Source: Chloroflexota bacterium | Lineage (GTDB): Bacteria > Chloroflexota > UBA6077 > JACCZL01 | DNA length: 39,909 nt | Assembly (NCBI GenBank): GCA_020850535.1 | Contig: JADZEM010000046.1 | Span: forward strand, 1 to 39,909 | Direction: 5' to 3' | Shown here: positions 1 to 39,909 of the stretch, in pieces | Layout of the letters: each line of letters starts with the position of its first letter | How positions within the stretch are numbered: position 1 is the stretch's first letter | Position numbers and translations under genes: made by a program | The notes under the pieces: model-generated | Seen by the model: the letters and a program-made list of their open reading frames with translations, nothing else | Databases searched by the model: none | Told to the model about the DNA's origin: nothing

Positions 1-178
1 CGTCGTGCCGCCGCGTCGGGGCTTGAAAGCCCCGCCTACCATCCTGCAGTCGCTGCGCGACGCTCCAGTCGCACCAGTGCCGGCCGTTCCCGACGGTGTG
101 ACTGTAGGCGGGGACTTCAGTCCCCGACCGCCCGTTCCATGATGCTTCGGGGACACCAATGAACATGCGATCGCCCTG
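1..178 (+). mobile_element. MITE-like palindromic element, copy A (left end outside window)
   Basis: Member of a four-copy family in this window. By alignment with the copy at 2436-2652, the window starts about 22 bp inside the element. The right terminal inverted repeat, aacatgcgatcgccctg, is at 162-178. Two long inner arms (15-39 and 104-128) are complementary to each other, and each also folds into its own hairpin. Relative to the 2436-2652 copy it lacks about 17 bp just before the second arm. No coding capacity, so non-autonomous. Confidence 0.8.
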
Positions 179-188
179 ATGCTGCTAC

Positions 189-391
189 CGGTGCAATCGT
201 ATGTTGAGCGCGTCGTGCGGCGTCGTCGGGGCTTGAAAGCCCCGCCTACGATCCTGCAGTCGCTGCGCGACGCTCCAGTCGCACCAGTGCCGGCCGTTCC
301 CGGCGGCCGTCGCGCAGCGACTGAATGACGGTAGGCGGGGACTTCAGTCCCCGACGCGGCGGCATGACGACATCAACATGCGGTCGCCCTG
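189..391 (+). mobile_element. MITE-like palindromic element, copy B
   Basis: Same family and orientation as copy A, beginning 10 bp after it ends. The degenerate left terminal repeat is at 189-205 (12 of 17 positions match the consensus cagggcgattgcatgtt) and the right one at 375-391 (15 of 17). The inner arms are GTCGGGGCTTGAAAGCCCC at about 227-245 and its partner ending near 354. Its right subterminal part is the complement of the left ends of copies A and C, so B is the most fully palindromic copy. No clear target duplication is seen. It lies just downstream of the methyltransferase/reductase gene. Confidence 0.75.
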
Positions 392-467
392 CCCGTGGCC
401 TCGCCCCCCCGGCATCTCGTGCTGTGCAGCCCGGCCTCCGCAGGCGACGAGTGCCCTTCCAGCCAGC

Positions 468-2378
468 CTAGCGCGAGAGCAGCCGCCCGGGCTCGCTCGC
501 AGGCGCGTCGGCGGCGCGCTCGGCTGACCAACGGTCCCGGTCCAACACCTTGACCAGTTCGGCCACCATCTCGTAGCGCCCGAACGAGGGCATCAGGTAG
601 GCGCCGTCGCAGTAGGCCTGCGCCTCAACCAGGAACTCCTGGGACTGGCGGATCCCCTCCTGCATGCCCTGGTCGCCGGCCAGCCGCATACGCTCGCGCA
701 GGTGGTCAGGGATGGTGACGCCCGGAAGCTCATTGTGCAGGAACTCGGCGTGCTTGTGGCTCTGGAGCGGCATCACGCCGAGCAGGAACGGGACCGGGAT
801 CTTCCCCACCCGGTTGAGGAAGGTCATTAGCTGATCCATGTCGTAGAGCGGCTGGGCCATGACGTAGTCTGCGCCGGCCTCGATCTTCCGGTGGAAGCGA
901 TCCAGCTCCAGCTCGATGTCGTCGGCCACGGGATTGACGGCGCACCCGACGAAGAACTGCGCCTGCATCCCAATCGAGTTGCCGGCCCAGTCCTGCCCTT
1001 CGTTCATCCGCTTGAGGATGGCGATCAGGCCGATCGAGTCCACGTCCCAGACGGCCTTGGCCTGGGGCAGATTCCCCATGCGCGGCGGATCGCCGGTCAG
1101 CGCCAGGATGTTGCGGATGCCGTGCGAGTGCGCGCCCAGCAGCTCAGACTGGAGCGCCATCAGGTTGCGGTCACGGGTCGTGAAATGAATGATGGTGTCC
1201 AGGCCCACGCGCCGCTGGATGTGCAGCGCCAGGCTGACGCAGCCCATCCGCACCCGAGCCATCGGGCTGTCCCCGATGTTGATGCAGTCCACCCCGACAT
1301 CGGCCAGCATCGCCGCGCCGTTCACGATGCGCGTCGGGTTCAGGCCCTTCGGCGGGTCAAGCTCGACGCTGACCACGAACTTCCGCTCGGTCAGCGCCCG
1401 CTGCAGCGCCGTTGGCTCGACGCTCACCGCCGACTCGATGGCCTCGGACTGCGGATCCGGGGCCGCCGAGAACGCGATGGTGGTCGGGGCGGACTCATCG
1501 CGCTCCGCCAGCGCCTCCCTCATCGCCGAGACGTGCGCGGGCGTGGTGCCGCAGCAGCCGCCGATCAGCCTGACGCCAGCGCTCGCGAACCGCCGGGCGT
1601 ACTCGGCAAAGTACTCCGGCGTCGAGAAGTACATGTACCGGCCTTCGAGCCGGCTCGGCGCGCCGGCGTTCGGCATGGCCGACAGGTGGGCGAACAGCGG
1701 CAGCGCCATCTGCTGCACGGCGTCGAGGGTGCTCTGCGGCCCGACGCCGCAGTTGACGCCGATGACGTCCACCTGGAAGCTCGCCAGCAGCCGCGCGACA
1801 TCGGCCGGCGCCTCGCCGGTCAGCAGCAGGCCGTCGTCGGTCAGGCTGACCTGGGCCACAATCGGCAGATCGCAGGCGGACTGCACGGCGACGATGGCCT
1901 CGCGCAGCTCGACGAGGTCGCTGAACGTCTCCAGGACGATCAGGTCAGCGCCGGCCTCCAGCAAGGCATCGGCCTGATCGCGGAACGCCTCGCCCACGTC
2001 GTCCGGCAGCAACGTGCCGCCGTGCGAGATCGGCAGCCCGAGCGGCCCCATCGCGCCGGCCAGGAAGACCGGCTCGCCGCACTCCTCGCGGGCCTCACGG
2101 GCCAGCTTGACCGCCCGAAAGTTGATGTCGCGCACACGGTCTTCCAGCCCATACTGCGCCAACTTGTAGCGGTTTGCGCCGTAGGTGTTCGTCTCGATCA
2201 GCTCGGCGCCGGCACGGATGTAGTCACGATGAATGCGCTGGATCAGCGCCGGATCGGTCAGATTCAGCTCGTCAAAGCAGCGCTCGTAGGGGATGCCGCG
2301 TGCGTACAACTGGGTACCCATCGCGCCATCACTGAGGACGGGGCCGCGTTCGAGCCGATCGAGGAACGGACTTCGCAT
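468..2378 (-). CDS. Bifunctional homocysteine S-methyltransferase / 5,10-methylenetetrahydrofolate reductase
   Basis: Predicted cytoplasmic 636-residue fusion, like Bacillus YitJ. The N-terminal half (about 1-300) is a Zn-dependent homocysteine S-methyltransferase barrel. The zinc cysteines are visible as C210 in the VNC motif and C275-C276 in GGCCG. The C-terminal half (about 330-620) is a MetF-type flavin domain that reduces methylene-THF to methyl-THF, with the LTGDPPRMG segment and the DYVMAQPLYD strand. Fusing them would couple methyl-THF formation to methionine synthesis, although the methyl donor used by this family is not settled from sequence. The ATG at 2376-2378 has no Shine-Dalgarno; a TAGAAT box ends 9 nt upstream, so the mRNA may be leaderless. 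The gene is flanked by copies of the same mobile element, with A and B downstream and C upstream. Product confidence is high. Confidence 0.95.
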   Translation of the reverse strand: MRSPFLDRLERGPVLSDGAMGTQLYARGIPYERCFDELNLTDPALIQRIHRDYIRAGAELIETNTYGANRYKLAQYGLEDRVRDINFRAVKLAREAREECGEPVFLAGAMGPLGLPISHGGTLLPDDVGEAFRDQADALLEAGADLIVLETFSDLVELREAIVAVQSACDLPIVAQVSLTDDGLLLTGEAPADVARLLASFQVDVIGVNCGVGPQSTLDAVQQMALPLFAHLSAMPNAGAPSRLEGRYMYFSTPEYFAEYARRFASAGVRLIGGCCGTTPAHVSAMREALAERDESAPTTIAFSAAPDPQSEAIESAVSVEPTALQRALTERKFVVSVELDPPKGLNPTRIVNGAAMLADVGVDCINIGDSPMARVRMGCVSLALHIQRRVGLDTIIHFTTRDRNLMALQSELLGAHSHGIRNILALTGDPPRMGNLPQAKAVWDVDSIGLIAILKRMNEGQDWAGNSIGMQAQFFVGCAVNPVADDIELELDRFHRKIEAGADYVMAQPLYDMDQLMTFLNRVGKIPVPFLLGVMPLQSHKHAEFLHNELPGVTIPDHLRERMRLAGDQGMQEGIRQSQEFLVEAQAYCDGAYLMPSFGRYEMVAELVKVLDRDRWSAERAADAPASEPGRLLSR

Positions 2379-2387
2379 AGTGGGCGG

Positions 2388-2417
2388 ATTCTATCAGAAG
2401 GGTGCTGGCCCCTTCTG
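2388..2417 (-). promoter_or_regulatory. Candidate -10 box and inverted repeat upstream of the methyltransferase/reductase
   Basis: On the reverse strand a TAGAAT -10-like box lies at 2388-2393. Immediately upstream is a perfect 8-bp inverted repeat (2395-2402 with 2410-2417, 7-nt spacer). No -35 match is seen. The inverted repeat covers the promoter spacer, where an operator would sit; this is inference. Confidence 0.35.
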
Positions 2418-2435
2418 GTATTCACCTTCAGCGCC

Positions 2436-2652
2436 CAGGGCGCTTGCATGTTGGGTGTGTCGTGCCGCCGCGTCGGGGCTTGAAAGCCCCGCCTACGATC
2501 CTGCAGTCGCTGCGCGACGCGCCAGTCGCACCAGTGCCGGCCGTTCCCGACGGCCGTCGCGCAGCGACGGAATGACTGTAGGCGGGGGTTTCAACCCCCG
2601 CCTGCGCGCCTCGTCACGCTTCGGGAACACCAGCGAACATGCAATCGCCCTG
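2436..2652 (+). mobile_element. MITE-like palindromic element, copy C, complete, with 10-bp target duplication
   Basis: A 217-bp element. Left terminal repeat cagggcgcttgcatgtt is at 2436-2452 and right repeat aacatgcaatcgccctg at 2636-2652; they are complementary with one mismatch. The 10-bp sequence cttcagcgcc directly flanks both ends (2426-2435 and 2653-2662), as expected for a target-site duplication. The inside holds paired arms and nested hairpins. No coding capacity. It sits between the start of the methyltransferase/reductase gene and the end of the SH3 gene. Confidence 0.9.
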
Positions 2653-2669
2653 CTTCAGCGCCGCCCAGG

Positions 2670-3386
2670 CTACTCCCGCGCCAGCAGCTCCGACGCGACC
2701 CAGCCCGTCGAGTTGCCGTCGCGCACGTTGCGCCAGTTGCGGCCGTCGGCGTTCGTCTCGTTGCCGATCACCTCGACAACGGTCCCCTCAGCCAGCGTCC
2801 GCAGCACGGGGGCCGTCGCGGAGGGCCGCTGCCGCATGTTCGCGCCCTGGCCCTCGGTGTTGGCGATCTTCATCCGCACGCCTGCCGCGCCCGGCGATGG
2901 CGAGGCCACCGGCGAGATGACCGTCCCCGTCCCGGGCGACGGCGATGCCCCCACGACCGGCGACAGCGAGAGCGTCGGCACGAGGACCGGGCCGGCGACG
3001 GGCGTGGCCGTGGACGGATCGGGACGGCGCTCGCCGAAGTAGGCCATCACGACGCTGAACAGCACGTACGCCACGATGACGATCAACACCAGGACGCCGA
3101 CCAGCACGAGGGCGGTACGATTCTTCGCCACCAGCTCCATGACGCCGCCCGCTCGGCCACCAGCCGGGCCGGGCGTCGGCAACTGGGCCGTCGCGGCCGG
3201 ACCCGCGCCCTGTGGGCCGGCCGGGCCATGCGTCGGATCGGAGCGCTGCGGTCGGAACGGTCCGACCGCGGCGGCCTCGGCCGGCGCGTCGTCGAACGGG
3301 TAGGGGTTGCTGCAGTCCGGGCAACTCCGCTGATCGGCGCCCATCTCCATGCCACAGTAGGGGCACTTGCGACCTTCAGCAGCCAC
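2670..3386 (-). CDS. Zinc-ribbon, single-pass membrane protein with C-terminal SH3b domain
   Basis: 238 residues. The N-terminus is a four-cysteine zinc ribbon (C8, C11, C22, C25). A Pro/Gly/Ala-rich linker follows, then one strongly hydrophobic segment (about 91-117). After a Pro/Ser/Thr-rich stretch comes a bacterial SH3 domain (about 170-238, with RMKIANTEG, NMRQRPS and GWVASELL). The layout implies a cytoplasmic zinc ribbon, one membrane pass and an SH3b domain outside, where such domains often bind cell-wall peptides. The start is GTG at 3384-3386 with only a weak GGGTGGG ribosome site. A TACACT box at 3572-3577 could be its -10. Exact role unknown. The stop lies 8 bp from the target duplication of mobile element C. 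Confidence 0.85.
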   Translation of the reverse strand: MAAEGRKCPYCGMEMGADQRSCPDCSNPYPFDDAPAEAAAVGPFRPQRSDPTHGPAGPQGAGPAATAQLPTPGPAGGRAGGVMELVAKNRTALVLVGVLVLIVIVAYVLFSVVMAYFGERRPDPSTATPVAGPVLVPTLSLSPVVGASPSPGTGTVISPVASPSPGAAGVRMKIANTEGQGANMRQRPSATAPVLRTLAEGTVVEVIGNETNADGRNWRNVRDGNSTGWVASELLARE

Positions 3387-3768
3387 GGCGCACCCACCCG
3401 TCGAGCGCAGCCCGCCCGCCCCGCGCCTGCGCGATGAGACCTGCTACTGATCCATCCGGATCGCAGGTGCTTCTGGTGCGTGGCTCCTGAAGCTGCGCCG
3501 TCAGGCTCATGGCCGGCCTCCCTGTCTCCGTTCCCGAGTCGCGCCACCGTTGGCGCGGTCATCTGGCCCAGAGTGTAGCCAGCGAGCAGCCACGCCGTGT
3601 AGGGAAAGTAACGACGTGAGCGCCATGGCCGGCATGCCACATCGACGGCCTGTCTCCTACGACAAGCGGGGCGGCTCGCGCCTGCCGTGACGCGGCATCG
3701 CCCCGCGAGCCGTGCACCGCGGGCGGAAGGACCGGACCGGCGTGGCCCCTCCGCCCTCGAACCGTGCG
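3387..3768. other. Intergenic region, no convincing gene
   Basis: 382 bp between the SH3 gene start and the end of the sugar permease operon. It holds a possible terminator hairpin (3673-3711) and a weak TACACT -10 candidate. Short open frames here show no recognisable protein character. Confidence 0.5.
3673..3711 (-). terminator. Hairpin downstream of sugar ABC operon
   Basis: An 8-bp outer stem (3673-3680 with 3704-3711) and an inner stem (3683-3687 with 3693-3697), 58 bp beyond the stop of the last permease. There is no T-tract, so terminator function is uncertain. Confidence 0.4.
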
Positions 3769-4638
3769 CTAACCCTTGACGCCGCCCATCGTCAGGCCCT
3801 GAATGACCAGCCGCTGCGCGAGCGTGTACATCACGACCGGCGGGATCGCCGTCAGCAGCGCGCCGGCCATCATCTTGCCCCAGTAGAACACATCCTCGCC
3901 CTGCATCAGCGCCAGGCCCACGGTCACCGTCTGCATGTCGCGCGAGCTGATGAAGACCAGGGCGTACAGGAACTCGTTCCAGGCGTTCGTGAACGAGAAC
4001 AGACACACGACGACGAGCGCCGGGGCTGCCAGCGGCAACACGATCCGGAACAACACGCCCAACCGGCCGCACCCGTCGATGAGCGCAGCCTCCTCCAGCT
4101 CGAGGGGGATGTTGCGGAAGTAGCTCATCAACATCCAGGTGCAGAATGGGAGCGTGAAGCTCGGATAGACCAGCATCAGGCCGTAGATCGAGTTGCTGAG
4201 GTTCGCTCCCGCGACGATCTGAAAGAGCGGGATGAACAGCAGTGACGCTGGCAGCAGATAGGTGAACACCAGCCCGATAGCGATCACGCGGCGGCCGGTG
4301 AAGCGCAGGCGTGTGATCGCATAGGCTCCGAACGAGCCCAGGATGATCGACAGGATCGTCGCCGCCGTCGACACGACGGTGCTGTTCCGCATCCAGATCG
4401 CATAGGGGCCAGTGAAGAGGTCGTAGTAGTGGCCCCAGAAGACCTGTCGCGGCACGATGGTGAAGTCCTGATAGATCTCCTTGTTGGTCTTGATGGAGGC
4501 GATGAACATCCAGAAGAACGGGATCAACGTCCAGAGCGTGAAGAACACCAGCAAGACGTAGGTGGCGACGATCCAGCCGACGCCGATCTTTCGACGTCCG
4601 CCGGTGCTCGATCCGCGCGCCCGAAGTGCAACAGCCAT
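3769..4638 (-). CDS. Carbohydrate ABC transporter permease (MalG type)
   Basis: 289-residue inner-membrane subunit of a CUT1 sugar importer, with about six hydrophobic segments. The ATPase-docking EAA loop reads EEAALIDGCGRLGVLFRIVLP, about 80 residues before the end, as in MalG. The C-terminus QRLVIQGLTMGGVKG is typical of MalG-type permeases. The ATG at 4636-4638 is preceded by AGGAGG, which lies inside the end of the upstream permease gene. Only 4 bp separate the two genes, so they are almost certainly co-translated. Third gene of an operon read from 7168 to 3769. The substrate cannot be told from sequence. Confidence 0.93.
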   Translation of the reverse strand: MAVALRARGSSTGGRRKIGVGWIVATYVLLVFFTLWTLIPFFWMFIASIKTNKEIYQDFTIVPRQVFWGHYYDLFTGPYAIWMRNSTVVSTAATILSIILGSFGAYAITRLRFTGRRVIAIGLVFTYLLPASLLFIPLFQIVAGANLSNSIYGLMLVYPSFTLPFCTWMLMSYFRNIPLELEEAALIDGCGRLGVLFRIVLPLAAPALVVVCLFSFTNAWNEFLYALVFISSRDMQTVTVGLALMQGEDVFYWGKMMAGALLTAIPPVVMYTLAQRLVIQGLTMGGVKG

Positions 4639-4642
4639 CGAC

Positions 4643-5584
4643 CTACGCCTCCTGCTGCAACATGCGCCGGGTCAGAAAGTAGACCAGGATCATGTAGAAC
4701 GGCACTACCATCATCGAGATCGCCGCGCCCGCCCCAAGCTGGTGGCCGGGGATCGCGGTGAGATAGGCGTACAGCGGCAGCGTGGTCGTGGCGTAGTTCG
4801 GGCCGCCGCCCGTCAGCACGAAGATCTGGGTCAGGTTGGCCGAGGTCCAGATCGTCGAGAGCATCGCCGTGACGGCGATGACGGATTGCAGGCTGGGCAT
4901 CGTGATGTACAGGAACCGTTGCGAGGTGGTCGCGCCGTCGATCTCGGCCGCCTCGTACAGCTCCTGCGGGATCGCGGCGAGGCCGGCCAGCAGGTTCATC
5001 GTCCAAAACGGCGTCCCTGACCAGACCGTCACCAGAATCAGCGCCGGCAGCGCGATACGGGCATCGCTGAAGAAGTAGATGTAGTCGTCCATCAGGCCGT
5101 ATTCGGCGATCATGCCGTTGATCGGCCCGGTGGTGTCGAACAGGAACCGCCAGACGTACGCCGACACGACGGCTGGGACGGCCCACGGCAGGAACATGAT
5201 GCCCCGGAAGATGTTTCGGGCCGGCACCTGCTGGTTGAGCACCAGGGCCATCGCCATGCCGACGATGAACTTTCCCAGAATGGCCCCGCCGGTGAAGATG
5301 AATGTCACGAGCGCGGCCTTGCCGAAGCCCTTATCGACGCCGTTGAAGAACGAGACGTAGTTGGCGAAGCCGATCCACGTGCCTTCCTTCCCGATGAACC
5401 GCTCCTGGAAGCTCAGCAGGATGGCGTCCACAAACGGATAGATCAGCAGCGCCAGGACGATCAGCACGACCGGCCCGACCATCGCCCAGGCCAGGAGCCA
5501 GTCCCGCCCCAGGACGCGGCGCAGCGCCGGGGATGTGTGCGTCGCGGCACGTCTCGGCCCTAACGCAATCTGCTGCTGCGCCAC
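4643..5584 (-). CDS. Carbohydrate ABC transporter permease (MalF/UgpA type)
   Basis: 313-residue membrane permease, partner of the MalG-type protein encoded just downstream. The N-terminal tail is cytoplasmic and followed by the first membrane segment (WAMVGPVVLIVLALLIYPF). The EAA loop is YEAAEIDGATTSQRFLYITMP. Starts with GTG at 5582-5584, behind a perfect AGGAGG at 7-nt spacing. Middle gene of the binding protein-permease-permease operon. No ATPase gene is nearby, as in many CUT1 systems that share a MsmK/UgpC-type ATPase. Confidence 0.93.
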   Translation of the reverse strand: MAQQQIALGPRRAATHTSPALRRVLGRDWLLAWAMVGPVVLIVLALLIYPFVDAILLSFQERFIGKEGTWIGFANYVSFFNGVDKGFGKAALVTFIFTGGAILGKFIVGMAMALVLNQQVPARNIFRGIMFLPWAVPAVVSAYVWRFLFDTTGPINGMIAEYGLMDDYIYFFSDARIALPALILVTVWSGTPFWTMNLLAGLAAIPQELYEAAEIDGATTSQRFLYITMPSLQSVIAVTAMLSTIWTSANLTQIFVLTGGGPNYATTTLPLYAYLTAIPGHQLGAGAAISMMVVPFYMILVYFLTRRMLQQEA

Positions 5585-5656
5585 GGGCGTACCTCCTGTG
5601 CAGGCGGGCGACAGCGCCCGCCTGCGTCGTGGTGACAGGATGGGGTGCTGGTGATG

Positions 5657-7168
5657 CTACTGCTTCACCAGCTTCGAGTACGAGTCCATCATCTCCTTCT
5701 GTGCCCACTCCTGGGCGTCCTCGATCTTCATGTTCTCGTTGAGCACCTTGTTGAGCATGTCGGAGAGGGTGTACTTCGCGTCCGTGATCTCGGGGATCCA
5801 CGGCTGCGGCGCGGCCGGCCACTCTCGGATGCGGCCGTTCTCCGCGATCTTCTTCATCTCGACGAACTTGCTCTTCTCCCAGAAGTCGGTCTTGGTGTGG
5901 TCGCGGTAGACCGGCACAAACCGGCCTTCGACCGACTTCGAGATCTTCTCCAGGTTCGGCGGCTGGATGAAGTACTCCATGGCGGACTCGGCCTTGTCAG
6001 CCAGCTTCGCCTTCTTGAAGTAGTTGAACGCCAGCGCGCCGCCCTCGGCAAACGAGCCCTTCGGGCCGGCCGGGTTCTGGGCGATACCGGTCTTTTCGGC
6101 CAGCTCCTTATCGTTCACCAGCAGCCAGCCCATGATCGTGGCGGGGTTGATCGAGATCAGGCCACGGCCCTTCTGGTACGTCTCGTTGTTCCACGAGGTC
6201 ACCGTCTGGGCGAAGCTGTCGGGCGGAATGACCTTCGCGTCCCACATGCGCTTGATCGTCTCGATGCCCGCCTTGTTCGCCGGGTTGACGATGTCCGGCT
6301 TGCCCTTCTCGTCGGCGAGCCGTCCACCATAGCCCCAGATCACCGAACAGAAGTTGTTGACGTGGTCGCCCTCGTGCCCGAGCGCGAACGCGATGGTGTA
6401 GGTGCGCGGCGGCTTCTGCGCCTTCGGGCCAAGCTCGATCAGTTGGTCCCAGGTCTCGAAGAACTTGCCGTTGTTGACCGCGCCGATCTCGTCGATGCGC
6501 CACTGGGGCGGCCAGACGTCGATGGCGTACGGCGCGCCGATCACCGACCCGTCACTCGCCGTCATCGACGAGATAGCGATGTCGTACATGCCGCCGGCCT
6601 GGCCCTTGAACTTGGCGACCAGGTCGTTCAGCTTCCCGACTTCGCCCTGACTGTGCCAGTAGACAAGGTTGTCGCGGCTCAGCTCGGGCGGCTGTCCGGC
6701 GGCGACGGCGGCGGACTGCTTCGCCAACAACTGCGGCGAGCCGGGGATCGACTGCCACTCGACCTTGATGCCGCCATTCGCCTTGCCCCAGTCCACAAAC
6801 GTGTTCCCGACCGCCTCATCCGTGACGGTGTTCCAGTTCGCGGAGAACCAGACGTTGAACACCCCGGACGTGACCTTCGGGTCGGGTGGGGGCGCGGCGG
6901 CGGCCGGGGCCGCGGGCGGCGCTGCCGGCTTCGCCTCGGCCGGCTTGGCGTCCGCCGGCTTGGCGGCGGCGGCCGGTGCGCTGGTCGGCTGCGCGGCGGC
7001 GGCTGGAGCCGCGGGCTTGGCGTCCGCCGGCTTGGACTCAGCAGGCTTCGCGGGCGACGGGGTGGACGGCTGGCTGCACGCCGCGACGAGCGCGGCGCCG
7101 CTCACAGCACCGAGGGTGCCCAAAAAACGACGACGAGACCAGGATCCCACGCTTCGCTGCGTGCCCAT
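5657..7168 (-). CDS. Extracellular sugar-binding lipoprotein of ABC importer
   Basis: 503 residues from the chosen ATG at 7166-7168, which has GGAGG 7 nt upstream; an earlier in-frame ATG lacks such a site. The N-terminus combines a twin-arginine signal (SRRRFLG) with a lipobox (LVAAC), so the protein is probably exported folded and lipid-anchored. A long low-complexity Ala/Pro/Lys linker follows (about 37-90). The rest is a family-1 solute-binding fold, with FNVWFSANW near the start and WGYGGRLADEKGKPDI in the middle. It would deliver a sugar to the two permeases downstream. Substrate unknown. First gene of its operon, with a good promoter at 7315-7342. Confidence 0.93.
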   Translation of the reverse strand: MGTQRSVGSWSRRRFLGTLGAVSGAALVAACSQPSTPSPAKPAESKPADAKPAAPAAAAQPTSAPAAAAKPADAKPAEAKPAAPPAAPAAAAPPPDPKVTSGVFNVWFSANWNTVTDEAVGNTFVDWGKANGGIKVEWQSIPGSPQLLAKQSAAVAAGQPPELSRDNLVYWHSQGEVGKLNDLVAKFKGQAGGMYDIAISSMTASDGSVIGAPYAIDVWPPQWRIDEIGAVNNGKFFETWDQLIELGPKAQKPPRTYTIAFALGHEGDHVNNFCSVIWGYGGRLADEKGKPDIVNPANKAGIETIKRMWDAKVIPPDSFAQTVTSWNNETYQKGRGLISINPATIMGWLLVNDKELAEKTGIAQNPAGPKGSFAEGGALAFNYFKKAKLADKAESAMEYFIQPPNLEKISKSVEGRFVPVYRDHTKTDFWEKSKFVEMKKIAENGRIREWPAAPQPWIPEITDAKYTLSDMLNKVLNENMKIEDAQEWAQKEMMDSYSKLVKQ

Positions 7169-7314
7169 GAAGCAACCTCCATATCGCATCGGCGCGGCTA
7201 CCCTGCCGCGAGACTTCTCCGAGGTTGGATCACCACGATGAGCGGTCCTCGTGTGCTTGTGCCGCGCCCACAAGAAGGCTCAGCACAGGACCGCATGTTC
7301 GTCCTGCCGCCTAG

Positions 7315-7342
7315 AGTGTAGCCCACGCCTGTGGATTGTCAA
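7315..7342 (-). promoter_or_regulatory. Sigma-70-type promoter of the sugar ABC operon
   Basis: Reverse-strand TTGACA (7337-7342), 16-bp spacer and TACACT (7315-7320). Transcription would start near 7308 and leave a 140-nt leader before the binding-protein ATG. No riboswitch-like structure was recognised in that leader. The 324-bp gap 7169-7492 holds no gene. Confidence 0.75.
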
Positions 7343-7492
7343 CCGTTTGCTGTCGCCTATCGTCGCCATTGCTGTTTGCAGATGGACACGACAGAACCAG
7401 GGCGAATTCGTTCGCACGGCAATGCCGCGAACATGCACCATTACGGTCGTCCGTGACGCAGCTATGATGACCCGGTCGGCGTCATCTCCCTG

Positions 7493-8458
7493 CTAGACGT
7501 TCGTCCGCGAGTACGGATCCAGCAGGTCGCGCAGGCCATCTCCGACCAGGTTGATCGCCAGCGTCGTCAGGAAGATCGCCAGGCCGGGGATCGTCGCCAT
7601 CCACCACTTGTCGAACATGTACAGGCGGCCGTCGCCCAGCATGCTGCCCCAGGACGGGATCGGCGCCTGGACTCCCAGGCCGAGGTAGCTCAGGAACGAT
7701 TCGAGGATGATCATCTGCGCCACCTGCAGGCTCATAATCACCACCAGCAGGTTGACGACGTTCGGCAGGATGTGCCGGGCGATCAGGCGCAGATCTCCCG
7801 CGCCGATGACCCGCCCCGCCGCGATGAACTCACGCTCCCGCAGGCTCAGGGTCTGAGCGCGGATCACCCGGGTGTAGACCGGCCAGCCCGTGATGGCCAG
7901 CACGCCGATCAGCGCGCCGTCCAGCCAGGGGACGGCTGGCAACACCCACTTGCCCGGCCCGATCACGGCGATCACCGCCAGGGCCAGCAGCACAAACGGA
8001 AACGAGAGCATGATGTTGACGGCCGTCGAGATCAGCCAGTCTGTGAGGCGGCCGTAGTAGCCGGCGAGCAGCCCGAGGATCACGCCGATGGTCGACGCCC
8101 CGATGACGGCGAGGATCGCGACCGTGATCGAGACGCGCGCCCCGAAGATCAGCCGGCTCAGGACGTCCCGACCGAGCGCGTCCGTGCCCAGCACGAACTT
8201 CGCATCACTGCCCTCGATCCAGAACGGCGAGAGCAAGCGGTCGAGCGTCCGCCCCACGTACGGGTTCTGTGGCGCGATGAGCGGCGCGGCGATGGCCAGG
8301 AAGACGACGAACAGCACGATGACGAGGCCGATCACCATGCCCTTCAGCCGCCAGACCTGGCGCAGTCGGCGTCCCGTACCGTCCGACACGCGGCTGGGAG
8401 CCGGGACCGGGGCAGGCGAGGCGGAGCCCGCGGCGACGAGCGGTCGAGCGTCAGCCAC
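7493..8458 (-). CDS. Peptide/nickel-type ABC transporter permease (DppC/OppC family)
   Basis: 321 residues. The N-terminal OppC_N segment has one membrane helix (VIGLVIVLFVVFLAIAAPLI). The LGTDALGRDVLSRLIFGAR motif, diagnostic of DppC/OppC, follows, then five further helices. The cytoplasmic loop REREFIAAGRVIGAGDLRLIARHILPN is the EAA-type contact for the ATPase. The C-terminus NLVGDGLRDLLDPYSRTNV is canonical. Starts with GTG at 8456-8458 behind GGAGG. Third gene of an operon with the DppB-type permease and the family-5 binding protein. DppD/DppF ATPases are missing from the window. Confidence 0.94.
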   Translation of the reverse strand: MADARPLVAAGSASPAPVPAPSRVSDGTGRRLRQVWRLKGMVIGLVIVLFVVFLAIAAPLIAPQNPYVGRTLDRLLSPFWIEGSDAKFVLGTDALGRDVLSRLIFGARVSITVAILAVIGASTIGVILGLLAGYYGRLTDWLISTAVNIMLSFPFVLLALAVIAVIGPGKWVLPAVPWLDGALIGVLAITGWPVYTRVIRAQTLSLREREFIAAGRVIGAGDLRLIARHILPNVVNLLVVIMSLQVAQMIILESFLSYLGLGVQAPIPSWGSMLGDGRLYMFDKWWMATIPGLAIFLTTLAINLVGDGLRDLLDPYSRTNV

Positions 8459-8506
8459 GGGACACCTCCAGGGCCGCGGGCAGGCAGCGGCAGGTAGGAC
8501 GCTCCA

Positions 8507-9421
8507 TCATTGTCGGATCCTCGGGTCCAGGTAGCCGATCAGCACGTCCACCGAGAGGTTGACGATGCAGATGGTCGCGGCCAGGATCACCACGGCAGCC
8601 TGCACGACGGGGTAGTCGCCGTTCGCTATCGAGCTGACCGTGAAACTTGCGACGCCCGGCCAGGAGAAGACGGTCTCGGTCACGACCGCGCCGCCGAGCA
8701 GCTGCCCGAACTGCAGCCCGAGCACGGCGATCACCGGCAGGGCGGCGTTCTTGAAGGCGTGCCCGAAGAGGACCGCTGCCCCGGCCAGCCCCTTCGCCCT
8801 GGCTGTGCGGACGTAGTCCTGCGAGAGCACGTCGATCATGCTGCTGCGGACCAGCCGCATCGTGATCGGCGCCAGGAAAGCGCCGAGCGACACGGTCGGC
8901 AGGACAAAGTTGGACCACTCGCCGTAGCCTGATGCTGGCAGCCAGCGAAGCTGCACGGCGAAGACGATCATCAGCATCAGCCCGAGCCAGTAGATCGGAA
9001 TGGCCTGGCCTGCTACTGCCAGCATCGTGCAGACGTTGTCGATCCAGCTGCCGCGCCGATACGCCGCCAGGACGCCGAGCGGCACGGCCACCAGCAGCCC
9101 GAACGCCAGGCCAGCCAGCGCCAGCTGGTAGGTGGCCGGCAGTCGCTCGGACACCAGCGACAGCGCCGACTTCTTCATCACGAACGACTCGCCGAAGTCG
9201 CCCATGATCGCGCCGCTCGCGAACTTCGCGTACTGCTCGTACAGCGGACGGTCGAGTCCCATCTCCTTGCGGAACAGGGCGCGCGTCTCAGCCGGCGCGT
9301 CCATCGGCAGCAGCACCGCCGACGGATCGCCCAGCACGAAGGTCAGGCAGAACGTGATGACGGAGATGCCGATCATCACGACGACAAGCTGCACGAGCCT
9401 GCCGAGGACGTATTGTCGCAT
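8507..9421 (-). CDS. Peptide/nickel-type ABC transporter permease (DppB/OppB family)
   Basis: 304 residues beginning MRQYVLGRLVQLVVVMIGIS, the usual first helix of DppB proteins. It carries the FVLGDPSAV periplasmic motif and the cytoplasmic loop SQDYVRTARAKGLAGAAVLFGHAFKNA, and ends in YLDPRIRQ as the family does. Six membrane segments are expected. The upstream GGGA is only a weak ribosome site. It pairs with the DppC-type protein encoded 48 bp downstream and lies about 100 bp after the binding-protein gene, all on one strand. Confidence 0.94.
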   Translation of the reverse strand: MRQYVLGRLVQLVVVMIGISVITFCLTFVLGDPSAVLLPMDAPAETRALFRKEMGLDRPLYEQYAKFASGAIMGDFGESFVMKKSALSLVSERLPATYQLALAGLAFGLLVAVPLGVLAAYRRGSWIDNVCTMLAVAGQAIPIYWLGLMLMIVFAVQLRWLPASGYGEWSNFVLPTVSLGAFLAPITMRLVRSSMIDVLSQDYVRTARAKGLAGAAVLFGHAFKNAALPVIAVLGLQFGQLLGGAVVTETVFSWPGVASFTVSSIANGDYPVVQAAVVILAATICIVNLSVDVLIGYLDPRIRQ

Positions 9422-9498
9422 GGCACAGTCCCGCGAGACGATTGTGGTGACCAGGATTGAGGCTGCGAGGATCGTCGTTGGCTGAAGGGTCAGGCGTA

Positions 9499-9540
9499 CC
9501 TACTTGGGCTTGGCCTCCGTGCCTACTTGGGCTTGGCCTC
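9499..9540. repeat. 23-bp-period tandem duplication at the 3' end of the peptide-binding protein gene
   Basis: The 19-bp sequence cctacttgggcttggcctc occurs at 9499-9517 and 9522-9540. The second unit holds the last codons and the stop of the binding-protein gene; the first is an untranslated copy beyond the stop. Confidence 0.9.
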
Positions 9541-11334
9541 AAAGATGCGGTCGATCTCGTCGGCCCGGCCCGACCATTCGATCCGCTTGCTGACGCCCCA
9601 GACCGATGTTGCCGACCAGCAGAACAGGATGGCCGCCTCGTCGCGCAGCATCTTCTGGGCCTTCGAGTAGGCCTCCTTGCGTTTGGCCTCGTCGAGCGTC
9701 GAGCGGCCCTCCTCCAGCAGCTTGTCCAGCTCTGGCGACTTCCAGTACGAGAGCGGCGCCGACGAGTGGTGGATGTCCCAGAGGATGCCGTCGGCGTCGA
9801 AGACCGAGTAGTAGCCCCAGTCCCAACTGAACATCGGGCCGCCCTTGCCGTCAGATACCTGGTTGACCCGAGTGGTGGCGTCTGGGATGTGCTGGCGGTT
9901 GATCTTGAAGCCGACGGCGTTCAGATCCTGGACCATCGCATCGTAGACCTGGGACGTGTTCGGCACGGTGCTGGCGCCGGTGATGAAGCGCGCCTCGAGC
10001 TTCTGGCCGCCCTTCTCGCGGACGCCGTCGGCGCCCTTCTTCCAGCCGGCCTTTTCGAGGATGTCCTCGGCCAACTTCGGATCATACTTGTACGGCTCGA
10101 CGGTGGCGTCGTAGCCGAACGCCAGTTTGCTGACGTTGCCCGGCGTCATCAAGCCGCCGGCCTGCAGCTTGGCGACGTACCCTTCCTTGTCGATGGCGTG
10201 GTTGGCGGCGACGCGAACCTCCTTCTCGGTGAAGGGGTTCGGACCGGTGCGGGCCTGGGCATCGACGCCGATGAAGATGGTCCGCAGGATGTCGGCCTTG
10301 CTGGTGTACCCCGCGCCCGACGATTCGAGCGTCTTCATCTGGTCGATCGGGAAGGCTGGCACGATATCGACGCGGCCAGCCAGCAACTCGGCGACCGCCG
10401 TGGCCGGGTCCGCGATGATCCGCACGACGGCGTTCTTGAAGGGCGCTTTCGGACCCCAGTACTCGTCGTTGCGCTCCATGACCACCTGCTGGCCACGGTC
10501 CCACTTGACGAACTTGTACGGACCGGTCCCGATGGCGTTTTCGGCCAGGAAGGACGGCCCCTTCTCCTTGAGCACCTTTTCTGGCACGAACTGGAGGTTT
10601 TGCAGGCGCTCGGCGAAGACGGGGTACGGCTTCTTGGTGTGCCAGATCAGCTTGTGGGTGCCCGTGACCTCGATGCGGTCGATGGCCTCCCAGTTGCCGC
10701 GCTGCGGGATCTTGTTCTCGGGGTTGATGATGCGCTCGACGTTCGCCTTGACAGTCTCGGCGGTGAACGGGTCACCGTTGTGGAACTTGACGTCGGTCCG
10801 CAGCTCCATCTCCCAGGCGAGATCGCTGACGGACTTCCAGCCGGTGGCCAGCCACGGCTTCACCTTCATGGAGTCGTAGTCGCGGACGCCCAGGTTGTCG
10901 AAGATGTGATAGAAGAGCTTGATGCCCTCGCGCAGGATGTGGTTGTGAGGATCCATGCTCGTTACGTCTGACGAGAAGACCAGCACAACCGTATCGGCGT
11001 TCGATGCCGTCCCCGCGGCCGCCTTGGCAGCGGCAGCCGGGGCCGCCGCCGCGGGCGCTGCTGGCGCGGTGGTGGGTGCTGCAGCAGCCGGAGCGGCCGG
11101 CTTCGCGGCCTCGGCTGGCTTCGCCGCTTCCGCTGGCTTGGCAGCCTCAGCCGGCTTCGGCTTCTCGGCCGGTGCCGCTGCTGGCGGGGTGGGGCCGCAC
11201 GCGGCAAGCGCCGCCGACCCGACGAGGATGATGCCGCCGCTCGTCAGCGTCTGCATGAATCCACGTCGACTCAGCCGGCCACGCCGATACTCGTGCAACA
11301 GACGGTCAAGGTCCTCAGGGCGAAAGACGTTCAT
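9523..11334 (-). CDS. Peptide/oligosaccharide-binding lipoprotein, SBP family 5
   Basis: 603 residues. After a short N-terminal stretch (EDLDRLLHEYRRG) there is a twin-arginine signal (LSRRGFM) and a lipobox (ALAAC). A repetitive PAEAAK/Ala-rich linker runs to about residue 110, then the family-5 fold starts. Family marks include SSDVTSMDPHNHILREG, WEMELRTDVKFHNGDPFTA and IGTGPYKFVKW. It would capture a peptide, opine, nickel chelate or oligosaccharide for the DppB/DppC permeases downstream; the ligand cannot be chosen from sequence. The ATG has AAGGAG at 6-nt spacing. An extended -10 promoter lies at 11452-11480. The 3' end is duplicated in tandem just beyond the stop. Confidence 0.93.
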   Translation of the reverse strand: MNVFRPEDLDRLLHEYRRGRLSRRGFMQTLTSGGIILVGSAALAACGPTPPAAAPAEKPKPAEAAKPAEAAKPAEAAKPAAPAAAAPTTAPAAPAAAAPAAAAKAAAGTASNADTVVLVFSSDVTSMDPHNHILREGIKLFYHIFDNLGVRDYDSMKVKPWLATGWKSVSDLAWEMELRTDVKFHNGDPFTAETVKANVERIINPENKIPQRGNWEAIDRIEVTGTHKLIWHTKKPYPVFAERLQNLQFVPEKVLKEKGPSFLAENAIGTGPYKFVKWDRGQQVVMERNDEYWGPKAPFKNAVVRIIADPATAVAELLAGRVDIVPAFPIDQMKTLESSGAGYTSKADILRTIFIGVDAQARTGPNPFTEKEVRVAANHAIDKEGYVAKLQAGGLMTPGNVSKLAFGYDATVEPYKYDPKLAEDILEKAGWKKGADGVREKGGQKLEARFITGASTVPNTSQVYDAMVQDLNAVGFKINRQHIPDATTRVNQVSDGKGGPMFSWDWGYYSVFDADGILWDIHHSSAPLSYWKSPELDKLLEEGRSTLDEAKRKEAYSKAQKMLRDEAAILFCWSATSVWGVSKRIEWSGRADEIDRIFEAKPK

Positions 11335-11451
11335 GGACGTCTCCTTCTCGCGACATGGGCGCGGTCATCGCGCCGGGCCGGCCGGCGCAGGTCGACAACC
11401 GCCGAACCCTGGTGAAGACCCTCGTCCCGGTGCTCTGGACGAAGTTGCGCG

Positions 11452-11480
11452 AGTATAGCACCGCGATTCTGAGGTGACCA
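11452..11480 (-). promoter_or_regulatory. Extended -10 promoter of the peptide ABC operon
   Basis: Reverse-strand TGC followed by TATACT (box 11452-11457), with a weak -35 TGGTCA (11475-11480) at 17 bp. The same 13-mer cgcgagtatagca occurs near 34202-34214, upstream of another reverse-strand gene. Confidence 0.6.
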
Positions 11481-11688
11481 CGAGCAGAGCGCACCAGCGA
11501 GCGCCGAATCTGCCGTTCAGCACGCACAAATCCAGGCGTCCTCAGCGGTCGCGAGGCGTCACCGCACTCGAAGGCCGCGAGGGGGATTCTCCGCCGTTCG
11601 CAACGTTGCCGATGTTCCAGTCGCAGTGATTGCGCGCTCCATCGGCGTTCGAGATCGGCGACAGGCTGGTCGGGCAGATCGTAGGACA

Positions 11689-11729
11689 GGAGCACCAGAC
11701 AACGCCGATGGGTACACGGTGTCAGTCGG
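11689..11729. repeat. 41-bp direct repeat, unit 1
   Basis: Matches 11760-11800 at 40 of 41 positions, with a period of 71 bp. Begins ggagcaccagacaacgccga. Confidence 0.9.
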
Positions 11730-11759
11730 CGTGCGGTTCAACAGCCGCCAGCCTTCCGA

Positions 11760-11800
11760 GGAGCACCAGACAACGCCGATGGGTACTCGGTGTCAGTCGG
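11760..11800. repeat. 41-bp direct repeat, unit 2
   Basis: Second unit, one mismatch from 11689-11729. It contains the final codon and stop of the small Pro-rich gene (11793-11999) plus 33 bp beyond, so the pair looks like a duplicated gene end. Confidence 0.9.
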
Positions 11801-11999
11801 TGGTCAGCGGCGGGCGATCGCCCGGCAGCTTGACCGGTTGATCCACGCCGTCGATCAGCTCGCCCGTCGGCGAGCCGCCCATCGGTCCCGCCGCACCTGG
11901 AATCGGCATCGGATCGGACGACGGCGGCGTGTCGGCATCCGGAGCAACTGGCACGCCGGTCTGAGGCAGACCCTGTTCCTGAGCTGGTCGGTCGGTCAT
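11793..11999 (-). CDS. Small proline-rich hypothetical protein
   Basis: 68 residues from the ATG at 11997-11999, which has GGAGG 4 nt upstream. The open frame continues farther upstream but without a ribosome site. The protein is acidic, rich in Pro, Gly, Asp and Thr, with no membrane segment, cysteine or recognisable domain; it is probably disordered. Codon use looks like that of the neighbours. It lies alone between the peptide ABC operon and the divergent Fe-S protein gene. Function not recognised. Its stop codon sits inside a 41-bp direct repeat. Confidence 0.55.
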   Translation of the reverse strand: MTDRPAQEQGLPQTGVPVAPDADTPPSSDPMPIPGAAGPMGGSPTGELIDGVDQPVKLPGDRPPLTTD

Positions 12000-12131
12000 G
12001 TAGCCTCCATAACGCACGTGGTTGCGTTCGAGGAGGCAAGGCGCGTGCCCACGCACCGGCTCGGCCGTCTGCTCGGATCGGAGAACGTGTCCGCTCACTC
12101 CTGGGAATCAAGCGGTGGCGCGTTCTGTTCT

Positions 12132-12160
12132 TTGCGTGAAGGACGCTGCTTCGATAGACT
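12132..12160 (+). promoter_or_regulatory. Candidate promoter of the IscA-type gene
   Basis: TTGCGT (12132-12137), 17-bp spacer and TAGACT (12155-12160); transcription would start near 12167, giving a leader of about 37 nt. Confidence 0.5.
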
Positions 12161-12203
12161 CTTCAGGAGAGCCGTTCGCTGGCGGCAGGAGGTTCACAAC
12201 AAC

Positions 12204-12548
12204 ATGATCTCGATCACTGAGATGGCGTCGGAGAAGGTCAAGGAGTTGCTGGCAAGCGAGGACCGCGAGGGCCAGGCGCTTCGGGTCTTCGTCCGGGGCA
12301 TGTCCTGCTCCGGCCCCGCCTACGGCATGGCGCTCGACGACAGCACGCGCCCGGACGACACCATCGCCGAGTTGTTCGGCATCAAGATCGTCGTCGACCC
12401 GGCCAGCGCCCAGTACGTCGAAGGCGCTGAGATCGACTACGTCGACAGCCTGATGGGCAAGGGTTTCACCATCAACAACCCGAACGCCGCCCCGGCTGGC
12501 GGCGGCGGTTGCGGCGGCGGCTGCTCGTGCGCCGCCGGCCCGGGCTGA
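12204..12548 (+). CDS. Iron-sulfur cluster assembly accessory protein, IscA/ErpA/HesB family
   Basis: 114 residues from the ATG at 12204, with AGGAGG 11 nt upstream. The family binds Fe or a nascent Fe-S cluster through one mid-protein cysteine and a C-terminal CxC pair. These are seen as C35 in RGMSCSGPAYG and C107-S-C109. The tail has an extra cysteine (C103) in a Gly-rich run, GGGGCGGGCSCAAGPG. The segment GIKIVVDPASAQYVEGAEIDYV is the typical core of the fold. It is monocistronic: own promoter before it, strong terminator 28 bp after it. No isc or suf genes lie nearby. The A-type scaffold or carrier role is from family knowledge. Confidence 0.93.
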   Translation: MISITEMASEKVKELLASEDREGQALRVFVRGMSCSGPAYGMALDDSTRPDDTIAELFGIKIVVDPASAQYVEGAEIDYVDSLMGKGFTINNPNAAPAGGGGCGGGCSCAAGPG

Positions 12549-12575
12549 GCGACAGCCACACCGAGGTAGACCAGG

Positions 12576-12604
12576 AAGCGGTCGGGAGCGCCTCCCGGCC
12601 GCTT
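12576..12604 (+). terminator. Intrinsic terminator of the IscA-type gene
   Basis: A 13-bp stem with one G-U pair (12576-12588 with 12592-12604), 3-nt loop CGC and a short T-run (12603-12605), 28 bp after the stop. Confidence 0.8.
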
Positions 12605-12616
12605 TCGTCATCTCGT

Positions 12617-12647
12617 GGGCAACGCGGCGGCCAGCGTTGCGTTGCCC
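12617..12647 (-). terminator. Hairpin at the end of the SDR gene cluster
   Basis: A 9-bp perfect stem (12617-12625 with 12639-12647) between convergent genes, 33 bp beyond the SDR stop. No clear T-tract on the reverse strand. Confidence 0.5.
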
Positions 12648-12679
12648 GCACCCGCGCGCCTGCCATCGGTAGGGGAGCG

Positions 12680-13411
12680 TCAGCGCGGCCAGACGTTCAC
12701 TTCCTGCGTCCACGAGCGGGCAGGCTGCGTCAGGACGAACAGGATCGCGTCGGCCACGTCCTCGGGTTCGAGGTACTTCTGACCGCTCTTGATGCGATCC
12801 TCGCGGGTCCGAATGCCGAAATCGGTCAGGATGCTGCCGGGGATCACGGTGGTGGTCTTGATCGGCTCGTCGCCGATCTCCGCCGCGAGCGCCCGCATGA
12901 ACCCCTCGAGCGCCGCCTTCGAGGTGCAGTACGCCGACATGTTCGGGATGCCCTGCCGCGCCGCGCCCGACGACACCGAGATGATGTGGCCGCCCCCCCG
13001 CCGGCGGATGGCCGGCAGCGCCGCCCGCGTGGCGTGGAACACGCCGAAGACGTTCGTCTCGATGACGGCGCGCCAGTCGTCGGCGGGCTGGCCGTAGACG
13101 GGGCCGTACCGGCCGATCCCGGCGTTGTTGATCAGGATGTCCAGGCCGCCGAACGCCGCCTCGGTTTCGGCGACGGCCCGCTCCATCGCCGGCAGGTCGG
13201 CCACGTTTGCCCCGATCCCGAGTACTCGCGCAGAGCGATCAGCTTCGCGGACAGCGGCCTCGGCAGCGCGGAGATGCTCGGCCCGCTGCCCGAGTATCGC
13301 CACCGACGCGCCGTGCTGAGCCAGCAGCGTCGCGGCGGCCAGCCCGACGCCCCGACTGCCGCCGGTGATCAGGGCGACCTTCCCAGCCAGCGACTGCGCG
13401 TCCGTCACCAT
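12680..13411 (-). CDS. Short-chain dehydrogenase/reductase (SDR, classical)
   Basis: 243 residues, the usual length for classical SDRs. It reduces or oxidises an unidentified carbonyl/alcohol with NAD(P). The Rossmann motif TGGSRGVG is at 16-23 and NNAG at 95-98. The catalytic set N120, S148, Y161, K165 is complete (YCTSK). The Arg after the third glycine motif residue and the basic stretch after strand 2 (GQRAEHLR) lean towards NADPH, as inference. The ATG at 13409-13411 has AAGGAGG upstream; the next codon, GTG, is also possible. Last of a reverse-strand group of small metabolic genes. Confidence 0.93.
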   Translation of the reverse strand: MVTDAQSLAGKVALITGGSRGVGLAAATLLAQHGASVAILGQRAEHLRAAEAAVREADRSARVLGIGANVADLPAMERAVAETEAAFGGLDILINNAGIGRYGPVYGQPADDWRAVIETNVFGVFHATRAALPAIRRRGGGHIISVSSGAARQGIPNMSAYCTSKAALEGFMRALAAEIGDEPIKTTTVIPGSILTDFGIRTREDRIKSGQKYLEPEDVADAILFVLTQPARSWTQEVNVWPR

Positions 13412-13447
13412 CCTGCCTCCTTCGAGCCGCCGCCAACCAGGAGCGCG

Positions 13448-13873
13448 CTAGAGCAGCGCATCGGTGTTCGCGTCTGCCTTCCCGTGGAAGTACTTGTCGA
13501 GGACGTGCCGAAAGGTCGTCTCCTCGGGGGCGGCCCGCAAGAAGAGGGTCATCGAGGAGCGCAGCTTGCCAGCGTCCCCGCCGCCGAAGATCTGTTCCGC
13601 GGAGCGACCCTCGGTGCTCGCGACGACCTGCGCGCACTCCCGCAGCCGTGGCCCGAGTACCGGGTGGGCGAGGTATGCCCGGGCCTCGTCCAGCGACGTG
13701 ATGCCGTAAAACGTCGAATTGTGGCTCGTGCCCAGTCCGACCATCTGCGGAAAGATGTACCAGATCCAGTGGCTGCGCTTCGCTCCCTGACGCAGTTCGG
13801 CGAGCGCGACGTTGTACGTTCCGTCCTGATCTTGCGCCTTGACGAATCGCTGGAGATCGAAGGGATCGGCCAT
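13448..13873 (-). CDS. DUF1810 family protein
   Basis: 141 residues from the ATG at 13871-13873 (AAGGAG, 6-nt spacing). The longer frame reading back to 13963 would overlap the HIT gene and has no ribosome site. Recognised by the family's opening FDLQRFVKAQD, the SHWIWYIFPQMVGLG segment, YLAHPVLGPRLREC, and the C-terminal FLRAAPEETTFRHVLDKYF. Small soluble protein; members are of unknown biochemical function, sometimes called calpastatin-like. It sits between the HIT and SDR genes, with 47 bp to the HIT stop and 36 bp to the SDR start, probably co-transcribed. Confidence 0.88.
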   Translation of the reverse strand: MADPFDLQRFVKAQDQDGTYNVALAELRQGAKRSHWIWYIFPQMVGLGTSHNSTFYGITSLDEARAYLAHPVLGPRLRECAQVVASTEGRSAEQIFGGGDAGKLRSSMTLFLRAAPEETTFRHVLDKYFHGKADANTDALL

Positions 13874-13920
13874 CGCCGTCTCCTTGTGGGTGGCATCAGC
13901 TGGGAGTGAGTCGAGCGGCG

Positions 13921-14409
13921 CTAGCCCGGCCTGGTCTCGAAGTGCGGGCGCAGCCGCTCCCACGTCCTGTCGAGCGTCTCGGGCAGCACCTTGGTATCCG
14001 CCGTCACCGGCATGAAGTTGGTATCACCGCCCCAGCGCGGCACGACGTGCACGTGCAGATGCGCCGAGATGCTGCCGCCGGCCACCTCGCCGAGGTTCAG
14101 CCCGACGTTGAACCCCTGCGGGTGGTACTCCGCCGTGACGGCTGCGACGGCCCGCTGGGTCAGCGCCATCACGTCGGTGGCGACCGCGCTCGGCAGGCCG
14201 GCAAGGTCGCCGGTGTGCTGGTACGGCACGACCATCAGGTGTCCGGAGTTATACGGGTACAGGTTCAGCAGCGCGTAGGCGTGCTCGGACCGGCCGAGGA
14301 TCAGGTTCTTCTCGTCCTGCTCCTCGGCCGGCTTCGCGCAGAAGATGCAGCCCCGCGGCTTCTCGCCGCCCACGTAGTTCATGCGCCAGGGCGTGTAGAG
14401 GCGATCCAT
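13921..14409 (-). CDS. HIT family nucleotide hydrolase/transferase (Ap4A-type)
   Basis: 162 residues. The histidine-triad active site HLHVHVVPRW gives H117, H119 and H121; the middle one is the nucleophile that forms the nucleotidyl intermediate. An N-terminal GCIFC pair (C21, C24) suggests the zinc-binding subgroup. The opening MDRLYTPWRMNYV and the GHLMVVPYQHTGDL strand match proteins often called Ap4A phosphorylase or HIT hydrolases. Exact nucleotide substrate unknown. The ATG at 14407-14409 has no clear Shine-Dalgarno and lies 13 bp after the isomerase-like gene, so translation may be coupled. Confidence 0.92.
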   Translation of the reverse strand: MDRLYTPWRMNYVGGEKPRGCIFCAKPAEEQDEKNLILGRSEHAYALLNLYPYNSGHLMVVPYQHTGDLAGLPSAVATDVMALTQRAVAAVTAEYHPQGFNVGLNLGEVAGGSISAHLHVHVVPRWGGDTNFMPVTADTKVLPETLDRTWERLRPHFETRPG

Positions 14410-14422
14410 GGGCAGGCGGCGG

Positions 14423-15256
14423 CTACCACGTGATCAGCGGGCGGATGAACTCGATCGCCTGCTTCGCGCACGTCGGGCTGTCCGGCTTCTGGGTGAACTC
14501 CATCGACAGCCAGCTGTCGTACTTCAGCGCCCGCAGCACCTCGATGATGTCGCGCCACGGCAGGAAGCCCTGCCCGGGCGCCAGCCGATTCGAGTCGCCG
14601 AGCTGGACGTGTGCGAGGTAGGGCCGTGCCGTGACCATCGCCGCGACAATCGACTTCTCTTCGAGCGCCTGGTGGAACATGTCCGCCTCCAGCACGAGAT
14701 TGTCGATGCCGTCCTTCTCCAGCGACTGGATGAAGTCCACCGTCTCCTGCATCGTCATCAGGAAGTCGGTGTTGATCCGGCACTGCGGCTCGAGCACGAT
14801 CTTGCGGCCCTTGCTCCTGGCGTAGGTCGCGAAGTCGGCAACGGTGTCGCGGAAGTGGGCCAGCGCATCCGCCCGCGAGCCCATCATCGACGCGCGGCCC
14901 CGAAAGCCGCCGATGGACGAGTCCACGCCCCACTCGCCGGCCAGATCGAGCACCTTCTTGTAGCGCTCGATGGCCTTCTTCCGGCCGTCCGCGTCCTTGT
15001 GGCAGATGTAGAGGCCATCCTCGATGCCGATTGGCCCGGTGCTGATCGCCACGATCTCCAGGCCGGCGTTCTCGATCTTCCGCTTGACCGCCACGTGGTC
15101 GAACTCGTCCGGGTTGCGGGTCTGCAGCTCGAGGCCGGTGTAGCCGAGCGACTTGACGCCCGGGATGACCGTATCCAGGTCGGCGTGCCACGCCAGCACC
15201 ATCGGCCCGTTGACCTCGGGTGTCGTGGACATGTAGCAGAGCTTCTGCGGTGTCAT
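14423..15256 (-). CDS. Sugar phosphate isomerase/epimerase-like TIM-barrel protein
   Basis: 277 residues of the xylose isomerase-like/AP endonuclease 2 superfamily. Strand-like segments follow in order: PGVKSLGYTGLELQTRN, LEIVAISTGPI, KIVLEPQCRIN, NLVLEADMFHQ, LAHVQLGDSNRLAPGQG and DSWLSMEFTQK. The Glu, Asp, His and Glu of the last four are the expected metal ligands. Reaction unknown: members include tagatose/allulose epimerases, inosose dehydratases and hydroxypyruvate isomerases. Its ATG overlaps the racemase-like stop by one base (TGATG), so the two are translationally coupled and probably work in one pathway. Confidence 0.85.
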   Translation of the reverse strand: MTPQKLCYMSTTPEVNGPMVLAWHADLDTVIPGVKSLGYTGLELQTRNPDEFDHVAVKRKIENAGLEIVAISTGPIGIEDGLYICHKDADGRKKAIERYKKVLDLAGEWGVDSSIGGFRGRASMMGSRADALAHFRDTVADFATYARSKGRKIVLEPQCRINTDFLMTMQETVDFIQSLEKDGIDNLVLEADMFHQALEEKSIVAAMVTARPYLAHVQLGDSNRLAPGQGFLPWRDIIEVLRALKYDSWLSMEFTQKPDSPTCAKQAIEFIRPLITW

Positions 15257-15912
15257 CAGCCGAGCATCTCCTTCACCTTCGAAACCGCGAGGGTCGGGCT
15301 GGACAGCACGGGCACCGTCACGCTGGCCGGCACCTTGCTGGCGAGGTGGCCCATCGACGCCTGGGCCAGCATCACCAGCTCGTTGGTCTGGGCCAGCCGC
15401 TCGACTTCCGCCAGCACGATGGCGTCATGCTCGTCGCGACGACCGGCTGAGAGCGCCTGAAACGCTTCGGGCTTGAGCACCGAGTCAAGCTCGACCTCCT
15501 TGCCCAGCTCGCCGGCGATCTGCCCGATCAGTTGCTGCTGCATCTTCAGGCCGGCCGGCACCGTTGCCACCACGCCGATCTTCGTGGCACGGCTCAGCGC
15601 ATCACGCACCATCAGCTCGTCGATCTTCAGCACCGGGATATCAGACTGCCGCTGTACGTCGTCTGCGACCGGCGAGTACGCGGTGCAGGTCAACAGGACC
15701 AGTTCTGCGCCGGCGTCCTCGGCCAGCGACACGATGGTGCTCAGCCGGCGCACCAGGCCCGGCGTCAGGCTGCCACGGCGGTCGATCTCCGTGACCAACC
15801 CCTCGTCCAGAATGTTGACGAGCTTCACGTCCGGCGCAAGCTGTGCGAACGCCGCCTTGATCGGCTCGATCGCGGGGATCACCGCGTGAACCAGTCCGAC
15901 CGTCTTCGTCAC
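15256..15912 (-). CDS. Asp/Glu/hydantoin racemase family protein
   Basis: 218 residues from a GTG at 15910-15912, which has a perfect GGAGGAG 7 nt upstream; an ATG 39 bp earlier lacks one and adds a poor N-terminus. The family uses a pair of cysteines for racemisation or decarboxylation. One is clear in LVLLTCTAYSPVADDV. The second expected site, near LAQASMGHLA, holds Ser and Met and no Cys, so classical two-cysteine racemase activity is doubtful. It is the first gene of the reverse-strand cluster and overlaps the next gene by one base. An unusual racemase or a maleate isomerase-like protein are both possible. Confidence 0.82.
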   Translation of the reverse strand: MTKTVGLVHAVIPAIEPIKAAFAQLAPDVKLVNILDEGLVTEIDRRGSLTPGLVRRLSTIVSLAEDAGAELVLLTCTAYSPVADDVQRQSDIPVLKIDELMVRDALSRATKIGVVATVPAGLKMQQQLIGQIAGELGKEVELDSVLKPEAFQALSAGRRDEHDAIVLAEVERLAQTNELVMLAQASMGHLASKVPASVTVPVLSSPTLAVSKVKEMLG

Positions 15913-16001
15913 CGAGCGTCTCCTCCCACCCAACCCACTGTCGTCGGGCAATGCTAATCCCCCCGCGCTCCACCACGCGAATCAGACGGTCGGTCAGGCT
16001 C

Positions 16002-16010
16002 TGGTATCCT
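16002..16010 (+). promoter_or_regulatory. Extended -10 box upstream of the membrane-fusion gene
   Basis: TGG followed by TATCCT at 16005-16010, with no convincing -35. Transcription would start near 16017. Confidence 0.4.
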
Positions 16011-16105
16011 CCCCTGGCTCGGCTCGCTCTGAGATGCCGACGCGATGCCGATCTCGGTTCACGCTGACCATGCCCGCTGAACGCACCGAAGGAACGATTG
16101 CCGTC

Positions 16106-17665
16106 GTGCCCTGCCCACGGATCACCTTGCGCGTTGCGTCCGTCGTCTTCGCCATGCTGCTCGCCTCGGCCTGTCAGCTTCCGTGGGCCAGAACCGCCCC
16201 GGCCGACGGTCAGAACCGTGCGCGTCTGGGCCTCCGCACGGCCACGGTGGCGCGCGGCGATATCACCAGCCTGCTGGTCTACCCCGGCGAGCTACGCCCA
16301 AAGGCCGGGGCCATCGTGGCGACGCGCGTGGCCGGGCGGCTCGACCGCCTGCTGGTCGAGCCGGGGGCCAGTGTGCGCGAGGGCGACACCCTGGCTGAGC
16401 TGGACCGGTCGGCACTCGAAGTCCAGGTGGTGCAGGCCCAGGCCAGCCTCGCAGCGGCCGAGGCGCGCCTCGCAGGGCTCAAGTCCGGTGGCGACACCGA
16501 TTCCCGAGCCGAGGCCGATGCCAGCCTGCGTGCCGCGAAGGCCCGCCTCGCGACTCTTGAAGCTGCGCCGAAGATCGAAGCGATACCGGCCCTGGCCCAG
16601 GCCGCCCGCGAGGCCCGCCGCCGGCTGTCCGAGCTGGAGGGCGGCCGTACCCAGGCGGTCGCTGCCGCCGAGGCCCGACTCGACGCCGCGCGCAGTCAGC
16701 TTGACACGGCGCTCACCAGCACCACGGCGGCTCCGCCACCGGCCGGCGAGTCAGCGCCCGGCGCGACCCCGTCGCCTGCCGCCCTAACGTCGCCGGCCGT
16801 CGAGCAGGCCCGGCAGGCGGTCCAGGTGGCGCAGCAGGAAGTGGCGCGGGCGCGCCAGCCGGTCGGGTCCGATGAGCTGGCTGCCGCGCGCCAGCAGCTT
16901 GCGGACGCCGAGGACGCGTTGCTGCAGGCCCGCTGGCCAGTCTCGCCGGGCGACCTCGACGAGGCGCGGGCCAACGTCGAGGCGGCCGAGGCACGCCTGC
17001 GCCGGGCGGGCCAGCCTTCATCAGAAGCGGCGATCAAGGCCGGTGAGACCGCCGTCGAGTACGCTGGCGCGGCCGTCGAGCTGGCGCGCGTCCAGCTCCG
17101 CGAGGCGACCCTGGTATCGCCGATCAGCGGCATCGTCGTGCAGACGCACCAGAAGCAGGGCGACACGGTCGCGCCGGGAACGGCCATCGTCACGCTCCAG
17201 CCGCCAGACTACGAGATCCAGGTCGCCATCGACGAACGGCAACTGGCCCAGGTGGCCACCGGCCAGACTGTCGGCGTGCTGGTCGACGTCTACCCTGGCG
17301 AGTCGTTCACGGGAACGGTCCGCTCGATCTCGCCCAGCGTCGAGGCGCGCACACGGACGGTCGCGGCCCGCGTGGACGTGCAAGATCCGCGCGCGAAGCT
17401 CAAGAGCGGCCTGTTCGCGCAGGTGGCTATCGCCGGGGGCAAGCGGTCAGGGGCGCTGATCGTGCCGCGCGAGGCCGTCGTCGGGACCAGCGACCTCGCC
17501 GTGATGGCGGTGCTGGACGGGCGGGCCCGCCGCCAGGCGGTCCAGATCGGCGTACAGGACGGCCGGAGCGTCGAGATCACCCAGGGTGTTGCCGAGGGAA
17601 CAGAGGTGATCCTCACGCCGACCGGTATCCTGGATGGTGACGTGGTCGGCGGCGAAGGGAAGTAG
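16106..17665 (+). CDS. HlyD/RND-type membrane fusion (periplasmic adaptor) lipoprotein
   Basis: 519 residues from the GTG at 16106 (AAGGA 12 nt upstream). ATGs at 16034 and 16070 are in frame but have no ribosome site. The N-terminus is a lipoprotein signal (VVFAMLLASAC). Then come half of the biotinyl-lipoyl-like hybrid domain (GAIVATRVAGRLDRLLVEPGASVREGD), a long Ala/Arg/Glu coiled-coil hairpin rich in AEARL heptads, and the second lipoyl half (SPISGIVVQTHQKQGDTVAPG). Beta-barrel and membrane-proximal domains end the protein. Adaptors of this kind bridge an ABC or RND exporter to the outside, but no exporter gene follows. plsX begins 20 bp downstream. Confidence 0.9.
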   Translation: MPCPRITLRVASVVFAMLLASACQLPWARTAPADGQNRARLGLRTATVARGDITSLLVYPGELRPKAGAIVATRVAGRLDRLLVEPGASVREGDTLAELDRSALEVQVVQAQASLAAAEARLAGLKSGGDTDSRAEADASLRAAKARLATLEAAPKIEAIPALAQAAREARRRLSELEGGRTQAVAAAEARLDAARSQLDTALTSTTAAPPPAGESAPGATPSPAALTSPAVEQARQAVQVAQQEVARARQPVGSDELAAARQQLADAEDALLQARWPVSPGDLDEARANVEAAEARLRRAGQPSSEAAIKAGETAVEYAGAAVELARVQLREATLVSPISGIVVQTHQKQGDTVAPGTAIVTLQPPDYEIQVAIDERQLAQVATGQTVGVLVDVYPGESFTGTVRSISPSVEARTRTVAARVDVQDPRAKLKSGLFAQVAIAGGKRSGALIVPREAVVGTSDLAVMAVLDGRARRQAVQIGVQDGRSVEITQGVAEGTEVILTPTGILDGDVVGGEGK

Positions 17666-17685
17666 CTCGCCAGCAGGGGGAGACG

Positions 17686-18723
17686 TTGAACGCACAGCAG
17701 AAGGCCACCATTGCCCTCGACGGGATGGGCGGCGACCATGCACCGGACGTCGTGGTCGAGGGCGCGATCCTCGCGGCGCGCGAGCTGGGCGTCAGCATCC
17801 TGCTGGTTGGCCCCGAGGCCGACCTCAAGCAACGGCTGGGCGGCAAGGCGGCCGGCCTGCCCATCGAGGTGGTCAATGCGACGCAGGTCGTCGAGATGGA
17901 AGAGCACCCGGCCAACGCCGTGCGCCAGAAGACGGACTCCTCAATGGTCGTCGGCGTGCGGCTGGTCAAGGACGGCCGGGCGCAGGCGTTCGTGTCGGCT
18001 GGGAACACCGGCGCGGTGATGGCGGCCGGGCTGTTCGAGCTGCGCCGCATCAAGGGCGTCGACCGGCCGGCCCTGTCAGCCGTCTTCCCGACCCGCAAGG
18101 GCGGCGCGCTCGTCATCGACGTGGGCGCGAACGCGGACTGCAAGCCAGAGTATCTGGAGCAGTTCGCGATCATGGGCTCGGTCTACATGGAGCGGGTCTT
18201 CGGCGTGAGCCGGCCGCGCGTCGGCCTGCTCTCGAACGGCGAGGAGGAGACCAAGGGAAACTCGCTGGTCCAGGCTGCCCACGCCCGCATCAGGGCGCTG
18301 CCGCTCAACTTCATCGGAAACGTCGAGGGCAAGGAGATCCCGACCGGCGACGTGGACGTCGTCGTCTGCGACGGCTTCACGGGCAACGTCGTGCTGAAGC
18401 TCTCGGAGGGGCTAGCCGGCGCGATCACCGGCCTGATCCGCGAGGAGATCAACGCCTCGCTGATCTCGAAGATCTTCGCGGCCGGGGTGCTCCCCGCGTT
18501 CCGCCGCGTCCGGAAGCGGCTCGACTACGCTGAGTACGGCGGCGCGCCGCTCCTGGGCCTGAATGGCGTCTGCATCGTGGCCCACGGCCGCTCGAACGCT
18601 CTCGCCATCAAGAACGCCGTTCGAGTGGCCGCGCAGGCCGTCGAGAACGACGTGGTCGGCCAGATCGCCCGTGGGGTGGCCGATGCGGCAGCGGCATCTG
18701 AGGCCGGCGCCAGCGACGACTGA
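17686..18723 (+). CDS. plsX: Phosphate acyltransferase PlsX
   Basis: 345 residues, the normal length. PlsX converts acyl-ACP and phosphate to acyl phosphate, the donor for PlsY in phospholipid synthesis at the membrane. Family marks are IALDGMGGDHAP at the N-terminus, FVSAGNTGAVMAAG near 105, RPALSAVFPT, VIDVGANADCKPEYLEQFA and VDVVVCDGFTGNVVLK. The start is a TTG at 17686 with AGGGGGA upstream; no nearby ATG fits. In most bacteria plsX sits by rpmF or fabH/fabD; here it lies between a membrane-fusion gene and a TPR gene, so its usual lipid-synthesis neighbours are absent. Confidence 0.96.
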   Translation: MNAQQKATIALDGMGGDHAPDVVVEGAILAARELGVSILLVGPEADLKQRLGGKAAGLPIEVVNATQVVEMEEHPANAVRQKTDSSMVVGVRLVKDGRAQAFVSAGNTGAVMAAGLFELRRIKGVDRPALSAVFPTRKGGALVIDVGANADCKPEYLEQFAIMGSVYMERVFGVSRPRVGLLSNGEEETKGNSLVQAAHARIRALPLNFIGNVEGKEIPTGDVDVVVCDGFTGNVVLKLSEGLAGAITGLIREEINASLISKIFAAGVLPAFRRVRKRLDYAEYGGAPLLGLNGVCIVAHGRSNALAIKNAVRVAAQAVENDVVGQIARGVADAAAASEAGASDD

Positions 18724-18787
18724 CCCGCTTCTGTCACCTTCCCGTAACACGCACAGCGAGCGTAGCGGCCACCTTCGACTGCCCAAT

Positions 18788-18816
18788 TTGACAACAACGG
18801 GAGAACTCGATAGAGT
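18788..18816 (+). promoter_or_regulatory. Sigma-70 promoter of the TPR gene
   Basis: Perfect TTGACA (18788-18793), 17-bp spacer and TAGAGT (18811-18816). Transcription would start near 18823, 59 nt before the TTG start. Confidence 0.8.
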
Positions 18817-18881
18817 ACAGCCCGAAACGTGGTGCGACTCGACGGGCGCTCTGCCCGCCTATCCGCCCACAGGAGGCTGGT

Positions 18882-20087
18882 TTGGCGTACCGCCCGTATC
18901 GAGGCCGGCGGCGACGGGGCTCCGGCTGGGGCTTCGCGCTTGGCGCGCTGGCCGCAGGGTCGATGGTGCTTGCCGTGACCTGGTACCTGCACGTACCGGT
19001 TCCAAGCTGGATCGGCTCTCGAAACGTCGAAGCCGTCTCGGTCCCCGTGGCCGAGCCGGTGCTGCTTCCGCCTGCGCCACCGGCGCGGACGGCTGACTCG
19101 TACCTTGTCGAAGGGGACAACGCATTTCAGCGCGGCGACTGGCGAACGGCCTCGGATGCCTACGAGCGCGCCGTGCAGCTTGATCCCACCATCGGGCAGG
19201 CCCAGGTTCGTTGGACGCGCGCGCTCATCGCGCAGCACCGCGTGAACGAGGCCGTCGAGCAGGGACGCCGGGCCATCGCCGTGCTGCCAGACAACGCCGA
19301 GGCCCGAGCCGGGCTGGCTGTGGCGCTCGACTGGAGCGGTCAGGTTGACCGGGCCCTGCAGACGGCGCTCTCCGCCGTCGAGAAGAACCGACGTTCCGCC
19401 CCGGCCTGGGCAGCCGTCGCCGAGGTCTACGCGGACCTCTACCGTCTCCGTGAGGCCGACGAGGCGCTGGACGAGGCCCTGCACCTCGCGCCGAACGATC
19501 CAGAGGTCGCTCGCGTGCAGGGCGTCATCTTCGAGACGCGTGCGGACTACCCGGCCGCCGTCGATGCCTACGTGCGGGCCGCCGAGCTTGCTCCGCGCTG
19601 GTCGTACCTCCAGGTGAGCCTGGGGCACGCCTACCGCGTGCAAGGCCAGTACGACGAGGCCCTTGACGCCTTCGCGAAGGCGGTCGAGCTGTCCCCCACG
19701 GATGCGCGCGCCGAGGCTGGGCGCGGCATGGTCTACCGTGCGCGCGACGAGTTCGATCATGCTGCTGGACGCTTCCAGCGCGCTATCGAGCTGGATCCGA
19801 CGTACTCGACGGCGTACGCGCAACTGGCCTGGATCCACTACGCGCGCCGCGAATACGACCGTGCCGAGCCGCTCTTCGTGCGGGCCATCGAGCTGGACCG
19901 CGACGCCGGTCGGCTCGCGCAGTACCGCCATGCGCTCGGCTGGATCTACCTGAGCGCGAAGCGCACCGGGGAGGCTCGCGAGCAGTTCACGCGGGCGCTG
20001 GAGTTGAACCCGAACCTTCAGGGTGCGAAGGACGGGCTGGCGATGCTTCAGCCCGCGCAGCCGGCCGCCGCACCGCGCCGGCGCTGA
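18882..20087 (+). CDS. Membrane-anchored tetratricopeptide repeat protein
   Basis: 401 residues from a TTG at 18882 with AGGAGG 5 nt upstream. An Arg-rich N-terminus (YRPYRGRRRRG) precedes one hydrophobic segment (WGFALGALAAGSMVLAVTWYL, about 16-36). This fits a signal anchor with the rest outside the membrane. From about residue 70 to 390 there are roughly nine TPR units with the expected Ala8, Gly and Pro32 spacing, for example YDEALDAFAKAVELSPTDARA and FDHAAGRFQRAIELDPTYSTA. TPRs bind other proteins; the partner is unknown. It has its own promoter and a terminator after it, so it is independent of plsX. Confidence 0.9.
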   Translation: MAYRPYRGRRRRGSGWGFALGALAAGSMVLAVTWYLHVPVPSWIGSRNVEAVSVPVAEPVLLPPAPPARTADSYLVEGDNAFQRGDWRTASDAYERAVQLDPTIGQAQVRWTRALIAQHRVNEAVEQGRRAIAVLPDNAEARAGLAVALDWSGQVDRALQTALSAVEKNRRSAPAWAAVAEVYADLYRLREADEALDEALHLAPNDPEVARVQGVIFETRADYPAAVDAYVRAAELAPRWSYLQVSLGHAYRVQGQYDEALDAFAKAVELSPTDARAEAGRGMVYRARDEFDHAAGRFQRAIELDPTYSTAYAQLAWIHYARREYDRAEPLFVRAIELDRDAGRLAQYRHALGWIYLSAKRTGEAREQFTRALELNPNLQGAKDGLAMLQPAQPAAAPRRR

Positions 20088-20107
20088 CGCTCGCCCTGAC
20101 GAGGAAA

Positions 20108-20143
20108 GCCCTCACCCGTTCGGCGGCGGCCGGGGGTGAGGGC
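20108..20143. terminator. Bidirectional terminator between TPR and DtxR-type genes
   Basis: A perfect 10-bp stem, GCCCTCACCC (20108-20117) with GGGTGAGGGC (20134-20143), between convergent stops. A-run before it, no long T-run. Confidence 0.7.
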
Positions 20144-20167
20144 CATCCTACAGGCTCCGCTGCCGGG

Positions 20168-20926
20168 TTACTCTCGGAGCAGGCCTGCGATGCTCGGGCG
20201 CGGTGCGCCAGGATCGGCGGCGAGGATGCGCGGCTGAGGCGGCAGGGTGTCGGCGTGCGAGGCGTCGACCACGCGCAGCTTCGACGCCGCCGGCAGGCCG
20301 ATGGCGATGCGTTTGCCGTCACGTGCGATGGTGATCAGGCCAGCCGCCATCGACACATCGACCACGTCTAGCGGCGTTCGCGGCTTCAGGCCGGACTGCT
20401 CGTAGAAGTTCATCAGGTCGAAGTCGTCTTCGGCCTCCTCGATGATCCGCTCGACGACGACGCTCTGGCCGCGCTTCGCCTCCGAGAGCGCGAACGCGTG
20501 CGGCGACGGACGGGCGCCGGTGCCCGGGATCGGGTTGCCATGCGGGCAGGTCATCGGATTGCCAAGCACGGTCATGAGCCGCCGCTCGACCTTCGCCGAG
20601 ATGACGTGCTCGACCATGTGCGCCTCTTCGTGCGATTCGCTCCAGCCGAGACCGAGGATCTCGGTGAGCAGGCGCTCCGCCAGCGCATGTCGCCGCACGA
20701 TGCTCTCGGCCTGGGTCCGCCCCTCGTCCGTCAAGTGGACGGCCTTGTGGTCGTCCATGGTGATCAGACCGTCGCGGATCATCCGTTGGAGGGTCGCGGT
20801 GACGGTCGGGGGCGCCACACGGATCCGCTCAGCCAGCCGCGCCCCGATGATGGCAGCGCCATCTCGGGTCATGTAGTGCATGACCTGGAGATAATCTTCA
20901 ATCGTCTTGCTCGGTTTGTGATCCAT
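20168..20926 (-). CDS. DtxR/MntR-family metal-dependent repressor with FeoA/SH3 domain
   Basis: 252 residues. Order: winged helix (about 1-75, recognition helix near VAPPTVTATLQRM), dimerisation/metal domain (76-140, with GNPIPG) and a C-terminal FeoA-like domain (about 145-230). The ancillary metal ligands H80, E84 and H99 are present. At the primary site E106 and H107 are kept. The positions of DtxR Met10 and Cys102 hold D11 and H103, a mix of DtxR and MntR features. It would repress iron or manganese uptake genes when metal is replete; no such target gene lies in the window. The ATG has GGAGG at 9-nt spacing. Confidence 0.94.
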   Translation of the reverse strand: MDHKPSKTIEDYLQVMHYMTRDGAAIIGARLAERIRVAPPTVTATLQRMIRDGLITMDDHKAVHLTDEGRTQAESIVRRHALAERLLTEILGLGWSESHEEAHMVEHVISAKVERRLMTVLGNPMTCPHGNPIPGTGARPSPHAFALSEAKRGQSVVVERIIEEAEDDFDLMNFYEQSGLKPRTPLDVVDVSMAAGLITIARDGKRIAIGLPAASKLRVVDASHADTLPPQPRILAADPGAPRPSIAGLLRE

Positions 20927-20957
20927 GGGTTGGGCCTCCGATCCGAGCCTGTGGCCT

Positions 20958-20987
20958 ATCCTACATCGTTGCTGAGGAGCGTGTCAG
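20958..20987 (-). promoter_or_regulatory. Candidate promoter of the DtxR-type gene
   Basis: Reverse-strand CTGACA (20982-20987), 18-bp spacer and TAGGAT (20958-20963). Confidence 0.45.
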
Positions 20988-21109
20988 CGCTGGCATCGCC
21001 AGCGCCGGGCGCGGCTCCTTTAGAATAACTCTTCCTTAGCCACTGCCAGCGGATTGTACGCCTTCACCAGCGGCCTGCCAAGCACCCCCAGGGCGAGGCT
21101 GCCCAACCC

Positions 21110-22333
21110 GTGGACCGTGCGCGGAGTACCGTGACTCAGCCGCTTCGCCTGATGCTGTTTGCGCTGTCGCTGGCGCTGCTCGTGGCCTGCAACCGCTCCG
21201 AGCCGCCGACGGTCGTGCGCCCGACGCCCTCGCCGGCGGCCATCGCGCCGCTGGTGCTGGGCGGCATCCTCGACATGTCCGACGACGCCGGTCCGAACGG
21301 GCGTCAGCGCTACGAGGCGGCGACGCTTGCCGTCGAGCTGATCAATCGGCGCGGCGGGGTGCGCCTGCCGAACGGCGACCGCCGGCAACTGGAGCTGCGC
21401 ATCTTCGACGATGCTGGCAGCGCAGACCGGGCCGAGTCCGGCGTGCGGCGTTTGGTCGAAGATGGCGCGATCGCCATCGTCGGGCCGTCCGCGCCAGACG
21501 CACTGCTGCCGGCGCGGCGCGCCGCCGAGACGGCCGGCATCCCGTCGATCGCCCTGGAAGCGCTGGACACTGAGAGTGCCCCGAACGCGCCCTGGAAGTG
21601 GACGTTTGCGCTGGCCGCGCCGCCAGACGAACCGCTCTCGGCCACGCTCGGCTTCTTCCTGTCGAGCGGTGTGGACCGTCTGGCCTGGATGGCCCCGCGC
21701 ACCCTGCCGATGGCCAACATGGCCCGGACGGTGCGCCGGATGGCGAGCGGCGTGGGGATGCAGGTTGTGGCCGAGGAGAGCTACGCACCCGGCGAGGAGG
21801 ATCATGCCGAACGGCTCCAGCGGCTCCAGGCGGCGGACCCGCGCGTGATCCTGGCCTGGGCGGGCGACGCCCACGAGGCGGCAGCCATCGCCCTCGAAGC
21901 GAAGACTGTCAAGGATCTGGTCCCGGTCTTCTTTGGGCCGGCCGCCTCCGCGCCGTCGACGCTGACGCTGGCTGGCGAGGGCGGCAACGGCGTTCGGACG
22001 GTCACGCTGCGGCTGCCGGTGGCCGACGACCTCTGGGACCACGACCCGCTGACGCCGGTCATCCGCGACTTCCGCCGCGAGATGGTGGCGAAGACCGGCC
22101 GCCAGCCAACCTCCGAAGCGGCTCAGACCTGGGATGCTGCGCGCCTGCTGGTGTCGGTAGTCGAGCGCGTCGGGACGGATCGGGCGGCGATCCGTGACGC
22201 GCTCGAAGGCACGCGCGACTACGTCGGTGCCAGCGGCGCGGTCACGTTCGGGCCACGTCAGCACGACGGGCTGGACAAGCGCGCCTTCATCGTGGCGCGC
22301 GGCGAAGGCCAGCGGTGGCGGCTGCCGCCATAG
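21110..22333 (+). CDS. Branched-chain-amino-acid-type ABC substrate-binding lipoprotein (PBP1 fold)
   Basis: 407 residues from a GTG at 21110; a second GTG at 21131 (GGAG 4 nt upstream) gives an equally good lipoprotein signal and may be the true start. The lipobox is LLVAC. The mature part shows the Leu/Ile/Val-binding-protein pattern: LGGILDMSDDAGPNGRQRYEA, VELINRRGGV, LRIFDDAGS, AIVGPSAPDALLPARRAAE and GIPSIALEA. These proteins bind amino acids, amides or urea for LivHMGF-type importers. No permease or ATPase follows, so it is an orphan here and could be a sensor or partner of a distant transporter. Confidence 0.88.
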   Translation: MDRARSTVTQPLRLMLFALSLALLVACNRSEPPTVVRPTPSPAAIAPLVLGGILDMSDDAGPNGRQRYEAATLAVELINRRGGVRLPNGDRRQLELRIFDDAGSADRAESGVRRLVEDGAIAIVGPSAPDALLPARRAAETAGIPSIALEALDTESAPNAPWKWTFALAAPPDEPLSATLGFFLSSGVDRLAWMAPRTLPMANMARTVRRMASGVGMQVVAEESYAPGEEDHAERLQRLQAADPRVILAWAGDAHEAAAIALEAKTVKDLVPVFFGPAASAPSTLTLAGEGGNGVRTVTLRLPVADDLWDHDPLTPVIRDFRREMVAKTGRQPTSEAAQTWDAARLLVSVVERVGTDRAAIRDALEGTRDYVGASGAVTFGPRQHDGLDKRAFIVARGEGQRWRLPP

Positions 22334-22699
22334 GCAGGTGGCTCGGCAGGCGTGAATCGCAGGGTCGCTCGGTGCCCATCGTCAACCTGACAGCAGCGAG
22401 AAACGCCTCCCCTCCGTCATCCCGACCGCAGCGAGGCACGAGCGGAGAGGGATCTTCTCCTTCTGTGGCGTGAGAAAGATCCCTCGACCGCGTTCGCACG
22501 CTCACGTTGCTCGGGATGACGGGGGAAGCGTCGAGTGACCCGACCCGGTCGTTCACGACGGACAGGCCCCGAGAAGCCCGGCCGCTCGCGACTGACGCTG
22601 CTCGCCACACAGGCGGCCGGTCGTCTACGCTGAGGCAGCACGATCCCTGGCGGCCCGGTTCGCTGCAAAGGATCGCCTCATGACTGCAAGGAGGCACTC
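22334..22699. other. Intergenic region with palindromic repeat, no gene
   Basis: 366 bp between the binding-protein stop and the acyl-CoA ligase start. It contains the repeat at 22414-22522. No clear promoter was found, although the ligase must be transcribed from here or by read-through. Confidence 0.5.
22414..22522. repeat. Palindromic intergenic repeat, family 2
   Basis: 12-bp perfect terminal inverted repeats (ccgtcatcccga at 22414-22425, its complement at 22511-22522) with a second inverted pair inside (gagggatctt and aagatccctc). Related in layout and sequence to 39755-39842. Confidence 0.75.
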
Positions 22700-24325
22700 A
22701 TGCAGGGCATGATGATGGACTATCCGCTGACGCTGCTCCCACTGCTCGAACGGGCGAACCGCCTGTTCGGCAAGAAGGAGATCGTCACTCGTGTGGGCAA
22801 CGGCCTCGTCCGGGCGACGTACGCGGACCTCTACCGACGGGTCCAGCAGTTGGCTGGCGCGTTGAGCGCCCTGGGCGTCCAGCCGGGGGACCGTGTCGCG
22901 TCGTTGTGCTGGAACCACCAGCAGCACCTGGAGCTGTATTTTGCCGCCCCGTGCATGGGTGCGGTGCTGCACACCGTCAACTTTCGCCTGTTCGTCGATC
23001 AGATCGCGTTCATCCTCAACGACGCCGCAGACCGCGTCATCGTCGTGGACGACATGCTGCTGCCGCTCGTGGAGCAGATGCTCCCGAAGACGCCGGGCGT
23101 GCGGCACGTCCTGGTCGTCGGAGCGCTCCCCGACAGCCTGACATCCATCGATGGCCGCCCGGTCACCGCCTACGAGGAGGCCCTGGCCGCCGCGCCGGGG
23201 GCGTTCGCCTTTCCGGCCCTGGACGAACAGGCTGCAGCCGCCATGTGCTACACCTCGGGAACGACGGGCAACCCAAAAGGCGTCGTCTACAGCCACCGTG
23301 CGCTGGTGCTGCACTCGCTGACCGAGGCCCTGCCAGACGTGATGGCGATCCGCGAGCGCGACGTGATCCTGCCGGTGGTCCCGATGTTCCACGTCAACGC
23401 CTGGGGCATCCCGTTCACGGCGACCATGCTCGGGGCGACCCAGGTGCTGCCGGGCGCCGCCCCCACGCCGGCCGACCTCGTTCGCCTGATCGAGCAGGAG
23501 CGTGTCACGCTGACGGCCGGCGTCCCGACCGTCTGGCTGGGCGTGCTCGCGGCGCTGGAAGGCGGCCAGCACGACCTCAGCAGCCTGCAGCGGATCATCG
23601 TCGGCGGGTCGGCGGCTCCGCGCGCCATGATGGAGCGGTACGAGCGCGAGTACGGTGTCCCCGTCTGGCACGCCTGGGGCATGACCGAGATGACGCCGCT
23701 CGGCTCGATCTGCTGGACCAAGAGCTACCTGGACGCCCTGCCTGAGGACGACCGCTGGAAGATCCTGGCGACGCAGGGCCTGCCCTCGCCGTTCGTCGAG
23801 CTGAAGGCCATCGACGCCGACGGGAACGACATCGCCTGGGACGGCAAGACGCTGGGCGAGATGGTGGTCCGTGGCCCGTGGGTCACCGCCGGCTATTACC
23901 ACGATCCTGCGCCCGGCGAGCGGTTCACGGCGGACGGGTGGTTCCGCACCGGCGACGTGGTGACCATCGACCCGGAAGGGTATTTCCAGATCGCAGACCG
24001 CACCAAGGATCTGGTCAAGAGCGGCGGCGAGTGGATCTCCAGCATCGACCTCGAGAACGCCCTGGTGGGCCACCCGAGCGTGGCCGAAGCGTGCGTCATC
24101 GCCGTGCCGCACGAGAAGTGGGGCGAACGTCCGCTGGCCTGCGTCGTTCGGAGTGCCGGCGCTGAGGCGGTAACGGGCGCCGACCTGATCGACTTCCTGC
24201 GGCCCAGCTTCGCCCGCTGGTGGCTGCCCGACGAGGTCGTGTTCGTCTCCGAGCTGCCACGCACCGGCGTCGGCAAGCTCGACAAGAAGGTGCTGCGCGA
24301 CCAGTACCGGGGCGGAACGCCGTAA
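22700..24325 (+). CDS. Acyl-CoA ligase (AMP-forming fatty-acid-CoA synthetase)
   Basis: 541 residues. It would activate a medium- or long-chain fatty acid to acyl-CoA through an acyl-AMP. The ATP/AMP signature is [20 protein letters not shown] (about 183-202). Also present are the linker motif [26 protein letters not shown], with the domain-rotation hinge Asp, and the C-terminal catalytic lysine region in [15 protein letters not shown]. The closest general match is the FadD/AlkK group. The ATG at 22700 has a perfect AAGGAGG. Chain length cannot be read from the sequence. It is monocistronic, with a strong hairpin 42 bp after the stop. Confidence 0.94.
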
Positions 24326-24366
24326 GGCAGAGCGGCAAGCAGGTCGCCGCCGGGCCAGATACCAGC

Positions 24367-24398
24367 AGAAGGCCCGCACCGGTCGGTGCGGGCCTTCT
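24367..24398. terminator. Strong bidirectional terminator hairpin
   Basis: A perfect 14-bp stem (24367-24380 with 24385-24398) with loop GGTC, between the convergent acyl-CoA ligase and LppX-like genes. Ends in TTCT, AGAA on the other strand. Confidence 0.8.
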
Positions 24399-24427
24399 GA
24401 CGACATGCTTTGAAGAGACGGAGGCGA

Positions 24428-25306
24428 CTACCGTCTGGCGGGTACCTGGGCGGGCGCCTGGACCGGCGCCCGACCGGGCGTCCCTGGCTGCACGGCTGGC
24501 TGTCCCGGCTGGCCGGTCAGCGGGGCCGTGGACGAGGCCGGCGACCCGGCCGGCCCGACCACCGGCGAGATGTTCGGGCGTGGCGTGCTGAGCGGGCTGG
24601 AGTCGTTGCGGGACGGCTCGGCGATCGAGACCGGCTGGTTCAGCTTGCTGTAGGCAATGGTCAGGTCGAGCGCGGCGGCCATCGGCTCGCCCTGCGGCTC
24701 GATTGATGGCAGCTTGACATTCAGGATGAGCCGCTCCTGGCGGACCATCCGATCCTGCGCGCCGACCCAGACGTCGACGGTGCCGTTGAGCGACGCCAGC
24801 GCCGCACGGGCGTCCCGGTCGCTGATCGCGGGGAGCAGCGGCTCGATCAGCGGGCTGAGGTCGAGCGCGGACGTGTAGTGCTGCGCGGCGACGCCGTCCA
24901 CGGTCTCGGTGCCCACGAGCTTCACGTCACGGCCCAGGCGGGTCACGTCCGACGAGCTGATCGGCCCGACCGCCACGGCCTGCGGCGACGTCTGGCGGGA
25001 CCAGCGCGGCTCGAAGCGGGTCCGCGTGAAGACGGTGTCGCCGACCATGACAACTTCGGCCGTGAACGGCCCGAACTTGAACGACGACTTCTGCCGGTCA
25101 GGCGACGAGAGATCGCCCTCGCCCAGGATATCGACGGTGATGCCGTCCATCTTGGCGGTCCCGGCCAGCGCGAAGTGGGCCGAGTTGAAAGGCTTGATCT
25201 CGGGGGCCTGTTCGGCAGGCGCTTCCGCTGCCTCCGCCGCGAACGCGACACGTCCGGCGCTCAAGAAGAGCGTCAGCACCATCACCGCTGCCATGAGCCG
25301 CTGCAT
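24428..25306 (-). CDS. Secreted LppX/LolA-like lipid-binding protein with Pro-rich tail
   Basis: 292 residues from the ATG at 25304-25306, which has AAGGAG at 6-nt spacing; the open frame extends upstream without a site. The signal peptide is [23 protein letters not shown], with an A-x-A cleavage site and no lipobox cysteine. The middle (about 30-230) has the alternating strands of LppX/LprG and LolA-type proteins, with [43 protein letters not shown] and [19 protein letters not shown]. The last 55 residues are Pro, Gly, Ser and Gln-rich and probably disordered. Such folds carry lipids or glycolipids across the envelope; the family link is moderate. Confidence 0.75.
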
Positions 25307-25369
25307 GCACTGCTCCTTATGTCGAGATCGAGGCACGACAGCGCGTACCGTCGATCTCGGCCTGCGGCC

Positions 25370-25398
25370 AGTATATCTCAGTCTGACCCGCCTGTCCT
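25370..25398 (-). promoter_or_regulatory. Promoter of the LppX-like gene
   Basis: Reverse-strand AGGACA (25393-25398), 17-bp spacer and TATACT (25370-25375). Its -35 lies 8 bp from the target duplication of mobile element D. Confidence 0.65.
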
Positions 25399-25416
25399 GT
25401 CCCGGCCGTGGCACCG

Positions 25417-25505
25417 CGGGGCGATTGCATGTTCATTGGTGTTCCTGAAACGCCGTCGAACGAGCGGTCGGAGCTGCACGACGAGCCCATCATGCAATCG
25501 TCCTG
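25417..25505 (-). mobile_element. Short MITE-like element, copy D, with 10-bp target duplication
   Basis: 89 bp. Terminal repeats are at 25417-25432 plus one base (cggggcgattgcatgtt, 25417-25433 region; 16 of 17 to consensus) and 25489-25505 (atcatgcaatcgtcctg, 15 of 17). Flanks cgtggcaccg (25407-25416) and cgtggtaccg (25506-25515) match at 9 of 10. Its left interior is the reverse complement of the right subterminal part of copies A and C, so it is inverted and internally deleted. Sits 18 bp upstream of the next start codon. Confidence 0.8.
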
Positions 25506-25523
25506 CGTGGTACCGTTTGCGTT

Positions 25524-27605
25524 ATGTCGAACCCTTCGGAAGCCGCACGGGCTGGATCCCTGCGCGACTACGGCGCCCTCCGCGAGCAAGCCATCGAGCT
25601 GGTCCGCGCCGCTGCCGATGGACTCCCCGACGACGCCCTCGCAGCGGCGTTGTTCGGCATCATCGGTCCCAGCACGGCGGCGACCGGGGCATCGTGGACA
25701 GCGCTGCTCCCGGCGATCCTCAGCAGCGAATCAGCCCTCGAACGGCGCGACGGGCGCTGGCGGCTCGCCGAGCGTGCCCGACGCACCAACGCGCTGCTCA
25801 GGCCACCTGACCGGGCACAAGCCGCCAACAGAAGATCCGCGCCTGCCCCTGCACCCACCCCGGCTGACGCGAGCCCATCGTCGCCAGCGGCGTCGGCAGC
25901 GGTGGGGCCGGCCGCCGCGCAACTGCCGGAGTGGACGCTCGGGCCTTCGCCGTCTGAGCTGTCGACGTTCTGGCCGTCGCTGCTCGGCGCGCCGGGCAGC
26001 GACGATATCCTCGCGATGGCGCTCGTCACAACGGGGGCCGATCCACGCACGCACCGGATCGTGCGGCTGGCCATCGCCGCGTTGCACCCTGATGGGACCG
26101 TCAGCCGCCTCGATGCCCCGATCAGGGTCGAGCAGCGGCTGCCCGGCTACCTGCAGGCCGGCGCACGCACCCGCTACGACGACCTTGCCGAGGGCTACAC
26201 CTGGGACGAACTCGTTCCCAGCATGCTGGCGCTCGCCCAGGCCCGGCCGATTCACGTCTACGGCGCGGCCCGCGCACGCGTCTTCATCGCTGCCGAGCTG
26301 GAGCGGGCAGAGCTGCCCCCGCTGCCGCTGCCCCTGATCGAGGCCGACACCCTGTTGCGCGGCCTGCTGCCCGGCGACCGCAAGCCGGGGCCGGTCGCAG
26401 CCGCGCGTGAGCTGGGTGTGCCGTATCGCGAGCCGGGCGTGCCCGTGGCCGACGCCGAGGCCCTGGCGCGCGTCGTGGGCCGACTGCGCGAACGACAGCG
26501 CAGCAGCCCATCGCGCGCGGTGACCGTCGAGATCGAGGAGCAACGCGAGGGCTACCGGCCGCTGCCGTTCACCCGTGCGTGGCTCGCAAATGTCCCCGAC
26601 TGGCCCGGCGTCTACACGTTCCTGGACGAGGCCGGGCAGGCGCTGTACGTCGGCAAAGCCGTCTCGCTGGCTCGGCGGCTCGGGGACTATGTGCGCCGCC
26701 AGCCGTCGGCCCACCGCAGCCTTGATGCGCTCGCCGTGCGGACGGTGGATGTGTCGATCCGCTCAACGGCCTCCGACCTCGAAGCAGCCCTGCTCGAAGC
26801 GCGGCTGATCCGGGAGCTGCAGCCCGAGTTCAACGTCGCGCGGGGGACGCGTGCGCCGCGGACGATCATTCGGGCTGACCCCGACGCGCCCTCGCCATCG
26901 GTGCGGCTGGTGTCGGAGACCGCGGCCGATGGCGCGCGTTACTTCGGGCCGCTGACCAGCGGCAAGTCGGCCCAGACCGCCCTCAAGGCAGCGCGGGCGG
27001 CGTATCCAGACGCCTTCCTTCGCAAGCGCACGGACACCGCTGCCCAGCGGCAAGCGGTCCTGAACGTCTGCGCGCTGCTCAGCGGCCAGAAAGGACCGGC
27101 GCGCGCGCTGCTCCAGCAGCGGATGCGAGAGGCGGCGGCACGCGGCGATGCTGCCGCGGTTGCCGCCCTGCGCCAGGCGCTGCGGGATGTCCAGGCCCTG
27201 GAGCTACAGCCGTCGGTGGTGGCCGGCCTGGGGCCAGGAGCATCGCTGCTGCTCCTGGAGCCGATCGCGACTGGCTACACGCGGCTCCACCTGATCCGGG
27301 ACGGCGAGCTGCTGGTGTCGGTCAGCTGGGGCGTGTCCGCGCTTCCCAACGATCCCGACGCGCTGCGGGCGCTCGAAGCGGAGCTGCTCGCCGCGCGCGC
27401 CGAGACCAGGCCGTCGCCGCCGCCCCAGGCCATCGCTGAGCCCGAAGATGACGACTGGGACGACGATGAGTCGGCGGATGTATCCGTGCCGCCGCGGCCG
27501 TTCCACCCTGACGACTGTGCCCTGGTCATGCGCTGGCTGGCGCAGGCGCGCGGACGCATTGAGGTGGCCCGCGTGCCGCGACGGGACCACCCGGCCGACG
27601 ACTGA
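25524..27605 (+). CDS. Winged-helix / degenerate DEDD exonuclease / GIY-YIG nuclease fusion protein
   Basis: 693 residues. Order: helical winged-helix-like region (about 10-85), Pro/Ala linker, a DnaQ-like fold (about 160-320), a UvrC-type GIY-YIG domain (about 355-440), YFGP segment, UVR-like helices (about 500-550), a beta-rich segment and an acidic tail. GIY-YIG residues look intact: GVY 362-364, YVG 375-377, E425 and N437. The exonuclease core has lost its DxE (A166, V168) and the second-motif Asp (A251); D310 remains. It resembles the DnaQ-UvrC/Cho fusions that cut damaged DNA, but lacks UvrC's C-terminal nuclease. No ribosome site is seen; mobile element D ends 18 bp before the ATG. Confidence 0.85.
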   Translation: MSNPSEAARAGSLRDYGALREQAIELVRAAADGLPDDALAAALFGIIGPSTAATGASWTALLPAILSSESALERRDGRWRLAERARRTNALLRPPDRAQAANRRSAPAPAPTPADASPSSPAASAAVGPAAAQLPEWTLGPSPSELSTFWPSLLGAPGSDDILAMALVTTGADPRTHRIVRLAIAALHPDGTVSRLDAPIRVEQRLPGYLQAGARTRYDDLAEGYTWDELVPSMLALAQARPIHVYGAARARVFIAAELERAELPPLPLPLIEADTLLRGLLPGDRKPGPVAAARELGVPYREPGVPVADAEALARVVGRLRERQRSSPSRAVTVEIEEQREGYRPLPFTRAWLANVPDWPGVYTFLDEAGQALYVGKAVSLARRLGDYVRRQPSAHRSLDALAVRTVDVSIRSTASDLEAALLEARLIRELQPEFNVARGTRAPRTIIRADPDAPSPSVRLVSETAADGARYFGPLTSGKSAQTALKAARAAYPDAFLRKRTDTAAQRQAVLNVCALLSGQKGPARALLQQRMREAAARGDAAAVAALRQALRDVQALELQPSVVAGLGPGASLLLLEPIATGYTRLHLIRDGELLVSVSWGVSALPNDPDALRALEAELLAARAETRPSPPPQAIAEPEDDDWDDDESADVSVPPRPFHPDDCALVMRWLAQARGRIEVARVPRRDHPADD

Positions 27606-27609
27606 CCGG

Positions 27610-28239
27610 TCAGGAGCGCGTCGCTTCGACCACTCGCGCGGCCTGTTCCCGTCGTCCCGCGCGGATCTCGGCCAGCCGGTCGGCAAGTGTCTGCCGCTGG
27701 GTCTCGTCTTTCAGCGTCCCGAGATTGATCTCGACATTCGCCGCCGCGCCGTCCATCGCCGCGACCCCCAGCAGCGCCGCGACCGCGAGGTCGCTGGCGG
27801 CATTGACGTTGGTCTTGCCCACTGCCCGCTCGGCCTGGTCGACGACCTGGCCGCAGGCCTCGGCAAGGGCCAGCGGGACCAGCGCCGCCGCGTGTGTGGC
27901 CGACTGGATGGCACGCTGCCGCGCGGCCTTCTCCTCGTCGGTCGTGCGTGGAAGCTTGTAGGCCGCCATGACGCCGTCATACGCCGTGGCGTCCCTGGCG
28001 ATGCCATCTCGCAACTGGCTCGCAAGGTGGCCCGCTGCCTCGCGGATATCGCGGACCTCGGCATCGTGCGCCGCGTACTTCTCGCGGCCAACCGTCAGGT
28101 TGCAGACCATGCTCACCAGGGCCGCGCCGAGCGCACCGGCCAGCGCAGAGGCCGAGCCGCCGCCGGGCGTCGGGTCGCCGCTCGCGAGGCGGTCGATGAA
28201 CTGATCCACCGTCAACGTTGTCAAGCTCTCGCCTGGCAT
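27610..28239 (-). CDS. fchA: Formimidoyl-THF cyclodeaminase (FTCD C-terminal-type)
   Basis: 209 residues from the ATG at 28237-28239 (AAGG 9 nt upstream); the open frame runs much farther but only as antisense of the neighbouring gene. It converts 5-formimidoyl-THF to 5,10-methenyl-THF and ammonia. The signature PTPGGGSASALAGALGAALVSMV (about 22-44) is the start of the cyclodeaminase four-helix domain, and NVNAASDLAVAALLGVAAMDGAAANVEIN lies near the C-terminus. It pairs with the divergent glutamate formimidoyltransferase gene 105 bp away. The two correspond to the halves of animal FTCD and act in succession in histidine breakdown. Confidence 0.93.
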   Translation of the reverse strand: MPGESLTTLTVDQFIDRLASGDPTPGGGSASALAGALGAALVSMVCNLTVGREKYAAHDAEVRDIREAAGHLASQLRDGIARDATAYDGVMAAYKLPRTTDEEKAARQRAIQSATHAAALVPLALAEACGQVVDQAERAVGKTNVNAASDLAVAALLGVAAMDGAAANVEINLGTLKDETQRQTLADRLAEIRAGRREQAARVVEATRS

Positions 28240-28273
28240 GCTTCCCATCCTTACCGGTCGGCGGGCCGCCTCC

Positions 28274-28301
28274 TGGACTGCGCGCGGACCGTCCGTATAA
28301 T
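28274..28301 (+). promoter_or_regulatory. Promoter of glutamate formimidoyltransferase
   Basis: TGGACT (28274-28279), 16-bp spacer and perfect TATAAT (28296-28301). The box reads gtataatg, whose complement cattatac could serve the divergent cyclodeaminase gene. Confidence 0.7.
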
Positions 28302-28344
28302 GCTGCCACGCCGCGCCGCCTGAAATGGCCGGCCTGGAGTCGCA

Positions 28345-29274
28345 GTGCAGTTCGTCGAGTGTGTCCCGAACTTTAGCGAAGGCCGGCGTCCTGAGGTGAT
28401 CGCCGCCATTCGCGCGGCAGCGGCCGACGTTCCTGGCGTCACCGTGCTCGACCTTCATGCCGACCCGACGCACAATCGGATGGTGCTGACCTACGTTGGC
28501 TCGCCGGCCGCCGTCTCCGAGGCCGGCTTCCGCTGCGTCGAGACGGCGGCCCGCCTGATCGACATGACCGTGCACCAGGGCGAGCACCCCCGCATGGGCG
28601 CGACCGATGTGGTGCCGTTCATCCCGCTGACCGGCGTGACGATGGATGATTGCGTGGCCCTGGCGGAGCAGGTTGGACAGCGGATTGGCGACGAGCTTCG
28701 GATCCCCGTCTACCTCTACTCGCGAGCGGCCCGCCGGCCCGAGCGTGTGCGCCTGCCAGACGTACGGCGCGGCCAGTACGAGGGCATCCGTGACACTATT
28801 GAGACGGACCCTGCGCGAGCGCCGGACTTCGGTCCGGCCCGGCTGGGCACGGCCGGCGCGACGGCGGTCGGGGCACGACCGTTCCTGGTCGCCTACAACA
28901 TGAATCTGGCCACGGCGGACCTCGCCCTCGCCAAGAGCATTGCCAAGAACGTTCGCGAGTCGAGCGGCGGCCTCAAGGCCGTCCAGGCGCTCGGCATGGC
29001 GACTGGCGACCCGAACGTCGTGCAGGTGTCGATGAATCTGCTCGACACCTCGGTGACGCCCCTGCACGTGGTCTATCGGACGGTGGCCGAGCAGGCTGCC
29101 GCCGCCGGCGTCGAGGTGATCGAGAGCGAGATCGTCGGATTGCTGCCGATGGATGTCTTGATCTCGACCAGCAGAACGCACGTCAAGGCACGCGAGCTGG
29201 GGATGGACCAGATCATCGAGGCGCGCCTCTTGCAGGCACTCAGCGGAGCAGAGCCTCCGGCCGACCGAGCTTAG
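28345..29274 (+). CDS. ftcD: Glutamate formimidoyltransferase
   Basis: 309 residues from a GTG at 28345 (GGAG, 5-nt spacing). It moves the formimidoyl group of N-formimidoyl-L-glutamate to tetrahydrofolate. Recognised by QFVECVPNFSEGRRPEVI at the N-terminus, LDLHADPTHNRMVLTYVG with the catalytic-site histidine, HQGEHPRMGATDVVPFIPL, YLYSRAARRPER and LVAYNMNLATADLALAKSIAK. The length equals the transferase half of animal FTCD. The product goes to the cyclodeaminase encoded divergently. PEP carboxylase follows 56 bp downstream on the same strand. No hut genes are seen in the window. Confidence 0.95.
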   Translation: MQFVECVPNFSEGRRPEVIAAIRAAAADVPGVTVLDLHADPTHNRMVLTYVGSPAAVSEAGFRCVETAARLIDMTVHQGEHPRMGATDVVPFIPLTGVTMDDCVALAEQVGQRIGDELRIPVYLYSRAARRPERVRLPDVRRGQYEGIRDTIETDPARAPDFGPARLGTAGATAVGARPFLVAYNMNLATADLALAKSIAKNVRESSGGLKAVQALGMATGDPNVVQVSMNLLDTSVTPLHVVYRTVAEQAAAAGVEVIESEIVGLLPMDVLISTSRTHVKARELGMDQIIEARLLQALSGAEPPADRA

Positions 29275-29330
29275 CGGTCGGCCGGAGGACGCCAGCGGGA
29301 CTACTATCGGTCCAGGGAGGCGAGCGGATC

Positions 29331-32126
29331 GTGGAAGAGGCGCGCAAGGACCGATCCGCGGCCCGCGACCTGCCGGCTGACGATCTTCGGGCCGACGTTC
29401 GGTATCTCGGGTCGCTGCTTGGCGCCGTCCTGCTCGAGCAGGGCGGCGAGGCGCTGCTGGCCGCTGTCGAGCGGGCGCGGACGCGGGCCATCGAGCTGCG
29501 GGACAACCTGGACGTCGATCTCTCGGCGCTGCTGTCGCTGACCGCCGACCTCGATCCCGACCTCGCACCGTCCGTGGTGCGGGCCTTCGCCAGCTACTTT
29601 CACGTCATCAACACGCTGGAACAGGAGCACCGGCTTCGCTCGCTGCGCCAACGCCAGTTGGCCGCGCCCGACGAGCCGCTGCGCGAGTCCATCGCCGAGG
29701 CCGTCGCCGCTGTCCCAGCCGACATGCCCGTTCAGGACGTGCAAGCGTTCCTGGCGCAGTTGTGTGTCACGCCGACCTTCACCGCGCACCCGACCGAGTC
29801 GCGCCGGCGCACGGTGCTCGATCTGCTGGCCCGGTTGGGCGAGGTTGTCCGGCTCGGAGATGGGCGAACGCTGACCCGCGAGGAGCAGTCGTCACGCGAA
29901 GCCAAGATCCTCGAAGCGATCACCCTGCTCTGGCAGACCGAGGAGGTTCGGCCCCGCCGCCCGACGGTGCTGGACGAGGTGCAGACCGTCCTGTCCATCG
30001 TCGGCCCAAGCATCTTTCGGGCGACGCCGGTGATCCACCGCGAGCTGCGGCGCGCGTTTGGCGAGCGCTATCCGCACGTCCAGTTGCGAGCCGGACGGGT
30101 CGTCGAGGTGCATTCGTGGGTCGGTGGCGACCGCGACGGCAACCCGAACGTCACGCCAGAGGTGACGCGCCAGACCATTGGCCGGCATCGTTCGGTGGCG
30201 CTCACCGGCTACCTCCGTCGCGTCGAGCAGATCGGGCACGAGCTGAGCGTCGCCTCCACACGGGCGCTCATCTCCCACGATCTGGCGAACTCGCTGCGGG
30301 CCGACGCCGACGTGATGCCTGAGCTGGCGGCCGAGCTGGAGCGCCGCGCCCAGATCGAGCCGTACCGCCAGAAGCTCGGCTTCATCGAGGAGCGGCTCCG
30401 GCGGACCCAGGCGACGGCGTGGGATCTGCCGGTGCCGCCGCCAGGAGCGTACGCCAACGTCGACGAGCTGATCGCCGACGTGGAGTTGATCCGCGAGAGC
30501 CTGCGACGGGCGCATGCGGGACGATTGGCCGATGGTGCGCTGGCCGATCTCCTGACCTGCGCGCGGACGTTCGGTTTCCACTTCGCGGCGCTGGAGATCC
30601 GCCAGCACAGCGACCGCCACGAGCAGGCGCTGACCGAGATGCTGGCCGCCTGCGGCCTGGCCGACGCCTACGGCAGCCTGCCCGAAGCTGAGAAGGTCAG
30701 GCTGCTCAGCCGTCTGCTGGAAGAGGCCCGCCCGCTGCCGGTCAGCATCGCGAAGCTGAGCGCGGCGAGCCGCGAAACGGTCGCCGTCCTCGGAGTCGTT
30801 CGCGAGATCCAGGAGCGGCTGGGTCGTGACGCCTGCCCCACCTACATCGTCTCGATGACCCACGAGCCGAGCGACCTGCTCGAAGTGCTGGTGCTGGCGC
30901 AGCAGGTCGGGATCTACCCGCCGGGCGCGAACGAGGCCGGCCTGGCGGTGCGCGTGGTCCCCCTCTTCGAGACGGTCCATGAGCTGGCCCGCGCCGACGA
31001 GATCATGCAGTCGTTGCTGACCTCGCCGCCGTTTCGGCGGAACCTCGCGGCGTGGAACGACGAGCAGGAGATCATGCTCGGCTACTCCGACAGCAACAAG
31101 GACGGCGGCTCGGTCGCCTCAAGCTGGCAGCTCTACGCCGCCCAGCAGGCCCTGGCAGCCCTTTCGGCCCGCCACGCGGTCCGCTTCGTGATCTTCCAGG
31201 GGCGGGGCGGGGCCATCGGGCGGGGCGGCGGACCGATGCAGCGCGCCATCCTGTCCCAGCCGCTCGGCGCGGCCGGCGGACGGTTCAAGGTGACCGAGCA
31301 GGGCGAGGTCGTCTACGCCCGCTACGCGAACCAGCATATCGCCCGTCGCCACCTGGAGCAGATGGTCGGCGCGGTCATCCGGGCCTCGCTGGACCCGGCC
31401 GCGCGGGCCGGGCAGGCACCTGCCGATCCGACCTGGGCCACGCTGATGGACGGCATCGCGGAGCGCGGCCGGCAGGTTTACCGCGCGCTGGTCTACGAGT
31501 CGCCCCACCTGCTGCCGTTCTTCCGCGAGGCCACGCCCATCGACGTGCTCTCGCAACTGACGGTGGGCTCGCGCCCGGTCAGCCGGGGCAGCCGGGGCAA
31601 TATCGACGACCTTCGTGCGATCCCCTGGGTCTTCTCCTGGACCCAGAATCGCAGCAACCTGCCGGGCTGGTACGGCCTCGGAACGGCGCTGGCAGAGGTG
31701 GCGGCCGAGCCGGGCGGCTCCGAATTGCTGGCAGAGCTGTACCGCCGCTGGCCGTACTTCCGCTCGCTGATCGACAACACTCAGATCAGCCTGGGCGTCG
31801 CGTCGCCGCCGGTCACGCGCCTGTACGCGCAACTCGTGGCTGACCCCAAGGCCCGGAACTCGGTGCTCGCCGCCATCGAGCGCGAGTTCGACCTGACGCT
31901 GCGCTACGTCTTGCTGGCGTCGGCGCAGGATCGGTTGCTGGAGCGCGCGCCGGTCCTGCGCCGCTCGATTGCCCTGCGCAACCCGTATGTGGACCCGATC
32001 CACTGCGTGCAGGTCGAGCAGTTGCGGCAGTGGCGCGCTGATGGCAGCCGCACGGACGATCCTCGCCTGCGGACGCTGCTCCAGACCGTCAACGGGATCG
32101 CCGCCGGCCTCCAGAACACCGGGTGA
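29331..32126 (+). CDS. ppc: Phosphoenolpyruvate carboxylase
   Basis: 931 residues from a GTG at 29331, with GGGAGG about 10 nt upstream. It makes oxaloacetate from PEP and bicarbonate to refill the TCA cycle. The essential histidine is H153 in FTAHPTESRRR. VHSWVGGDRDGNPNVT, LGYSDSNKDGGSVASSW and the C-terminal QNTG are canonical. The second conserved loop reads FQGRGGAIGRGGGP at about 622-635, with Gln623 where most bacterial enzymes have His. The plant-type N-terminal phosphorylation site is absent, as usual in bacteria. It may be co-transcribed with the formimidoyltransferase gene. Confidence 0.97.
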   Translation: MEEARKDRSAARDLPADDLRADVRYLGSLLGAVLLEQGGEALLAAVERARTRAIELRDNLDVDLSALLSLTADLDPDLAPSVVRAFASYFHVINTLEQEHRLRSLRQRQLAAPDEPLRESIAEAVAAVPADMPVQDVQAFLAQLCVTPTFTAHPTESRRRTVLDLLARLGEVVRLGDGRTLTREEQSSREAKILEAITLLWQTEEVRPRRPTVLDEVQTVLSIVGPSIFRATPVIHRELRRAFGERYPHVQLRAGRVVEVHSWVGGDRDGNPNVTPEVTRQTIGRHRSVALTGYLRRVEQIGHELSVASTRALISHDLANSLRADADVMPELAAELERRAQIEPYRQKLGFIEERLRRTQATAWDLPVPPPGAYANVDELIADVELIRESLRRAHAGRLADGALADLLTCARTFGFHFAALEIRQHSDRHEQALTEMLAACGLADAYGSLPEAEKVRLLSRLLEEARPLPVSIAKLSAASRETVAVLGVVREIQERLGRDACPTYIVSMTHEPSDLLEVLVLAQQVGIYPPGANEAGLAVRVVPLFETVHELARADEIMQSLLTSPPFRRNLAAWNDEQEIMLGYSDSNKDGGSVASSWQLYAAQQALAALSARHAVRFVIFQGRGGAIGRGGGPMQRAILSQPLGAAGGRFKVTEQGEVVYARYANQHIARRHLEQMVGAVIRASLDPAARAGQAPADPTWATLMDGIAERGRQVYRALVYESPHLLPFFREATPIDVLSQLTVGSRPVSRGSRGNIDDLRAIPWVFSWTQNRSNLPGWYGLGTALAEVAAEPGGSELLAELYRRWPYFRSLIDNTQISLGVASPPVTRLYAQLVADPKARNSVLAAIEREFDLTLRYVLLASAQDRLLERAPVLRRSIALRNPYVDPIHCVQVEQLRQWRADGSRTDDPRLRTLLQTVNGIAAGLQNTG

Positions 32127-32323
32127 AGAATCTCTTCCCTGTCGCCTGTTCCCTCGCATGCGGTAACATCTGTCAGGAACGGAGGACGCCGATGGTGCGT
32201 CTGGAGCGCCTATCCGCCTGAGGTCGTCAGCACGCTTCGCAACTGCTGCGCTGCTGGGCCTACGGCAGAGAGCGGTCAAGTTCGCGAAGTTCGACGGCGT
32301 ACCGCGCCGTCCAGGGAGTGTGC

Positions 32324-32542
32324 ATGGCGAAAGGCACCGCGGTAGAGGTTGAAGGCACCGTCACTGAGGCGCTGCCGAATGCGACGTTCCGCGTCGAGAT
32401 GGACAACGGTCACATGGTGCTGGCGCACGTCAGCGGCAAGATGCGGAAGTTCTTTATTCGCATCCTGGCGGGCGACCGCGTCAAGATGGAGCTGTCCCCC
32501 TACGACCTGACGCGCGGTCGGATCACCTACCGCTTCAAGTAG
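32324..32542 (+). CDS. infA: Translation initiation factor IF-1
   Basis: 72 residues from the ATG at 32324 (AGGGAG, 5-nt spacing), exactly the usual IF-1 length; an in-frame GTG two codons earlier overlaps the ribosome site. A single OB fold that sits in the 30S A-site during initiation. Sequence marks: [44 protein letters not shown] and the ending [15 protein letters not shown]. In most bacteria infA lies in the ribosomal protein operon before rpmJ and rpsM. Here it stands alone between ppc and a reverse-strand gene, so it may be a relocated or second copy. Confidence 0.95.
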
Positions 32543-32635
32543 CAGCTGGTCCAGGTGATCCCAGGGGCGTCAGCGTTGACCGTACCGGGTCACCCGAAAC
32601 GTCGGCGAGCGTCCGAAGCGTCTATCGTCGAACGC

Positions 32636-34114
32636 TCAGCCGACGAGGGCGGTGCGCAGCTCTTCGAGCAGGTGCGAGGGGTCGAGACCCTCGTACCCGA
32701 GGTGCTGCACGAGCTCCTCAGCTGTGTAGCGCTGGCCCTCGCGCCAGCGGTCCACCAGAAAGCGGCCGGCCCGCGCCGAGCGATACCAATCCTCGTCGTG
32801 CTCCTGGGCCAGGAACGCCGAGAGCTGGCTTCCGAACAGCGCCGCCCGCAGGTGGCGCGCGCCGGCGAACGGATCGTCCGTGACGTTCAGGAAGTCCTCG
32901 GCGAACGGGCGGACCATCAGCGCATCGGCGAATCGGTCCACGTACTCCGACTCCAGCATCTCCGGCTCCGGATGCTTCCGTAGCTCCACCTCGTACAGGT
33001 GGCTGGCCGCTGCCCGGCGCACGCGGTAGAGCCGCTCGAACGCCTGAAGGCGGATGGCATCGCGGGTGGCGTCGGCCTCCAGGCGCAGCGAGAGCCAGTC
33101 CGGCTTCCCGAGCAGCCCGGCGAACAGGAGGCCGTACCCTTCGCTCAGGGCCGCGTCGCCGAAGCGCCGGTAGACGATGGACTGCGTCGGGTCAGCATGC
33201 GCGTACCGCTCGGCCTCGCCCACCAGCCGCAGCATCGCGGAGACGTCGGCGTAGCCGCCGCGCGGGGCCAGTACTGCCACTACCTCATCTGGGACGCCGA
33301 TGGGCGCGACGAACGAGCGGGCGACGCGGTCCGCCAGATCCTGTTGGTCGAGTTTGACCTGGGTCTGGTCCTGCAGCCGGATGCCGAGGTCCCAGACCAT
33401 CCGCGTGACAGTCGGCATCAGGCGGTGATCCGGGAAGATGCGGTCGTAGGCCTCGCCCCGGAACAGCCATTCGAGATCCACCTCCCAGGCATCGCCGTCG
33501 TCCAGCTTGAAGTGGATCAACTGGTCGCGCAGGGCGTCCAGGTACAGCTCTCTCGTCTCCTCAAGCAGCCAGGTGGCCAGTTTGGACACCTCGTCGACGG
33601 CCACGGCGCGGACGGTGGCCCAGAACCCGAGGTCGTCGGTCGGCTGATCGTACTGACCGAGCAGCAGCATCTGCTCGCGGGCCGCCCGCAGCCGGTCCAG
33701 ACGCAGACGCTGGAGCGGCTTGTAGACACCGCGTAGCTGCTCGTCCAGCTCGTGGCGCGGCTCCCTCTCGGGTTCGAGGGTGACCATCTGCTGGGCCAGC
33801 CGCCACGGCAGCGTGTCGCCACCCCAGTCGACCGTCGTGAGCCGCTCCTGCACGGCGATGTCGGCCTGTGAGCGGGCCTCGGCGCTCCGGACGAACTGCT
33901 CCAGCACCAGCCGCTGCAGCCCAGGTGCGACCCGCTCGTCGGCGTCGATGTCCAGCAGTTGCTCGTAGGCGTCGAGCGACCACACCTCGGCGTACCGCTC
34001 GTAGATGGACGGCCAGCGCAGCCCTTGATACCGTCCACTACGATCCAGGTAGTGGGACCGCTCGAGGTCGGTTACCAGCAGGTCGGCGTCGCGTTCGAAG
34101 AAGGCGAGATGCAT
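32636..34114 (-). CDS. Uncharacterised protein, possibly a metallopeptidase-like fold without its zinc site
   Basis: 492 residues, mostly helical, acidic/Arg-rich, with no signal peptide or membrane segment. The segment at about 286-335 (GGYADVSAMLRLVGEAERYAHAD, then YRRFGDAALSEGYGLLFAGLL) and the end (RAGRFLVDRWREGQRYTAEELVQHLGY) recall M3/carboxypeptidase-Taq-like gluzincins. The place of the HExxH helix reads RLVGE (296-300), so no zinc histidines are present; the later Glu (E325) is kept. This relationship is from memory of the fold and is tentative. The ATG has a poor ribosome site; an extended -10 (TGC TATACT) lies at 34206-34214. No obvious partner nearby. Confidence 0.6.
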   Translation of the reverse strand: MHLAFFERDADLLVTDLERSHYLDRSGRYQGLRWPSIYERYAEVWSLDAYEQLLDIDADERVAPGLQRLVLEQFVRSAEARSQADIAVQERLTTVDWGGDTLPWRLAQQMVTLEPEREPRHELDEQLRGVYKPLQRLRLDRLRAAREQMLLLGQYDQPTDDLGFWATVRAVAVDEVSKLATWLLEETRELYLDALRDQLIHFKLDDGDAWEVDLEWLFRGEAYDRIFPDHRLMPTVTRMVWDLGIRLQDQTQVKLDQQDLADRVARSFVAPIGVPDEVVAVLAPRGGYADVSAMLRLVGEAERYAHADPTQSIVYRRFGDAALSEGYGLLFAGLLGKPDWLSLRLEADATRDAIRLQAFERLYRVRRAAASHLYEVELRKHPEPEMLESEYVDRFADALMVRPFAEDFLNVTDDPFAGARHLRAALFGSQLSAFLAQEHDEDWYRSARAGRFLVDRWREGQRYTAEELVQHLGYEGLDPSHLLEELRTALVG

Positions 34115-34205
34115 GGCGGATGTCCGTCAGGCGGGCTGCGACGGAGGCCCGGGCCACTTCTGGCCGCGCGTTGCGACGAGTCTGGGTGCTTCGCCGTGCG
34201 CCGCG

Positions 34206-34214
34206 AGTATAGCA
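34206..34214 (-). promoter_or_regulatory. Extended -10 promoter of the uncharacterised 492-residue gene
   Basis: Reverse-strand TGC and TATACT (box 34206-34211) without a recognisable -35. Shares the 13-mer cgcgagtatagca with the peptide ABC promoter at 11452. Leader about 85 nt. Confidence 0.5.
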
Positions 34215-34238
34215 TTCGCCTGAAGGAGAGGAGCCGAC

Positions 34239-34715
34239 GTGAAACCGTCCGTCAAGCGCGTTGCCGATGCCCTGCACGCCGCCGGTATCGACGCCGAGAT
34301 TCGCCAGACCCCCGCCAGCACGCGGACCGCCGAGGAGGCCGCCGCGGCGGTCGGCGCCACCGTCCCGAGAATCGTCAAGTCGCTGGTCTTCCTGGCCGAT
34401 GGCGAGCCGATCCTGGCGCTGGTCTCGGGGTCCAATCGCCTGGATACTGCTCGACTCGGCGCGGCGCTCGGCAAGAGCATCGCGCGGGCCGACGCCGCCA
34501 CCGTCCGCGCGGCGACCGGGTTCGCCATCGGCGGCGTGCCGCCGCTCGGGCACACCACCCCGCTGCCGGTCATCATCGACCGCGACCTGACGACGTTCGA
34601 TGTCGTCTGGGCGGCGGCCGGCACGCCAAACGCCGTCTTTCCCGTCGCGCCGGCCGAGCTGGTCCGGGCCACTGGCGGCACGGTCCTCGACCTCAAAGTC
34701 GAGGCCGACGCCTGA
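34239..34715 (+). CDS. YbaK/EbsC family aminoacyl-tRNA deacylase
   Basis: 158 residues from a GTG at 34239, behind AAGGAGAGG. The family hydrolyses mischarged tRNAs, for example Cys-tRNA(Pro) or Ala-tRNA(Pro), in trans. Visible marks are the conserved lysine K47 in RIVKSLVF, the strand ILALVSGSNRLD, the GFAIGGVPPLGH loop and the LPVIIDRDL strand. Which tRNA is edited cannot be read from the sequence. It lies upstream of the first moeA gene with 73 bp between; moeA has its own -10 box, so an operon is uncertain. Confidence 0.92.
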   Translation: MKPSVKRVADALHAAGIDAEIRQTPASTRTAEEAAAAVGATVPRIVKSLVFLADGEPILALVSGSNRLDTARLGAALGKSIARADAATVRAATGFAIGGVPPLGHTTPLPVIIDRDLTTFDVVWAAAGTPNAVFPVAPAELVRATGGTVLDLKVEADA

Positions 34716-34740
34716 CCGGTTCGGGAGAGGAGCGCGTCGC

Positions 34741-34749
34741 TGGTACAAT
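34741..34749 (+). promoter_or_regulatory. Extended -10 promoter of the first moeA
   Basis: TGG followed by TACAAT (34744-34749), no clear -35. Transcription would start near 34756. Confidence 0.5.
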
Positions 34750-34788
34750 CCAGGCCAGCGGAAGGGCCGGCCTGGCCCCGGTGATGAT

Positions 34789-36036
34789 ATGCACGGCGGA
34801 GCCGTCAAAGAACTGTTCAACGTCCTGACCACTCGCGACGCGTTCGCGAAGCTCGAGGCGTACCTTCACGGGCCGGTCGCCGTCGAGCGGGTGCGGACGG
34901 AAGACGCACTGGGGCGCGTACTGGCCGAGAGCCTGGACGCGCCCGGCCGCCTGCCGACGTTCCGCCGGTCGACGATGGACGGCTTCGCGGTGCGGGCCGA
35001 AGATACGTTCGGCGCGAGCGAAGGGCTGCCGGCCTACCTGACCATCGTGGACGAGGTGCTGATGGGTCGGCCGGCTCGGCGCAGCCCTGAGCTGGGCGAG
35101 ACGGTGCGGATCGCGACCGGCGGCATGCTCCCAGACGGCGCGGACGCCGTCGTGATGATGGAGCACACCCAGGACGTGGACGCCACCACCATCGAGGTGC
35201 TGCGGCCCGTCGCGCCCGGCGAGCACGTCATCCAGATCGGCGAGGATGTGGAGACGGGCGTCCGCCTGCTCGACGCCGGCCACGCGCTCCGGCCCCAGGA
35301 CGTGGGCGGTCTGCTGGCGCTCGGCATCACCGAGGTCGGCGTCTCGAAGCGGCTGCGCGTCGGCATCATCTCCGGCGGCGATGAGATCGTGTCGCCAGAC
35401 CGGCAGCCCGGTCCCGGCCAGATCCGCGACATCAACACCTACACCATTGCCACGCTGGTCGAGCGGGCCGGCCACACGCCGGTGAAGTTCGGCGTCGTGC
35501 CGGACGTCTACGAGGCGCTGGAGACGGCCGCCCGCGAGGCGCTGCCCCAGGTGGACGTGCTGATCCTCTCCGCTGGCAGCTCGGTCAGCACCCGCGACAT
35601 GACGGCCCAGGTGATCGCCTCACTCGGCACGCCGGGCGTGCTGGTGCATGGGGTCTCGCTCAAGCCCGGCAAGCCGACCATCCTGGCGATGATCGGCGAC
35701 AAACCGGTCTTTGGCCTGCCCGGCAATCCGGTCAGCTGCATGGTCACGTTCGACCTGTTCGTTGGCCCGACGTTGCACCGGCTGGCCGGCCGCACCGATC
35801 CGGAGTTCCGCCAGACGGTGTCGGCGCGGCTGACCCGCAACGTCGCCTCGGCGCCCGGCCGCGAGGACTACTTCCAGGTTCGGCTCGACCACCGCCCAGA
35901 CGGGATCTGGGCCGAGCCGGTTTTCGGCAAGTCAAACCTGATCTACACCCTGGTCAAATCGGACGGCATGGTCCGCATCGACCTCGACACCAGCGGCCTG
36001 ACCGAGGGGCAGTGGGTGCAGGTCATCCTGTTCTAA
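34789..36036 (+). CDS. moeA: Molybdopterin molybdenumtransferase MoeA (single-domain type)
   Basis: 415 residues from the ATG at 34789; no Shine-Dalgarno is visible, so the start is the least certain point. MoeA inserts molybdate (or tungstate) into adenylylated molybdopterin. Marks in order: RRSTMDGFAVRAED with the catalytic-site Asp, ATGGMLPDGADAVVMMEHT, IISGGDEIVSPD followed by GQIRDINTYTIATLVERAG, ILSAGSSVSTRDMT, and KPVFGLPGNPVSCMVTFDLFV. The C-terminal beta-barrel ends in EGQWVQVILF. It forms a tandem with a second, fused MoeA gene 93 bp downstream. No other molybdenum-cofactor gene lies in the window. Confidence 0.95.
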   Translation: MHGGAVKELFNVLTTRDAFAKLEAYLHGPVAVERVRTEDALGRVLAESLDAPGRLPTFRRSTMDGFAVRAEDTFGASEGLPAYLTIVDEVLMGRPARRSPELGETVRIATGGMLPDGADAVVMMEHTQDVDATTIEVLRPVAPGEHVIQIGEDVETGVRLLDAGHALRPQDVGGLLALGITEVGVSKRLRVGIISGGDEIVSPDRQPGPGQIRDINTYTIATLVERAGHTPVKFGVVPDVYEALETAAREALPQVDVLILSAGSSVSTRDMTAQVIASLGTPGVLVHGVSLKPGKPTILAMIGDKPVFGLPGNPVSCMVTFDLFVGPTLHRLAGRTDPEFRQTVSARLTRNVASAPGREDYFQVRLDHRPDGIWAEPVFGKSNLIYTLVKSDGMVRIDLDTSGLTEGQWVQVILF

Positions 36037-36129
36037 CGCCTGCACACACGCGCGAGCACTCGAATTCCACATGCGCGCGGCGAGGCGGCTGCTGTCCGAC
36101 CACCGACCGGCGCTCGGGACGGAGCCACG

Positions 36130-38052
36130 ATGCCACGCAAGGTCTATCTCGAAGATATCCCGCTGGACGAGGCCCGTCGGCGCTACGACGAGGCGCTGGC
36201 GGCAGCCGGTGCGCTGCAGCCTATCGAGAGCGAGCGGGTGCCGGTTGGCGACGCGCTGGGACGCGTCACAGCGTCGCCGGTCTGGGCGGCCCTCTCCAAC
36301 CCGCACTACCACGGCGCGGCGATGGACGGCGCGGCGGTCCGTGCCGAGGACACGCGAGGCGCGTCCGAGGCCACGCCGATCCGTCTGAAGCTCGGCCCGG
36401 AGGCCGAGTGGGTGGACACCGGCGACCCGCTGCCGGACGGCATGAACGCCGTCATCATGGTCGAGCACATCCACTCGCACGGCAGCGAGATCGAGATCAT
36501 GGCTCCCGTCGCGCCCTGGCAGCATGTCCGCTCGATGGGCGAGGATATCGTCGCCACCGAGCTGGTGCTCCCCGAGGGCAAGGTGCTCGCGGCCGTCGAT
36601 CTCGGGGCGGCTGCCGCCTGCGGACATCCGTACCTGAACGTGCGACGCAAACCACGGGTCGCGATCTTCCCCACTGGCACCGAGCTGGTCGAGCCGGGCA
36701 CGAACGTCAAGCCGGGCGACATCGTCGAGTTCAACTCGCTGATGCTGGCCGGCCAGATCGCCGAGTGGGGCGGCGAGCCGCACCGCCAGGGCATCACGGC
36801 CGACAAGTACGAACTGCTCAAAGAGCGCATCTCGGCGGCGCTGGACACCCACGACATCGTGCTGGTCAACGCCGGCTCGTCGGCCGGCTCCGAGGACTTC
36901 ACCGCCCGGATCGTGAGCGAGCTGGGGCAGGTGGTTGTCCATGGCTGCGCGATCCGGCCCGGCCACCCGATCATTCTCGGGGTGGCGCGCGGCAAGCCGA
37001 TCATCGGCATCCCTGGCTACCCGGTCTCGGCCGTCCTGACCTGCGAGCTGTTCGTCAAACCGCTGATCTACCGACTGCTCGGCGCGAGCGCCCCGACCCG
37101 CCCGAAGGCGACGGCGACCATCACCCGCAAGATCCTCTCCCCAATGGGTGAGGACGAGTTCCTGCGCGTCAAGCTGGGCCGCGTCAACGGACGGCTGATC
37201 GCCACGCCGTTGCAGCGGGGCGCGGGCGTCACTATGTCGCTGGTGCGCGCGGACGGGATCGCCTTGGTCCCGCGCCTGTCGGAGGGGCTCCAGGCCGGCG
37301 CCGAGGTCGAGGTCGAGCTGCTGCGCGACCCGGCCGAGATCGACCGGACCATCGTCGCCATCGGCAGCCACGACCTGACCCTCGATCTTCTGTCGAGCGA
37401 GCTGAGCAAGGCCCACACTGGCCTCAGCCTGTCCTCGTCGAATGTCGGCAGCCTGGGCGGCCTGATCGCCCTGCAGCGCGGCGAGGCGCACCTGGCAGGA
37501 TCGCATCTGCTGGACGAGGACAGCGGCGAGTACAACGTCTCCTACGTCAGGCGCTACCTGCCCGAGACGCCGGTCGTGCTGGTCAACCTCGTCTACCGTG
37601 ACCAGGGGCTGATCGTGCCGAAGGGGAACCCCAAGGCGCTCGGCGGCCTGGACGATCTCCTGCGGCCAGACGTCCAGTTCGTCAACCGGCAGCGTGGGGC
37701 CGGCACCCGCGTGCTGCTGGACTACCGTCTCAAGCAGATGGGGGCGGCGCCGGCCCTGATCCAGGGCTACCGCCGCGAGGAGTACACCCACCTGGCCGTG
37801 GCCGCAGCCGTATCGGGCGGCTCGGCGGACACCGGCCTGGGCATCCTGGCGGCGGCTCGCGCGCTGCATCTTGACTTCGTGCCGCTCATGAAGGAGCGCT
37901 ACGACCTCGTCATCCCCAGGCCCGTCTACGAGTCGGGCCTGCTCGACCCGCTGCTCGCGCTGATTCGCGGGGCGGCCTTCCGCGAGCAGGTGGCAGCGCT
38001 GGGCGGCTACGATGTCTCCCAGATGGGCGAGGTGGTCGCCGAGATCGGGTAG
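36130..38052 (+). CDS. MoeA fused to a C-terminal periplasmic-binding-protein-like domain
   Basis: 640 residues. Residues about 1-400 are a MoeA: YHGAAMDGAAVRAED, DTGDPLPDGMNAVIMVEHI, FPTGTELVEPG with IVEFNSLMLAGQIAEWGG, NAGSSAGSEDFT and GIPGYPVSAVLTCELFV. Residues about 404-640 are a type-2 binding-protein fold (IVAIGSHDLTLDLLSSEL, RGEAHLAGSHLLD, FVNRQRGAGTRVLLD, ADTGLGILAAARALHLDFVPL), like that of molybdate/tungstate-binding and some LysR proteins. With no signal peptide, this domain stays in the cytoplasm and may sense or hold metal oxyanion. Such fusions are known in archaea and some bacteria. ATG at 36130, weak GGAG 7 nt upstream. Confidence 0.94.
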   Translation: MPRKVYLEDIPLDEARRRYDEALAAAGALQPIESERVPVGDALGRVTASPVWAALSNPHYHGAAMDGAAVRAEDTRGASEATPIRLKLGPEAEWVDTGDPLPDGMNAVIMVEHIHSHGSEIEIMAPVAPWQHVRSMGEDIVATELVLPEGKVLAAVDLGAAAACGHPYLNVRRKPRVAIFPTGTELVEPGTNVKPGDIVEFNSLMLAGQIAEWGGEPHRQGITADKYELLKERISAALDTHDIVLVNAGSSAGSEDFTARIVSELGQVVVHGCAIRPGHPIILGVARGKPIIGIPGYPVSAVLTCELFVKPLIYRLLGASAPTRPKATATITRKILSPMGEDEFLRVKLGRVNGRLIATPLQRGAGVTMSLVRADGIALVPRLSEGLQAGAEVEVELLRDPAEIDRTIVAIGSHDLTLDLLSSELSKAHTGLSLSSSNVGSLGGLIALQRGEAHLAGSHLLDEDSGEYNVSYVRRYLPETPVVLVNLVYRDQGLIVPKGNPKALGGLDDLLRPDVQFVNRQRGAGTRVLLDYRLKQMGAAPALIQGYRREEYTHLAVAAAVSGGSADTGLGILAAARALHLDFVPLMKERYDLVIPRPVYESGLLDPLLALIRGAAFREQVAALGGYDVSQMGEVVAEIG

Positions 38053-38113
38053 GGATGCGCACCGGCATCACCTGCCGCGCTCTGCCATTCCCAGGGGGGC
38101 CGGACGCCTCCGC

Positions 38114-38119
38114 TACAAT
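38114..38119 (+). promoter_or_regulatory. -10 box upstream of dihydrolipoyl dehydrogenase
   Basis: TACAAT, without a recognisable -35; would start transcription near 38126. Confidence 0.4.
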
Positions 38120-38194
38120 TCCCCCGTACACCCTGATCCTGGTTGACTTTCTGGAGTTCACGACACCGTGTCGATGACTTCAGGTGGGGAGCGA

Positions 38195-39616
38195 ATGGTG
38201 TCGGAGCACAACGTCGACGTCTGCATCATTGGGACTGGCCCCGGCGGGTACGTCGCCGCCGTGCGGGCCTCCCAACTCGGACTGAAGGTCGCGGTCGTAG
38301 AGCGCGAGGAGCTGGGCGGCGTCTGCCTCAACCGAGGCTGCATCCCGACCAAGGCGATGCTCCGCTCGGCCGAAGTCCTGACGACCATGCGCCACTCGGC
38401 GGACTACGGCATCAGCGCCGACAACATCACCGTCGATTTCGGCAAGGTGGTGGACCGCCGCGAGAAGGTCGTCAAGCAACTGGTGGGCGGCATCGGCGGC
38501 CTGATGAAGTCGTACAACGTCGAGGTCATCAAGGGCCACGGCCAGTTGACCGAGCGTGGCAAGGTCAAGGTCTCAGGCGCATCGGATGCGACGGTCAACG
38601 CCAAGAACGTGATCCTGGCGACGGGGTCGCTCCCGGCGAAGCTGCCGATACCCGGCGGCGATGGCCCTGGCGTCATCGACAGCGACGGCGCGCTGGCCCT
38701 GCGCGAGATCCCGAAGTCGATGCTGATCATCGGCGGCGGCGCGGTCGGCAGCGAGTGGGCCTGCGTGTTCGCGTCATTCGGCACAAAGGTGACGCTGGTC
38801 GAGATGCTGCCGACGCTCCTCCCGCTTGAGGATGAGGACATGGGCAAGACGCTGGCGCGCTCGCTGCAGCGCCAGGGCGTCACGGTCCACACCGAGGCGA
38901 AGCTCGAAGAGATCACGGTCGGCGACGATGGCCTGAGCGTCGGCACGCTGACGCTCAAGGACGGCAAGCAGGAGAAGGTCGCCGCCGAGAAGATCCTGGT
39001 CGGCGTGGGCCGCAAGCCGAACACGGCCAGCCTGGGGTTGGAGACTGTCGGCGTGGCGACCGACCGCCGGGGCTTCGTGCCGGTCGACGACTACCTTCGC
39101 ACGAACGTCCCGAACGTCTACGCTATCGGTGACCTCAGCGGTCGGATGCTGCTGGCACACGTCGCCTCGCACCAGGGCGTGGCCGCTGTCGAGGCGATTG
39201 CCGGCAAGGGCCACCCGATGGACTACAAGGCCGTCCCGGCCTGTACGTACACCCATCCCGAGGTCGCCTCGGTCGGCCTTTCCGAGAAGAAGGCGCGCGA
39301 GGCCGGCTACGACGTGCGGATCGGGCGCTTCCCGTTCGTCGCCAGCGGCCGGGCGATGACCTACGGCGAGACGGACGGCATGGTCAAGGTCGTGGCCGAC
39401 GCCAAATACGGCGAACTGCTGGGCATGCACGTCATCGGCCCCCAGGCCAGTGAGCTGATCCCCGAGGCAACGCTCGGCATCCGGCTGGAGGCGACCCTCG
39501 AAGACATCATGGGGACGATCCACGCCCACCCGACGCTGGCGGAGGCCATCGGCGAAGCGGCCTGGGCGGCGGCCGGCGGCGCCCTGAACCTGCCGAAGCC
39601 CCGCGAGCGCGCGTAG
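38195..39616 (+). CDS. lpdA: Dihydrolipoyl dehydrogenase (E3)
   Basis: 473 residues from the ATG at 38195 (GGGGAG just upstream); a GTG at 38168 with GGAG at 11 nt is the alternative. The flavoprotein reoxidises dihydrolipoamide with NAD in 2-oxoacid dehydrogenase or glycine-cleavage complexes. FAD site VCIIGTGPGGYVAAVRASQLG, redox disulfide GGVCLNRGCIPTK, NAD site LIIGGGAVGSEWACVFASFG, and the C-terminal His-Glu pair region HAHPTLAEAIGEA are all present. No E1/E2 or gcv genes adjoin it, so which complex it serves is open. An 11-copy 7-bp repeat starts 2 bp after the stop. Confidence 0.96.
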   Translation: MVSEHNVDVCIIGTGPGGYVAAVRASQLGLKVAVVEREELGGVCLNRGCIPTKAMLRSAEVLTTMRHSADYGISADNITVDFGKVVDRREKVVKQLVGGIGGLMKSYNVEVIKGHGQLTERGKVKVSGASDATVNAKNVILATGSLPAKLPIPGGDGPGVIDSDGALALREIPKSMLIIGGGAVGSEWACVFASFGTKVTLVEMLPTLLPLEDEDMGKTLARSLQRQGVTVHTEAKLEEITVGDDGLSVGTLTLKDGKQEKVAAEKILVGVGRKPNTASLGLETVGVATDRRGFVPVDDYLRTNVPNVYAIGDLSGRMLLAHVASHQGVAAVEAIAGKGHPMDYKAVPACTYTHPEVASVGLSEKKAREAGYDVRIGRFPFVASGRAMTYGETDGMVKVVADAKYGELLGMHVIGPQASELIPEATLGIRLEATLEDIMGTIHAHPTLAEAIGEAAWAAAGGALNLPKPRERA

Positions 39617-39617
39617 G

Positions 39618-39699
39618 GTGGATCGTGGATCGTGGATCGTGGATCGTGGATCGTGGATCGTGGATCGTGGATCGTGGATCGTGGATCGTGGATCGTGGA
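39618..39699. repeat. 7-bp tandem repeat, 11 full copies
   Basis: Unit gtggatc, perfect from 39618 to 39694, plus gtgga to 39699. Starts 2 bp beyond the lpdA stop. Length likely varies between strains by slippage. Confidence 0.95.
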
Positions 39700-39754
39700 A
39701 GCATACCGGCTGACGCGCGCCGCTGCGATGGAGTAAAAACGCAACTCCCCATGG

Positions 39755-39842
39755 CATCCTGAGCGCAGCGAAGGATCTCACGCGCTGACCGTCACGGTTG
39801 GGAGATCCTTCACGTCGCTCGCAAGCTCGCTCGTTCAGGATG
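39755..39842. repeat. Palindromic intergenic repeat, family 2, second copy
   Basis: Outer pair catcctga (39755-39762) with tcaggatg (39835-39842); inner pair aaggatct (39771-39778) with agatcctt (39803-39810). Same plan as 22414-22522. No gene is seen from 39700 to the window end. Confidence 0.7.
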
Positions 39843-39909
39843 ACAGACGCTTTGCTGACCGCTGACGCAAACGTCGAGGGGCAGCAGATAGCGCGAACGT
39901 TGACGGTCA

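Follow-up and report, generated by a model that had tools for sequence, protein, structure and literature searches.

What kind of element lies at positions 2436 to 2652 of the window (the whole 39,909-nucleotide stretch of DNA analysed here, which is contig C46 of a host draft assembly of 7.65 Mb in 227 contigs), and which enzyme could have moved it? A preliminary description of this locus had proposed a non-autonomous transposable element of 217 bp, with ends complementary at 16 of 17 positions and without coding capacity, and all of these features were borne out when the window was re-read. The top strand of the element starts with CAGGGCGCTTGCATGTT and finishes with AACATGCAATCGCCCTG, and no credible coding capacity was found within the 217 bp, the overlapping open reading frames either extending into the flanks or being at most 57 aa long. 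The perfect 10-bp duplication that was said to abut both ends is likewise confirmed. The features of this copy are as follows.

2436..2652, plus strand: complete MITE monomer of 217 bp; ends complementary at 16/17 positions; one of 89 copies of exactly 217 bp in the 1.89 Mb sampled
2436..2452, plus strand: left terminal inverted repeat CAGGGCGCTTGCATGTT; one mismatch to the family end
2636..2652, minus strand: right terminal inverted repeat CAGGGCGATTGCATGTT; exact family end, identical to the left end of an ISAs1 element in relative G001
2426..2435, no strand: left copy of the 10-bp target duplication, CTTCAGCGCC; perfect match to the right copy
2653..2662, no strand: right copy of the 10-bp target duplication, CTTCAGCGCC; perfect match to the left copy
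2474..2600, no strand: core forming a long imperfect palindrome, its two REP-like arms (GTAGGCGGGG..) flanking GTCGCTGCGCGACG/CGTCGCGCAGCGAC; self-complementary match 77% identical, fold z-score -8

The element as a whole is a single long imperfect palindrome, with a fold z-score of about -8 for DNA and RNA alike. Its end motif is matched six times in the window when up to three mismatches are permitted, against 0.05 matches expected by chance. Three further copies had been claimed for the window, and these were found at 1-178, 189-391 and 25417-25505. The two copies within 1-391 are both present; what had been missed is that together they make up a head-to-tail dimer, of a type that moves as a unit.

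1..178, plus strand: leading unit of a MITE dimer of family A, truncated where the contig starts (profile model of the element and array census)
179..188, no strand: 10-bp dimer spacer ATGCTGCTAC; in the genome it borders a MITE right end 55 times exactly and 8 times with one mismatch
189..391, plus strand: second dimer unit with decayed inner left end CGGTGCAATCGTATGTT (array census and inner-end diagnostic sites)
25417..25505, minus strand: 89-bp derivative without the palindromic core; flanks agree at 9/10 positions (CGTGGCACCG/CGTGGTACCG)

The element belongs to an abundant family with 10-bp target duplications

Across the host genome the end motif (up to three mismatches) was matched 399 times in the forward and 399 times in the reverse orientation, compared with 3 and 5 matches for a reversed control pattern, and on this basis we estimate that there are roughly 400 copies, making up about 1% of the genome. 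A census with a profile model of the element, covering 1.89 Mb of the host genome that were partly targeted at known copies, identified 223 copies or fragments, 141 of which are complete and 89 exactly 217 bp long. The preliminary description had named genome copies without a flanking duplication as evidence that would count against transposition. At 67 complete solitary copies the two flanking 10-mers are identical in 31 cases and differ at one, two or three positions in 11, 6 and 4 cases, respectively, so that 42/67 carry a duplication with at most one mismatch (1% in shuffled pairings); about 15 of the 67 have no recognisable duplication. It can also be seen that matching of the flanks at these copies spans exactly 10 positions and drops beyond them.

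Element-free loci that still carry two copies of the 10-mer had been named in the same way. The available relatives belong to other genera, and for this reason we used empty sites that are paralogous rather than orthologous, the flanks being joined in a script and aligned to uninterrupted paralogues. Such sites could be read where a copy lies within a member of another repeat family. The sequence TCCACACGCT in L194 corresponds to TCCACTCGCT in L056 (also L220), and a further pair is formed by ACTGTCTACC in L080 and ACTTCCTACC in L052 (also L230); in both pairs the empty site has a single 10-mer. Thus the paralogous sites carry one copy, not two, and the designation as a non-autonomous transposable element is supported both by these single-copy empty sites and by the duplications at most complete solitary copies. 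At 217 bp the element falls within the span of about 50-600 bp typical of MITEs, and it is gene-less, with inverted ends, many dispersed copies, a target duplication, empty sites and ends in common with an autonomous element, these being the features by which a MITE is recognised. We conclude that it is a MITE, representing a new and very abundant family of a known kind. Copies of the same MITE were not found in 60 relatives, the nearest of which are other genera of the same family; these gave only fragments of 24-56 bp with E values of about 1e-3.

By a codon-usage test, 61 of 62 duplication-bearing sites lie outside coding sequence, as compared with 35% for positions taken at random. The sole coding exception is at L060:17108-17325, where the MITE interrupts a frame that, from reading its flanks by eye (..TTDFVQHKEAP / APGGPMADQFYRRFDQ..), we take to be phosphodiesterase-like. 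MITEs have also inserted into another abundant family of intergenic repeats (GGAAGATCCCTCGACT..CGCTCGGGATGACGG), members of which lie at L203:18425-18605, L270:18889-19052, L082:470-659 and many other places. Contig ends lie inside MITE copies in 54 of the 122 cases examined, which explains much of the fragmentation of the assembly.

Two variant arrangements were also seen. A 108-bp single-hairpin form is represented by 11 census copies (for example L072:5853-5960 and L072:16825-16932), several with 10-bp duplications of their own, and is possibly either the ancestor of the 217-bp form or a deletion product from it. At L058:16105-16402 a 71-bp and a 217-bp copy form an inverted pair, and the 217-bp member is flanked by the 10-mers GCGCTCGCCT / AGGTGAGCGC; a local inversion is suggested because these are inverted rather than direct.

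The ends of the MITE are those of ISAs1-family elements

It had been proposed that the 10-bp duplication would narrow the search for the mobilising enzyme, and this was right, as it leads to the ISAs1 family. A full-length insertion sequence with the ends of the MITE, the search for which had also been suggested, was obtained from a relative of the same bacterial family, G001, in which a 1256-bp element at C70:1658-2913 has the ends CAGGGCGATTGCATGTT and CAGGGCGATTGCATGAT, matching the MITE end at 17/17 and 16/17 positions; the host itself yielded truncated remnants only. The product of the G001 element matches the NCBIfam model transpos_ISAs1 (NF033564) with 396.7 bits (cut-off 70) and covers the whole model. 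The element is without a flanking duplication of its own, and its reading frame appears to be shifted near the C-terminus. The order is represented by 15 other genomes, and of these G001 alone has the exact 17-bp end, once.

The host remnants of ISAs1 type (PF13808; NF033564) are two in number, with left ends CAGGGGGATTGCATAAC and CAGGGCGATTGTATAGT that are identical to the MITE end at 13-14 of 17 bases, and the search of the host assembly, which is fragmented at repeats, brought up no intact transposase of this family. The end consensus of 56 ISAs1 loci from many phyla is CAGGGCAATCGCATTT, of the CAGGGC..GCAT type, and 34 of these loci have a perfect 10-bp duplication, a count obtained with a boundary search that favoured boundaries having a duplication. 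An ISAs1 copy in relative G004, of the same order, has the same ends and duplication as in Chloroflexi bacterium UBA6077.

Because the MITE end has the ISAs1 pattern and also the exact form seen in the nearest ISAs1 element, the family of the mobiliser can be named. We infer from these sequences that the transposase of this IS lineage moved the MITE in trans, and that it has since been lost from the host genome or lies in an unassembled part of it. When the MITE was compared by eye with the G001 element and with the host remnants, no similarity was evident beyond the terminal bases. Since the ends alone are in common, mobilisation by ISAs1 is claimed here and not an origin of the MITE by internal deletion of a known ISAs1 copy. 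The CAGGGC..GCAT-type ends and the 10-bp duplication are thus what the MITE has in common with ISAs1-family insertion sequences (NCBIfam NF033564; Pfam PF13808 and PF01609), whereas it differs from them in having no transposase gene and in its length of 217 bp, as against about 1.2-1.3 kb.

Head-to-tail dimers and their spacers

Arrays of two to three copies were seen 45 times, and in 43 of these the copies are arranged head-to-tail. The spacers are mostly 10 bp long and recurrent, being ATGCTGCTAC in lineage A, AGTCACGAAC in lineage B and AGCGAGGGGG in lineage C; for lineage A, 55 junctions with the exact spacer and 8 differing by one base were counted genome-wide next to MITE right ends. One dimer lineage thus has about 60 copies and several are smaller, and in addition there is a fused 412-bp form, lineage D, which has no spacer and in which the inner end has been deleted. 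At the outer edges of 14 of 24 interior arrays there are 10-bp duplications with no more than one mismatch, all of them different, and in none of the 24 is the outer duplication equal to the array's own spacer. The recurrence of the spacers, taken with the locus-specific outer duplications, points to few dimer origins, and the duplications show that dimers then transposed as units. The empty site of a dimer is clean, GGTGGGAAGT in L075 aligning with GATGGGAAAT in L082 at 92% identity with one 10-mer.

The inner left ends of dimers have on average 3.1 mismatches and the outer left ends 0.5 (p 8e-10), while the inner right ends show no clear difference. The inner left end of lineage A has substitutions at positions 4, 7, 10 and 12, sites that separate units 1 and 2; a decayed inner end reads CAGTGCAATCGTATGTT. 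A few apparent singles also have the damaged inner end seen in family A. A dimer that has lost its inner end would be more likely to move as a whole. As to how dimers are born, a unit together with one flanking repeat may have been duplicated, by slippage, by unequal exchange between the 10-bp repeats or as a by-product of transposition, which would explain both the 10-bp spacers and the head-to-tail order. On balance we favour the view that inner-end loss makes the head-to-tail dimer a new, larger non-autonomous transposon lineage, in which the fossil 10-bp spacer serves as a heritable barcode. One dimer, at L053:12033-12483, has a spacer of 17 bp instead of the usual 10 bp and a perfect outer 10-bp duplication.

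A model for mobilisation, and alternatives to it

The explanation that we hold with high confidence, on sequence grounds, is that a gene-less MITE has been moved through its ends by an ISAs1-type transposase, and that its dimers move as units. The transposase would recognise the ends of about 17 bp (CAGGGCGATTGCATGTT) and join them to a staggered cut, repair of which would give the 10-bp target duplication. Tandem dimers (unit, 10 bp, unit, in head-to-tail order) would have formed a few times, the simplest route being duplication of a unit with one flanking repeat. They then moved as single units via their outer ends, probably helped by an inner left end that had decayed or been deleted.

The palindromic core could be taken to place the family instead among REP/REPIN-type palindromes, which a RAYT (Y1 tyrosine) transposase would spread; its GTAG-tagged arms would then be the functional part and its ends incidental. 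As in REP/REPIN and GTAG-tagged palindromes there is a palindromic core with inverted GTAG-tagged arms, in the form of two hairpins, and GTAG repeats have been reported from Chloroflexi (PMC3733652). The arms of the MITE differ from these in that they are not free in the genome, the GTAGGCGGGG hairpins being essentially confined to the MITE (1/306 outside it), and the 10-bp duplications left behind are kept by the 108-bp and other shortened copies without the GTAG core; nothing here points to the involvement of a RAYT. To our knowledge, RAYT-type movement leaves no target duplication. With GTAG hairpins that are not free-standing and 10-bp duplications that are present, we regard a REP/REPIN origin as extremely unlikely and reject it. 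The very stable fold (z about -8) and the intergenic placement would also suit a structural or regulatory RNA, or a terminator repeat, kept for host function, with flanking repeats arising by coincidence or recombination; to this we assign a negligible chance, since insertion is needed to account for the exact 10-bp duplications and for empty sites with a single copy. Base-pair covariation was the same as in shuffled controls and a search of Rfam gave no match, so that RNA function was rejected; no sign of another host function was seen either.

That the mobiliser belongs to some other transposase family making duplications of about 10 bp, with the similarity of the ends due to chance, would be in keeping with a host assembly that has no intact ISAs1 gene and with a MITE interior that is unrelated to ISAs1 elements. 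Against this, the full 17-bp end is found on an ISAs1 element of a member of the host's bacterial family, the order's other genomes having it at no further place, the host remnants agree with it at 13-14/17 bases, and the CAGGGC..GCAT end motif with a 10-bp duplication is common to ISAs1 elements across phyla, and we consider such a coincidence most unlikely. The dimers, for their part, might each have formed in place by a second MITE inserting beside the first; the spacers of founders are mostly exactly 10 bp, as adjacent insertion would also give. It is nevertheless very unlikely that this accounts for them, given that one spacer recurs at many loci having different outer duplications, that spacer and outer duplication differ in all 24 interior arrays, that 43/45 arrays are head-to-tail and that the empty site of the dimer is clean.

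Comparison with known MITEs and tandem elements

Tandem IS dimers are known for IS21 and IS30, and the term 'tandem dimer' appears in a review of the IS6/IS26 family (PMC7986276). The dimers described here likewise consist of two abutted copies with a short spacer, and are unlike those of IS6/IS26, IS21 and IS30 in that they form an inherited and amplified mobile unit of a non-autonomous element, in which the inner end has decayed. Among bacterial MITEs, MITEPye1 is mobilised by IS1182 (PMC11578231) and TIMEs are mobilised by Tn3 transposases (PMC4133298). Like these, the present family is short, gene-less, intergenic, capable of foldback and of high copy number, with IS-like terminal repeats and flanking duplications; it is distinguished by its ISAs1-type ends, its several hundred copies and its recurrent head-to-tail dimers moving as units. 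We found neither an ISAs1-linked MITE nor a description of mobile tandem dimers of bacterial MITEs in open-access papers, and the text of a 2024 review of prokaryotic MITEs (PMC10969869) mentions neither ISAs1 nor tandem copies.

A very abundant MITE family gains a named mobiliser family, ISAs1, and its dimer lineage is unusual. The dimer spacers act as natural barcodes, by which unit-wise transposition is readable from one genome and the formation and spread of tandem MITEs become testable. If true, inner-end loss would be a route by which bacterial MITEs change their architecture and gain new mobile units, a route of which the open-access papers searched contain no description.

Age and mosaicism of the copies

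The preliminary description had called the transposition recent. The perfect duplication of the window copy is in agreement with this, but the family is not clearly recent: nearest neighbours among the 89 full-length copies differ at at least 5 of 217 positions, so that no very recent burst is visible, and identical copies may have been lost in the assembly because of the many contig ends that fall in copies.

Between 53 and 80% of site pairs in the 89 full-length copies show all four allele combinations, indicating mosaic copies that have probably arisen by gene conversion or recombination, or in part by assembly or strain mixing. A tree test for separate clades of the unit-1 and unit-2 sequences of dimers gave no such clades, as is explained by the pervasive mosaicism. 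When aligned, the 89 full-length copies resolve into a small number of block haplotypes combined in mosaic fashion, which implies that dispersed copies often exchange sequence or that the assembly has mixed them.
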